Positions 1 to 39,673 of a stretch of DNA of 39,673 bases are shown here, one piece after another. Under the pieces are notes generated by a model. The model had not been told where the DNA came from. It saw nothing but the letters and a program-made list of their open reading frames with translations, and made no database searches. This stretch comes from a virus: the IMG/VR virus record IMGVR_UViG_3300023179_000237, positions 1 to 39,673 of that record. One strand, 5' to 3'. A program made the position numbers and the translations under genes. Each line of letters begins with the position of its first letter. Position 1 is the first letter of the stretch.

Positions 1-205
1 CTGCCCGTTTTCCGACTTTTGGGTCTTCAACCATTGCAATATAGTTATCACGAGTACCATCCACTTCATCCGAAAATATAATTCCTGTGACTACGTTGGA
101 ATCTCCACCGTAACCGATATATATGGATTCACCGGTGGTTTTATCTCTTAACATAAGAGTATCCGGATTTTCCAACAACACGTCTTTAAGTTTAATCTTG
201 GACAT
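1..205 (-). CDS. hypothetical protein, 5' part only
   Basis: Open frame from ATG at 205 running leftward off the window edge (68 codons visible, N-terminus MSKIKLKDVLLENPD). It has a glycine-rich turn, YIGYGGDSN, and is hydrophilic with no membrane segment. No family is recognised. The upstream leader is AT-rich without a ribosome-binding site. The gene is truncated only by the window, so its length and function cannot be judged. Confidence 0.6.
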   Translation of the reverse strand, partial: MSKIKLKDVLLENPDTLMLRDKTTGESIYIGYGGDSNVVTGIIFSDEVDGTRDNYIAMVEDPKVGKRA

Positions 206-264
206 ATAGTAAAATTCAAATCGATATACACTATAATTAGTGGCGAACCCATAAAAGGAATCAA

Positions 265-447
265 ATGATTTTACGCCCTGCCGGAACCCTTTCTAATCCA
301 AAATATACAAAACAACACATATCGGCGGTTTATCATCCAAATCACATAAAATCGGTCAACTCCATTCTAAATTTATTACCAGACTCCAGAATTCATTATA
401 ATCGACAGGTTGCTCGGTGGAATCATTATAAAAGAACTTGGAATTAA
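265..447 (+). CDS. possible small hypothetical protein
   Basis: 60-codon frame preceded by AAAGGA six bases before ATG, one of the very few Shine-Dalgarno-like sequences here. The product is rich in N, H, Y and R with no recognisable motif, and may be a chance frame in AT-rich DNA between two divergent genes. Nothing else supports it. Confidence 0.25.
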   Translation: MILRPAGTLSNPKYTKQHISAVYHPNHIKSVNSILNLLPDSRIHYNRQVARWNHYKRTWN

Positions 448-484
448 ATTCTAAAGCGGTCACACTCTCCACAATAAACGATAT

Positions 485-754
485 ATGTCCACTCCACCAG
501 TAAAAGTAACTCTAAAAAATTTTCCAGAAGATATTACATCAGTGCCGTATATAGGTCATGTAGAATCACCAGAACGATTAGAACAATCGGTAGCTAATAC
601 CATTAATAAATTACTCTCAGATGAGTATAGAGTTGCTTCGTCCAGTTATAACCCAGTAATCAGAACTGTAGATATAACACTAACAAAGAACTTACCTGTT
701 AATCATATCAATATCTCCCTTACGATTTCCAAAGAAGGAGTGGTTGGACAGTAG
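485..754 (+). CDS. hypothetical protein
   Basis: 89 residues with alternating beta-like and helical stretches (for example VKVTLKNFPED near the N-terminus and VDITLTKNLPVN near the C-terminus). It looks like a folded small domain, but no family is recognised. About 10 bases upstream lies what looks like a decayed copy of the window's promoter-start module, reading CACAATAAACG where other genes read CACAATGAACG. Its 3' end overlaps the -35 box of the next promoter. Confidence 0.5.
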   Translation: MSTPPVKVTLKNFPEDITSVPYIGHVESPERLEQSVANTINKLLSDEYRVASSSYNPVIRTVDITLTKNLPVNHINISLTISKEGVVGQ

Positions 755-772
755 GATATTACCTCTTAAAAT
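744..772 (+). promoter_or_regulatory. promoter for the 783-1180 RNA
   Basis: TTGGAC (744-749), an exact 17-nt spacer, then TAAAAT (767-772). The -35 box sits inside the last codons of the gene ending at 754. No convincing gene starts just downstream, which suggests a non-coding transcript from about 780. Confidence 0.5.
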
Positions 773-796
773 CTGTTCAAAGTATAAGAAGATATG

Positions 797-1015
797 GGGA
801 CAAAGAACGCCCAGAGAAAAAATTGCTCCCCGTTATTTTTTGAAAACCTGTCCCCAGAGAGAAAAAACTGGGTATAGAAACGGCTTAAAGTGGAGCCATA
901 AGATAGGTGAAAAGCCGTATTTAGGACAAAGAACGACCAGGAAAATCATGTGTGGGTATTTGGACGACGGAAAAAACAGCTAAAACGGACAAGAGAACGC
1001 CCAAAGAAAAAAATG
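797..1015 (+). repeat. three imperfect copies of an A-rich RNA motif
   Basis: Copies start at about 797, 923 and 986. The shared core is GACAAAGAACGCCCAGAGAAAA, written here as GACAAAGAACGC then CCAGAGAAAA, with small changes. Two copies have a downstream complement of their 5' end, and the closing pairs differ between copies (GGGGACA/TGTCCCC against CGGACA/TGTCCG), as expected if RNA pairing is conserved. Confidence 0.5.
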
Positions 1016-1042
1016 CCGTGTGTGTTGCGCCACTGTCCGCGT

Positions 1043-1119
1043 CACCCCGGTGGGGGGTACCGTCATATTCAGAAGTAAGCCCCCTTTTTGACGGGGGTTC
1101 CACCCCCAGTATGGGGGGG
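1043..1119 (+). other. three consecutive C-run/G-run hairpins
   Basis: CACCCC pairs with TGGGGG at about 1043-1056, CCCCC with GGGGG at 1080-1097, and CCCCC with GGGGG at 1103-1117. None has a T tract directly after it as a standard terminator would on the plus strand. They sit at the converging ends of the flanking genes and may act as transcription or exonuclease barriers. Confidence 0.5.
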
Positions 1120-1144
1120 AAGCCGTCATTTTTGACAGTTACCT

Positions 1145-1180
1145 GGGGTAGGTAGGGGGGGGTTTGACTGGGGTTGTGGG
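1145..1180 (+). other. potential G-quadruplex
   Basis: Runs of G4 (1145), G8 (1155), G4 (1170) and G3 (1178) within 36 bases satisfy a four-run G-quadruplex pattern on the plus strand. This is far richer in G than anything else in the window. It lies just past the hairpins and before the 3' end of the leftward gene at 1215. Confidence 0.45.
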
Positions 1181-1214
1181 TCTTTTCTATAACCGTTCTT
1201 GTCTGTTTCCCAGT

Positions 1215-1403
1215 TTAATTCTTAGGGACCGGAATGGATACCTCGAAGTCGATTCCGTCGAAGACGAGATCACCGTATTCATCTTCCCTTACGCCGGGCT
1301 TGCCAACTCCGACCACGGCACTACTTGGGCTGAGTTGGTTGATGACGTGGTGTTTGACAATTGCGATGACGTCTTCTGCGGATATGGTAATCTTTGAGTT
1401 CAT
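1215..1403 (-). CDS. hypothetical protein
   Basis: 62 residues. The start at 1403 is fixed by the promoter: its ATG comes 9 nt after a TAAACT -10 box. The N-terminal helix SAEDVIAIVKHHVI is followed by an acidic segment. No family is recognised. The predicted transcript is leaderless. Confidence 0.7.
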   Translation of the reverse strand: MNSKITISAEDVIAIVKHHVINQLSPSSAVVGVGKPGVREDEYGDLVFDGIDFEVSIPVPKN

Positions 1404-1412
1404 TGTGGGGAT

Positions 1413-1440
1413 AGTTTATCTGGTTTTTATAGAATGTCAA
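1413..1440 (-). promoter_or_regulatory. promoter of the leaderless gene at 1403
   Basis: Read on the minus strand: TTGACA (1440-1435), a 16-nt spacer starting TTCTATAAAA, TAAACT (1418-1413), then nine bases and ATG. This is a typical copy of the promoter-start module repeated across the window. Confidence 0.8.
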
Positions 1441-1445
1441 TCCTT

Positions 1446-1742
1446 TTACAACCATTCGCTCCGGCGGCGGTCATCAATCCGTTCAAGTCTCCATGTATCT
1501 TGGGTGATATAATGAATTCCACTGGTATCACGGAAATCGTAGTCATCTACGTCTCTTTGGTTGTATTTCTTCCATTCCTTGCAGACTTGGGTGTAACTGT
1601 ATGGTCCTTGATAACCGCAATCTTCGTAACCATAGTCACTTACGATGTAAAACTCACCGTTGATGTTAATGCCTTTGGAAGCGAGCCGGTTCTTCAGTTC
1701 GCGACGTTTCATCCAGGCTAACCGGCGTTCTCGTGCAGTCAT
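1446..1742 (-). CDS. hypothetical basic protein
   Basis: 98 residues. The N-terminus is strongly basic (TARERRLAWMKRRELKNRL), followed by a Tyr/Asp-rich middle (VSDYGYEDCGYQGPYSY). The promoter TTGACT...TAATCT ends only 6 nt before ATG, so transcription should begin at or next to the start codon. No family is recognised. The basic start suggests nucleic-acid binding (inference). Confidence 0.7.
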   Translation of the reverse strand: MTARERRLAWMKRRELKNRLASKGININGEFYIVSDYGYEDCGYQGPYSYTQVCKEWKKYNQRDVDDYDFRDTSGIHYITQDTWRLERIDDRRRSEWL

Positions 1743-1780
1743 GGGGATAGATTACCGCTTATTTATAGAAAGTCAACGAA

Positions 1781-2143
1781 TTATTTGGAGTCATGGAATT
1801 TATCCTTTAACTCGTTGATACGGAAGTAGATAGCCCGCAAATTGTTTCGGGCAGCCGTCAACTTGATGTAGGCTTCACGGTCAACCACGTTTATCTCATC
1901 GGCCAGTCGTTGAAAGTTAAGCCGAAGCGGATGATTGACCAAAGATGGATGACTGTTACAGACACAACTACATGAACTGTTCACCGTGGCCTTACAAAAA
2001 GTGTCACGCTGACGTTCCCAATCCTTAGAAGCACGAGAATACTGTGCATACAACTCGTTGTAAGTTGGTGGACGGAAAGGGCTTGCATTAGGAAATTCCT
2101 TCAGAACCAACTTTTCTATCTTCAGTGAAGAACGGAGTTTCAT
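1781..2143 (-). CDS. hypothetical protein
   Basis: 120 residues, mostly helical, with a Cys cluster in the middle (NSSCSCVCNSHPS) that could bind a metal or sit in a loop, and a C-terminal helix (AYIKLTAARNNLRAIYF). The leaderless-type promoter TTGACT...CATACT lies just upstream of ATG at 2143. That promoter follows directly on the hairpin at 2182-2209. Function unknown. Confidence 0.7.
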   Translation of the reverse strand: MKLRSSLKIEKLVLKEFPNASPFRPPTYNELYAQYSRASKDWERQRDTFCKATVNSSCSCVCNSHPSLVNHPLRLNFQRLADEINVVDREAYIKLTAARNNLRAIYFRINELKDKFHDSK

Positions 2144-2173
2144 TGTGCGGACAGTATGGGTTTAATTTTAACA

Positions 2174-2209
2174 AAAGTCAAGCCCTCTTCATGTTTCCAC
2201 AAAGAGGGC
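2174..2209 (-). terminator. terminator fused to a promoter
   Basis: On the minus strand GCCCTCTT pairs with AAGAGGGC (8 bp), and the T-rich stretch that follows the stem, CTTGACTTTTGTT, is at the same time the -35 region of the promoter for the gene starting at 2143. It would end the transcript of the small gene 2233-2367. Confidence 0.55.
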
Positions 2210-2232
2210 CTAACTTACGTGATTTAAAGAAG

Positions 2233-2367
2233 TTACACCTTAGATTTAATCTCAGCAGCCTTCTCCTTTGCAGCTGTTACTGCTGCTTCTACCATGTTCT
2301 TGTTACGTCGAGCAACCAATACACCAGCGATTGCACCAACTACTACACCTGCGATGAATGTTACCAT
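2233..2367 (-). CDS. small single-pass membrane protein
   Basis: 44 residues: an N-terminal glycine/alanine-rich membrane helix (FIAGVVVGAIAGVLVA), the positive stop RRNKN, then a charged amphipathic helix (AAVTAAKEKAAEIKS). This resembles phage small inner-membrane proteins with a YtxH-like layout. Unusually for this window it has a good Shine-Dalgarno (AAGGA, 6 nt before ATG) and an upstream hairpin AGAACC/GGTTCT, so its translation may be controlled differently from that of its neighbours. Confidence 0.65.
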   Translation of the reverse strand: MVTFIAGVVVGAIAGVLVARRNKNMVEAAVTAAKEKAAEIKSKV

Positions 2368-2463
2368 AATATATCCTTTTCTTTGACTTTAGAACCGTGA
2401 TTGGTTCTTTTTAATAAATAGAGGTTGACTTTTGATAAAATAGGGGTATTATGGTTCCACAAT

Positions 2464-2739
2464 ATGAAACAAGTTATCACTGACCTTACAATCCCCTCGA
2501 AGCCCACGCCGCCTAAATTGAAACCAATTACGCTTGATTCGTGTCTCCAAGATTCGGTTTACAAACGAGAGTTTTCTAAAGGCGACTTCACATCCTATCT
2601 CAAATATGCATCGAAAGTTACTCGATTGACCACTATTACCACCACCCAATACTCTTCTTTTCGTGATTATGAACGTGATCTCATCGAGGTCGACGGTTGT
2701 ATTTTCATCGGTCAGTGGAACGATGGTGTAGTGGAGTGA
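2464..2739 (+). CDS. hypothetical protein
   Basis: 91 residues starting MKQVITDLTIPSKP. An earlier in-frame start at 2425 would lie inside the promoter, so 2464 is chosen: TTGACT...TATTAT ends 11 nt before it. The product is Thr/Tyr/Asp-rich, with a C-terminal beta-like segment VDGCIFIGQWNDG. No family is recognised. Confidence 0.65.
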   Translation: MKQVITDLTIPSKPTPPKLKPITLDSCLQDSVYKREFSKGDFTSYLKYASKVTRLTTITTTQYSSFRDYERDLIEVDGCIFIGQWNDGVVE

Positions 2740-2783
2740 ATTTGGTTGACTTTGATTAAAATAAGTCTAAACTGTCCTCACAA

Positions 2784-3050
2784 ATGAAAAAGAACCATGA
2801 CCTCAAGGTTGGTGACGTTGTTTACACTTACCACAACTCTTCCTGGGGTCTTCATCCCATGAAGGTGACGGGTCTGACCGAGGACGGTGTTCGGTGCAAG
2901 CATCCCGAATTTAAAGGTGAGGGGTGGTTTTTTTACGAAGAGATCCGATGGGCAACAGCTGAACGGAAGAAAGATCTGGCAGAGTTGGTTGCTGCTCAAA
3001 AGCTGGTCAACCGGCTCGAAAAATCCTTGTTTAAGGATGCTCTTCAGTGA
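2784..3050 (+). CDS. hypothetical protein, SH3/KOW-like N-terminus
   Basis: 88 residues. The N-terminal LKVGDVVYTYHNSSWG and the following KVTGLTEDGVRCKHPEF resemble a small beta-barrel (SH3/KOW-like), followed by a helical C-terminus (LAELVAAQKLVNRLEKSL). It starts 10 nt after a TAAACT -10 box. Its TGA stop abuts the TTGACA of the next promoter. Role unknown. Confidence 0.65.
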   Translation: MKKNHDLKVGDVVYTYHNSSWGLHPMKVTGLTEDGVRCKHPEFKGEGWFFYEEIRWATAERKKDLAELVAAQKLVNRLEKSLFKDALQ

Positions 3051-3088
3051 TTGACATTAACTGTGCGGTCGGTTATATTATCTTCACA

Positions 3089-3352
3089 ATGAACAACGTC
3101 ACTAATTACGCTTCCTTTGCTGAATGGCATAACCTCAACCACGGTTCCGTTTACCTGACACCTTCCTTTGATGCGGTTGTGAGTGACATGAAGTTTCTCG
3201 GGAGACAGTTCGATGGTGAGACGGACCGGTTCTTTTACTTCACCGGACAGTTTCACCCCACACCCAATGTCCGTGTGGAGTTGACTTGGAAGGAAGTGGC
3301 GATGCGTTACGACGGTATGTATTCGGATTTCTCTCGTTATGGAACGAATTGA
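3089..3352 (+). CDS. hypothetical protein
   Basis: 87 residues, MNNVTNYASFAEWHN. The longer frame from 3047 would include the promoter TTGACA...TATATT, so the ATG after CTTCACA is taken as the start. The protein is rich in aromatic residues (FFYFTGQFHP) and probably beta. No family is recognised. Confidence 0.65.
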   Translation: MNNVTNYASFAEWHNLNHGSVYLTPSFDAVVSDMKFLGRQFDGETDRFFYFTGQFHPTPNVRVELTWKEVAMRYDGMYSDFSRYGTN

Positions 3353-3390
3353 TCGTTGACTTTTTATCGAAACAGAGTAAAGTAAATTTT

Positions 3391-3741
3391 ATGGGTTACT
3401 GCACACGTTATTCTCTTAAATGGAATTGTAAGAATTCCAAAACAACAACTTGGGACGACATTTCGGATGAAATCCGTCTCAGGCAAGAAGCCGTCACTGA
3501 CTTCTTTTATGCTGTGGACGACTGTGGGCGGACCACAGAGTCGTGTAAATGGTATGAACACGAGAAGGAAGTTTCGGAGTTCTCCAAGATTTATCCCGAC
3601 GTGGTTTTTGAACTTTCCGGCGAGGGCGAGGAATCTGGGGATATTTGGAAAAAATACTTCAAGAACGGAAAGATGCAAGTCTGTCCAGTCAAAATGACTT
3701 TCGATCCATACGACGAATCGCAGTTGAAAACGGTTATCTAA
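3391..3741 (+). CDS. conserved phage protein of unknown function
   Basis: 116 residues beginning MGYCTRYSLKWN. The C-terminal region EFSKIYPDVVFELSGEGEE then GDIWKKYFKNGKMQ matches, from memory, a family of uncharacterised phage proteins. The start is set by TTGACT...TAAAGT only 7 nt before ATG, giving a strictly leaderless mRNA. A longer frame from 3286 overlaps the previous gene and the promoter and is rejected. Confidence 0.7.
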   Translation: MGYCTRYSLKWNCKNSKTTTWDDISDEIRLRQEAVTDFFYAVDDCGRTTESCKWYEHEKEVSEFSKIYPDVVFELSGEGEESGDIWKKYFKNGKMQVCPVKMTFDPYDESQLKTVI

Positions 3742-3764
3742 AAAGAAAGGGTAAGGGTAAATCT

Positions 3765-4124
3765 ATCGGATACACACATTATTGGGATCACAAGGGTTTC
3801 ACGGATGAACAGTGGAAGAAGATCACCACTTTTACACGGAATTTGATTCATAACACCAATTCCCATCTCATTGTGAATGGTCATGGAGATGTCGGATCGG
3901 AACCAACTATTACCGACACTAAGATCGTATTTAATGGTGAGGGTGATGAATCGTGTGAGACGTTTCATTTGACAAAAGATCCCCAAGACTTTGAGTTTTG
4001 CAAGACCCGTCAACTTCCTTATGATGAAACTGTCGTTGACGTGATGCGGGAAGCCATGTTAATCAATCCCACGTTTAATCCTAGGTCTGATGGTGGATGG
4101 GCGGTGTTTGGAACTAAGGATTGA
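3765..4124 (+). CDS. conserved phage protein, GYTHYW family, apparent ATC start
   Basis: About 119 residues with the N-terminal motif IGYTHYWDHKGFTDEQWKK and later FNGEGDESCETF and FCKTRQLPYD, a common uncharacterised phage family whose members normally begin MGYTHYW. Here the codon aligned with that Met is ATC (3765-3767), and no ATG, GTG or TTG lies between it and the upstream stop. The only in-frame ATG (3645) is deep inside the previous gene. Its TGA stop lies in the next promoter's -35 box. Confidence 0.6.
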   Translation: MGYTHYWDHKGFTDEQWKKITTFTRNLIHNTNSHLIVNGHGDVGSEPTITDTKIVFNGEGDESCETFHLTKDPQDFEFCKTRQLPYDETVVDVMREAMLINPTFNPRSDGGWAVFGTKD

Positions 4125-4159
4125 TTTTCTATAAAAAACCCTCTACACTGGTTGAACGT

Positions 4160-4399
4160 ATGAGACGTCATATGGATAAGTTTTTGTGTTCCTTCAAGTG
4201 TCCCTTCTGTGGGGATAGAGTGGAAGTGGCCGCCGAGAAACATGAAGATTCTTGGTCAACCGTCCGTGGTCATTGCGACTCCAATACCGACAAGGTTTGT
4301 GGAATGGAATTCAACTTCGGAACTTACGGAAAAGGTTTCACTCTACAGGAAATGAAAGAATCGGTCATGGAAGTGGTCGGTATCAAGTTCATCAACTAA
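4160..4399 (+). CDS. small zinc-finger-like protein
   Basis: 79 residues. CSFKCPFCG near the N-terminus and GHCDSNTDKVCGMEF downstream offer four or more Cys for one zinc site. It starts 10 nt after a TACACT -10 box; the frame from 4121 includes the promoter. It is similar in layout to phage zinc-ribbon proteins. The ligand is unknown. Confidence 0.65.
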   Translation: MRRHMDKFLCSFKCPFCGDRVEVAAEKHEDSWSTVRGHCDSNTDKVCGMEFNFGTYGKGFTLQEMKESVMEVVGIKFIN

Positions 4400-4403
4400 A
4401 ACT

Positions 4404-4442
4404 ATGGGTCTGATGAAGGGAATTTTTAAATTAACCGCTTGA
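4404..4442 (+). CDS. 12-codon mini-ORF
   Basis: ATG four bases after the previous stop, encoding MGLMKGIFKLTA. Its TGA stop is the TGA of the next promoter's TTGACT. It has the same end signature (Ala then TGA inside TTGACT) as many full-size genes here, so it could be a translated cassette or simply a linker. Confidence 0.3.
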   Translation: MGLMKGIFKLTA

Positions 4443-4475
4443 CTTATTCTAAAATCGGTCTATGATAATCCCACA

Positions 4476-4805
4476 ATGAATCAACCGATATACCACGAAA
4501 CATCCTCGGCGACCTACTTCGACAACGGTGATGGTAGTTTGACCGTCAGACATAAACGGAAGGTCAATATTTCTCAAACCCTCGCGATGTTCAAGAATGA
4601 CGAACAAGGTCGTGTAGCTTATCGTCGTTTTCGTAAAGCTCTCTCGAATAACGGTTGTCGTGTCTATACCATGTATCGTTGTCCGAATGACGGTCGGACT
4701 TACGACCAAATCGCTGGTCACACTCGCTGTTCTTCTCGTCACGGTCACGTTCCAAAGAAGTTCGCTAAGGTTCTGTCGGTTCTCCGTTCCAATTATCCTC
4801 GATGA
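4476..4805 (+). CDS. hypothetical basic protein
   Basis: 109 residues, rich in Arg, Cys and His (YTMYRCPNDGRTYDQIAG, HTRCSSRHGHVPKKF). A dispersed C-x(14)-C arrangement could bind zinc. Promoter TTGACT...TATGAT with ATG 9 nt later. Its TGA overlaps the next ATG (ATGA), implying translational coupling. No family is recognised. Confidence 0.65.
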   Translation: MNQPIYHETSSATYFDNGDGSLTVRHKRKVNISQTLAMFKNDEQGRVAYRRFRKALSNNGCRVYTMYRCPNDGRTYDQIAGHTRCSSRHGHVPKKFAKVLSVLRSNYPR

Positions 4806-5206
4806 TTCCAACGACTAAACAAAAGTGGGTGATTGACCGTCTAAAGAGACAAGGTTGGAAAACCAACGCCCACTTTATGTCCTACTCTACTGAACAGTGT
4901 TTGCTTTGGTTTCCAAAAAATCAATACGATAGTTCATTCGATTGGGATGGTTGTCCGTTCTTTTATATGGATAACCGGAAGGGATTGTGGTTACATTTCC
5001 GCCCACGTCAAAATCCCGCCCTTCATTTGGATTATCACATTCCTTGGTTGACGGTAAAGAATTGGGATAGTTTGATTAAACCTTTCCTCAAGACGTGTGA
5101 GACGTTGAACAAGAACGGAGATTTGTTGAACTTCAACACATTTTCAGAAAAACACGGTAAGTATGGTTCTGATGTTGGTGTAAGCGGTTTGCATCTTGTT
5201 AGTTGA
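4802..5206 (+). CDS. hypothetical protein
   Basis: 134 residues in a 4-nt ATGA overlap with the gene before. The N-terminus PTTKQKWVIDRLKRQGW is helical and the middle is rich in Trp and Phe (CLLWFPKNQYDSSFDWDG). Possibly a coupled two-gene unit with 4476-4805. Function unknown. Confidence 0.65.
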   Translation: MIPTTKQKWVIDRLKRQGWKTNAHFMSYSTEQCLLWFPKNQYDSSFDWDGCPFFYMDNRKGLWLHFRPRQNPALHLDYHIPWLTVKNWDSLIKPFLKTCETLNKNGDLLNFNTFSEKHGKYGSDVGVSGLHLVS

Positions 5207-5291
5207 GTCGGTTTTAAGATCCTCGGAAAGATTTTCGGTCAAATGACATTGTTTGATTGACGGATGATAAAAATGTAGTATCATCTTCACA

Positions 5292-6239
5292 GTTGAACAA
5301 CACTTAAAGAGAAAGAAGAAGCATATCGGCTACCTGCATATCGACAACCTCTATCGTCCCGAAGCACAGACGATTCTTGCCTTCAAAGAACTCTACGCGC
5401 TGGAGAAGATTCACGGAACTTCCACCCATATCCGGTTCCGTCCTTCGGATAATTCCATCAGTTACTTCTCGGGTGGAACGAAACACGCTTCTTTCGTCGC
5501 TCTTTTCAACGAGGATGATTTAATTGCTCGATTCAAGACCCTTTCTCTTCCCGTTGACAAGGACATCACCGTCTTTGGTGAAGGTTATGGCGGCAAGGAA
5601 CAGGGAATGTCTGCCACCTACGGAAAAGAATTAAAATTCGTGGCATTTGATGTTAAGATAGGCGACTCGTGGTTAGACGTGCCTTCGGCTGAAAAGGTGG
5701 TTCTTAGCCTCGGGTTGGAATTTGTATATTACAAGAAGGTGTCCACTCTTAACGTCGTGGAAAAGGACGGCATCAAACATTTCGTGGAGTTGGATGCTGA
5801 ACGTGATGCACCAAGCACTCAAGGTAAGCGAAATGGTGTTTTGGAAGACAAGCACCGCGAAGGTGTGGTTCTCCGCCCTCCGTTTGAAGTCACGTTGAAT
5901 AACGGTAAGCGGTTGATTGTCAAACACAAACGAGACGAGTTCCGTGAGACTGCTTCGCCTCGGAACATCTTGGTTGATCCTGCTCAGTTGGCGGTTCTTT
6001 CCAAGGCGGATGAGGTTGCAAATGAATGGGTTACAAACGAACGTCTCCGGCACGTCTTGGATAAGATGCCTGGACACTCCATGGCGACGATACCCCAGTT
6101 GATTAAGAACATGACCGAGGACGTGCTCCGTGAAGGTGAGGGGGAAGTCGTTGATTCCAAGGAAGTTCGGAAGGCGATTGGTTCCAAGGCTGTGACACTT
6201 TACAAGGGAATGTTGACGGCGAACATCGGGAAGGCTTGA
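5292..6239 (+). CDS. RNA ligase, Rnl2-type, with non-standard start
   Basis: Nucleotidyltransferase of the covalent ligase family; it would join nicks or breaks in RNA through a lysyl-AMP intermediate. Motif I is EKIHGT with Lys39 as the probable nucleophile, then VFGEGYGG (about 95), FVAFDVKIG (about 116), EGVVLRPP (about 190) and LIVKHK (about 208), followed by a helical C-terminal domain typical of Rnl2. The first in-frame ATG (5607) is after motif I, so it cannot be the real start. The promoter TTGACG...TATCAT places the mRNA 5' end at GTT (5292-5294), where other genes have ATG. The TGA stop lies inside the next TTGACT. Confidence 0.75.
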   Translation, partial: VEQHLKRKKKHIGYLHIDNLYRPEAQTILAFKELYALEKIHGTSTHIRFRPSDNSISYFSGGTKHASFVALFNEDDLIARFKTLSLPVDKDITVFGEGYGGKEQGMSATYGKELKFVAFDVKIGDSWLDVPSAEKVVLSLGLEFVYYKKVSTLNVVEKDGIKHFVELDAERDAPSTQGKRNGVLEDKHREGVVLRPPFEVTLNNGKRLIVKHKRDEFRETASPRNILVDPAQLAVLSKADEVANEWVTNERLRHVLDKMPGHSMATIPQLIKNMTEDVLREGEGEVVDSKEVRKAIGSKAVTLYKGMLTANIGKA

Positions 6240-6263
6240 CTTTCTATAAAATAGGTCTAAACT
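6236..6263 (+). promoter_or_regulatory. promoter whose -35 box contains the upstream stop codon
   Basis: TTGACT (6236-6241), 16-nt spacer starting TTCTATAAAA, TAAACT (6258-6263), then seven bases and ATG at 6271. The TGA ending the RNA ligase gene is bases 2-4 of the TTGACT. This is a model case of the fused gene-promoter cassette. Confidence 0.8.
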
Positions 6264-6270
6264 GTCCTCT

Positions 6271-6501
6271 ATGAAGAAACTGTTTTGCATCTGTCTTGTC
6301 ACATTGGCTGTCGGATGTTCTCCCGATAAACCTATCCACGGCACCGTTATCGGTAAATACGAGGAAACTGTCCACGCTGGCCGGCTGTGGACCAATCTTA
6401 GTTCATTCATAACCGTGGTGGAGACAAACCACTATAAAGTCAGTTCAAGACAATATATAAATACCCAGACGGGCACAGTTGTCTATATCGAACGACGGTA
6501 A
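6271..6501 (+). CDS. small lipoprotein
   Basis: 76 residues. Signal peptide KKLFCICLVTLAVGC with lipobox LAVGC, so Cys16 would be lipidated and the mature protein anchored in a membrane. The mature part (HGTVIGKYEETVHAG, SRQYINTQTGTVVYIE) is probably beta. It is one of three small predicted lipoproteins in the window. Role unknown; a surface or superinfection role is possible but only inference. Confidence 0.7.
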   Translation: MKKLFCICLVTLAVGCSPDKPIHGTVIGKYEETVHAGRLWTNLSSFITVVETNHYKVSSRQYINTQTGTVVYIERR

Positions 6502-6548
6502 GATTTGGTGTTGACTTCTTTTAATTTTCGGTTCATACTGTCCACACA

Positions 6549-6905
6549 ATGAAATACGAAATCGAAGTTCTGATTCCTCAGAAGGGTGATAGTTCCGACA
6601 GCATCTTGATGAATCTCAATCTTGAGATGACCCGTTCTCAAGTTCTGGAACTCATGTTCGGGTGGTTTAACCACGGAAGCGGGTCAGAATGTCAGATCTT
6701 CCTTGACCGTAAGTGCAGGTCTTTGTCGGTCAACGACTTCGTTCGGTTGAATGACGAGTGGTTTCAATGTCGTTCAATGGGGTGGGATAAGGTTGACGAT
6801 TCACTTGTGAAGAATCAGATCGAGCAGGCAAAGGCTCTGTGCGGTCAGGGGAACGGCCGGGTTTCGATGTGGTCCGCTCTCTACACGTTGAATCATGGAG
6901 ACTAG
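6549..6905 (+). CDS. hypothetical protein
   Basis: 118 residues. Start fixed by TTGACT...CATACT and CACACAATG. Probably alpha/beta, with FLDRKCRSLSVNDFVRL in the middle. The C-terminal part (NGRVSMWSALYTLNHGD) is glycine- and Trp-containing. No family is recognised. Confidence 0.65.
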   Translation: MKYEIEVLIPQKGDSSDSILMNLNLEMTRSQVLELMFGWFNHGSGSECQIFLDRKCRSLSVNDFVRLNDEWFQCRSMGWDKVDDSLVKNQIEQAKALCGQGNGRVSMWSALYTLNHGD

Positions 6906-6972
6906 AAGTTTGAGGGTAGTTTTAAGGATTGAGGCTTGACTTTCTATAAAACACGTTCATACTGTTTTCACG

Positions 6973-7416
6973 ATGAAAACTTCCACCGTAAAAGTTGATA
7001 ACAAAGGAAACAAGTATTGGTATCTCAACGGCAAACAGCACCGTGAAGATGGACCTGCAGTTGAATATGCCAACGGAAGCAAGGAATGGTGGATCAACGA
7101 CAAACGTCACCGTGAAGATGGACCTGCGGTTGAATATACCGACGGATACAAGAGTTGGTATCTCAACGGCAAACAGCACCGTGAAGATGGACCTGCGGTT
7201 GAATCTGACAACGGAAGCAAGGAATGGTGGATCAACGACAAACGTCACCGTGAAGATGGACCTGCGGTTGAATATACCGACGGAAACAAGTATTGGTATC
7301 TCAACGGCAAACTTGTGACTGAACAGGATGTGCTTAATTCTTCACAAACTATTGAGATTGATGGAGTTAAGTATTCACTTGCACAAATCAAGGCCGCGTT
7401 GAAGAAAGTGGCTTGA
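6973..7416 (+). CDS. REDGPA-repeat protein
   Basis: 147 residues made of five roughly 23-residue repeats, each with HREDGPAVE followed by a Trp/Tyr-rich strand (WYLNGKQ or EWWINDKR). The two unit types alternate. This is the MORN/YwqK-like repeat common in phage hypothetical proteins. A unique C-terminus (TIEIDGVKYSLAQIKAALKK) resembles a short helical cap. The repeats are also nearly identical as DNA, pointing to recent duplication. Function unknown. The TGA stop is within TTGACT. Confidence 0.75.
   Translation: MKTSTVKVDNKGNKYWYLNGKQHREDGPAVEYANGSKEWWINDKRHREDGPAVEYTDGYKSWYLNGKQHREDGPAVESDNGSKEWWINDKRHREDGPAVEYTDGNKYWYLNGKLVTEQDVLNSSQTIEIDGVKYSLAQIKAALKKVA
7033..7317 (+). repeat. 69-nt tandem repeat inside the REDGPA gene
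   Basis: About four copies of a 69-nt unit (core CACCGTGAAGATGGACCTGC), arranged as alternating A and B types so that a 138-nt pair is also repeated. Differences between copies are few, which suggests copy number can change by recombination. Confidence 0.75.
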
Positions 7417-7449
7417 CTTTTTATAAAAACCCTCTATACTGATCGCACA

Positions 7450-7707
7450 ATGAAGACCGACCTTCTCAAGCTGATAGAAACCTCGGAACTGAGTTCGGCC
7501 GTCCAATTCCTTCAACGACAACACGATATAGAGCCCTATAACTACGATCTTTGTGTTAGGAGTTCACGGTTTTACTTTGATGTGGTTCTTGCTAAACCAG
7601 CATCCCATTCTTTTTGGTCGTTACGAGTGTCCAATATAGAGGTGTTTAGGGGAAAATCTCGACAGAGCTGTATTGATTTCTTAAAAGACTCTCTTGACTC
7701 TCGATAA
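7450..7707 (+). CDS. hypothetical protein
   Basis: 85 residues, MKTDLLKLIETSELSS, then an aromatic-rich beta portion. The ATG is 9 nt after TATACT. The next promoter's TTGACT lies inside its final codons, and its stop TAA is in that promoter's spacer. No family is recognised. Confidence 0.65.
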   Translation: MKTDLLKLIETSELSSAVQFLQRQHDIEPYNYDLCVRSSRFYFDVVLAKPASHSFWSLRVSNIEVFRGKSRQSCIDFLKDSLDSR

Positions 7708-7721
7708 AAATAGTATAAACT
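7694..7721 (+). promoter_or_regulatory. promoter driving a 12-codon ORF
   Basis: TTGACT (7694-7699), 16-nt spacer, TAAACT (7716-7721). The upstream gene reads through the -35 box and stops in the spacer. Ten bases after the -10 box comes GTG at 7732. Confidence 0.65.
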
Positions 7722-7731
7722 ATTTAAACGT

Positions 7732-7770
7732 GTGAAGGAAATTCTTATACTTTTGAAGAAGAAGGATTGA
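7732..7770 (+). CDS. 12-codon leaderless mini-ORF (GTG start)
   Basis: Encodes (V/M)KEILILLKKKD. The GTG sits exactly where other modules have ATG, and the TGA stop is part of the next TTGACT. The whole cassette, promoter to promoter, is only about 70 bases. The short hydrophobic-basic peptide resembles an amphipathic helix. It may be a real micropeptide or a remnant. Confidence 0.4.
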   Translation: MKEILILLKKKD

Positions 7771-7803
7771 CTTTCTGTAATAACCAGATAAACTATTTCC
7801 ACA

Positions 7804-8028
7804 ATGAAAATCAAGTTCAAACAAGACGTTGAATTGCAAATCGTGGTTGATTTCGATCAGGAGACTGACCAACCAGATTACGAAACCGTTACCTTCCTCC
7901 AAGACGATGAAACTGACATTGACATTTGCGACGCTTCAGAACCTCTTTTGGCCCGAGAGATTCAATTTGGAGATGGTTCGGTTGCTTTCGTCACCCCCGA
8001 TTTTTGGTCTGTGGTGGAGATTCTGTAA
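7804..8028 (+). CDS. small acidic hypothetical protein
   Basis: 74 residues, very acidic (QETDQPDYETVTFLQDDETD). Start 9 nt after TAAACT. Strong negative charge and small size would fit a DNA mimic or an inhibitor, but there is no sequence evidence for a partner. Confidence 0.65.
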   Translation: MKIKFKQDVELQIVVDFDQETDQPDYETVTFLQDDETDIDICDASEPLLAREIQFGDGSVAFVTPDFWSVVEIL

Positions 8029-8046
8029 ATTTCTGACTTTTTTTGT

Positions 8047-8340
8047 ATGAAAATCGAAAACCTGAACAAGGCTTTACAACTCGCGGAACAACTTAAACAA
8101 GTGGATAAGGCGATAACGCAACTTTCCATCCCACTAACACAGTTCACGACAAATTCTCCGAACTGGGGAATTTCATCGGAAACAGCGTTGTATCAACTCC
8201 ATATGACACAGTATCAAGATGGGTCCGGATTCAAGGTGGATTTGACTGGATGTTGTGTCGGATTGGAAGTCCTCAAATATGCTGAACAGCTTCTGATTGC
8301 AAAACGGAGAGGCATTCAGTTGGAGATTAAATCCCTTTGA
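8047..8340 (+). CDS. hypothetical protein
   Basis: 97 residues with an N-terminal coiled-coil-like helix (LNKALQLAEQLKQVDKAITQL), a central beta part and a C-terminal helix (YAEQLLIAKRRGIQLEI). It lies between 7804 and 8344 with short gaps and no Shine-Dalgarno, so it is probably co-transcribed. Confidence 0.65.
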   Translation: MKIENLNKALQLAEQLKQVDKAITQLSIPLTQFTTNSPNWGISSETALYQLHMTQYQDGSGFKVDLTGCCVGLEVLKYAEQLLIAKRRGIQLEIKSL

Positions 8341-8343
8341 AAT

Positions 8344-8571
8344 ATGACCCCAGAAGACCAGCAACGTAAATTCGACACTCAACTCGTTCCTCTTACTGAC
8401 CGGCAATCAAGGGGAATCGATCCGATTGTGAAGAACGCGGTCACTTGTAGAATCTGTGGAAGTCCGGCAGCACGTTACATTTACACGTTTGAATGTCAGA
8501 CCAACTCCGGTCACGTTGCTGACCTTATGACGGGAATCTTTTCCGATTTGACTCCACCAGAGAGGGCTTGA
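8344..8571 (+). CDS. hypothetical protein with a CxxC pair
   Basis: 75 residues. CRICGSPAARYIYTFEC gives a CxxC plus a further Cys, possibly a partial zinc knuckle. ATG four bases after the previous stop. Ends PPERA with TGA inside the next TTGACT. Confidence 0.6.
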   Translation: MTPEDQQRKFDTQLVPLTDRQSRGIDPIVKNAVTCRICGSPAARYIYTFECQTNSGHVADLMTGIFSDLTPPERA

Positions 8572-8595
8572 CTTTCTATAAAATGGGTTCATACT
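8568..8595 (+). promoter_or_regulatory. promoter overlapping the upstream stop
   Basis: TTGACT (8568-8573), spacer TTCTATAAAATGGGTT, CATACT (8590-8595), then GTATCCACA and ATG at 8605. A near-consensus copy of the module. Confidence 0.8.
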
Positions 8596-8604
8596 GTATC
8601 CACA

Positions 8605-8910
8605 ATGAAGCTATTCACTAAAGAAATCAACGAGAAATTGTCGAAGTGTGGTTACGATCACAAACGTCCGGTCTTCAAGTTGTTCACCCCCTGGTCCAAC
8701 TGCACGTGGTTGGTGACTGGTGAGGAAGATGGAATTTTGTATGGGTGGGGAGATTTGGGAATGCAGTGTGTTGAGTGGGGCGGTTTGTTCTCTCGTGAGG
8801 AAGTGGAATCTATTAAGGGTCCTTTCGGTTTGAAGATTGAACGGGATCTCCACTTTAAGGATGACGGTGTGACGGATTACGGTTCGCTGGAAACCCTTGC
8901 CGGAATTTAA
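8605..8910 (+). CDS. DUF2958 family protein
   Basis: 101 residues. MKLFTKEINEKL, VFKLFTPWSNCTWLVTGEEDG, LYGWGDLGMQCVEWG and the end FGLKIERDLHFK follow the DUF2958 pattern found in phages and conjugative elements. The biochemical function of the family is not known to me. The promoter sits directly upstream and the mRNA is predicted leaderless. Confidence 0.75.
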   Translation: MKLFTKEINEKLSKCGYDHKRPVFKLFTPWSNCTWLVTGEEDGILYGWGDLGMQCVEWGGLFSREEVESIKGPFGLKIERDLHFKDDGVTDYGSLETLAGI

Positions 8911-8913
8911 CTT

Positions 8914-9087
8914 ATGAACGAAGATCCCGAATACAAAATCGCCTCACTCATCTACTTCAAGGATGACGTTCAGATGGAACGTGTTATGAAGTGGATCAAG
9001 GCTCTGGAAGAGAAGGGTGTTATCGACGGTCACGACACCCGTGAATACATCTCTAACTATGGAGATCCGTGTTGGTATATCCCTTGA
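8914..9087 (+). CDS. hypothetical protein
   Basis: 57 residues, MNEDPEYKIASLIYF. ATG three bases after the previous stop with no ribosome-binding site. Helix VQMERVMKWIKALEEKG then GHDTREYISNYGDPCWYIP. The layout resembles a small alpha/beta phage protein. Function unknown. Confidence 0.6.
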   Translation: MNEDPEYKIASLIYFKDDVQMERVMKWIKALEEKGVIDGHDTREYISNYGDPCWYIP

Positions 9088-9093
9088 AACTGC

Positions 9094-9321
9094 ATGAACA
9101 TCAACGAGATACGTTTGGAATTGCTCGATATGGCTGACGACCTTGATGGGTGCGTCATTGACAATGGTCCGATGGGTGAATATCAACCGCATGCGGACAA
9201 AGCCCGGAGGCTCCGTAGCCTTGCCCGTGAATTAAAGGAAGTCACTGGAAATTCGGGTAATGAACGAAGAAAATGTGGTCCGCACGCGGATTTCCGTGAC
9301 ATTCCTTGGCCAACTCGGTGA
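9094..9321 (+). CDS. conserved phage protein of unknown function
   Basis: 75 residues. LELLDMADDLDGCVIDNG and HADKARRLRSLARELKE recall a helical phage family with a polar, charged pattern. It lies six bases after the previous stop. No catalytic motif is visible. Confidence 0.6.
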   Translation: MNINEIRLELLDMADDLDGCVIDNGPMGEYQPHADKARRLRSLARELKEVTGNSGNERRKCGPHADFRDIPWPTR

Positions 9322-9366
9322 TAAGGGATTGACTTTTTATCGTTCTCGGTTTAATGTATTCAAACA

Positions 9367-9591
9367 ATGAACGCGTGGAACCAGAAAGAGATGGATATGG
9401 ACGATTCTGGTCTTTTGGAGTCGTGTGACTGTTGTAACCGATTGATCCATAATTGGAATTGGATGCACATGAGCTTTCTCGACTTCGATGGAAAAGTTCG
9501 GTGTATTTGGTGCAAATCAGAATTCGTCAAGGAATGTGTGATGAAGAAAGAATTTGATAAAATCGGTTCTTCAGAGATTGACATTTTGTAG
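9367..9591 (+). CDS. small zinc-binding protein
   Basis: 74 residues. CDCCNRLIHNWNWMHMSF with a later CIWC forms a treble-clef or zinc-ribbon style CxxC...CxxC. Promoter TTGACT...TAATGT with CAAACAATG. Stop TAG lies in the spacer of the following promoter, whose TTGACA is inside the last codons. Confidence 0.65.
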   Translation: MNAWNQKEMDMDDSGLLESCDCCNRLIHNWNWMHMSFLDFDGKVRCIWCKSEFVKECVMKKEFDKIGSSEIDIL

Positions 9592-9616
9592 AAGTCAACT
9601 ACTATTTATTAGAGTT

Positions 9617-9757
9617 ATGGGAAAATCATATAAAGAACGTCCTGACAAATTCAAGGGCCGTTACAACTCCAAGAAAAAGGGAAACCAAAAGAAGTCTTGG
9701 AAAGACGAAAAGCCTGAGGAAGATTTCAACCCGTCGGTTGAGAGTTGGGATCGATAA
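9617..9757 (+). CDS. small highly basic protein
   Basis: 46 residues, MGKSYKERPDKFKGRYNSKK, very rich in Lys and Arg then acidic at the end (EEDFNPSVESWDR). Probably nucleic-acid or ribosome associated (inference). ATG follows the promoter TTGACA near 9578. Confidence 0.6.
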   Translation: MGKSYKERPDKFKGRYNSKKKGNQKKSWKDEKPEEDFNPSVESWDR

Positions 9758-9796
9758 GGCTTGACTGACGAATTTATTTATTATACACTTTTGACC

Positions 9797-9928
9797 ATGA
9801 AAGTCACCAAAGCGTATAAGTCGGTCAGAAAGACGTGGGGTGAGTTAAACCCAGTCTCCCGTGTCGTCCAATCCAAGAAGGGTTATCGTCGTCACGAGAA
9901 GTTCAAGAACGTGAACCGTGAGGAATAA
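9797..9928 (+). CDS. small basic protein
   Basis: 43 residues, MKVTKAYKSVRKTWGELNPV then YRRHEKFKNVNREE. Strongly basic. Promoter TTGACT...TACACT with ATG 7 nt later. Together with 9617 it makes a pair of tiny basic proteins. Function unknown. Confidence 0.6.
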   Translation: MKVTKAYKSVRKTWGELNPVSRVVQSKKGYRRHEKFKNVNREE

Positions 9929-9932
9929 CACT

Positions 9933-10136
9933 ATGGATAACACAAAAACCAAAGACACTCAGAGATACGAACTTGCTGCCACATTTCTCCTCAGCAAGCT
10001 CCCTTATTGGAAACGTGAAGCGGTGAAAGAAGACCGTGCTTCCGGCAACTTCGATAGTCGTGTGATGGAAGAGTTCGCCAAGAGTGTGGTTGAACTTGCC
10101 GAGAGTGACAAGGAAATCTTTGTCACCACGGAATAA
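9933..10136 (+). CDS. hypothetical helical protein
   Basis: 67 residues. ATG four bases after the previous stop. Helical with alternating charge (LLSKLPYWKREAVKEDRASG; EEFAKSVVELAESDKE). No family is recognised. Confidence 0.6.
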   Translation: MDNTKTKDTQRYELAATFLLSKLPYWKREAVKEDRASGNFDSRVMEEFAKSVVELAESDKEIFVTTE

Positions 10137-10167
10137 GATTTCCAAAATAAAATAAATCGTTTCGGCA

Positions 10168-10262
10168 GACCGTCCTACTAATTATCGGACAGAATTGGTT
10201 CGCTTCGCTCACGAACGAAACAATCGCTTCGCTCAGAAGCGCCTTCCGCTGGACGGGAAATA
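10168..10262 (+). ncRNA. possible structured RNA with three-way junction
   Basis: In a 190-nt gap between genes, CCGTCC (about 10171) pairs with GGACGG (about 10253) and encloses GTCC/GGAC and two hairpins GTTCG/CGAAC and CGCTT/AAGCG whose loops share CGCTCA. The nested, compact pairing suggests a folded RNA or a 3' UTR element of the upstream gene. Confidence 0.35.
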
Positions 10263-10335
10263 GTTAGAAATAGGATCGGTGCTGTACAGAAAATTGTTGA
10301 CATTCTTTTAATTCCAGATAAACTCCCAGAACATT

Positions 10336-10689
10336 ATGAAATGGTTTCAATACACGCAGAATAACTCAGGTGGTTCCTTTGTAAACGACGCAAATGTATC
10401 CAACTACGTTCTTATTCAGGCACCCAACAACACTTTAGCAGACAGCATCGCTGAGGCCATTGTGGGAATCTACTTTAACGGTGTAGAGGATGGACGGGAT
10501 TGTGATTGCTGCGGCGACCGGTGGAGTGCAGCGTGGTCGCAAGGGTATTCTGAACCGCTTGTGTATGGCAAGCCGCCTGCTAACTACGGTGATGAATGTG
10601 TCCGAATCTATCCTTTTGGTTCATTCAATCCGGTCAGCATCAAGGATTTGGAGAATCTTCCGAAACCGATGGTGATTGAACCAAGTTGA
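10336..10689 (+). CDS. conserved phage protein of unknown function
   Basis: 117 residues. N-terminus MKWFQYTQNNSGGSFVND and the Cys-rich GVEDGRDCDCCGDRWS are hallmarks of a phage family with a probable metal-binding CxCC loop. Promoter TTGACA...TAAACT with ATG 11 nt later. Function unknown. Confidence 0.7.
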   Translation: MKWFQYTQNNSGGSFVNDANVSNYVLIQAPNNTLADSIAEAIVGIYFNGVEDGRDCDCCGDRWSAAWSQGYSEPLVYGKPPANYGDECVRIYPFGSFNPVSIKDLENLPKPMVIEPS

Positions 10690-10733
10690 TAAATTTCCAA
10701 GAAGTTTCTTAATTGGTGTCACTATGTATTGGC

Positions 10734-11411
10734 ATGAAATCATGCAAAACGTGTGGCGTAGAAAAGCCTTTTACGGAATTTGGGGTAAATAAAACCTACA
10801 AGGATGGTCACAGTGGAAGGTGTAAATCGTGTTCAAAGATTTACTTAAAGGATTATTATTCGAGGAATAAAGATGACTTAAACGCTAAAGGTAGAACTAG
10901 ATACGCCCAAAATAAACAACCATATCTCGACAGAGCAAAAAAACAACGAGAATCTGACCCGATTAGGACAAAAGAATACCTTAAACAGTGGAGACGGGAT
11001 AACCGAGACTACCTTAATCAGCAGATGGTTAATAGGTTGCACATAGACCCGGAGTTTAAGTTAAAACACACGTTACGCCGTCAGTTAAGGAAACATTTGA
11101 TGGGAGAAAAAGATAATACATCCACTTTTAGTAAATACCTTGGATGTTCAATTGAGTTTTTAAGAGGATATTTCGAGTCTCAGTTTCGTGATGGAATGAC
11201 GTGGGATAATCATGGAAAGGTGTGGCACATAGACCATATTTTGCCTTGTAGATCCTTTAATTTGACGAAGGAAGAAGATCGACATAAATGTTTCCATTAC
11301 AGTAACTTACAACCACTTTTAGTTATGGAAAATTTATCAAAACTAGACCTACTTCCCGATGGTTCGTATGCCAGACACAAAAAAGACGCCGGTGAGAACG
11401 AATTTTTTTGA
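10734..11411 (+). CDS. HNH endonuclease
   Basis: 225 residues. Two CxxC pairs (CKTCGVEK, CKSCSKIY) form an N-terminal zinc finger, then a basic linker, then an HNH core WHIDHILPCRSF with HYSNLQPL. This is the phage-type free-standing homing or recombination endonuclease. Start chosen at 10734; the frame from 10713 is less likely. It is more AT-rich than its neighbours, consistent with mobility. Its TGA stop overlaps the TTGACA of the following ligase promoter. Confidence 0.85.
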   Translation: MKSCKTCGVEKPFTEFGVNKTYKDGHSGRCKSCSKIYLKDYYSRNKDDLNAKGRTRYAQNKQPYLDRAKKQRESDPIRTKEYLKQWRRDNRDYLNQQMVNRLHIDPEFKLKHTLRRQLRKHLMGEKDNTSTFSKYLGCSIEFLRGYFESQFRDGMTWDNHGKVWHIDHILPCRSFNLTKEEDRHKCFHYSNLQPLLVMENLSKLDLLPDGSYARHKKDAGENEFF

Positions 11412-11441
11412 CATTTTGTAAAAATCACGTAATATCTTCGT

Positions 11442-12527
11442 ATGGTTACTGATTTAACAGTTATCGACGAGACTCAATTTGACGTTGTTCCACATCTTCT
11501 TTGTGGGGAAACCGTTTATCTCGTGACTCCAAAAAGAATGGGGGTAAATTGGAATCAATCAAATAAAATTTTTCGTTCGAGTGTGTGGAATTCTAGTGGA
11601 GAACTCATAAGCGCTTCGTTTTTTAAATTTGTAAACTGGGGAGAGAAGCCTGAGGTTTTCCCTGTGCCACATTCCCTTCACGGTGCGACGATTGTTGAGA
11701 AGTTGGATGGTTCTCTTTTGATTGTTTCCAAGTATAAGGGCGAGTTCATCATTCGGACTCGTGGCACGGTTGACGCAACCAAGCTCGATAACGGTCACGA
11801 GATTGAACTGTTTAAGTCGAAGCATTCTTTGGTCTTGAATCATGATATGTCCGAGACTTGGGATCACTCGGTTCTTTTTGAGTGGACCACTCCAACCAAT
11901 CGGATTGTTATTGACTACGGGACTGAACCAGAGTGGAAGTTGATTGGTTTGATTTACCACGACGATTATTCTCTCGCTGGGCAAGACACTTTGGATTTTG
12001 TTGCGAACAAGCTGAACCTTCGTCGACCGGAGACTTTCACTTTCCGTTCAACTGAGGAACTTATCTCTTCCGTTGAACAGTGGAAGGGCAAGGAAGGTGT
12101 TTGTGTCTATTCCAAGGCTGGGCAGGAAATCCACAAGGTTAAGGGGTTTGAATATCTCAAGCTTCACTACTTCAAGTCTAACGCAACTTTTGAAAACACG
12201 GTTGACCTTTTCTTTGAATTCGGTATGCCTACCTATCAAGAATTTCAAACCAAATTGGTAGAACATTTCGATTGGGAATGTGCGAATATGGTTCTCGGAT
12301 TTACCTCCACGATCTGTGACGGATTTAAGGAAGTGAACAAGATAGTTTCTTCTATGAAGGAATACGTCGAACCTCTAAAGACTGTATCCCGCAAGGAAGC
12401 TGCTCAAAAGATTCTCGGTTCATTTGCAAATACCAATCGTGGGTCGTACTGTTTCCAACTGCTCGATGGTAAGATTCTTGATAAGGATTGTTTGAAGAAG
12501 CTTTTGTATCAGGTTACCAAAAAGTGA
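11442..12527 (+). CDS. RNA ligase, T4 Rnl1-like
   Basis: 361 residues, close to the size of T4 RNA ligase 1. Motif I is VEKLDGSLL with Lys87 as the likely adenylation site, then IIRTRG (about 104), VLFEWTTP (about 147), EGVCVY (about 220) and the motif V region HKVKGFEYLKLHYF (about 232-243). It acts in the cytoplasm to seal broken RNA; in T4 the partner role is tRNA repair after anticodon nuclease attack. It lies in the same window as about 35 tRNA genes. The promoter TTGACA...TAATAT ends 6 nt before ATG. Confidence 0.85.
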   Translation: MVTDLTVIDETQFDVVPHLLCGETVYLVTPKRMGVNWNQSNKIFRSSVWNSSGELISASFFKFVNWGEKPEVFPVPHSLHGATIVEKLDGSLLIVSKYKGEFIIRTRGTVDATKLDNGHEIELFKSKHSLVLNHDMSETWDHSVLFEWTTPTNRIVIDYGTEPEWKLIGLIYHDDYSLAGQDTLDFVANKLNLRRPETFTFRSTEELISSVEQWKGKEGVCVYSKAGQEIHKVKGFEYLKLHYFKSNATFENTVDLFFEFGMPTYQEFQTKLVEHFDWECANMVLGFTSTICDGFKEVNKIVSSMKEYVEPLKTVSRKEAAQKILGSFANTNRGSYCFQLLDGKILDKDCLKKLLYQVTKK

Positions 12528-12580
12528 TTACGACACTATTTGTCACAAAATTTGATTGAATCATAATCCAACTCATATTT

Positions 12581-13183
12581 ATGAGTATGGATGATCTACT
12601 TTACACACGAAAACGAAAACACAAAAGTCATAATCGAAAAGATTACACTGGCCAAAAGTTCGGAAAATTGACTTGTGTAGAATTCGTCGGATTATCAGGC
12701 TCACCTCGTTCACTGAAAAGCGTTTGGAAATTTAAGTGCGACTGTGGAAACATTATAGATAAAGTCATCTATGATATAAAGAATGGAAAAGTCAAATCAT
12801 GTGGATGTTTAAATCGTGCTTGTGGGAAAGATTCTCCTCATTGGAAAGGATGTGGGGAAATCTCCGCTACATTTTTCAAAAGCGTAAAATTAGGCGCCGT
12901 AGAACGGTCTTTAGAGCTCAGTGTAACTATTGAACACATCTGGGATTTGTTTCTCAAACAAAACAGACGTTGTGCTTTAACCGGCATGGAAATATGGTTT
13001 TACGCAAAAGATGTAGGACAAACGGCTTCGTTGGATAGAATAGACAGCAATAAAGGATATGTGGAAGGAAACCTCCAATGGGTCCACAAGTCGATAAACG
13101 TGATGAAATGGGATCTCGACCAGTCTTTGTTTCTGGACTACGTTAAAAAAATCTATGAACATCGTCTTCTTTCGGTTAAGTAA
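12581..13183 (+). CDS. HNH-type homing endonuclease
   Basis: 200 residues. N-terminal GQKFGKLTCVEFVG and CDCGNIIDKV...KSCGCLN are the DNA-binding and zinc region seen in phage homing endonucleases; the C-terminal half has CALTGMEI, ASLDRIDSNKGYVEGNLQWV, the HNH-like catalytic region with Asn/Asp. AT-rich, with no module-type promoter, which fits a mobile insertion. Confidence 0.8.
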   Translation: MSMDDLLYTRKRKHKSHNRKDYTGQKFGKLTCVEFVGLSGSPRSLKSVWKFKCDCGNIIDKVIYDIKNGKVKSCGCLNRACGKDSPHWKGCGEISATFFKSVKLGAVERSLELSVTIEHIWDLFLKQNRRCALTGMEIWFYAKDVGQTASLDRIDSNKGYVEGNLQWVHKSINVMKWDLDQSLFLDYVKKIYEHRLLSVK

Positions 13184-13194
13184 CGGCCGGGAAT

Positions 13195-13240
13195 GGGCCA
13201 GGTTCGCTTAGGGTTTAACTCTAAGGTCTGAACCTGGTCC
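13195..13240 (+). other. long stem-loop after the HNH gene
   Basis: GGCCAGGTTC pairs with GAACCTGGTCC, and inside it CTTAGGG pairs with CTCTAAG around a TTTAA loop. The 5' arm sequence GGCCAGGTTCGCTTAGGGT is shared with the element at 20203. No T tract follows. It is located about 50 nt before a standard promoter. Confidence 0.55.
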
Positions 13241-13318
13241 AAGGTCACGATTATGAATGCGGTCAATTCTATTCAAGAGGCTTGACTTTCTATAAAAACG
13301 GTCTAAACTGGTTTCACA

Positions 13319-13471
13319 ATGAATAAAGAACAACTCATTCTCTTCATCGAGACTCAGATCCGTAAGTTACGTGAACTGGACCAAGTGGTTATGCCTGCCA
13401 TTGCTGCTCGCAGGATCATCGAAGCCGAGGCTGCCTTGGAGCTCGCTCGGAAAATGTTGCTTCTCAAGTAA
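13319..13471 (+). CDS. small helical protein
   Basis: 50 residues, MNKEQLILFIETQIRKLREL then a second helix IAARRIIEAEAALELARKML. Probably a helical hairpin. Promoter GGCTTGACTTTCTATAAAA...TAAACT with TTTCACAATG. Followed six bases later by 13477, so the two are co-transcribed. Confidence 0.65.
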   Translation: MNKEQLILFIETQIRKLRELDQVVMPAIAARRIIEAEAALELARKMLLLK

Positions 13472-13476
13472 AACCT

Positions 13477-13899
13477 ATGACCATCGCACAGGAAATCGCA
13501 AACTATCGGAAATCTCTCGAAGTCGAAAAGAATCGGCAATCCGAAAACGAGAGGATTAAACTGGCTGTCGAAACTCAGGCAGCCATAACCAAAGCCATCA
13601 GTTTCAATACTAGGCAGGAAATTATTTCTGCTGCATGTAAGGGAGAGAAGTCGTTCGTGATATGCACCACCGATAACGTGCCTTCCAAAGATGGTCGTTC
13701 TTTGTATTCTCTGTGTCCCGTCGGCCGGTCCGGGCGTGCGGGTGCCGGTGAGGTTTATCCGGGTAAGATTTACGACGCATATCCTGCATTTGCAATTATT
13801 CGTGACCATTACGAAAAAGAAGGGCTTAAGGTAGGAATCCAAACGAATTACAGTTCCGGCGGAGAATCTGACTGGGTTGAGTTGATTGTGGTTCTTTAA
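13477..13899 (+). CDS. hypothetical protein
   Basis: 140 residues. An N-terminal charged coiled-coil (YRKSLEVEKNRQSENERIK) is followed by an alpha/beta part with SFVICTTDNVPS and GRSGRAGAGEVY. No known catalytic motif is evident. Second gene of a two-gene unit with 13319. Confidence 0.65.
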   Translation: MTIAQEIANYRKSLEVEKNRQSENERIKLAVETQAAITKAISFNTRQEIISAACKGEKSFVICTTDNVPSKDGRSLYSLCPVGRSGRAGAGEVYPGKIYDAYPAFAIIRDHYEKEGLKVGIQTNYSSGGESDWVELIVVL

Positions 13900-13942
13900 T
13901 TAAGTTGACTTTTCATAAATCCGTTGTAACCTATATTCATCT

Positions 13943-14188
13943 ATGACAAAAATTAGAATCTATCTTACTATCTCGGTGTTGATTGTTGCAGCAGTGGCCA
14001 TAACATTCTTCGATTTCTTTTATTCTCCAATCACGGGAACTGTCACAACCAATGCATTAAATGGTGGTGTGGCTGAATATGGCATGGCACGATTCGTTCA
14101 AAACGGTCATTTCACAAAAATAATCCAACTCACAGCCATCGGGATACTGTCCTGTATTTGGGTTCCATTTATCATCCATGGCAAGTAA
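13943..14188 (+). CDS. two-helix membrane protein
   Basis: 81 residues with an N-terminal membrane helix (IYLTISVLIVAAVAITFFDFF) and a second near the C-terminus (IIQLTAIGILSCIWVPFII). Promoter TTGACT...TAACCT with ATG 10 nt later. The neighbouring band-7 lipoprotein suggests a membrane-associated pair. Confidence 0.65.
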   Translation: MTKIRIYLTISVLIVAAVAITFFDFFYSPITGTVTTNALNGGVAEYGMARFVQNGHFTKIIQLTAIGILSCIWVPFIIHGK

Positions 14189-14213
14189 TTTCGGTCAAAA
14201 CAAAAAACAAAAC

Positions 14214-15200
14214 ATGAAGAAACTGTTCCTAAACTCAATCCTCACTCTCACACTAGCACTTGGTGCCGGTTGTCTCAAGCCAGTTAAGGTGCTTGACGTC
14301 AAGGTTATCGGACCCAACGAGACTGCTTGGGTGATCCCCCTTGATATTTCAACGAAGGATACACAGGCTAAGTTCAACAGCGTCGATTTTCTTAATGGCC
14401 GTAAGGTGGCTGCTAAACGTGTAATGATCGATAAGGTGGAACGTTCCATCGGTCGTTTCTGGTGGGAGATCGAGTGGATTCCTGCTGTTCGGGTGATTAC
14501 CGTTGATCGTTCTCTTGTCACCCGTGAATGGACTGACAACACCGGCACCGGCACCGCTGCTGCAAAACAAGGAATCCCTGTCAACACCAAGGATAATATC
14601 GGGCTTACAATCGGTCTGACTATCACCGTCAGCATTGACGAAGAAGATGCTTCGACCTACCTTTATTATCACGGTGAGAAGTCTCTGGCTAGTGTGACCG
14701 ATGAAAATATCCGTTCGTATGCCGTGGCCGAACTTAACAAGGCGGTATCCTCGATGGATTTGACTGACTTCCAACAACACCAATCGAGTATTTACAACAC
14801 ATTGTTCACCAACGCGGTTCATGTCTTCAAGGAAAAGGGTGTGAAGATTCAGTATCTCGGCAATGCCGAAGGTTGGCACTTTAGTAACCAGGCCATCCAA
14901 GACAGCATCAACAAATCGTTTATTGCCCAACAGGACAACAAGACGGCTGAGATGGAACAGATTGCCACGAAGACTCGTAACGCCACCCTTGTCTTGAATG
15001 CTCAGGCCCAAGTTGAGGCTGCTGAGAAGCTGCTCAAGGCAAAGGAGGCCTCGGAGTTGCAGAACCAACTGGCCATCCAAAAGATGACTGCCGAGACTGG
15101 CTTGAAGATGGCGGAAAAGTGGGACGGTAAGTTGCCATCCAACATTCTTCCGAGTAATTCACCACTCTTGATGAATCTGGGTGGACAGACTCAAAAGTAA
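14214..15200 (+). CDS. SPFH/band-7-like lipoprotein
   Basis: 328 residues from ATG 14214, chosen because it gives a signal peptide (KKLFLNSILTLTLALGAGC, lipobox LGAGC); the in-frame ATG at 14178 would bury it. Mature part: a band-7-like beta domain (DVKVIGPNETAWVIP, GLTIGLTITVSIDEED), a helical region, and a long C-terminal helix rich in Ala, Gln and Lys (VEAAEKLLKAKEASELQ) as in stomatin/prohibitin proteins that assemble into membrane rings. It would sit on a membrane. Its role in the phage cycle is unknown. Confidence 0.7.
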   Translation: MKKLFLNSILTLTLALGAGCLKPVKVLDVKVIGPNETAWVIPLDISTKDTQAKFNSVDFLNGRKVAAKRVMIDKVERSIGRFWWEIEWIPAVRVITVDRSLVTREWTDNTGTGTAAAKQGIPVNTKDNIGLTIGLTITVSIDEEDASTYLYYHGEKSLASVTDENIRSYAVAELNKAVSSMDLTDFQQHQSSIYNTLFTNAVHVFKEKGVKIQYLGNAEGWHFSNQAIQDSINKSFIAQQDNKTAEMEQIATKTRNATLVLNAQAQVEAAEKLLKAKEASELQNQLAIQKMTAETGLKMAEKWDGKLPSNILPSNSPLLMNLGGQTQK

Positions 15201-15224
15201 TTCACCGACCAACACCAACATCGA

Positions 15225-15247
15225 CCCGCCCTTGAGGCGGGTTTTTT
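15225..15247 (+). terminator. Rho-independent terminator
   Basis: CCCGCC pairs with GGCGGG across CTTGA, followed by six T. It ends the band-7 unit. The T tract runs straight into the TTGACT of the next promoter. Confidence 0.85.
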
Positions 15248-15248
15248 G

Positions 15249-15277
15249 TTGACTTCTTTTAATTTAATTGGTATTCT
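15249..15277 (+). promoter_or_regulatory. promoter of the tRNA-like/15449 operon
   Basis: TTGACT (15249-15254), 17-nt spacer, TATTCT (15272-15277). The first downstream feature is the tRNA-like gene at 15286. Confidence 0.65.
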
Positions 15278-15285
15278 TTATTTGT

Positions 15286-15368
15286 GGTTGGATAGCATAC
15301 AGTCAATGCGGCGGCTGGAGTAGGCCACTCTATGTTCGGCTCAGTGGGTTCGAGTCCCACACCAACCA
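15286..15368 (+). tRNA. atypical tRNA, anticodon unclear
   Basis: Acceptor GGTTGG/CCAACC, a perfect T-arm (GTGGG-TTCGAGT-CCCAC) and a GCAT/ATGC D-stem are clear, but the D-loop lacks GG. The anticodon arm can only be drawn with a 6-nt loop around GGAGTA, and a 17-nt variable region follows. No CCA. It may be a long-variable-arm tRNA or a degenerate one. Confidence 0.5.
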
Positions 15369-15379
15369 TAAATTTTAAT

Positions 15380-15441
15380 TGGCGGATAGCTCAATGGCAG
15401 AGCCGAGTGTCTTGTGGGTTCGAGTCCCGCTCCGCCAACCA
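15380..15441 (+). tRNA. tRNA-like RNA lacking the anticodon arm
   Basis: Acceptor TGGCGGA/TCCGCCA, discriminator A and encoded CCA, normal D-arm (GCTC...GAGC) and normal T-arm (GTGGG-TTCGAGT-CCCGC). Between the D- and T-arms are only ten bases (CGAGTGTCTT), so the anticodon arm is missing. 62 nt in total. It should still be recognised by RNase P and CCA enzymes but cannot decode. Confidence 0.7.
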
Positions 15442-15448
15442 TTATCAA

Positions 15449-15658
15449 ATGACACGTAGAGAAAAAATTGAGAACCGTATTGAACGTCGTTCTCTTCGCG
15501 CAGCGAAGAAGGGACGGCGTAACGCAGACTCGTGGATGGAAAGGAAACATCCCGATAAGCGATGTAATGACTGTGGAGGGATGATGCCTTGGTGCACAAT
15601 TTGCGAGTGTTACACACAATCTTGTTGTGTTGATTGGGGAACTTGTTTGTGTTCTTAA
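15449..15658 (+). CDS. small Cys-rich protein
   Basis: 69 residues; basic N-terminal half (KIENRIERRSLRAAKKGRRN) and a Cys-rich end (CNDCGG, WCTICECYTQSCC, CLC) likely to bind zinc. Its ATG is seven bases after the CCA of the preceding tRNA-like gene, so tRNA 3' processing would yield an almost leaderless mRNA. Confidence 0.6.
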   Translation: MTRREKIENRIERRSLRAAKKGRRNADSWMERKHPDKRCNDCGGMMPWCTICECYTQSCCVDWGTCLCS

Positions 15659-15662
15659 TTTT

Positions 15663-16034
15663 ATGAAAAATTATTTATTGAAAATGAGTCATTCCGGCGG
15701 CGACGCTGATATCGACTATGAAGGATTCATTATTCTCAACCAACCACAGCTTGATGCGTTCAACGATATTCTCTCTGTGATTTGTAAGGAACGTGAAGAG
15801 ATTCATCTTCATGTAGATTGTGACGATTTACTTCCAAGCGTGTTCAGATCAAAAGATTCTTGGAGCAGAAAATTTGAAGACGTTTTTACTGTTTCTGATT
15901 TGTCGGAGTCAGAGTCTTCTGCCCTAATTGAACTATTTGGTTATAGTTATGGGATTACCGCCGCATTCACCTACGTCTGGGATTCCGATGAGTTTTACGC
16001 CAAATATAAAGATCTTCACAGTTTTGGCTGTTAA
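15663..16034 (+). CDS. hypothetical acidic protein
   Basis: 123 residues starting MKNYLLKMSHSGGDADIDYE; a second possible ATG is seven codons later. Acidic, probably alpha/beta. Follows 15449 by four bases. No family is recognised. Confidence 0.6.
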   Translation: MKNYLLKMSHSGGDADIDYEGFIILNQPQLDAFNDILSVICKEREEIHLHVDCDDLLPSVFRSKDSWSRKFEDVFTVSDLSESESSALIELFGYSYGITAAFTYVWDSDEFYAKYKDLHSFGC

Positions 16035-16043
16035 AATAACTGG

Positions 16044-16071
16044 TTGACTCTCCGAAAATACGTGGTATTCT
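16044..16071 (+). promoter_or_regulatory. promoter of structured RNA 1
   Basis: TTGACT (16044-16049), 16-nt spacer, TATTCT (16066-16071). Expected start near 16078, exactly where the first strand of a 16-bp helix begins. Confidence 0.65.
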
Positions 16072-16077
16072 TTTAAC

Positions 16078-16500
16078 AGTTCTTTGAGAGAGTTTAAAAA
16101 TTGGAAATAGATTTGCAAGTCGACTTTCCGATTTGAGGATAGATGGGAAATCGAAGTGGAGTTCGTCTAGTGGATAGGATGTGCCGTGTTAACGGCGAGA
16201 CGTTGGTTCAAATCCAACACCCGAAAAGATGCCCGAACATTAGTGAAATCCCTCAAACTCTTTCAAAGAAGTCGTCTAACTCAGAGAGAGCCGAACAGTT
16301 AGTGCCGAGCATGGGGCGTTACGGTGATGCTGCTGAGGAATCATGGGGTCCGGACCTGACGAAAAGAATGAAAACCGGAGCATTTTTGGTCTATCCTTTA
16401 CAGGAGACCTTGGACATGATATCCTGTTGCCGAGTGGCTAACTAGATAAAAAGCGTAACCACGGACGCGTGTGTTATCGGCGGGACACTCTCATGTTCTA
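16078..16500 (+). ncRNA. structured RNA 1 (about 420 nt)
   Basis: Gene-free stretch after a good promoter. The 5' end (16080-16095) is complementary to 16255-16270 over 16 bp with a single G-U pair. It encloses CGATTT/AAATCG and a tRNA-like D-, anticodon- and T-arm set (16154-16226). Further hairpins: TCCGG/CCGGA (about 16350-16380), GGTCTATCCT/AGGAGACC (about 16390-16411) and GCCGA/TCGGC around 16433-16480. A gene starts at 16507. Not recognisable as RNase P RNA or tmRNA by eye. Confidence 0.55.
16154..16226 (+). tRNA. tRNA-like domain, possible GUU anticodon
   Basis: D-arm-like GTCTAGTGGATAGGAT, an anticodon stem TGCCG/CGGCG with a 6-nt loop TGTTAA, and a perfect T-arm (GTTGG-TTCAAAT-CCAAC). 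No matching acceptor stem can be formed at the expected place, so this is probably a domain of the larger RNA, not a working tRNA. Confidence 0.4.
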
Positions 16501-16506
16501 AAATTT

Positions 16507-16779
16507 ATGAAACAGAAGTATAGAATCGTTCACGACACATATCTCAATAAATTCTTCATCCAAAAGAAATTCTTGGGGATTATGTGGTCGAAGTGGTGTG
16601 GATCGTTGAATGAGGAACACTGGTCAGGATCACATCGTTCCTACTGGGGATTCAGTTCATGTGAAGAAGCTAAGGCTCACCTCATACGTTTTCTGGCCGA
16701 AGAGGAAATTCGTCGACAAGATCGTTTGAAGGAAAAAGCTTCGGATAGGACGAAAGTGGTCGAACAGTTGTTTTATTAA
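16507..16779 (+). CDS. hypothetical phage protein
   Basis: 90 residues, MKQKYRIVHDTYLNKFFIQK, aromatic-rich middle and a helical charged C-terminus (LAEEEIRRQDRLKEKASDR). Its N-terminal YRIV-D-Y pattern recalls small phage proteins of unknown function. It starts just after structured RNA 1. Confidence 0.6.
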   Translation: MKQKYRIVHDTYLNKFFIQKKFLGIMWSKWCGSLNEEHWSGSHRSYWGFSSCEEAKAHLIRFLAEEEIRRQDRLKEKASDRTKVVEQLFY

Positions 16780-16823
16780 AACTGGTTGACTTTGAATCTT
16801 AATTGTGAGATACTATCTGCACA

Positions 16824-17423
16824 ATGATTATTCTGAGTGATGTCCATTCTGATTGGCACCGCGTAGAACAGGTTTGTCGACTCTACCCCGACCAAATCGT
16901 TCTGCAACTCGGTGATCTTGGGATCGGTTTCCTCCGCACGGAGTTTGTTCGTGAGAATACTCCTAAAAACTTCCGTTTCTTCGTCGGCAACCACGATAAC
17001 CGGACTGTTGCCAACACTTTACCTGCCTGTTTGGGGGATTTTGGTGAGTTTGAGAACATCTTTTTCGTCAGTGGTGCTAAGTCGATTGACCGCGCCACAC
17101 GGATTGAAGGTAAGAATTGGTGGCCAGACGAGGAACTTTCTTACAGCCAGGCATCGGCCTGCCTTGACGCATGGGAGGTCAGTGACAAGGACATCATCGT
17201 CAGTCACGACACCACCCAAAACTTCGTGGAGAAGTTTATGTTGATTTACGACCGTTCAATTACTAGGACGTTGATCCAACGTATGATTGAGGTCCGTAAG
17301 CCCAAGATGGTCATTTTTGGACATCACCATAAACGGTATGAGATTGACCACGACGGTATTCAGTATCGTGGAATTGTTGCAAATGGAACTTTTGTTCTCG
17401 ACAATGATAAGAAGTCGGTGTAA
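16824..17423 (+). CDS. metallophosphoesterase
   Basis: 199 residues with the calcineurin-like set: DVHSDW (5), QLGDLG (29), FFVGNHDN (about 53), IVSHD (about 120) and FGHHHK (about 165), ligands for two metal ions. It would hydrolyse a phosphoester such as a protein phosphate, cyclic nucleotide or nucleic-acid end; the substrate cannot be told. Promoter TTGACT...TACTAT, CTGCACAATG start. Confidence 0.85.
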   Translation: MIILSDVHSDWHRVEQVCRLYPDQIVLQLGDLGIGFLRTEFVRENTPKNFRFFVGNHDNRTVANTLPACLGDFGEFENIFFVSGAKSIDRATRIEGKNWWPDEELSYSQASACLDAWEVSDKDIIVSHDTTQNFVEKFMLIYDRSITRTLIQRMIEVRKPKMVIFGHHHKRYEIDHDGIQYRGIVANGTFVLDNDKKSV

Positions 17424-17438
17424 TCTATTAAAAATAAC

Positions 17439-17588
17439 ATGAAACAAAAACTCATTGCTATCGCAATCACAGCGGTCCTGATGATTTCGTCGGGATGTGC
17501 AACCATCGACGTGAAATCGGTGGACGCCAATAAAACTCCAAAAAACGAACAACCTCCGTTGGTGAAAGTTCAAGTCTTAACCTTCTAA
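17439..17588 (+). CDS. small lipoprotein
   Basis: 49 residues: signal KQKLIAIAITAVLMISSGC with lipobox ISSGC, then a short polar tail. Very short mature part (about 30 residues), like phage lysis or superinfection lipoproteins, but that role is inference. Lies 15 nt after the phosphoesterase and 4 nt before a membrane protein gene. Confidence 0.6.
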   Translation: MKQKLIAIAITAVLMISSGCATIDVKSVDANKTPKNEQPPLVKVQVLTF

Positions 17589-17592
17589 TTTT

Positions 17593-17814
17593 ATGATGGA
17601 AAAAATTCTTGGCGGTCTGCTCATAGCTGCTGGTGCATTTGCGTTAGTGGTCGGAATCAGTGCTCTCTTAGCACTTCCGGTAATGTGGTTGTGGAACGGT
17701 TTGATGCCGGATATTTTTGGTTTGAAGTCGTTGACCTTTCTTCAAGCATGGGGATTGTCGTTGCTCTCTGAGATTTTATTCAAGAGTCACAACACTTCTT
17801 CAAAAAAAGATTGA
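17593..17814 (+). CDS. conserved phage membrane protein
   Basis: 73 residues: a membrane helix LLIAAGAFALVVGISALLAL, then PVMWLWNGLMPDIFG and LTFLQAWGLSLLSEILF. The MWLWN-LMP-IFG and QAWGL pattern is familiar from many phage genomes as an uncharacterised inner-membrane protein. Its TGA stop is in the next TTGATT. Confidence 0.7.
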   Translation: MMEKILGGLLIAAGAFALVVGISALLALPVMWLWNGLMPDIFGLKSLTFLQAWGLSLLSEILFKSHNTSSKKD

Positions 17815-17848
17815 TTTCTTTTAATCCTCGTGGTATTGTAGTTGCACA

Positions 17849-18028
17849 ATGAAATTGAACATCCGAGATTTCTCTCTCCGACATTTGATGGAGATGCGTT
17901 ACAGCATTCTCCACGAAAACCAAAATCGACGATTCACCGTGAAAGAGATCAACGATGAATGTGACCGCAGGAACCGCATGACCGTATCAATTTCAGTCCG
18001 AAAAGATCCCTCGATTTACACTCCATGA
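17849..18028 (+). CDS. hypothetical basic protein
   Basis: 59 residues, MKLNIRDFSLRHLMEMRYSI then VKEINDECDRRNRM; helical, basic. Promoter TTGATT...TATTGT, GTTGCACAATG. ATGA overlap with the following gene. Confidence 0.6.
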   Translation: MKLNIRDFSLRHLMEMRYSILHENQNRRFTVKEINDECDRRNRMTVSISVRKDPSIYTP

Positions 18029-18267
18029 ACATAAAATACGGAAACGGTAAGACGAAATATGGACCAGGAGTAAGCATCGAACTCTCTGGAGACGAAGTTG
18101 CTACAGCGATTGACGCATGGATGGTCGCTCACGGTGTTCATGTTTCTGGACCAAGAACAATTACCGTAAACGGTGATCTGTGTGCTGATGGCGAAATTTA
18201 TGTGGATCCTTCTGGGTTTGTGATTTCTGACGGTGTGAAGTTCTCGGGTCGTGGAGAGAAGGCTTGA
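18025..18267 (+). CDS. conserved phage protein of unknown function
   Basis: 80 residues. KYGPGVSIELSGDEVATAID, VHGVHV-like AHGVHVSGPRTITVNG and YVDPSGFVI follow a family seen in phages. Probably beta-rich. Overlaps the previous stop by four bases; ends EKA with TGA inside the next TTGACT. Confidence 0.65.
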   Translation: MNIKYGNGKTKYGPGVSIELSGDEVATAIDAWMVAHGVHVSGPRTITVNGDLCADGEIYVDPSGFVISDGVKFSGRGEKA

Positions 18268-18301
18268 CTTCTTATCAAATTTAGTTCATACTGTCCGCAC
18301 A

Positions 18302-18469
18302 ATGAATCGTATTCCTCAAGTTCGTGATTGGAAAGTTACCGACAAGAACACTGGCCGTTTCGTCATCGTCACCACCATCAACAAGCGATTTGCACGTTGG
18401 GAAGCGAGCGACCAAGGCATTAACGGTAACGTGTCGGTGTCTGTGATTCGTAACAAAAATCGTAATTAA
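18302..18469 (+). CDS. hypothetical protein
   Basis: 55 residues, MNRIPQVRDWKVTDKNTGRF; basic, beta-like. Start set by TTGACT...CATACT and GCACAATG; the longer frame from 18251 includes the promoter. Confidence 0.6.
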   Translation: MNRIPQVRDWKVTDKNTGRFVIVTTINKRFARWEASDQGINGNVSVSVIRNKNRN

Positions 18470-18509
18470 GGCTTGACCCCAGATAATAACCTGATATTCT
18501 ATTTACACA

Positions 18510-18698
18510 ATGAACAACGAAACTAACGGTTCCACTGTCACCTCCACCTCGAAGCCCGAAATGACTTACGCCGAGAAGATGGATTTTCTGGCGATGATTC
18601 GTAAGGAGGTCGGTCTGGATAAGGTGAACGCCGACACTCACACCGACGAGTGTGCTCCTGGCAAGTATATCACCGAATACACCTTCGGCACGATCTAA
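18510..18698 (+). CDS. hypothetical protein
   Basis: 62 residues; Thr/Ser-rich start then helix MTYAEKMDFLAMIRKEVG. Promoter TTGACC...TATTCT with TTTACACAATG. The stop shares its A with the next ATG (TAATG), suggesting coupling. Confidence 0.6.
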   Translation: MNNETNGSTVTSTSKPEMTYAEKMDFLAMIRKEVGLDKVNADTHTDECAPGKYITEYTFGTI

Positions 18699-18832
18699 TG
18701 GAACGTCGCCCATACCCCGAATCGTATCAGAAAACAGAGTGGGACATTCTGGGTAGGGCGGTTTGGTTTTGTCTCGGAACGATTGTCGGTGGAATTCTGG
18801 TCGTAACATTTATTTACAGAATTGGCCTTTAA
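18698..18832 (+). CDS. small membrane protein
   Basis: 44 residues, MERRPYPESYQKTEWDILG, then one membrane helix AVWFCLGTIVGGILVVTFIY. Start at the TAATG junction. Probably N-in, C-out by the charge rule. Role unknown. Confidence 0.6.
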   Translation: MERRPYPESYQKTEWDILGRAVWFCLGTIVGGILVVTFIYRIGL

Positions 18833-18835
18833 TTG

Positions 18836-18864
18836 TTGACGGAAAGTTTGGTTGATGGTATTCT
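18836..18864 (+). promoter_or_regulatory. promoter of structured RNA 2
   Basis: TTGACG (18836-18841), 17-nt spacer, TATTCT (18859-18864). Downstream TTTTAATAGTTCGG closely parallels the start of structured RNA 1 (TTTTAACAGTTCTT). Confidence 0.6.
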
Positions 18865-18870
18865 TTTAAT

Positions 18871-19264
18871 AGTTCGGTTGTTGACCAGCAGAGACGTTCG
18901 TCTGCTGACAGTGATAACCGAATGTTGTGAGTAGGAACACCTCACGAGTCAATGACTCTCCGTAATCAATCGGACGCCGGGGGCGCGATAGGCTCCACCA
19001 ATTTAAGTCTGCCTCTTGGGATACGGATTGAGTTTTGAATCGAGCTACAGAGTGATACTTTGCGAATTCAAAACGAATGCCTCATCAGCAGCCGTAGTCG
19101 GATCGATGCCAACGGCAGGCACCATTTGAAAGTGTGGCGGAAGTGTTGGAAAGAGACAACACAGAGACGTTAAACGGCAACGGTGAGACAGAGCCGAAGT
19201 GTGAATAAATAATTGCTGTGAGAGAAATGTCCTCAATATGAAGGTCCAAACCCTTCCACTTTCA
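18871..19264 (+). ncRNA. structured RNA 2 (about 395 nt) with tRNA-like 3' end
   Basis: No gene fits. Nested pairs: TTCGGTT (18873) with AACCGAA (18916) around CAGCAGA/TCTGCTG; GTGAG/CTCAC; GAGTC/GACTC; TCCGTA (18960) with TACGGA (19022) enclosing CGCC/GGCG; GTTTTGAAT (19032) with ATTCAAAAC (19066). The 3' end (19128-19264) has a 7-bp acceptor GAAAGTG/CACTTTC directly stacked on a T-arm GAAGG/CCTTC. A CDS starts 11 nt later. Confidence 0.55.
19128..19264 (+). tRNA. tRNA-like domain with oversized centre
   Basis: Perfect acceptor (GAAAGTG/CACTTTC) and T-arm with loop TCCAAAC in the exact canonical spacing. TGGCGGAAGTG after the acceptor resembles a Leu/Ser D-arm. The centre is about 46 nt longer than in a class II tRNA and has no ordinary anticodon loop. 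Discriminator A, no CCA. Either an inserted tRNA or a tRNA-shaped end of the larger RNA. Confidence 0.4.
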
Positions 19265-19275
19265 ATAATTTACAA

Positions 19276-19482
19276 ATGAAATCTACAAATCAGTGGGAAA
19301 TCGAATTTGAACAAAGAGTTGAGAGGGAGGAACACCCGAAGGATCGTAAAGCTGCATTTGATGATTTTATCCGAGAAGTTCAGTCTGATGCCCAACGGGA
19401 CTTGAAAGACAAGTATCGAAAACTTGCGGAGGATTACAATGAACTCGTTCTTAGGTTTGATGGTCTTCGAGAGAGTTTTTAA
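19276..19482 (+). CDS. helical hypothetical protein
   Basis: 68 residues, strongly charged and helical throughout (FEQRVEREEHPKDRKAAFDD; DLKDKYRKLAEDYNELVLRF), probably coiled-coil. Its mRNA would begin near the 3' end of the tRNA-like domain. Confidence 0.6.
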   Translation: MKSTNQWEIEFEQRVEREEHPKDRKAAFDDFIREVQSDAQRDLKDKYRKLAEDYNELVLRFDGLRESF

Positions 19483-19544
19483 TTTCTGCCCTTTTCTATA
19501 AAAAGAAGTTGACTCCCTGACTGATTACTGTAATCTGTCCCTAC

Positions 19545-20186
19545 ATGAAACTGCTTCCTCAATCATTTGTAAAAAACTACGACAAGATGGGCGATAACAC
19601 CTTCACCCAGTTGAAGATGGTCCCCACAGCCACCCTTAACGCTTACATCTACAAGCGAACCAAGATGGATGGCACGTTCGTCTCGTTTGAAGTCTTCGTG
19701 GCCAAACAACGGTTCAAGGGACAACCTCTCCCCGGCGGAGTTGTCGAGGCAGAAGACCGTGAACAGTATCCTACGTCGAACAACTTCGGTTTTACCGCGA
19801 AGGAATCGCGGAACCTTGAACAGGCCGAGAAGTTCCTTGCCGAGTTTGTGGTGGAAATGCAGGAAAAGAAGGACAAAAAGGATGGTGTCACTAAGGAACC
19901 CGTTGATGGTGATGGGTTTATGGAAGCACTCACCGCCAAGATGAATATGCCTCCGAAGCAACGTGGTCGGAAGCGTAAGGAACGGCCTCCTATCGTCTAT
20001 CCGACTGGAAATCAGTGGCTTATGAAGGATCTTCTGGCCATTAACAAGGGGTGGAACCAACCTCTGGCCTATGTTCAGGTTCAAAAAGACTTGGAAGCTG
20101 GTGTGGTTGTGGAGGTTGCACGGGTCAAGTCTCCCACCGGCAAGGGACGTGCAGCAGTCGCCTACAAGGCGGTCAAGAAGGTTTAA
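19545..20186 (+). CDS. hypothetical protein, basic
   Basis: 213 residues. N-terminal alpha/beta part (SFVKNYDKMGDNTFTQLKMV), a charged helix (QAEKFLAEFVVEMQEKKDKK), a basic linker (KQRGRKRKERPPIVYP) and a C-terminal domain (WLMKDLLAINKGWNQPLAYV...GKGRAAVAYKAVKKV) resembling a small winged-helix fold. A DNA-binding role is possible. Promoter TTGACT...TAATCT, ATG 8 nt later. Confidence 0.6.
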   Translation: MKLLPQSFVKNYDKMGDNTFTQLKMVPTATLNAYIYKRTKMDGTFVSFEVFVAKQRFKGQPLPGGVVEAEDREQYPTSNNFGFTAKESRNLEQAEKFLAEFVVEMQEKKDKKDGVTKEPVDGDGFMEALTAKMNMPPKQRGRKRKERPPIVYPTGNQWLMKDLLAINKGWNQPLAYVQVQKDLEAGVVVEVARVKSPTGKGRAAVAYKAVKKV

Positions 20187-20202
20187 TACAATGGCCAGGG
20201 AT

Positions 20203-20250
20203 GGCCAGGGTTCGCTTAGGGTAAGTGGACCAGGTTTCGACCTGGTCCAC
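20203..20250 (+). other. stem-loop with TTCG tetraloop, related to 13195
   Basis: GTGGACCAGGT and ACCTGGTCCAC form a perfect 11-bp stem closed by TTCG (20225-20250). Upstream, GGCCAGGGTTCGCTTAGGGT matches the 13195 element and could pair instead with the 3' arm, giving two exclusive folds. No T tract follows. Confidence 0.6.
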
Positions 20251-20328
20251 AGACCGCAGAAGGATGTGGATGAGATTTTTATTAAGAGGCTTGACTTTCT
20301 ATAAAATCTACCCCATACTATCGGAACA

Positions 20329-20592
20329 ATGAATCTGATGAATCTCCAATCTGTCGCCGATTTGATTCAACTCGCCGGCGGAAAACCAAATTCTCGTTAC
20401 CGTGCAGCAATGAGGGCGATAAAGGCTCTCGACGCAATCAACGAACAACCTTACGTTCCTCCGGAGGGGAATGATTACAAGGTGGTTTTGTCGAATGGGA
20501 AGGAAATCACCCTCTTTGTTCCGAAAGGTTCAAACGTGTTCAAAGTGGCGAAGTTGAATGGTTACGACGTTCAATCTGTTTCAAAGATTTAA
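20329..20592 (+). CDS. hypothetical protein
   Basis: 87 residues, MNLMNLQSVADLIQLAGGKP; helical N-terminus, then beta (YKVVLSNGKEITLFVPKGS). Promoter GGCTTGACTTTCTATAAAA with CATACT. Precedes the Cys-rich gene 20596 by three bases. Confidence 0.65.
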   Translation: MNLMNLQSVADLIQLAGGKPNSRYRAAMRAIKALDAINEQPYVPPEGNDYKVVLSNGKEITLFVPKGSNVFKVAKLNGYDVQSVSKI

Positions 20593-20595
20593 TTT

Positions 20596-20757
20596 ATGGC
20601 AGACATCGTAAAATTGAAGATGCACAAGAAATGTGGAAAGGGTGGACTCCACTGTTATTGTTGCAACTCTTGGACTGGTAAGGACAGGAAGTCTCTCACC
20701 CGACTGATTCGCCGGATGATTAAGAAGGAACTCAAGAAAGAGATGACTGAGGCTTGA
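20596..20757 (+). CDS. small basic Cys-rich phage protein
   Basis: 53 residues: KMHKKCGKGGLHCYCCNSW then a very basic helix (LTRLIRRMIKKELKKE). Resembles small phage proteins with a Cys knuckle and a basic tail, likely nucleic-acid binding (inference). Ends TEA with TGA inside the next TTGACT. Confidence 0.6.
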   Translation: MADIVKLKMHKKCGKGGLHCYCCNSWTGKDRKSLTRLIRRMIKKELKKEMTEA

Positions 20758-20790
20758 CTTTCTATAAAAATCAGATAAACTATTTCCACA

Positions 20791-21087
20791 ATGAAACGTA
20801 AGACCGCTCGAAAAATGTTGGCTGCCCTATTGGAAATTCAAACCATCCAAAAAGAAAACATGAAAAAGAAAACCCTCATCTCCAAAGTCGTTTCCATCGG
20901 TGATCTCCGCCGGCGTGCCGGTAGTGACGAGAAGTATCATCAGCTCGCCATGATTTCGGCCAGCAACCTTGGTGGGTCCCCGAAGAATCTCGACGACGCC
21001 ATCAACTGGTTGAACACTAACGCCATGGAGACGGATGAGGATGGGGTGGTCGGTGAAATCAACTTCTGCCGTGATTTGGTTAAATAA
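20791..21087 (+). CDS. hypothetical protein
   Basis: 98 residues. Basic helical N-terminus (KRKTARKMLAALLEIQTIQK), then LISKVVSIGDLRRRAGSDE and a helical C-terminal half. Promoter TTGACT...TAAACT, TTCCACAATG. No family is recognised. Confidence 0.65.
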   Translation: MKRKTARKMLAALLEIQTIQKENMKKKTLISKVVSIGDLRRRAGSDEKYHQLAMISASNLGGSPKNLDDAINWLNTNAMETDEDGVVGEINFCRDLVK

Positions 21088-21129
21088 ATGGTTGACTTCA
21101 TTTAACGTCGGTATTATGATTCTATCACG

Positions 21130-21552
21130 ATGAACCTCCAAGTCGAATTAGCCAAGTCAATTGCCAGCCTGGCCCACCAAGGCCAGTTCCGTCGTGATGG
21201 TCATACACCCTACATCAGCCATCCAGCCTCAGTTGCACGGAGGATTCGTGCTGTGACGGTTCTCCCATATTTTGAGGCGGTTGCATGGCTGCACGATTCG
21301 ATTGAAGACTCTAACGGACAGGTCCAGGAGAATTTGTTGTTGACTCGTGGAATTGATATAGAAATTGTCAATGCGGTGGTCGCCATCACTAAGGTTGATG
21401 GTGAGGATTATGAGAAGTATTTGCTTCGTGTGAAGTCAGATCCTTACGCGAAACTTGTCAAGATCCACGATATGTTGGACAACCTATCCGACCGCCCTTC
21501 CAATAAACAAATTCTCAAATACGCTAGAGGTCTTCAGTTTCTTCTTTCTTGA
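21130..21552 (+). CDS. small alarmone hydrolase (HD domain, MESH1/SpoT-like)
   Basis: 140 residues with the HD hydrolase signature of RelA/SpoT enzymes: LAHQGQFRRDGHTPYISHP, VAWLHDSIEDS (the HD pair) and KIHDMLDNLSDRPS. No synthetase or regulatory domain, so it is a stand-alone hydrolase expected to convert (p)ppGpp to GDP/GTP plus pyrophosphate with Mn2+. It could keep the host stringent response low during infection (inference). Promoter TTGACT...TATTAT, leaderless type. Confidence 0.8.
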   Translation: MNLQVELAKSIASLAHQGQFRRDGHTPYISHPASVARRIRAVTVLPYFEAVAWLHDSIEDSNGQVQENLLLTRGIDIEIVNAVVAITKVDGEDYEKYLLRVKSDPYAKLVKIHDMLDNLSDRPSNKQILKYARGLQFLLS

Positions 21553-21554
21553 TT

Positions 21555-21722
21555 ATGAACCGTATCGTTGATCGGTCAGAACAAAAATTTTACAGAATTG
21601 ATGCATGGCATCCTTATAGACATTCTGTGGATGAAGTCGTGTTAGGCATCTCTGCTGCAGAGGAACTTTCAAAAATGTGGGAAGATGACGGTTACGAAGT
21701 GGAAATTTCAAACGATTATTGA
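21555..21722 (+). CDS. hypothetical protein
   Basis: 55 residues, MNRIVDRSEQKFYRIDAWHP; ATG two bases after the hydrolase stop, so likely co-transcribed. C-terminal acidic part (MWEDDGYEVEISNDY). No family is recognised. Confidence 0.55.
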   Translation: MNRIVDRSEQKFYRIDAWHPYRHSVDEVVLGISAAEELSKMWEDDGYEVEISNDY

Positions 21723-21724
21723 CT

Positions 21725-21976
21725 ATGGATCTTAATACAAACGTCACTGTTTTTCGAGGTTATCTGAAGAACCGCACGTATTTCGTAAATCTTTCCGAAG
21801 ATTATGATGAAGGCGGAATGAATTGGCACGGGTCTTTGGAAGGGTTGAAGGAAAGGCTCGTCGAACTCTACGGACTATATTGGACCGAACACGTTGAAAT
21901 CCAACGGTGGCAGTTGACAGAACAACGGATTGATCATATTACCGGCGACGGAATTGATTACCGAAATTCTTTTTGA
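21725..21976 (+). CDS. hypothetical protein
   Basis: 83 residues, MDLNTNVTVFRGYLKNRTYF; ATG two bases after the previous stop. Alpha/beta with a helix LEGLKERLVELYGLY. Third gene of the alarmone hydrolase unit. Confidence 0.6.
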   Translation: MDLNTNVTVFRGYLKNRTYFVNLSEDYDEGGMNWHGSLEGLKERLVELYGLYWTEHVEIQRWQLTEQRIDHITGDGIDYRNSF

Positions 21977-22020
21977 AGAGGCTTGACTTTTTATCATTTT
22001 GGAGATACTCTAGTCCCACA

Positions 22021-22371
22021 ATGAATAACACGATTCCAGTCGTAACCCTCCGTGACCTCAACTACTCCAAGTCAAATCCTCCGGTTTCGATTCCAGCCGG
22101 AACGAATCTTGAACTGTCTTTCAGTCAAGAAAATCACGCCAAGGCGGTGTTTCATTTCAACGGAGTCCGTCATGGTTTGTTGGTCAGCAACCTTCACAAG
22201 ACCGTCAAGGCAACCAATGGTGTGAAGTTTCGCAAGTTTCCGTCAATGGTTGCACTTGAACGGATGAACAACGATGGAGTTTGCACCACCGTCACCGGTC
22301 AGCGGGTTGAGCCAGACGGTGTTGCTTCCGATGGGTCTGCTTCGTGGCTGTTGGTCGCCGGCGTCATTTAA
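22021..22371 (+). CDS. hypothetical phage protein
   Basis: 116 residues. Beta-rich (IPVVTLRDLNYSKSNPPVSI, HFNGVRHGLLVSNLHKTVK), with a conserved-looking KFRKFPSMVALERMNNDG segment. Start set by TTGACT...TACTCT and CCCACAATG; the frame from 21973 spans the promoter. Function unknown. Confidence 0.65.
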   Translation: MNNTIPVVTLRDLNYSKSNPPVSIPAGTNLELSFSQENHAKAVFHFNGVRHGLLVSNLHKTVKATNGVKFRKFPSMVALERMNNDGVCTTVTGQRVEPDGVASDGSASWLLVAGVI

Positions 22372-22382
22372 TAAAAACTCTT

Positions 22383-22574
22383 ATGGACGAATACAAACTA
22401 ATCAAGTCGTTGGACGTCAATGGTGTTCGGGTGAATGTCTTCTCGAGCGGAACCGTGAAGATTTACGGTAAAAACAAGGCAGCTTCTGACGTGGTTATGC
22501 GTTACATGGAGGCCGAGGGAATTTTGGATGACATTTTTGTTCAATCCGATTTTAAGTGCAAACGTAAGAGTTAA
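22383..22574 (+). CDS. hypothetical protein
   Basis: 63 residues, MDEYKLIKSLDVNGVRVNVF; beta then a helix (AASDVVMRYMEAEGI) and a basic Cys-containing end. ATG 11 nt after the previous stop, no Shine-Dalgarno. Confidence 0.6.
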   Translation: MDEYKLIKSLDVNGVRVNVFSSGTVKIYGKNKAASDVVMRYMEAEGILDDIFVQSDFKCKRKS

Positions 22575-22615
22575 CGGCTTGACTTTCTATAAAAACCATC
22601 TACACTGATTCCACA

Positions 22616-22885
22616 ATGAATCTAACGATTAACAAAGTTTCCCATCACCGAAACGGTGTTTGTGGAATTGGTTTCACAGTCATCCTTTTCACCGACAATG
22701 AACTAAACGATGGTCCGATGGTGGCTACGATCTCTGACGATGACAAGTTGGCCTGCCATGTTCTTAACGTCGGTGAGTTGGTAAAGGGTAACATCGAATT
22801 TGCTGAAGGAAACAGTTTCCGTGGCGACCGTTATGTGGATGACCTTTTGAGGTTGGCATCAGAGTTCGAGGAAAACGTAAAGTAG
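22616..22885 (+). CDS. hypothetical protein
   Basis: 89 residues, beta-rich N-terminus (LTINKVSHHRNGVCGIGFTV) and an acidic helical end. Standard promoter TTGACTTTCTATAAAA with TACACT and TTCCACAATG. No family is recognised. Confidence 0.65.
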   Translation: MNLTINKVSHHRNGVCGIGFTVILFTDNELNDGPMVATISDDDKLACHVLNVGELVKGNIEFAEGNSFRGDRYVDDLLRLASEFEENVK

Positions 22886-22924
22886 GCTTGACTTTCTATA
22901 AAACTAAACTATACTGGTTTCACA

Positions 22925-23440
22925 ATGAATAAGAAACAAAAAATTCACAGAGGGTCAATCATCACCAACATCGTTCCTATCAAGGAATATGCTCTCACAC
23001 ACCCAGTTGGAACGGTGGGGCAAGTTACACGAGTTCTTCGCAAGAAGGGCCAGGTTGTGGTCAAGTTTAAGGACGGTTATGGAAGTATTGTTCCAGTCGC
23101 AAACGTTGAACTCTCTCCAGTGACCAACCAAAAGGTGCCTAAGGTGGGTGATTTGTTCTATACCAGTTGGGGCTACGATCAAACCAACATCGACTTTTAT
23201 CAGGTGACCAAGGCAATCAGCAAGGACACCGTCGAGGTCCGTTCGTGTGTGGGAAAACGGGAATATGACCAACCCCTGGCCGGGCATGTCAAGGCGGACA
23301 AAGGCAACCTCACAGGTGAACCGAAGAAGCATCGGGTTCTCTACGATATGCAGGGCAATCCTTCGTTCAAGATTGCTTCCTACGCTCGTGCCTGGCCAAC
23401 CGATGAGAACGCTGAACACTTTTTCAGCGAATGGGCTTGA
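22925..23440 (+). CDS. conserved phage protein with two SH3/KOW-like parts
   Basis: 171 residues. First part: PVGTVGQVTRVLRKKGQVVV with FKDGYGSIVPVANVELS (KOW-like). Second: VGDLFYTSWGYDQTNIDFYQ, DTVEVRSCVGKREYDQP and GEPKKHRV, a block I recall from uncharacterised phage proteins. Likely a small beta-barrel protein; partner unknown. Standard leaderless promoter. Confidence 0.65.
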   Translation: MNKKQKIHRGSIITNIVPIKEYALTHPVGTVGQVTRVLRKKGQVVVKFKDGYGSIVPVANVELSPVTNQKVPKVGDLFYTSWGYDQTNIDFYQVTKAISKDTVEVRSCVGKREYDQPLAGHVKADKGNLTGEPKKHRVLYDMQGNPSFKIASYARAWPTDENAEHFFSEWA

Positions 23441-23525
23441 TATTTGGTGAACCTCGGACTATGGGAGTCTAACTCCTGAATTCATTGTCCTCGAAAACAC
23501 CGAGGGTCCAAAGTGTTGAGAAGAT

Positions 23526-23561
23526 GACCGGCGACTTAATTGTTGTCGGTTTCTTCTTTTT
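23526..23561 (+). terminator. Rho-independent terminator
   Basis: ACCGGCGAC pairs with GTTGTCGGT (9 bp with two G-U) around TTAATT and is followed by TTCTTCTTTTT. The 85 bases before it hold further pairing (CCTCGG/CCGAGG, GGAGT/ACTCC), so the 3' UTR of 22925 is structured. Confidence 0.8.
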
Positions 23562-23605
23562 AACGGCTTGACTTTTTATCATCCTTGAGATATTCTTTTA
23601 ACACA

Positions 23606-23812
23606 ATGAACGACAAACTTGACCCACAAAACGAAGCCCACGAACTCGCTCACATGACTGCCGAGGAACAGATTCAGGAACAAAAATTCATGGATGAGGC
23701 TCGAGAGATTCGAGAGGCTGACATGGCACGTGGTTGGCCCGGCGATGGATCCGGCATGGATGACTTTGCCGACTACAATCAAAACGAAGCGATGGATTAT
23801 TCCAACGAATAA
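23606..23812 (+). CDS. acidic hypothetical protein
   Basis: 68 residues, very acidic and helical (NEAHELAHMTAEEQIQEQKF, EAREIREADMARGW). Promoter TTGACT...TATTCT with TTTAACACAATG. Could be a small DNA-mimic or inhibitor, but this is only suggested by charge. Confidence 0.6.
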   Translation: MNDKLDPQNEAHELAHMTAEEQIQEQKFMDEAREIREADMARGWPGDGSGMDDFADYNQNEAMDYSNE

Positions 23813-23816
23813 AAAT

Positions 23817-24083
23817 ATGGAAAATTCTAATTGGGTATTTGAACGGAGTAGCGGATTCGCAGGATGGCGTTGCACAAAGTGTGCTACGTGGATTTACGAC
23901 CGATCTCCATTTGTTTGTAACTGTAAACCAATTCACCTGGAAGGTATAACATGGTCAGACCATTATCATTCGGGAGAATGTCCGGACTGTGGTGAAAAGA
24001 TTCCTTCCGTTGCGGAGGAAGGTGACGAGTGTGGAAACTGTGGCCATGTCTTCTGGCTAACCTTTGAAAACGCAGGGAATTAA
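23817..24083 (+). CDS. zinc-ribbon protein
   Basis: 88 residues with two Cys clusters: CTKCATWI...CNCK and CPDCGEKI...CGNCGHVF, each fitting a zinc ribbon. ATG four bases after the previous stop; the frame from 23694 overlaps that gene. Nucleic-acid or protein binding is likely. Confidence 0.65.
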   Translation: MENSNWVFERSSGFAGWRCTKCATWIYDRSPFVCNCKPIHLEGITWSDHYHSGECPDCGEKIPSVAEEGDECGNCGHVFWLTFENAGN

Positions 24084-24087
24084 ACTT

Positions 24088-24285
24088 ATGCCCAACGTCA
24101 AAGATTGTATCGAATACATCGTTGGATGTGGATTCACGTTCACAGGAAGAGTTTCTCGAAGGTTTCCGAGAGGAGGTCCTACGTTTTACTGTTTCACTAA
24201 AAATTCCGGAACTATGCCAAATGGTTCAACGGAAGTCCTTTTCACCATCTCTGAACTCCGTCATGCAAAACAATTTGGTTGGTAG
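24088..24285 (+). CDS. hypothetical protein
   Basis: 65 residues, MPNVKDCIEYIVGCGFTFTG; Gly/Phe-rich and beta-like. ATG four bases after the previous stop. No family is recognised. Confidence 0.55.
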   Translation: MPNVKDCIEYIVGCGFTFTGRVSRRFPRGGPTFYCFTKNSGTMPNGSTEVLFTISELRHAKQFGW

Positions 24286-24323
24286 GCTTGACTTTCTATA
24301 AAAATCCCCTACACTTGTCCTAC

Positions 24324-24617
24324 ATGAAAACCATTCCATTGAAACGTGCTCACGAACTAATCGAAGCTGCTTCGGCAGTCATCGTTAATCGAGACGCACT
24401 GATGTATCCGTCGTTTGACGATTTGACGGGAGATTCCGATAACGAGTTTCTTTACCTCGGTTGGACTGACTCCGATGGTCTTGAATTTGTTATTAAAGCC
24501 TGTGAAGGCGAGAACCAAGAGGTCGAAGTCACTGATGACGGTAATCTCGTGCTGGTTGATGATGAAGGTGAAAAATTTGAGTTGACTCTCTTAACAACTA
24601 ATGTGGTGAAAGTTTAA
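24324..24617 (+). CDS. acidic hypothetical protein
   Basis: 97 residues, MKTIPLKRAHELIEAASAVI; acidic beta C-terminal half (VEVTDDGNLVLVDDEGEKF). Start 8 nt after TACACT; the frame from 24279 includes the promoter. Confidence 0.65.
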   Translation: MKTIPLKRAHELIEAASAVIVNRDALMYPSFDDLTGDSDNEFLYLGWTDSDGLEFVIKACEGENQEVEVTDDGNLVLVDDEGEKFELTLLTTNVVKV

Positions 24618-24620
24618 TTT

Positions 24621-24815
24621 ATGAAACCTATTGAAGCTCTTTTGTTGGTTGCAATTGCGGTTGTGTTTTTGTCAGTCGGTGTAAACATGGGAATAAGCAC
24701 AACCACCGAAAAAATGAAACGTGAATCTCTCCAAGGGTTCGTGGCAAAAGCAACCTACGCAACTAATTCAGTTGGTGAGGTTTCTATCAAGTCTATCGAG
24801 TGGAAGAAACCGTAA
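24621..24815 (+). CDS. small membrane protein
   Basis: 64 residues; one N-terminal membrane helix (EALLLVAIAVVFLSVGVNMG), then a Thr/Lys-rich soluble tail. Three bases after the previous stop. Role unknown. Confidence 0.6.
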   Translation: MKPIEALLLVAIAVVFLSVGVNMGISTTTEKMKRESLQGFVAKATYATNSVGEVSIKSIEWKKP

Positions 24816-24864
24816 CGAATTGAGGCTTGACTTCTTATCATTTCTGGGATATTCTATTCCCACA

Positions 24865-25152
24865 ATGAACACTACATCTGCCACCGAGTCACTCGTCGAG
24901 TTTTATCATCTCCCTGGCCTTGGGGTCAAGGAGACGGCCACCATCCTCACCACCGGCACCCATGACAGCTGCCACGAGTTGTATTCCCATCTTCGCAAGG
25001 TCAACCTGGCCACGGGAGACACCGCGGGTTATCGTTACAGCATTCTTCCCACCGATGAGGCAGGCCGAGTTGTGAAGCAGACCAATGAGGAGTCTGCTCG
25101 TGATCTGGCCGAGTTCCGTCATCGGGTTTACGGTGAACCTATGCCGGTCTAA
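24865..25152 (+). CDS. hypothetical protein
   Basis: 95 residues. GVKETATILTTGTHDSCHEL and GDTAGYRYSILPTDEAG form an alpha/beta core, with a helix NEESARDLAEFRHRVYG at the end. Promoter TTGACT...TATTCT, TCCCACAATG; frame from 24721 rejected because it spans the promoter. Confidence 0.65.
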   Translation: MNTTSATESLVEFYHLPGLGVKETATILTTGTHDSCHELYSHLRKVNLATGDTAGYRYSILPTDEAGRVVKQTNEESARDLAEFRHRVYGEPMPV

Positions 25153-25163
25153 GTTGTTATCTA

Positions 25164-25298
25164 ATGAAGACTTACATCGTTTTTGATGCATGCGGTCGGG
25201 AACTCGGTCTAATCAAGGCCGGAAGCCTTATTTCTGCTGAGAAGAAAGCGAAGAAGAAGTTCGGGGGCTACCTAAACGTCTGTTACACAGAGATTTAA
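25164..25298 (+). CDS. small phage protein
   Basis: 44 residues: KTYIVFDACGRELGLIKAGS then a basic helix ISAEKKAKKKFGG and YLNVCYTEI. This strand-helix-strand pattern with a lysine-rich helix and YTEI end recurs in phages. Function unknown. Confidence 0.6.
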   Translation: MKTYIVFDACGRELGLIKAGSLISAEKKAKKKFGGYLNVCYTEI

Positions 25299-25301
25299 TT
25301 T

Positions 25302-25535
25302 ATGACCCAGAACCAACCTGACAACCAAAACGACCCTTCCTTCGACCCCCACGAACAAGCCGGGCATGACGCTGCCTTGACGCAGGCGAGCCTGATACTT
25401 CTTGGGTTTGTGTTGACCGCCATTATCATTGTGACGGTTCTCGTGGACAATTCTCAAGCTCCATGGCAAGTTAAGGCAACTTGTGTTGGTGTTGCTTTGA
25501 TGGGATTTATTTCTTTGGCGGGATGGTTGGATTGA
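25302..25535 (+). CDS. two-helix membrane protein
   Basis: 77 residues. Hydrophilic N-terminal half, then membrane helices ILLGFVLTAIIIVTVLV and VGVALMGFISLAGWL. Three bases after the previous stop. It forms a pair with the next membrane protein gene. Confidence 0.6.
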   Translation: MTQNQPDNQNDPSFDPHEQAGHDAALTQASLILLGFVLTAIIIVTVLVDNSQAPWQVKATCVGVALMGFISLAGWLD

Positions 25536-25539
25536 ACCT

Positions 25540-25719
25540 ATGTCGGAGAATAACCTTCGTGAAGGAAACCGTGCATGGTTCACGTTGCCAGTGTGTTTAA
25601 TAGTCGTTGCAGCAACCTTTTGGGTTGACCATAAAGGAAACGATTTGAACAGTATAATTTTTAACCTTCTGGGAATCTTGATTCTTTGTATTGTTGGAAT
25701 GATGGAAAATAAAGGTTGA
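25540..25719 (+). CDS. two-helix membrane protein
   Basis: 59 residues, helices FTLPVCLIVVAATFWV and IIFNLLGILILCIVGMM. Four bases after 25302's stop. Two adjacent small membrane proteins could be a holin/antiholin-like pair, but no lysin is nearby. The TGA stop is in TTGATT of the next promoter. Confidence 0.6.
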   Translation: MSENNLREGNRAWFTLPVCLIVVAATFWVDHKGNDLNSIIFNLLGILILCIVGMMENKG

Positions 25720-25750
25720 TTTTCTTTAATCAAAGAAGTCTTTTAACACA

Positions 25751-26035
25751 ATGAAACCGAACATCAAACTTCCCGCAGTTTTCCGACCAACATCTGACAG
25801 CCTTATGGATGTAAATGGCATCACATTTCGACTTGTTGCCATGCATCAAATGACTTACGACGGAGAATGGGAATCCGCTGGATTTTACCTCTATCTCGCA
25901 AATGAACTGATCGGTCACTTCTGGGGTTATCCAAGCAATGAAAACATTTTATCGGTGTTCCGAACCTACATGGCGGTGAAATCTACTGATTACGGGATCA
26001 CCCGTGATGAAATCAAAAATCTTCAGAAGATTTAA
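25751..26035 (+). CDS. hypothetical protein
   Basis: 94 residues, beta-rich middle (GITFRLVAMHQMTYDGEWES) and helical end. Starts in TTTTAACACAATG after a weak promoter at TTGATT. No family is recognised. Confidence 0.6.
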   Translation: MKPNIKLPAVFRPTSDSLMDVNGITFRLVAMHQMTYDGEWESAGFYLYLANELIGHFWGYPSNENILSVFRTYMAVKSTDYGITRDEIKNLQKI

Positions 26036-26083
26036 TTTAATTCGTTGACTTGTTATAGAACTCTGTGTAATCTGTCCCACGTA

Positions 26084-26158
26084 ATGAACGTCGGCGGCAG
26101 ACGAAAACTGCCAGTGAGGTGGTCAAACACCAAGAGTGGGGCACCAAGGCGACCCTAA
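26084..26158 (+). CDS. 24-codon leaderless mini-ORF
   Basis: MNVGGRRKLPVRWSNTKSGA then PRRP; strongly basic. Promoter TTGACT...TAATCT ends 10 nt before ATG, as for full-size genes. The same stretch can form GGCAG/CTGCC, so a small RNA is the alternative. No larger gene lies between 26035 and 26237. Confidence 0.4.
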   Translation: MNVGGRRKLPVRWSNTKSGAPRRP

Positions 26159-26236
26159 ATCCCTTTATCGTTATCTAACATTTTCATCAAATTAAGGCTT
26201 GAGTTCTTTTAAGGTCGGTGATAATCTATTTCCACA

Positions 26237-26593
26237 ATGAAAGTCACCCAAGCACAAATCAAGAACTTCCTCAAGAAACAACTTTCCACCAACGAGGCGT
26301 GGGCTTTGCGAGCCCTTGTCCGTATCCACGAGTTCCAGACTATGGATGAGCAGGCTGCTGGTGTCACCCGTGAAGCAAACTCGGTGGGCTTTAGCGGTTG
26401 CGACGCTGAGTTTCTCACCAGCCTTACCCGTCAATACCTGACTCGGGGTTCGCTTAGTCAGAAGCAGATGGGATTTGTCTTCAAGAAAATGCCTCGTTAC
26501 TGGGGACAAATCAAGGGGCTTATCCCTGAGGACCAGTTGGTTGCCTTGGTGGGTGCTGATCAGGCCAAGGCAGCGACCCCTGTGAACGCCTAA
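26237..26593 (+). CDS. conserved phage protein of unknown function
   Basis: 118 residues. IKNFLKKQLSTNEAWALRAL, IHEFQTMDEQAAG, VGFSGCDAEFLTSLTRQY and LSQKQMGFVFKKMPRYWGQI match a phage-specific helical family I recognise by pattern. Probably nucleic-acid associated given the basic helices. Promoter TTGAGT...TAATCT, TTTCCACAATG. Confidence 0.7.
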   Translation: MKVTQAQIKNFLKKQLSTNEAWALRALVRIHEFQTMDEQAAGVTREANSVGFSGCDAEFLTSLTRQYLTRGSLSQKQMGFVFKKMPRYWGQIKGLIPEDQLVALVGADQAKAATPVNA

Positions 26594-26604
26594 TCGGCAT
26601 TTGG

Positions 26605-26633
26605 TTGACTTGTTTTTGGTGTTGGTCTATAGT
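26605..26633 (+). promoter_or_regulatory. promoter of tRNA 26645 and downstream genes
   Basis: TTGACT (26605-26610), 17-nt spacer, TATAGT (26628-26633). The transcript would begin about five bases before the tRNA. Confidence 0.65.
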
Positions 26634-26644
26634 TATTGGAGATT

Positions 26645-26733
26645 GCCGAGGTGCCTCAGAGGCGACAGGAATAGCTTTGTAAGCTATCGGGTTAACAGCC
26701 CCACCGGGGGTTCGATTCCCTCTCTCGGCTCCA
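26645..26733 (+). tRNA. tRNA with UGU anticodon and long variable arm
   Basis: Acceptor GCCGAGG/TCTCGGC, discriminator T, encoded CCA, anticodon stem ATAGC/GCTAT with loop TTTGTAA, T-arm loop TTCGATT. The variable region is 18 nt with GGG/CCC pairing, the class II shape of Ser/Leu/Tyr tRNAs, but the anticodon is that of Thr (ACA). The D-arm TGCCTCAGAGGCGA is Ser-like. Confidence 0.85.
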
Positions 26734-26766
26734 GACTTTACTTTAACGGTTGAACGATAACGAGTT

Positions 26767-26973
26767 ATGAAGGCCAAATTTGTAAAAGATGTGACGCTTG
26801 ATGTGCTTGATACCCACGAGGAACTTTACCACAAGTTCTTTCGGAAGGATGATGAAGTGCAAGTTTCTGATGCTGACGGAGTTAGCATACATGGCAGTCA
26901 GTTCACCAACATCCTTTTAATGAACGGTGATCTTCTGCTTGACGTTCCCCGCAACAGTGTTACCATTCTCTGA
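26767..26973 (+). CDS. hypothetical protein
   Basis: 68 residues, MKAKFVKDVTLDVLDTHEEL; acidic, beta-like end (LLLDVPRNSVTIL). Same transcript as the tRNA at 26645, 33 nt downstream of its CCA. Directly abuts the next ATG. Confidence 0.6.
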   Translation: MKAKFVKDVTLDVLDTHEELYHKFFRKDDEVQVSDADGVSIHGSQFTNILLMNGDLLLDVPRNSVTIL

Positions 26974-27240
26974 ATGAGTAAAACACTAGATCTTAACCAA
27001 CGGCCAACCAGCATCACCCTCAAAGATACCACGGGTGTTGCCTGTGACGAATGTTCAAACACCACCTTCAGCGAGGCGATGATTATGCGGAAGGTATCCA
27101 GACTCCTCACTGGTGCTCCGAAGGATTCTTATGTTCCCGTTCCGGTGTTTCTTTGTTCCGCGTGCGGACATCTCAATGACGAGTTTCTCCCAGCCGAACT
27201 GAAGGCAGCGAGTGAACCCAGTCTCATTGCCAAGGCCTGA
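26974..27240 (+). CDS. conserved phage zinc-ribbon protein
   Basis: 88 residues. CDECSNTTF and CSACGHLNDEFLP form a four-Cys zinc ribbon; the middle KVSRLLTGAPKDSYVPVPVF is a pattern familiar from many phages. ATG immediately after the previous stop. Exact role not known. Confidence 0.7.
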   Translation: MSKTLDLNQRPTSITLKDTTGVACDECSNTTFSEAMIMRKVSRLLTGAPKDSYVPVPVFLCSACGHLNDEFLPAELKAASEPSLIAKA

Positions 27241-27281
27241 TTGGTCTGGTGGTACCCCTCCCAGACGGGGACAATTATTAA

Positions 27282-27461
27282 ATGGACGCTTCATTGGAAA
27301 CTTACGCGGCATCCGCCGGCAAGTTATTTGAGTGTTCGCACGACCCGGTGGTTTTTCGTCTAATGAATGACCACGTTTATGACGCAATTGAATCGTTGAC
27401 CACTATCCTAGAATCAACCAGAGATTTTTCTGGAAATCCGTTCCCAGAATTTGTAATTTAA
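27282..27461 (+). CDS. hypothetical protein
   Basis: 59 residues, MDASLETYAASAGKLFECSH; helical, acidic. Preceded by a hairpin GTCTGG/CCAGAC (27243-27265). No ribosome-binding site. No family is recognised. Confidence 0.55.
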   Translation: MDASLETYAASAGKLFECSHDPVVFRLMNDHVYDAIESLTTILESTRDFSGNPFPEFVI

Positions 27462-27502
27462 GTCTTGATTTTTAATCTGTCCTGCGGTATTATTTTAACA
27501 AC

Positions 27503-27829
27503 ATGAAAACCAAGTTCACATTGTCTATCACTGAAGCTCAAGACCGTCTCGCTAGTCACATGGTTGACGACCTCCCGTATTCCGAAAACGAGATTGAAGT
27601 GGAGATTGTTCCTCAGGTGGTTCCTTCTGATAATCTTCCCCTCAACAAAGCATCCAAGATCGCATTGATTAAGTTGGTTCGGACTCTTTCAGACGACCTT
27701 CTGAACAATCGTTTGAAGTTGACTACTCGTGGCGAATTTGAACCCAATCCCGGAGCGAAATACTGGGGTTTGGCTGAAGCAAAGGATTACGTCGAGAAGT
27801 ATCTGATGTATAATACTCCTAAGAATTAA
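27503..27829 (+). CDS. hypothetical protein
   Basis: 108 residues, KTKFTLSITEAQDRLASHMV; acidic middle, helical end (GLAEAKDYVEKYLM). Promoter TTGATT...TATTAT with TTAACAACATG. No family is recognised. Confidence 0.65.
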   Translation: MKTKFTLSITEAQDRLASHMVDDLPYSENEIEVEIVPQVVPSDNLPLNKASKIALIKLVRTLSDDLLNNRLKLTTRGEFEPNPGAKYWGLAEAKDYVEKYLMYNTPKN

Positions 27830-27842
27830 GATTTATCAAAAT

Positions 27843-27919
27843 GGCTGTGTAGTCCAACGGCAGGAGACAAGCGACTTAAAATCGCAACAGTGTGGGTTCA
27901 AATCCCACCACAGCTACCA
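27843..27919 (+). tRNA. tRNA-Leu(UAA)-like with short variable arm
   Basis: Acceptor GGCTGTG/CACAGCT, discriminator A, CCA encoded, T-arm GTGGG-TTCAAAT-CCCAC, anticodon loop CTTAAAA giving UAA. The first anticodon-stem pair is A-A. The variable loop is only five bases, unlike bacterial tRNA-Leu, which has a long arm. A CDS starts eight bases after CCA. Confidence 0.85.
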
Positions 27920-27927
27920 ATTAAAAT

Positions 27928-28155
27928 ATGAATACTTCAGACCACGTTCATTATCGAACGGATAATGTATTTGAATCTCATGAGAGGAACAAACGTATCT
28001 ATGGTGACACTTTTGTCACCCTTATAGATTCGCACATCAAAGAAACCGTCGAACTTTTTAGACACGCGAACATCTGGGTTGTGAATGGAAACCAACTTCA
28101 CACCACCCTTACCGATTTGAGTGATTTTTGGGAGTTTGACAGAAGCCGTAAGTAA
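27928..28155 (+). CDS. hypothetical protein
   Basis: 75 residues, MNTSDHVHYRTDNVFESHER; alpha/beta. ATG eight bases after a tRNA CCA end, so tRNA processing would leave a near-leaderless mRNA. No family is recognised. Confidence 0.6.
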   Translation: MNTSDHVHYRTDNVFESHERNKRIYGDTFVTLIDSHIKETVELFRHANIWVVNGNQLHTTLTDLSDFWEFDRSRK

Positions 28156-28161
28156 TTTTAT

Positions 28162-28419
28162 ATGACCCTCACATTCAGCTGTTTCGGTTTTCATTCAACC
28201 GAAGTCTTCATCAAGTCTGACCATCGAATTGATATGATCGGTTATCTTACCGAGAAATATATGGGGCGTGATAAGGAGTGTGGGTGGGAATTTCATCCAC
28301 AATACGATGAACGGAGGTTTGAGAAGATTCCTTCCGAGGATAAAATCGTGGCAGAATACCTTCGACAGTATAAAGAAAAGGGTGTTTCCTTGAACAAAGA
28401 AATCGTTTACGCCGGATGA
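28162..28419 (+). CDS. hypothetical protein
   Basis: 85 residues; FSCFGFHSTEVFIKSDHRID then a helical charged end (KIVAEYLRQYKEKGVSLNKE). ATGA overlap with the next gene. No family is recognised. Confidence 0.6.
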   Translation: MTLTFSCFGFHSTEVFIKSDHRIDMIGYLTEKYMGRDKECGWEFHPQYDERRFEKIPSEDKIVAEYLRQYKEKGVSLNKEIVYAG

Positions 28420-28658
28420 TTCTTGCTGCTGCTATCCTCAAAGACGGTGTGATTTACACGGGCAAACGCCACTGTAATATCATCCGCGATACTCCCAAAC
28501 ATCTCAAAGTGGGTAAAGGACCGCATGTTCAAGGTTTCGTTGACCATGAGGGTAATTTTTTAAATCGGGAGGATGCTGCTAGGCACGCTAAACTCTGGGG
28601 GCAGGTGGAGAAACTCAAGTTCCATTCAAAAGAATTGTATAGCGAAGATTTGTGGTGA
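28416..28658 (+). CDS. conserved phage protein of unknown function
   Basis: 80 residues. ILAAAILKDGVIYTGKRHCN, VQGFVDHEGNFLNREDAARH and the end HSKELYSEDLW are the signature of a widespread phage family, small and beta-alpha in layout. Translationally coupled to the gene before through ATGA. Confidence 0.75.
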   Translation: MILAAAILKDGVIYTGKRHCNIIRDTPKHLKVGKGPHVQGFVDHEGNFLNREDAARHAKLWGQVEKLKFHSKELYSEDLW

Positions 28659-28712
28659 CATTTAAAAAAGAAATGATTGACGGAACCGTAATGGTCTGAT
28701 AAAGTCGTGTAT

Positions 28713-28997
28713 ATGAAAATTGTCCCCGTTGAAAATGACGGAAAAAACTATCGACTGGATTTTGAAAAAGCACTCGGCCTCGGCGTTCTTTCAGAAACTC
28801 GACAATTTAACATCACCCTCGACGAAGATCAGGTCGCAGTTTTATTGTCTGTGTGCAATCGAATTGGGGGTCCAGTTGCGGGTGCCCGTGGCGTGACAGA
28901 TGCTATTTTCCATAAACTGACTAAACTAGGTCCGGTAAAAACTGATTTTGATTTGACTGTTACCTACGATAATCCTGCGATTTACTTTAAAGATTAA
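28713..28997 (+). CDS. hypothetical protein
   Basis: 94 residues, MKIVPVENDGKNYRLDFEKA; alpha/beta with FNITLDEDQVAVLLSVCNRI. Start at 28713, seven bases after a TAAAGT -10 box. No family is recognised. Confidence 0.65.
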   Translation: MKIVPVENDGKNYRLDFEKALGLGVLSETRQFNITLDEDQVAVLLSVCNRIGGPVAGARGVTDAIFHKLTKLGPVKTDFDLTVTYDNPAIYFKD

Positions 28998-29075
28998 AGT
29001 AAAAAACGATTGACAATCAGCTGCTTTAGTTTAAGATATAAAAACTGTCGGACAACAAATAAAGAAAACAACACA

Positions 29076-29450
29076 ATGAATCGAGTTCACACACTCCGCA
29101 AGATGGGAAACAAGGTTAGCGTCACTCACCGCCGGCGTTATTATGACCCGGTGAATAAGCGATGGACTATGCTTTCACGTTATGAACGGTCGCTGGCACC
29201 CCTCCCCGATTTCGTCACGGCTGACGTTCGTGGGGGTGAGACGGAAGTTTCTCTCCGAACTAAGAGCGGCAAGGAGTTGACTTCGGTGGCAAAGTGTTCC
29301 AAGAAGGACATTTACGTTCGTTCCGTTGGCCTCAACACCGCATTGGATGGCTTGCTTTTTGAGGCAACCAAGCCCGTCGAGTGTTTCGTTGTCAACAATA
29401 CTGGAGTTTTCCCTCAATTGAATTTGGCTCCCGAGACTGCCAAACAGTAA
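29076..29450 (+). CDS. hypothetical basic protein
   Basis: 124 residues, RVHTLRKMGNKVSVTHRRRY, beta-rich afterwards. Here the promoter (TTGACA...TAAGAT at about 29009-29036) is about 40 nt from ATG, so this mRNA has a real 5' leader, unlike most genes here. Last rightward gene before the pseudoknot array, which could lie in its 3' UTR. It does not resemble a ToxN-type endoribonuclease. Confidence 0.65.
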   Translation: MNRVHTLRKMGNKVSVTHRRRYYDPVNKRWTMLSRYERSLAPLPDFVTADVRGGETEVSLRTKSGKELTSVAKCSKKDIYVRSVGLNTALDGLLFEATKPVECFVVNNTGVFPQLNLAPETAKQ

Positions 29451-29514
29451 AGTCTCGGATGGTGTTTAGGTGATCCATTCAAAATCATCATATATTAGAG
29501 AGTAATAGATAAAA

Positions 29515-29645
29515 ATAGAAAGTTTGAGAGAATCTTCAACAAAATCTCTCTGGTAGGTGCAAATGGTTTCGAGTTTTGACCAAGAAAAAACTCGTGGTGG
29601 AGGTAGAACGGTTTGAAGTTTAACCGAGAAAAAACTTCTGGCGGG
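29515..29645 (+). ncRNA. tandem pseudoknot array, three 44-nt units
   Basis: Three units end at 29550, 29594 and 29638 (exact 44-nt period), each followed by TGG. Order in each unit: strand a, strand b, a-complement, A-rich linker, b-complement, which is an H-type pseudoknot. a/a' is GTT/AAC, GGT/ACC and GGTT/AACC; b/b' is GAGAGA/TCTCTC, CGAGTTTT/AAAACTCG and GAAGTTT/AAACTTC. Stems change in a compensating way while the plan stays. Type III antitoxin RNAs (ToxI, CptI) have this design. No toxin gene is adjacent. Confidence 0.6.
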
Positions 29646-29650
29646 CGCAG

Positions 29651-29683
29651 GAAAGGAGCAGCAGCAATGTTGCTCCTTTCCAA
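29651..29683 (+). other. strong hairpin after the pseudoknot array
   Basis: GGAAAGGAGCA pairs with TGCTCCTTTCC (11 bp). It has no T tract on either strand and sits directly after unit 3, so it may protect or define the 3' end of the array RNA. Confidence 0.55.
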
Positions 29684-29695
29684 TGTCCTACGGAC

Positions 29696-29724
29696 ACAAA
29701 AAAACCGACTTCAAAAGAGTCGGT
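29696..29724 (-). terminator. terminator of the leftward tRNA cluster
   Basis: On the minus strand ACCGACT pairs with AGTCGGT around a CTTTTGA loop, then a run of seven T. It lies immediately after the last tRNA of the cluster. Confidence 0.85.
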
Positions 29725-29725
29725 C

Positions 29726-29812
29726 TGGAGCCCATGGCAGGAGTCGAACCTGCAGTTGGATTTCTCCTCCCGTTTACGAAACGGGGCCGTTACCAGTTAC
29801 GGTTACATGGGC
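29726..29812 (-). tRNA. tRNA-Thr(CGU) with extended variable arm
   Basis: Acceptor GCCCATG/CATGGGC, T-arm GCAGG-TTCGACT-CCTGC, CCA encoded, loop TTCGTAA. The 15-nt variable region forms GGA-GAAA-TCC, a tetraloop-capped mini stem, so the body is class II-like although the anticodon is for Thr (ACG). Confidence 0.85.
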
Positions 29813-29819
29813 ATTATAC

Positions 29820-29893
29820 GGAGCCTCCTCAGAGAATTGAACTCTGTCATCAGACTTACCAAGTCCGCAGGCTACCATTAACATCAAGGAGGC
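29820..29893 (-). tRNA. tRNA-Thr(GGU)
   Basis: Acceptor GCCTCCT/AGGAGGC, anticodon stem CGGAC/GTCTG with loop TTGGTAA, T-loop TTCAATT. Ends CCG, not CCA, so the tail must be completed by an enzyme. Confidence 0.85.
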
Positions 29894-29897
29894 ATCA

Positions 29898-29972
29898 CTA
29901 CAACGAGAGGGCTCGAACCTCTGACTCCGGCAATTATCGGGCCGGCAATGTTACCACTACACCATCGTCGTA
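29898..29972 (-). tRNA. tRNA, possibly Ile(GAU), enlarged anticodon loop
   Basis: Acceptor TACGACG/CGTTGTA and T-arm AGAGG-TTCGAGC-CCTCT are clear. The anticodon stem CCGGC/GCCGG closes a 9-nt loop CCGATAATT, two bases too long, so the anticodon (GAU by position of the central bases) is uncertain. No CCA. Confidence 0.65.
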
Positions 29973-30078
29973 GAGAAATTAATGTGGATTTCACCGGCTT
30001 CAACGGCCGTTTGTTCCCATCTGGGGGTACCTCCCAGATAATGGTCTATCACATTCTTGTGAACTGAGTTACTACATT
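29973..30078 (-). other. inter-tRNA spacer with hairpins
   Basis: 106-nt spacer, longer than most in the cluster. It contains ATCTGGG/CCCAGAT (30019-30039) and CGGC/GCCG pairs. No gene or promoter was recognised. Confidence 0.35.
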
Positions 30079-30156
30079 TGGAGATAAATGTGTGGAATCG
30101 AACCACTCTAACGACTCGAAACGTCGTCATGCGACCATTACATTATTATATTTACC
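30079..30156 (-). tRNA. tRNA-Glu(UUC)
   Basis: Acceptor GGTAAAT/ATTTATC, discriminator T, CCA encoded, anticodon stem ACGAC/GTCGT with loop GTTTCGA. The T-stem carries an extra pair and an A-A mismatch. Confidence 0.8.
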
Positions 30157-30178
30157 AACTTTCATCTCTTTCACAAAC

Positions 30179-30254
30179 TGGTAGGCCTGTAAGGATTTGA
30201 ACCTTAATTTTTGCGTTCGAAGCGCAACGTGATAGCCAGTTTCACTACAAGCCC
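30179..30254 (-). tRNA. tRNA-Arg(UCG)
   Basis: Acceptor GGGCTTG/CAGGCCT, CCA encoded, anticodon stem TTGCG/CGCAA with loop CTTCGAA, T-loop TTCAAAT. Confidence 0.9.
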
Positions 30255-30288
30255 ATTCTAAATTTATTAATTCCAAAACGTGTGTATA

Positions 30289-30438
30289 TCACGCACGGCA
30301 TCGTAGGTGACTCGGATAACACCCAAACATGAACTCATTGCCGTTTTCTTCAACTTGACGAGCAAACTCAGACACCGAACCAAAGATTTCCTCAATCAAA
30401 GATTCGTTTCTACAATCTCCCAATTTGTCCATGTTCAT
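30289..30438 (-). CDS. small acidic protein
   Basis: 49 residues, MNMDKLGDCRNESLIEEIFG, then FARQVEENGNEFMFGCYP. ATG one base after the TGA of the gene upstream, suggesting coupling. Helical, acidic; no family recognised. Confidence 0.5.
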   Translation of the reverse strand: MNMDKLGDCRNESLIEEIFGSVSEFARQVEENGNEFMFGCYPSHLRCRA

Positions 30439-30439
30439 A

Positions 30440-30617
30440 TCAATTTCCTCCCATCAATTGTGCGAGTTCGTATTGCCAAATGTGTTCCACTTGTTTAGTT
30501 TTTTGTGGTGCACCTTTATCGTTCACCCAGTGATGTGTCCAAACAATCATACTTTGAGTTCCTCCATCAATTTTTGGAGTGCCCTTAAAATACTCTTCGT
30601 TATTTCCAGTAATCATT
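30440..30617 (-). pseudogene. small gene broken by a one-base frameshift
   Basis: A promoter (TTGACT...TAGAAT) ends nine bases before ATG at 30617, but the frame stops after ten codons (MITGNKRRVF). From the GAA six codons in, the neighbouring frame is open to TGA at 30440 and reads EEYFKGTPKIDGG...IVWTHHWVNDKG...MGGN. Removing one T of TTT near 30600-30602 joins them into about 58 residues. Either a mutation, a sequencing error or programmed frameshifting. Confidence 0.45.
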
Positions 30618-30731
30618 AGGGAAACATTCTACCATGACTTTAAATAAAGTCAATACCTCGTTCTGAATCTGCCAATCGTTTCTCCTTCGATTCAGACAAA
30701 CATCTCGAAAACGTTAAAAGGATGTCCGGGG

Positions 30732-30807
30732 TGGTTGCAGCCGTGGGAGTCGAACCCACCTATTCTGTCTTATGAGGACAGCGCCTGATCCGCTCAGCCA
30801 GACTGCA
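30732..30807 (-). tRNA. tRNA-Met(CAU)
   Basis: Acceptor TGCAGTC/GGCTGCA, discriminator A, CCA encoded, anticodon stem CTGTC/GACAG with loop CTCATAA, T-loop TTCGACT. Elongator, initiator or lysidine-modified Ile2 cannot be told apart by eye; the 1-72 pair T-A argues against initiator. Confidence 0.85.
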
Positions 30808-30813
30808 ATTTGT

Positions 30814-31014
30814 TTAATCCGTAAGCAATTGGTAAAGAAGACCTTTACCGTAACCGATACACCGTCCAGCGAATTCATTCACTTGTCGGTTATGAGCGGT
30901 GTAAGTTCCAACGATAGGTCCAGAGAACTTGCGAGCAACAGCGTCGCCGTTCGGTCTGGTTTCGATGAATCCGATGATGAGGTTATTTCTATCTCTAATA
31001 GTTTCTGTATCCAT
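30814..31014 (-). CDS. hypothetical protein
   Basis: 66 residues, MDTETIRDRNNLIIGFIETR, then DAVARKFSGPIVGTYTAHNR; resembles a small beta-rich phage protein. Start at 31014, ten bases after TATTAT of a TTGACA promoter; the earlier M at 31044 lies in the promoter. Ends just before tRNA-Met. Confidence 0.6.
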   Translation of the reverse strand: MDTETIRDRNNLIIGFIETRPNGDAVARKFSGPIVGTYTAHNRQVNEFAGRCIGYGKGLLYQLLTD

Positions 31015-31445
31015 ATGTTCAAACATAATACCCCATCGTTTCAATTATGTCAATGGAGATTTGAAGAAATGTTACGGGAAGACTTAATCGTGAAGATGCT
31101 TCTTCTTGGCCACCGTATTAGCCAAATTGACCGATGGGATTTCACAGGAGACTAACACACTATGAATAAATGTCAGCTTTGTATTTCCGTTTTCGTTCTT
31201 TCCATACAAATGTATGGAATCTATCCATCGGTTAAATTGATCTGGGATTTCACAGGCATCAAATCGGTATATTTGCTTCGCAACCGGGACAATCTACTCC
31301 GATTGATTTATAAACCTAGTCCGGTAATCATCCCACTTAGGAGAGGGAATTTCCCGTCTATACAGACAAAATTGTTTTGAAAGAACTTATTGAACCGACA
31401 ACCAATTATTTCATACTTTGGTCGTCGAGTCAACTATTTATTTAT
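31015..31445. other. 430-nt stretch without a convincing gene
   Basis: Holds the promoter for 31014, a 14-nt direct repeat TGGGATTTCACAGG (31135 and 31243, 108 nt apart) and the hairpin TCCATAC/GTATGGA (31201-31218). Short rightward frames share the peptide WDFTG at both repeats but lack promoters. Possibly debris around the HNH insertion at 31446. Confidence 0.4.
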
Positions 31446-31943
31446 ATGAAAAAGACAATTAAAGATTTCATCACCTGTAAAGGATCTAATAAGTATGGTA
31501 GCATCAGATGTCATGCCAGAAAAGTGACCTCAACCAGACAACAAAAGTGTAAAAAATGTGAATATGATAAGCACGTAGAAACGTGTCATATCAAACCGAT
31601 TTGTTTATTCGATGAATCCACTCCCATTGAGATTGTAAATGCTGATAGTAACCTGTTATTGTTATGTCCAAATTGTCATTGGGAACACGACGATATTTTA
31701 AGTTCTAAAATCAGAAAATTAGAAACTACGTGCAAGTGTGGGAACGTAAAATATCGTTATTCTAAAATATGCGATTTATGCGAACGTGAACGTAGAAAGA
31801 AAGAAACTCCACGAAAAGTAATAAATCGTCCATCTAAAGAAGAATTGGATGTGATGGCATCAACTATGCCAATGACATCCATCGGTAAGAAATATGGTGT
31901 ATCGGATAATTGTATTCGTAAGTGGATTAAGTCCTACGTTTAA
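31446..31943 (+). CDS. HNH endonuclease with C-terminal helix-turn-helix
   Basis: 165 residues from ATG 31446 (frame open from 31377). CKKCEYDKHVETCHIKPI and LLLLCPNCHWEHDDI form the HNH/zinc core; a second Cys pair CKCGN; the C-terminal TSIGKKYGVSDNCIRKWI is a helix-turn-helix also seen in the HNH at 34837. Rightward in a leftward tRNA cluster and AT-rich: a mobile insertion next to a tRNA-like gene. Confidence 0.8.
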   Translation: MKKTIKDFITCKGSNKYGSIRCHARKVTSTRQQKCKKCEYDKHVETCHIKPICLFDESTPIEIVNADSNLLLLCPNCHWEHDDILSSKIRKLETTCKCGNVKYRYSKICDLCERERRKKETPRKVINRPSKEELDVMASTMPMTSIGKKYGVSDNCIRKWIKSYV

Positions 31944-31947
31944 TGTT

Positions 31948-32022
31948 GGCCCGACCAGCACTCGTCCTGGCTCTCTTCCGCTTATGAGGCGGGCGCTTAT
32001 ACAAAGATTTAAGCTTCGGGCC
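31948..32022 (-). tRNA. degenerate tRNA-like gene, CAU loop
   Basis: Acceptor GGCCCGA/TCGGGCC is perfect. The anticodon stem CCGC/GCGG holds CTCATAA. The D-loop lacks GG and the T-loop reads GACGAGT, so tertiary contacts would be lost. Ends ACA. It abuts the HNH gene end (31943) and could be its target or a damaged tRNA. Confidence 0.45.
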
Positions 32023-32028
32023 AATTAG

Positions 32029-32238
32029 TTAATTGCTACCAAACCGAAAAGACGTGACTCCGCAATCACCATCATGGAAACCCAATTTATCCAAAGCAAC
32101 TTGATCTTCCACAGACAATTCACTCCACTGAACACCATTGACAATGAGTTCATCATGTTCACAGTGGGTAGGATACTTGTCTTCACCCAAACCATTGTAT
32201 TTGGCAAGAATCGTGAGGGCTTTGATTAGGTCGTTCAT
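32029..32238 (-). CDS. hypothetical protein
   Basis: 69 residues, NDLIKALTILAKYNGLGEDK, with HCEHDELIVNGVQWSELSVE. Acidic, helical. Last gene of a four-gene leftward unit from 32900. Confidence 0.6.
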   Translation of the reverse strand: MNDLIKALTILAKYNGLGEDKYPTHCEHDELIVNGVQWSELSVEDQVALDKLGFHDGDCGVTSFRFGSN

Positions 32239-32241
32239 AAC

Positions 32242-32421
32242 TTAAATCTTTTCCAAAGCTGCTAACACGGTTTCAGCAAGATGGGTTTGTCCATCATCGT
32301 AACCAATTTGGTAAGCATCGTCAACATTACCACCACAGTCGTCGTTGACCATGAAATCTTCCGAATCACACCGAGCGGGATTCTTCGTGAGCTTTTTAAG
32401 CATTTCTACAAGTTCGTTCAT
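32242..32421 (-). CDS. hypothetical protein
   Basis: 59 residues, MNELVEMLKKLTKNPARCDS; acidic, helical end (THLAETVLAALEKI). Start chosen four bases after the previous stop; the frame from 32451 overlaps that gene. Confidence 0.6.
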   Translation of the reverse strand: MNELVEMLKKLTKNPARCDSEDFMVNDDCGGNVDDAYQIGYDDGQTHLAETVLAALEKI

Positions 32422-32425
32422 AAAA

Positions 32426-32665
32426 TTAAAGAACTTCCACCGTAATTTCACTTGGAGGGGAAACTCGTTTCAATAGAGTGATCTGTGCCACGTAATACAC
32501 TTCACGTTTGCCGTGGTCGAGATAGAACGTTTTAATATCGTCGAGCGCCGCCTTCTCATTCACATAGAAATTGGCCAACGTGACGTCTTCTGTGCTCTCG
32601 CCTTCCGCGTCAACCAAATTCTCTTCGGAATTGAAAATGACGTAGGGGAAATTAAGTTTCTTCAT
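32426..32665 (-). CDS. hypothetical protein
   Basis: 79 residues, MKKLNFPYVIFNSEENLVDA, beta-alpha with YYVAQITLLKRVSPPSEITV. Own promoter with TTGTAA...TAAGAT overlapping the end of the upstream gene; ATG eight bases after the -10 box. Confidence 0.6.
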   Translation of the reverse strand: MKKLNFPYVIFNSEENLVDAEGESTEDVTLANFYVNEKAALDDIKTFYLDHGKREVYYVAQITLLKRVSPPSEITVEVL

Positions 32666-32690
32666 AGGAGACAATCTTACACCACTTCTT

Positions 32691-32900
32691 TTAAATTACA
32701 ACACCTTTTTTCTTCAAAGTTCGTTTGAAAACAGTGTTGTCACTGAGGGAATTCCATTCCGACGGACGACTTAAAACATGACGGATGGCGTGAAGGGCGT
32801 CAAAGTTAATAAGGCTTTTCCCTTTGCCCTTCCCAGGCAACATATCAACATTGTCAAGGATTTTGTTGATGGTTTCAACGAGTTCAGAAGGATGTTTCAT
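32691..32900 (-). CDS. hypothetical protein
   Basis: 69 residues, MKHPSELVETINKILDNVDM, basic middle (GKGKGKSLINFDALHAIRH). Promoter TTGACA...TAAAGT, ATG eight bases later; the frame from 32918 includes it. The next promoter overlaps its stop. Confidence 0.6.
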   Translation of the reverse strand: MKHPSELVETINKILDNVDMLPGKGKGKSLINFDALHAIRHVLSRPSEWNSLSDNTVFKRTLKKKGVVI

Positions 32901-32947
32901 GTAAGACAACTTTACCACTTTTTATCGAATTGTCAACCGCTTTCTGT

Positions 32948-33035
32948 GGTCCCATCCAGAATCGAACTGGCCAGTACCCCAATCTAGGGATTATACGTGT
33001 TATAAGCACGCCCATGCACCTTACATCTTGGGACC
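32948..33035 (-). tRNA. tRNA with UAU anticodon and long variable arm
   Basis: Acceptor GGTCCCA/TGGGACC, anticodon stem GCGTG/CACGT with loop CTTATAA, T-loop TTCGATT. A variable region of about 23 nt includes ATCCC/GGGGT, a class II arm, yet the anticodon is for Ile (ATA). Ends CAG, not CCA. Confidence 0.8.
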
Positions 33036-33042
33036 AATAAAT

Positions 33043-33285
33043 TTACACCAAAATTCTAAACGTGAAGTCTTTTGTTGGACACGCACCGCTGGTCAACCAA
33101 ACCTTTCGGTCTTCCCAATCACCGACATCTCCACTCAACCTTGCAAGTATAGACTCAATTTGGGGTTTGTCAACACCGACGGTATTAACGTAAATCTTTC
33201 CTCCACGGTTCCTCACAGACACCTTGAATGGCGTCGGACAATCCACGAGTCTAACGATTTCTTTTCTAAGTTCTTTCGTTGTCAT
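33043..33285 (-). CDS. hypothetical protein
   Basis: 80 residues, TTKELRKEIVRLVDCPTPFK, beta-alpha pattern with VDKPQIESILARLSGD. Starts nine bases after the previous stop. No family is recognised. Confidence 0.6.
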   Translation of the reverse strand: MTTKELRKEIVRLVDCPTPFKVSVRNRGGKIYVNTVGVDKPQIESILARLSGDVGDWEDRKVWLTSGACPTKDFTFRILV

Positions 33286-33294
33286 AAAATAATT

Positions 33295-33486
33295 TCAATC
33301 CATCGAGATGCCACTGAATTCCGTCCATGAAACATTTATCTGTGGAGAAGTTTTCCCACCGAATCTGGCACGACTTTCATCTGAGAGATATGACCTCAAA
33401 GATCTACGGAGATTAGCTTCATCGTAAACATACGTCACGTTAGAATCTCGACGTATTACTTTAGTGTCGTCAAATTTCTTCCACAT
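33295..33486 (-). CDS. hypothetical protein, start abuts a tRNA
   Basis: 63 residues, MWKKFDDTKVIRRDSNVTYV. ATG is four bases after the CCA of tRNA-Ile(GAU), so 3' processing of the tRNA would create a near-leaderless mRNA. No family is recognised. Confidence 0.6.
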   Translation of the reverse strand: MWKKFDDTKVIRRDSNVTYVYDEANLRRSLRSYLSDESRARFGGKTSPQINVSWTEFSGISMD

Positions 33487-33490
33487 AAAT

Positions 33491-33565
33491 TGGTTGTCAT
33501 AGAGAATTTTGAAATCTCGACCCTTCCCTTATCAAGAGAACGCTCTGCCTCTGAGCTATATGACA
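33491..33565 (-). tRNA. tRNA-Ile(GAU)
   Basis: Acceptor TGTCATA/TATGACA, discriminator A, CCA encoded, D-arm GCTC/GAGC, anticodon stem TTCTC/GGGAA with loop TTGATAA. One T-T mismatch in the T-stem. Confidence 0.85.
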
Positions 33566-33690
33566 ATGAAAACCATGACGGAGAGTACTGTCGTAGTGGG
33601 CTACGAAGCCTATAGGTAATCGTGGTGTTGGTAACAAACCGACATTGATCCACGCCTACGTTGGTTATCTCAACCGTCAAAGAACAAAAA

Positions 33691-33766
33691 TGGTGCGCCC
33701 GGCGAGACTCGAACTCGCGACCAAGTGGTTAAAAGCCACCTGCTCTACCAACTGAGCTACAAGCGC
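33691..33766 (-). tRNA. tRNA-Lys(UUU)
   Basis: Acceptor GCGCTTG/CGGGCGC, CCA encoded, anticodon stem GGTGG/CCACT with loop CTTTTAA. Canonical throughout. The spacer to tRNA-Ile holds a coding-like frame from a TTG at 33680 that would run into that tRNA; not called. Confidence 0.9.
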
Positions 33767-33772
33767 ATTATA

Positions 33773-33952
33773 CTATCGACTCATTCTTAAACCGGCATCA
33801 AATCCGTGTTTGTATCCATCAATGTAGTGATTCTGTTCACCGATACTCCAATCCGAAGGAAAGTTGAATTCAGTCTTCTCTCGGAGATTACTTGAAGCAT
33901 CTGAGTAACCGTCTTCTTCACCGAACTGCCACGCTTCAGTAGTTGATTTCAT
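33773..33952 (-). CDS. hypothetical protein
   Basis: 59 residues, MKSTTEAWQFGEEDGYSDAS, acidic then GYKHGFDAGLRMSR. Start at 33952, eight bases after TAAAGT of a TTGACT promoter. Ends six bases before tRNA-Lys. Confidence 0.6.
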   Translation of the reverse strand: MKSTTEAWQFGEEDGYSDASSNLREKTEFNFPSDWSIGEQNHYIDGYKHGFDAGLRMSR

Positions 33953-33984
33953 GTAGGACAACTTTACCACCGAACGATAAAAAG

Positions 33985-34176
33985 TCAATTAAGAAATTCG
34001 TTTATCGGAACGGTGAAACACACGTCACCATCTTCAATGTCGTGGAGGTTACATTCGGTGTCAATTTCGTCAAGAGTCACCAACTTGTCTCCTGGCCAAC
34101 GTCGGTCATCGGAATAAATGTGCAACGATCCGAGGGAGATTTCAACGTGTAGGTATTTTCTTTTCATACTTGGCAT
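33985..34176 (-). CDS. hypothetical protein, start abuts a tRNA
   Basis: 63 residues, MPSMKRKYLHVEISLGSLHI, then acidic. ATG is three bases (ATT) after the CCA of tRNA-Cys; a second Met three codons on is possible. Its TGA stop is in TTGACT of the promoter for 33952. Confidence 0.6.
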   Translation of the reverse strand: MPSMKRKYLHVEISLGSLHIYSDDRRWPGDKLVTLDEIDTECNLHDIEDGDVCFTVPINEFLN

Positions 34177-34179
34177 AAT

Positions 34180-34255
34180 TGGAGCACCGTGTAGGAGTCG
34201 AACCTACTTGAAACTCTTTTGCAGAGAGTTGCCTTGCCGTCCAGACCCACGATGC
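34180..34255 (-). tRNA. tRNA-Cys(GCA)
   Basis: Acceptor GCATCGT/ACGGTGC, CCA encoded, anticodon stem ACTCT/AGAGT with loop CTGCAAA. A promoter TTGACA...TAATCT lies just upstream (about 34280-34310). Confidence 0.9.
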
Positions 34256-34313
34256 TTGAAGGGTTTGTAAATTCATCTCAAATAAGATTACCACACTTAT
34301 TTTAATTGTCAAG

Positions 34314-34387
34314 TGGCAGTCCCTGCTGGAGTCGAACCAACTTAGCCCGTTTCAGAGACGGGAACACGGCCGTTATGTTAAGGGACT
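34314..34387 (-). tRNA. tRNA-Gln(CUG)
   Basis: Acceptor AGTCCCT/AGGGACT, G73 as usual for Gln, CCA encoded, anticodon stem CCCGT/ACGGG with loop CTCTGAA. Confidence 0.9.
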
Positions 34388-34388
34388 A

Positions 34389-34462
34389 TGGCTGGGACGG
34401 AGGGACTTGAACCCCCAATCTTCTCGTTCAAAGCGAGGTGCAATACATTATGCTACATCCCA
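34389..34462 (-). tRNA. tRNA-Gln(UUG)
   Basis: Acceptor TGGGATG/CGTCCCA with G73 and CCA, anticodon stem CTCG/CGAG with loop CTTTGAA. One base from the next tRNA; the two Gln genes form a dicistron. Confidence 0.9.
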
Positions 34463-34474
34463 ATTGGAAAATGT

Positions 34475-34572
34475 GGCAGAGTGCTAGTAATTTACACCAC
34501 ACCCGATAAATTCTTCGGATTCGACATCCTTTATCATTGGGTGTCCGGACTTTAAACCCCGGAACTGCTGCC
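34475..34572. ncRNA. 98-nt rod-like folded element between tRNAs
   Basis: Closed by GGCAG/CTGCC. Inside lie TCCGG/CCGGA and a long arm ACACCC/GGGTGT continuing as GATAAA/TTTATC and GGAT/ATCC. About 25 pairs in 98 nt at a tRNA position. No anticodon or T-arm. Orientation cannot be told, but the surrounding tRNAs are on the minus strand. Confidence 0.5.
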
Positions 34573-34577
34573 TTAAA

Positions 34578-34654
34578 TGGTGGGCCGGATGGGACTCGAA
34601 CCCATATCGCAACGCTTAAGAGGCGCGCATCTAATCCAGTTGAACTACCGACCC
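34578..34654 (-). tRNA. tRNA-Lys(CUU)
   Basis: Acceptor GGGTCGG/CCGGCCC, A73, CCA encoded, anticodon loop CTCTTAA, T-loop TTCGAGT. Confidence 0.9.
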
Positions 34655-34658
34655 AAAA

Positions 34659-34733
34659 TGGTGCACCCACCCGGACTCGAACCGAGATCGTCTGATTAAA
34701 AGTCAGACAGTCTTCCAATTGACTTATGAGTGC
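34659..34733 (-). tRNA. tRNA-Lys(UUU), second copy
   Basis: Acceptor GCACTCA/TGGGTGC, A73, CCA encoded, anticodon stem TCTGA/TCAGA with loop CTTTTAA. Body differs from the copy at 33691, so it is not a recent duplicate. Confidence 0.9.
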
Positions 34734-34742
34734 AAAATCGAC

Positions 34743-34824
34743 TGGAGCCAGTGACAGGATTTGAACCTGCGATGATTTTCCCGTTTACAAAACGGATGCT
34801 TTCAACCTCTCAGCTCACACTGGC
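34743..34824 (-). tRNA. tRNA-Thr(UGU)
   Basis: Acceptor GCCAGTG/CACTGGC, T73, CCA encoded, anticodon stem TCCGT/ACGGG with loop TTTGTAA. Variable region of nine bases, longer than class I standard but without a clear stem. It duplicates the anticodon of the class II tRNA at 26645. Confidence 0.85.
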
Positions 34825-34836
34825 GACTAACTTAAA

Positions 34837-35535
34837 TTATTGGTTGATGATGTTAAATTTGACACACCACTTTTTAATTGTATTTCCACTTACATTATAC
34901 ATTCTACCTATCTCTGAAAATGGTTTCTTTTCTTGAATAAGTCTTCTTAACTCATCCGAAGAAATTTTCAACTTTTTTGGTTGGCTACCTAACCAACATT
35001 TTTTACATTGTTTTCCTGCCCCCGAGTATTCAGCTGAACATTTCGGACAAATGGGCGATTTAATCTTTACATTTCTTCCTGAAAAAGTAGAAGTTTGACT
35101 GTTACAGTTGGGGCACAGAAATCTGAGGTTTTCGATTCGATGATCGTTATTTATTCCATTTATGTGGTCCAAAATTAGAACTAACCGTTCACCGTTCCAA
35201 TTATTAGTCACTCCACATTTACATTTATATGGAATCAAATTCTGTTTTATGATTCTGTTTTTAACATTCCCTCTACACACAGTTGAATTTTCAACGAATA
35301 TGTCACCGTTTTCTTTTTTTGATTGTCTCCCATTCTTTCTAAAGTTGGCCACTCTTAATTCGGTCAACAAGGTTAAATCTACAGACTCTTTCTTTATTCT
35401 GTCACTTAGAGTTTTATAGTTACCTGCAACCGGAACAAGTTCCAATTTCAAAAGAACTTCTTTTAAAGAACAACACGAATTCACTAAACTTTGAAATTCA
35501 TCACTTTTTAATTTCCATATTTTGCTTGTTTTCAT
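34837..35535 (-). CDS. HNH endonuclease with helix-turn-helix ends
   Basis: 232 residues from MKTSKIWKLKSDEFQ. N-terminal DNA-binding-like helix, then CKCGVTNNWNGE, LILDHINGINNDHRIENLRF and LCPNCNSQT (HNH with zinc ligands), CPKCSAEY...CKKC, and a C-terminal PFSEIGRMYNVSGNTIKKW helix-turn-helix. Free-standing phage homing-type nuclease sitting between tRNA-Thr and tRNA-His. AT-rich relative to neighbours. Confidence 0.85.
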   Translation of the reverse strand: MKTSKIWKLKSDEFQSLVNSCCSLKEVLLKLELVPVAGNYKTLSDRIKKESVDLTLLTELRVANFRKNGRQSKKENGDIFVENSTVCRGNVKNRIIKQNLIPYKCKCGVTNNWNGERLVLILDHINGINNDHRIENLRFLCPNCNSQTSTFSGRNVKIKSPICPKCSAEYSGAGKQCKKCWLGSQPKKLKISSDELRRLIQEKKPFSEIGRMYNVSGNTIKKWCVKFNIINQ

Positions 35536-35598
35536 AAATGTCATTTAACTCATGCACTTAATAAGTAAGGGTTAAGATAACAAAACAATAAATTTAAT

Positions 35599-35677
35599 TG
35601 GGGCGTTCAACGGGAGTCGAACCCGCATCTGCTAAATTCACAATTTAGGGACTTGAACCAATTAGTCTATGAACACC
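35599..35677 (-). tRNA. tRNA-His(GUG)
   Basis: Anticodon stem CTAAA/TTTAG with loop TTGTGAA. Acceptor GTGTTCA/TGAACGC plus an encoded G-1 opposite C73, the histidine identity element. CCA encoded. Confidence 0.9.
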
Positions 35678-35688
35678 ATTCTAACCGA

Positions 35689-35768
35689 CGGTGCTCATGG
35701 TAGGAGTCGAACCTACATCATATCCAATTATACGCTAACTGCTTCGTAGGCAGTGCTAATACATGAGC
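35689..35768 (-). tRNA. tRNA-Arg(ACG)-like without a D-arm
   Basis: Acceptor GCTCATG/CATGAGC, A73, T-arm GTAGG-TTCGACT-CCTAC and anticodon stem ACTGC/GCAGT with loop CTACGAA are clear. Only seven bases separate acceptor and anticodon stem, so no D-arm can form, while the variable region is 21 nt. Ends CCG. Confidence 0.65.
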
Positions 35769-35839
35769 AATTTAAATCGGACGGTTTTTCATGGCGTTCC
35801 ACCATCTGCTTATCCGTCATGCAGTTTCCATTATGAATA

Positions 35840-35913
35840 TGGTTCCGTGGGCAGGAATCGAACCCGCATACTTCGGGTAACAACCGAATGTAATACCATT
35901 ATACGACCAGGGA
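35840..35913 (-). tRNA. tRNA-Asn(GUU)
   Basis: Anticodon stem TTCGG/CCGAA with loop TTGTTAC, CCA encoded. Acceptor TCCCTGG/CCACGGA has one C-C mismatch at the fourth pair. Confidence 0.85.
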
Positions 35914-35927
35914 ATGAAATCTAACTT

Positions 35928-36002
35928 TGGCTCCCACCCCAGGACTCGAACCTGGAACCACCTGATTAACAGTCAAGCGCTCTACCATTGAGCTAGACGG
36001 GA
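35928..36002 (-). tRNA. tRNA-Asn(GUU), second copy
   Basis: Acceptor TCCCGTC/GGTGGGA, G73, CCA encoded, D-arm GCTC/GAGC, loop CTGTTAA. Sequence unlike the copy at 35840. Confidence 0.9.
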
Positions 36003-36016
36003 ATCACTAACACCAA

Positions 36017-36096
36017 CTGTAGCCCCGCTCGGAGTCGAACCGAGTTCTCCGGATTGAGAATCCAGAATCCTATATCCATTCGTAGACGACGAGGCC
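36017..36096 (-). tRNA. tRNA-Glu(CUC)
   Basis: Acceptor GGCCTCG/CGGGGCT, anticodon stem CTGGA/TCCGG with loop TTCTCAA, T-loop TTCGACT. Ends CAG instead of CCA. Confidence 0.85.
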
Positions 36097-36105
36097 ATTC
36101 AACAA

Positions 36106-36178
36106 AGGTAGTTCCACTCAGACTTGAACTGAGACTTCACTCTAATCAGGAGCGAGGGCTACATTACCGCATGGAACC
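36106..36178 (-). tRNA. tRNA-Ile(GAU), second copy
   Basis: Acceptor GGTTCCA/TGGAACT, anticodon stem CGCTC/GAGTG with loop CTGATTA, T-loop TTCAAGT. Ends CCT, no encoded CCA. Confidence 0.85.
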
Positions 36179-36188
36179 ATTTAACTAA

Positions 36189-36263
36189 AGGCGGTGTATA
36201 GCGGAATCGAACCGCCCTAGTTCCATAGACAGTGGAACCGATGACCCAGCCTCTTCATACACC
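36189..36263 (-). tRNA. tRNA-Asp(GUC)
   Basis: Acceptor GGTGTAT/ATACACC with G73, anticodon stem TTCCA/TGGAA with loop CTGTCTA. Ends CCT. Confidence 0.9.
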
Positions 36264-36266
36264 AAT

Positions 36267-36342
36267 TGGCCCGGATTACTCGAATCGAACGAGTTCCTAC
36301 TGCTCTTCAGGCAGCCGCGCAAACCATCTACGCCAAATCCGG
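36267..36342 (-). tRNA. tRNA-Phe(GAA)
   Basis: Acceptor CCGGATT/AATCCGG, CCA encoded, anticodon stem CTGC/GCAG with loop CTGAAGA. The non-standard C1-G72 pair and G73 differ from most bacterial tRNA-Phe. Confidence 0.85.
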
Positions 36343-36480
36343 ATTGAGATTTTTGACCTTTCGTTGGTGGCCTCAAGCTTCCGCTTAAGACTGGCGACTT
36401 CTGTTCACTTGAACCGCCTCTACGGTCTGACATCTTTTTAGGGGAGACAGACTAAAAACCCCGAAGTTTTTCCAAACTTC
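36343..36480 (-). ncRNA. structured leader before tRNA-Phe
   Basis: Minus strand, from right: GAAGTTT/AAACTTC followed by GGGGTTTTT (terminator-like, about 36463-36480), then GGCG/CGCC enclosing GTTC/GAAC, then CTTAAGC-GGAA-GCTTGAG with a tetraloop and GGCCACCA just before tRNA-Phe. An 82-codon frame (36185-36433) overlaps two tRNAs and is rejected. Confidence 0.4.
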
Positions 36481-36494
36481 AAAAACAAAAAACC

Positions 36495-36525
36495 GTCAAC
36501 TACTTTCGGAGGTTGACGGTGACAT
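36495..36525 (-). terminator. Rho-independent terminator
   Basis: On the minus strand CCGTCAAC pairs with GTTGACGG (8 bp), followed by TTTTTTG. Ends the short transcript starting near 36605. Confidence 0.85.
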
Positions 36526-36545
36526 TCGGATCTAAACACGAAATA

Positions 36546-36602
36546 TCAGCCGTTGCCTCCTTGGCAATCGCGCTTAATAAAATTGTGTTTGGTTGTCATC
36601 AT
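36546..36602 (-). CDS. 18-codon leaderless mini-ORF
   Basis: MMTTKHNFIKRDCQGGNG. A perfect promoter (TTGACA, 16 nt, TATACT) ends ten bases before ATG, and a terminator follows 20 nt after the stop. The same frame is open upstream to a GTG at 36704 (52 residues, NEELGVDLGSHFTLKRKKKR), so a longer protein is possible. Confidence 0.4.
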   Translation of the reverse strand: MMTTKHNFIKRDCQGGNG

Positions 36603-36612
36603 TACGTTAATA

Positions 36613-36640
36613 AGTATATTCGATTTCTCGAAAGTGTCAA
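36613..36640 (-). promoter_or_regulatory. near-perfect sigma70 promoter
   Basis: TTGACA (36640-36635), 16-nt spacer, TATACT (36618-36613) on the minus strand. It drives only the mini-ORF before a terminator about 80 nt later. Confidence 0.8.
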
Positions 36641-36724
36641 ATCTTTTCTTTTTTCTTTTTAAAGTGAAGTGTGAACCTAAATCCACACCTAGCTCCTCGT
36701 TCACATGGAACGTGAGTTAAAATT

Positions 36725-36814
36725 CCGTAGCGGAGGGAGGAGTCGAACCCACCCATAGAGACTTTCGTCGCCTGCGTTATGAGCGCAGTTAGCATCCCAC
36801 GGCTTGTCTCCGCA
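36725..36814 (-). tRNA. tRNA with CAU anticodon and long variable arm
   Basis: Acceptor GCGGAG/CTCCGC, anticodon stem CTGCG/CGCAG with loop CTCATAA, T-loop TTCGACT. The variable region (about 18 nt) has GAC-GAAA-GTC, a tetraloop-capped arm. Class II body with a Met-type anticodon. Ends CGG. Confidence 0.8.
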
Positions 36815-36833
36815 ATTATTGTTCTTACGAACT

Positions 36834-36911
36834 TGGTAGTGCTGAGGGGAGTCGAACCCGCCGTTCTCCGGTTGAAAGCCGGTAGTATTAAAACCGTTAT
36901 ACGACAGCACC
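36834..36911 (-). tRNA. tRNA-Glu(UUC), second copy
   Basis: Acceptor GGTGCTG/CAGCACT, CCA encoded, anticodon stem CCGG/CCGG with loop CTTTCAA. A promoter TTGACG...TAGAGT lies upstream (about 36940-36970). Confidence 0.85.
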
Positions 36912-36979
36912 ATTAATCTACAAAGATCAACCGACTTCACTTACTCTACACCACTTTTTCTATTCGTCAACTAAATTTT

Positions 36980-37089
36980 TGGGATGAATGGGTGGATTTG
37001 AACCACCGGCCTAGGCATCCATCGTCACTTTTGCGGCGTCTTTTACCATCATAGACGTGCCTTGATCTACCAACTGAACTACATCCATC
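36980..37089 (-). tRNA. tRNA with a 40-nt anticodon loop (insert of about 33 nt)
   Basis: Acceptor ATGGATG/CATTCAT, G-1/C73 and encoded CCA, D-arm GTTCAGTTGGTAGATC, anticodon stem AGGCA/TGCCT, 5-nt variable loop and T-arm GGTGG-TTCAAAT-CCACC are all canonical. The anticodon loop is 40 nt and contains CGTCT/AGACG. It starts directly after the CCA of tRNA-Gly. The decoded amino acid cannot be read; G-1/C73 would suit His. Confidence 0.7.
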
Positions 37090-37163
37090 TGGAGCGGGAT
37101 GAGGGAATCGAACCCTCACGTCGAGTTTGGAAAACTCACAGGCTACCACTACATCAATCCCGC
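37090..37163 (-). tRNA. tRNA-Gly(UCC)
   Basis: Acceptor GCGGGAT/ATCCCGC, CCA encoded, anticodon stem GAGT/ACTC with loop TTTCCAA, T-loop TTCGATT. Confidence 0.9.
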
Positions 37164-37166
37164 ATT

Positions 37167-37243
37167 TGGTACTGTCGGTTGGAGTCGAACCAACCTAATA
37201 CTGTTTAGAAGACAGTTGCCTAATCCAATCGAGCCACGACAGC
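37167..37243 (-). tRNA. tRNA-Arg(UCU)
   Basis: Acceptor GCTGTCG/CGACAGT, CCA encoded, anticodon stem ACTGT/ACAGT with loop CTTCTAA. First gene of the leftward tRNA operon. Confidence 0.9.
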
Positions 37244-37261
37244 ATTCAAAAGAACAATACC

Positions 37262-37290
37262 AATATATATCAGTAAAAACGGAAAGTCAA
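37262..37290 (-). promoter_or_regulatory. promoter of the leftward tRNA cluster
   Basis: TTGACT (37290-37285), 17-nt spacer, TATATT (37267-37262) on the minus strand; transcription would start about ten bases before tRNA-Arg(UCU). Confidence 0.75.
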
Positions 37291-37298
37291 CAACTATT

Positions 37299-37547
37299 TT
37301 AAGTATCCAATTGAAATTCAAGAACACCTGGCACCATCGCAGAATCTAACGCCTGGGTGGTGATTTCCACCAATGACCACATATCAGCCACGATAGAGTT
37401 CTGTCCGGACACAGACATCTCTGGACACAACAGATCGGGAGGTTCAACGATACGTCTATCCGATGAAGTTACGACCAAGGCCAACTTCTTCATATCCGCT
37501 CGGTCATACCAAGATTGGATTTCCTTAGACATCTGTGACAAATTCAT
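37299..37547 (-). CDS. hypothetical protein
   Basis: 82 residues, MNLSQMSKEIQSWYDRADMK; ALVVTSSDRRIVEPPDLLCP in the middle. ATG overlaps the end of the upstream gene by 23 nt; a second Met at 37532 would shorten the overlap. No family is recognised. Confidence 0.6.
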   Translation of the reverse strand: MNLSQMSKEIQSWYDRADMKKLALVVTSSDRRIVEPPDLLCPEMSVSGQNSIVADMWSLVEITTQALDSAMVPGVLEFQLDT

Positions 37548-37725
37548 ACGAGGATTCTCTATTATAATAATCTTCCACCGGCCACCATAACGAATCCCAA
37601 ACTTCCATATTCAAAGAATTCCCACACTTTTCATCGGTAGAGTGTAAAACATCTTGTTTAGAAAAATGTGAGGTGTTAGCGGCCGGCTCCAGCATCCAAT
37701 CAAATCTTAGTTGTTCAATCTTCAT
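37525..37725 (-). CDS. hypothetical acidic protein
   Basis: 66 residues, MKIEQLRFDWMLEPAANTSH, Trp-rich (EVWDSLWWPVEDYYN). ATG at 37725 preferred; a TTG at 37764 would add 13 residues. No family is recognised. Confidence 0.55.
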   Translation of the reverse strand: MKIEQLRFDWMLEPAANTSHFSKQDVLHSTDEKCGNSLNMEVWDSLWWPVEDYYNRESSYEFVTDV

Positions 37726-37773
37726 ATTGCCAGAACTTTCCACCGGTTTTGCAGCCTCTACCAAAGATGTTTC

Positions 37774-38091
37774 TTAGTCACGAACATTACGCAATTCAGC
37801 AGGTGTATATTCGACCTGCTTGACCACCTTATAGGTGCCAGCAGGAATCGAGATCGTGGAGTGTTCCTGGTGGGTCAAATCAGCAGGTGCACCGGTCACT
37901 TCAATGTATTCCACCAAAGCATCCACGTCTGAAGCATAACCGACAGCACCCTCATGGATGGTGTGATGATGGCCCGTGACTTCTCCCCAGGCTAGTCTGC
38001 AAACTTTTGTGTGTTTAAGATGTGTCGGTATGGAGTCGCACGGAATTACAAGGACATCCCCTTGTCTGTAGATCTTCTTTTGTGTGTTCAT
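37774..38091 (-). CDS. conserved phage protein of unknown function
   Basis: 105 residues. YRQGDVLVIPCDSIP, LAWGEVTGHHHTIHEG, THQEHSTISIPAGTYKV and EYTPAELRNVRD form a pattern common in phage genomes: beta-rich, His-rich and possibly metal binding (cupin-like). Promoter TTGACA...GATACT lies about 30 nt upstream, so this gene has a short leader. Confidence 0.7.
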   Translation of the reverse strand: MNTQKKIYRQGDVLVIPCDSIPTHLKHTKVCRLAWGEVTGHHHTIHEGAVGYASDVDALVEYIEVTGAPADLTHQEHSTISIPAGTYKVVKQVEYTPAELRNVRD

Positions 38092-38219
38092 AAGTTTATT
38101 TTTTCTGTTACATCTTTAAGTATCTCATAAAAAATAAAACTGTCAATACAATTCTTTTTCTTCTACGTTTTATTCGTCTACATACTATTTATTAAGGATG
38201 ACGGAAACCTCGACAATTT

Positions 38220-38402
38220 ATGGGAAGAAAAAAACTCAACCGACCACAAGATGAACTCGACCAAGAACGAAGAGAACGACAAATGCGCTACTACTGGAGA
38301 AACAAAGAAAGACTCAACAAAAAAAGATTGGAGTATTACTACAAAACTAATCTTAATAAAGATGATTGCGCCTCCACCGGTGATTTACTTGATAGAAAAT
38401 AA
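38220..38402 (+). CDS. basic N-terminal module upstream of GIY-YIG
   Basis: 60 residues: RKKLNRPQDELDQERRERQM, YYWRNKERLNKKRLEYYYKT. Such Arg/Lys/Tyr-rich helices are usual as N-terminal DNA-binding parts of phage endonucleases. It overlaps the GIY-YIG frame by 41 nt in another frame (+1), so the two may be halves of one gene joined by frameshifting or separated by mutation. Confidence 0.5.
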   Translation: MGRKKLNRPQDELDQERRERQMRYYWRNKERLNKKRLEYYYKTNLNKDDCASTGDLLDRK

Positions 38403-39072
38403 AATTACGGGAGGGAAATACGTCGGTCAAACCATTCGTCCAACAGAATATAGATGGAAAACTCACAGAAAAGCAATTGGGGAATATCCACTATATCGTG
38501 CTATAAGAAAATATGGAGTAGAAAATTTTACATTCTCTGTGTTGGAGATTTCTCCGACATATAGAGAATTAGACGGATTAGAAAGAAAACACATCAAAGA
38601 ACAAAAGTCTTTTATAAAATTAGGTGGGTATAATTTAACTGAGGGTGGAAATGGATTAAGGATTCAATCTCAAAAAACATTTGAAAAGTTAAGCAAAAGA
38701 TTTTCCGGAGAAAACAATCCAAATTACGGAAAACATCATTCTTCGGAAGTTAAAGAAAAGATAGCAAAAACGAAACGAGGTAAGATTCTGACTGAAGAAC
38801 ATAAATCAAAAATCCGTGAATCAACGGTTGCTGCATTCAAGGTTTTACCCGAAGAAAGTTGGAAAAAGATGTGTGCTGCGGGAGATAAAAACATCGACCG
38901 GAGAATTTTTACCTTCAAAAACAAATTCACTTCCGTTGTATTCACGGGAATGAGACATGAACTTTACACTAAATACAACCTCAACAAGAATCTCTTGAGA
39001 CGAATGATTAAGGGAGAACTTTCCCACACAAAAGGGTGGGAGTTAGTGACTTCCTCCGTTCCTATCCATTAA
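38362..39072 (+). CDS. GIY-YIG homing endonuclease
   Basis: 236 residues from ATG 38362 (frame open from 38251). VIYLIENKITGGKYVGQT is the GIY-YIG core, with a downstream Arg/Glu-containing WKTHRKAI...FSVLEI, then NUMOD3-like repeats (GENNPNYGKHHSSEVKEKIA, KRGKILTEEHKSKIRES) and a C-terminal DNA-binding region. A mobile phage nuclease. AT-rich. Confidence 0.85.
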   Translation: MIAPPPVIYLIENKITGGKYVGQTIRPTEYRWKTHRKAIGEYPLYRAIRKYGVENFTFSVLEISPTYRELDGLERKHIKEQKSFIKLGGYNLTEGGNGLRIQSQKTFEKLSKRFSGENNPNYGKHHSSEVKEKIAKTKRGKILTEEHKSKIRESTVAAFKVLPEESWKKMCAAGDKNIDRRIFTFKNKFTSVVFTGMRHELYTKYNLNKNLLRRMIKGELSHTKGWELVTSSVPIH

Positions 39073-39101
39073 ACTTACGATTGCAAAAGTGGTCAAAGAT
39101 T

Positions 39102-39479
39102 TTATAGGCCCTTTTTATTACAAATGGTCAAATGGAGTCCCCAATAGTTAGGTCCGTCATTTACACCCAAGAGCTTCTTCAAAGCGTCACCATACTCACA
39201 ATCGACAGGAATCCAATAATTAACCCGGCTAACGTAAGTCTTTTCGGGATAACAAGTGAACTCGACTTCCCGACCGTGATACTTCTTAGCATCTTCCCAC
39301 TTTACTTTATGGAGTTTAGGATTGACTAAAGTAACGTGACAGCCGTGAGCCGGAAGCTGAAGCTTCTCAGTTCGGTAGTTGTGGAAATCAATCAACCGAT
39401 GATAATAACGAATCAGGTCGAGGTCGCCGATGATTCGGATACCGTTCTGAACTTGAATTTTACCAATGGTCTTGAACAC
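39102..39479 (-). CDS. 2H phosphoesterase family protein
   Basis: 125 residues with the paired motifs HVTLV (about residue 49) and HLTIC (about 117), the H-x-T/S-x signature of the 2H superfamily (LigT, cyclic phosphodiesterases, and anti-CBASS Acb1). It would open 2',3'-cyclic phosphates or cleave cyclic or 2'-5' oligonucleotides; RNA repair and anti-CBASS are both plausible. GTG start lies only 6 nt after TAATCT, strictly leaderless. Confidence 0.65.
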   Translation of the reverse strand: MFKTIGKIQVQNGIRIIGDLDLIRYYHRLIDFHNYRTEKLQLPAHGCHVTLVNPKLHKVKWEDAKKYHGREVEFTCYPEKTYVSRVNYWIPVDCEYGDALKKLLGVNDGPNYWGLHLTICNKKGL

Positions 39480-39485
39480 AGAACC

Positions 39486-39513
39486 AGATTACCATTATTT
39501 TATAAAATGTCAA
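39486..39513 (-). promoter_or_regulatory. promoter of the leaderless GTG gene
   Basis: TTGACA (39513-39508), 16-nt spacer starting TTTTATAAAA, TAATCT (39491-39486), then GGTTCT and GTG at 39479. The TGA inside TTGACA is the stop of the repeat gene upstream. Confidence 0.8.
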
Positions 39514-39653
39514 TCAATTTGTGAAAAATCCCTCATTGCATCCCCCGTTGCATCCCCCGTTGCCTCCATCGTTGCCTCCCTCGTTGCCTCCCTCGTTGCA
39601 GCCCTCGTTGCAGCCCACGTTGCATTCTCCGCTTTATTTAAATTTGAAGTCAT
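39510..39653 (-). CDS. tetrapeptide-repeat protein
   Basis: 47 residues: MTSNLNKAENATWAATRAAT then six more four-residue units ending with REAT, MEAT, GDAT and similar. The repeat A-T-x-x probably forms a regular helix or coil. The second frame of the same DNA encodes C-N-x-G repeats, but the AT frame has the proper start and its TGA lies in the next promoter's TTGACA. Confidence 0.55.
   Translation of the reverse strand: MTSNLNKAENATWAATRAATREATREATMEATGDATGDAMRDFSQID
39535..39630. repeat. 12-nt tandem repeat, about eight copies
   Basis: Units of the type GTTGCMTCCCYC on the plus strand, in phase with the minus-strand coding frame (12 nt = 4 codons). Copies differ by one to three bases. 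Such arrays change copy number readily by slippage. Confidence 0.85.
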
Positions 39654-39673
39654 AGGATTTGAAGTTCTTCGAC

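Follow-up and report, generated by a model that had tools for sequence, protein, structure and literature searches.

The window, a stretch of 39,673 nucleotides of viral DNA (IMG/VR record IMGVR_UViG_3300023179_000237), contains a tandem array of RNA pseudoknots that is, judging from its sequence, a distant and divergent wcaG-type RNA. Its units combine a first stem (S1), a UUU loop, a second stem (S2), an A-rich loop, and a TGG tail. By its position, from a stop codon to a terminator, the array forms the 3' UTR of a small gene. We propose that it acts at the end of the transcript, where it would guard the 3' terminus of the mRNA by blocking nucleases mechanically, and we put the probability of this reading at roughly 55%.

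A preliminary description of this DNA placed three tandem H-type pseudoknots at 29515-29645, with the 3' strands of S2 ending at 29550, 29594, and 29638, each followed by TGG, at a spacing of 44 nt. These positions are correct on re-reading, and units 2 and 3 (29564-29641) are classic H-type pseudoknots. Unit 2 (29564-29599, plus strand) is of the internal type, with the tail TGGTG. Its S1 is TGGTT/GACCA (29564-29568 with 29578-29582) or, in the register of the wcaG model, TGG/CCA with a UUU loop, and its S2 is CGAGTTTT/AAAACTCG (29570-29577 with 29587-29594). Unit 3 (29609-29646, plus strand) is of the terminal type, with the tail TGGCGGGC; it has CGGTT/AACCG as S1 (29609-29613 with 29622-29626) and GAAGTTT/AAACTTC as S2 (29615-29621 with 29632-29638). 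Unit 1 (29520-29553, plus strand) is where the earlier account does not hold up as well. Its S1 is weak, with only 3 base pairs (AAG/CTT or GTT/AAC) and the loop UUU, and it was missed by R1, a covariance model of a single unit (see below). Its S2 (GAGAGA/TCTCTC) has 6 base pairs and is followed by TGG, and the unit aligns with the single unit of a related contig, L001.

We also scanned the window for pseudoknots de novo, with thresholds of at least 5 for S1 and at least 7 for S2, and with 150 Markov shuffles as the control. The plus strand contains four strong pseudoknots, at 29423-29458, 29564-29594, and 29609-29638, and an isolated one at 32836. The shuffled sequences had 0.67 pseudoknots per strand, and none of the 150 had a pair within 100 nt or a group of three within 250 nt. 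Since no shuffle clusters pseudoknots as the window does, the array is not a chance occurrence. The first of these hits (pseudoknot 0; 29423-29458, plus strand) was overlooked in the preliminary description. It is formed by TTTGG/CCAAA interleaved with CCGAGAC/GTCTCGG, followed by ATGG, and has a counterpart in L001 (TGGCT/AGCCA and CGAGAC/GTCTCG, then TTGG). The stop codon (TAA, 29448-29450) of the gene at 29076-29450 lies inside the third loop of pseudoknot 0. This places the beginning of the array at the stop codon, about 90 nt upstream of the reported start.

The gene that ends within pseudoknot 0 (29076-29450, plus strand) encodes a protein of 124 amino acids. It has relatives in three contigs, L001 (IMGVR_UViG_3300007735_000628), L002, and L136, with 79%, 69%, and 50% identity, respectively. 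A consensus scan identified a sigma70-like promoter upstream of the gene (TTGACA-16-TAAGAT, 29010-29037, plus strand; 10/12 matches), and a TTGAC(A/G) box also precedes the gene in all three contigs. The protein has no match of any weight among PHROGs, Pfam families, or PDB folds (the best fold match was no better than E = 0.2), and its structure was predicted with moderate confidence (mean pLDDT of 68.5).

Beyond unit 3, the plus strand folds into a very stable hairpin with 14-bp arms and a loop of 4 (29650-29681), which has a GC-rich counterpart in L001, L002, and L136. The region 29640-29735 has a folding energy of -47.8 kcal/mol (z = -7.4). A terminator scan of the minus strand then identified a hairpin at 29702-29726 that is common to the plus-strand mRNA and to a convergent minus-strand tRNA operon; in L002 and L136, the terminator has U-rich ends on both strands. 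Thus the order in the window is promoter, small gene, array, hairpin, bidirectional terminator, and convergent tRNA genes on the minus strand. Since the genes that come next are minus-strand tRNAs, the array cannot be a leader or 5' UTR in the window. At the same place, L001, L002, and L136 have one stem, TGGTGGAGG, the GC-rich hairpin, and the terminator. The stem sequences differ, and there is one unit in each of these contigs vs. three in the window.

The array had been taken for a stand-alone RNA. We rejected a stand-alone gene with its own promoter: there is no promoter-like site at 29450-29515. We also rejected protein coding across the array, as the open reading frames there are short and run antisense through the tRNAs.

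The region 29726-37243 includes about 24 minus-strand tRNA genes with HNH endonuclease genes interspersed (34837-35544 and others). One of the tRNAs (29897-29973) was called as Tyr(ATA), and the homologous gene in L002 (5713-5789) was called as Pyl(CTA); the Rfam scores are weak or absent, so this may be an odd or misread tRNA. Elsewhere, the window contains a 69-nt tandem repeat with 4.6 copies that overlaps an open reading frame (6998-7312) and, close to the end of the contig, 8 copies of the 12-nt repeat ATCCCTCGTTGC (39528-39625). The DNA of the window does not match any phage record in the collection. In L001, the tRNA array contains an orphan abiF RNA (RF03085, 40.8 bits; 9570-9606, minus strand), and no Abi_2 (AbiF/AbiD-type) protein was found alongside it on the contig. 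The tRNA array of S-CREM1 also carries an orphan antitoxin-type RNA of the abiF family. The abiF RNA of L001 is a candidate antitoxin mimic that would act against a host Abi system.

The relationship to wcaG RNA comes from a permissive search of Rfam with 301 bases around the array. The sole clear match was to wcaG (RF01761), at 29562-29652 on the plus strand, which starts at unit 2, ends at unit 3, and covers the full length of the model (positions 1-98; 38.0 bits, E = 7.8e-6). The curated gathering score is 42 bits, and because our match is under this cut-off, we describe the array as wcaG-like and as a divergent relative, and not as a certified member of the family. The wcaG RNA of S-SCSM1, which was annotated by the authors of that genome, likewise scores below the cut-off (37.2 bits). 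Read by eye, the Rfam consensus comprises two H-type pseudoknots with UGG after each; their stems are UUUAG/CUAAA with CUUGCUU/AAGCAAG, and CCUGG/CCAGU with CUUGCUU/AAGAGCAAG. The window also has two tandem H-type pseudoknots across the length of the model. The unit sequences differ from those of the cyanophages: the structure is kept and the sequence is not.

To collect other wcaG RNAs, we used BLAST with the wcaG consensus, which identified 112 phage records, mostly from Synechococcus phages, and a DNA pattern search of IMG/VR, which identified at least 120 stretches. The pattern demands a terminal GTGGCG, so this sample represents canonical wcaG. The earlier claim that the stems differ but their partners change to match was borne out in the family. 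Across 95 non-redundant sites, S1 of unit 2, which is not constrained by the pattern, is paired in 98.2% of cells, vs. 71.7% if partners are shuffled between sites. We also aligned 20 single units, two of them from the window. In this alignment, G-UUU and TGG are invariant, covariation is 0.834 vs. 0.272 in shuffles, and sliding the partner destroys the pairing. The 96.5% of cells that are paired is partly so by construction, as most of the aligned units were chosen for complementarity, and we give more weight to the test of S1 in unit 2. The covariance model R1 was built from this alignment, and it scores its own training units from the window at 34.4 bits (unit 2, E = 2.3e-7) and 31.4 bits (unit 3, E = 1.7e-6). 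L136, which is outside of the training set, scores 18.5 bits (E = 0.009).

A strict wcaG pattern had one match in 84,980 cellular genomes. This is PACT01000001.1, which is filed as a Crocinitomicaceae metagenome-assembled genome, and in which the wcaG array is followed by a gene start, as at the phage loci. We rejected it as evidence for a bacterial host of wcaG, as it looks like a misbinned fragment of a cyanophage. We also scanned viral contigs for a pattern modeled on the units of the window, with no match. Each of the eight phage genomes that we searched has essentially one array. Six loci (L013, L034, L069, L095, L098, and L118) have extra wcaG-like units apart from or beyond the two-unit element, such as the one at 2624-2663 in L118, so some phages may have longer arrays or several of them.

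We also found a single wcaG-type unit in the mycobacteriophage MrMagoo (locus 1657-2034), immediately downstream of the tmRNA gene's 3' end; it is not annotated in the record. A GOLLD RNA lies further along the same tRNA array. This location, along with the GTGGCG tail, raised the question of whether the units are tmRNA pseudoknots. We rejected this identity, as the tmRNA model stops just before the unit and the window has no match to tmRNA.

The position of wcaG RNAs suggests, from sequence signals, that most sites in the family are at transcript ends. An intrinsic terminator is predicted within the next 120 nt at 94 of 100 distinct IMG/VR sites, vs. 13 of 100 for shuffled sequences; in the same contigs, terminators follow 20% of other ORF ends and 16% of random positions. 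Nearly all of these terminators start 12-25 nt after the end of wcaG (median 17 nt). The upstream ORF has its stop codon between -1 and 168 nt before unit 2, in clusters, with ORFs called by length only. Of 19 isolate genomes, 15 have wcaG followed by a terminator or, within 200 nt, by a tRNA; the wcaG RNAs of the isolates were confirmed with Rfam, except for the author-annotated one in S-SCSM1. In many of the isolates, wcaG comes after a small cyanophage ORF (gp205-207 or T4-GC 249/250 type). The genes after it vary and include an epimerase, a glycosyltransferase, a high-light gene, and tRNAs (Gly, Pro, Asn, and Met).

The terminators themselves hold another signal. Their loops usually contain TTGACA or TTGCAT, with TATAAT after the U-tract. 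At 73 of 86 sites, there is a -35 element inside the terminator hairpin and a -10 element (TATAAT) 16-18 nt further on, vs. 29 of 86 if the following sequence is shuffled. Since a promoter overlaps the terminator, the start of the downstream gene's own transcript lies beyond wcaG.

These results bear on the original proposal for wcaG RNA, which was described in 2010 in potential 5' UTRs of marine cyanophages and was listed as a riboswitch candidate (Weinberg 2010, PMC2864571); this reading has been repeated in later papers on cyanophages (PMC9602691, PMC9964418). A riboswitch or attenuator would lie in the 5' UTR of the downstream gene, and ligand binding to the pseudoknots would decide whether the terminator forms. 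An aptamer followed by a terminator is the classic layout for this, and sugar-nucleotide and high-light genes are over-represented downstream (Weinberg 2010, PMC2864571), with sugar-nucleotide enzymes in 48 of 90 cases in our data. However, besides the separate promoter of the downstream gene, promoter-like sites are not enriched upstream of wcaG (17 of 95 sites, vs. 19 for shuffled sequences). No antiterminator or attenuator is visible, as the complementarity of the terminator arm to the array is 7.06 vs. 7.09 nt. tRNA genes are often next, and the window has its downstream genes on the opposite strand. Also, apart from the misbinned phage contig, our search at the stringency used did not find wcaG in cellular genomes. 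A riboswitch, which the preliminary description had named as an alternative, fits poorly, and we consider it quite unlikely.

Another possibility is that the array is a processive antitermination element that lets the polymerase pass the terminator just downstream. The short distance to a strong terminator at nearly all sites would suit such a role, but the downstream genes have their own promoters, and read-through in the window would yield only antisense RNA to the tRNA operon. This seems very unlikely to us.

The preliminary description favored an antitoxin-like RNA of a type III toxin-antitoxin system. We rejected a type III antitoxin: there is no match to ToxI, no repeat identity, and no toxI-terminator-toxN operon layout, and the array belongs to a gene as its 3' UTR. 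Specifically, the Rfam model of ToxI (RF02519) does not match at the array, and its best score in the window is 11.7 bits, elsewhere. Tandem Repeats Finder reports no near-identical repeats at the array. The neighbors of the array are tRNAs and a small gene that is conserved without a toxin family. We also searched for PF13958 (ToxN-type toxins) and found no match in the window, but there was none in the control genomes either. The resemblance of the array to antitoxin RNAs is limited to the tandem pseudoknots.

More broadly, a trans-acting RNA might be cut from the 3' UTR and might serve, for instance, as a decoy for a host nuclease or as a mimic of a type III antitoxin. wcaG arrays are found only in phages, with essentially one per genome, and the array abuts the 3' end of the RNA, which would make a 3'-UTR-derived small RNA easy to release. 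Orphan abiF RNAs are also present in S-CREM1 and L001, and a giant phage is known to target the RNA degradosome (PMC4980113). But besides the lack of a ToxI match, we did not see a separate promoter, wcaG is coupled to a stop codon and to a terminator or tRNA at most sites, and the units in the window keep the structure but not the sequence of the cyanophage units. We consider a trans-acting RNA unlikely.

Among these readings, a 3' UTR that blocks exonucleases, which had been mentioned as an alternative, fits best. The array lies between the stop codon, inside pseudoknot 0, and the hairpin and terminator signals after unit 3, which is where an exonuclease-resistant 3' UTR element would be expected. 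The pseudoknots, together with the terminator hairpin, would block the entry of 3'-to-5' exonucleases into the coding region, and this block would stabilize the mRNA and give it a longer lifetime. Some pseudoknots, such as that of telomerase RNA, are stabilized by U-A-U triples between a U-rich loop 1 and the adjacent A-U pairs of stem 2. By analogy, the array may adopt this geometry, as its U-rich first loop is beside A-U pairs at the junction side of S2. Also, the evopreQ1 pseudoknot at the 3' end of pegRNAs prevents the degradation of the 3' extension (PMC9456398).

Our main doubts about a nuclease block stem from the single array per genome, which one would not expect if the role were general stabilization, and from the sugar-nucleotide genes downstream, whose enrichment is not explained by a pure 3'-UTR role. 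It also counts against this reading that a terminator hairpin alone already hinders 3' exonucleases, and that at a few sites (L148, L118, L064, and L072) the array leads directly into an ORF, with neither a terminator nor a tRNA in between. In the literature, we found nothing relevant on tandem pseudoknots in phages or on exonuclease-resistant RNAs in bacteria. A doubtful but broader idea is that wcaG RNAs are phage-wide 3'-UTR arrays that both stop exonucleases and release a stable trans-acting small RNA, which might, for instance, occupy a host ribonuclease or an RNA-binding toxin. If so, this class would be the counterpart in DNA phages of the exonuclease-resistant RNAs of RNA viruses.

wcaG has been an unexplained riboswitch candidate since 2010, and the window provides a natural experiment, since here this fold is compatible with a 3' UTR and nothing else. 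Because the position at transcript ends is shared by the family, experiments should shift from ligand screening to RNA decay and the mapping of 3' ends. Our results also extend the wcaG family to a phage that is unrelated to known records and to mycobacteriophages. If the knots do stop exonucleases, DNA phages would offer in them a compact natural stabilizer of 3' ends.

It remains to compare the array with known systems. The type III antitoxin RNAs (ToxI, CptI, and TenpI) are also tandem H-type pseudoknots of about 35-45 nt; in contrast, the units in the window are not near-identical, and they are on the 3' end of an unrelated gene. In the plant RNA viruses of the tobamovirus group, the 3' UTR contains an upstream pseudoknot domain followed by a tRNA-like structure. 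In arrangement, this domain resembles the array: it has consecutive pseudoknots between the stop codon and the 3' end of the RNA. The aptamer of the preQ1-I riboswitch is a small H-type pseudoknot with an A-rich tail. It had no match in the Rfam scan of the array, and the array is not in a leader, but both are small H-type pseudoknots, and a derivative of this aptamer guards the 3' ends of RNAs to which it is appended (PMC9456398). Unlike wcaG itself, the array lacks a GC hairpin between the two matching units, has one or two further units before them, is in a purely 3'-UTR setting instead of the published potential 5' UTR, and comes from a phage with no close relative among the phage records in the collection. 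The array and wcaG share G-UUU at loop 1, an A-rich loop 3, a TGG tail after each S2, and the same order of tails, with the internal TGGTG followed by the terminal TGGCG.
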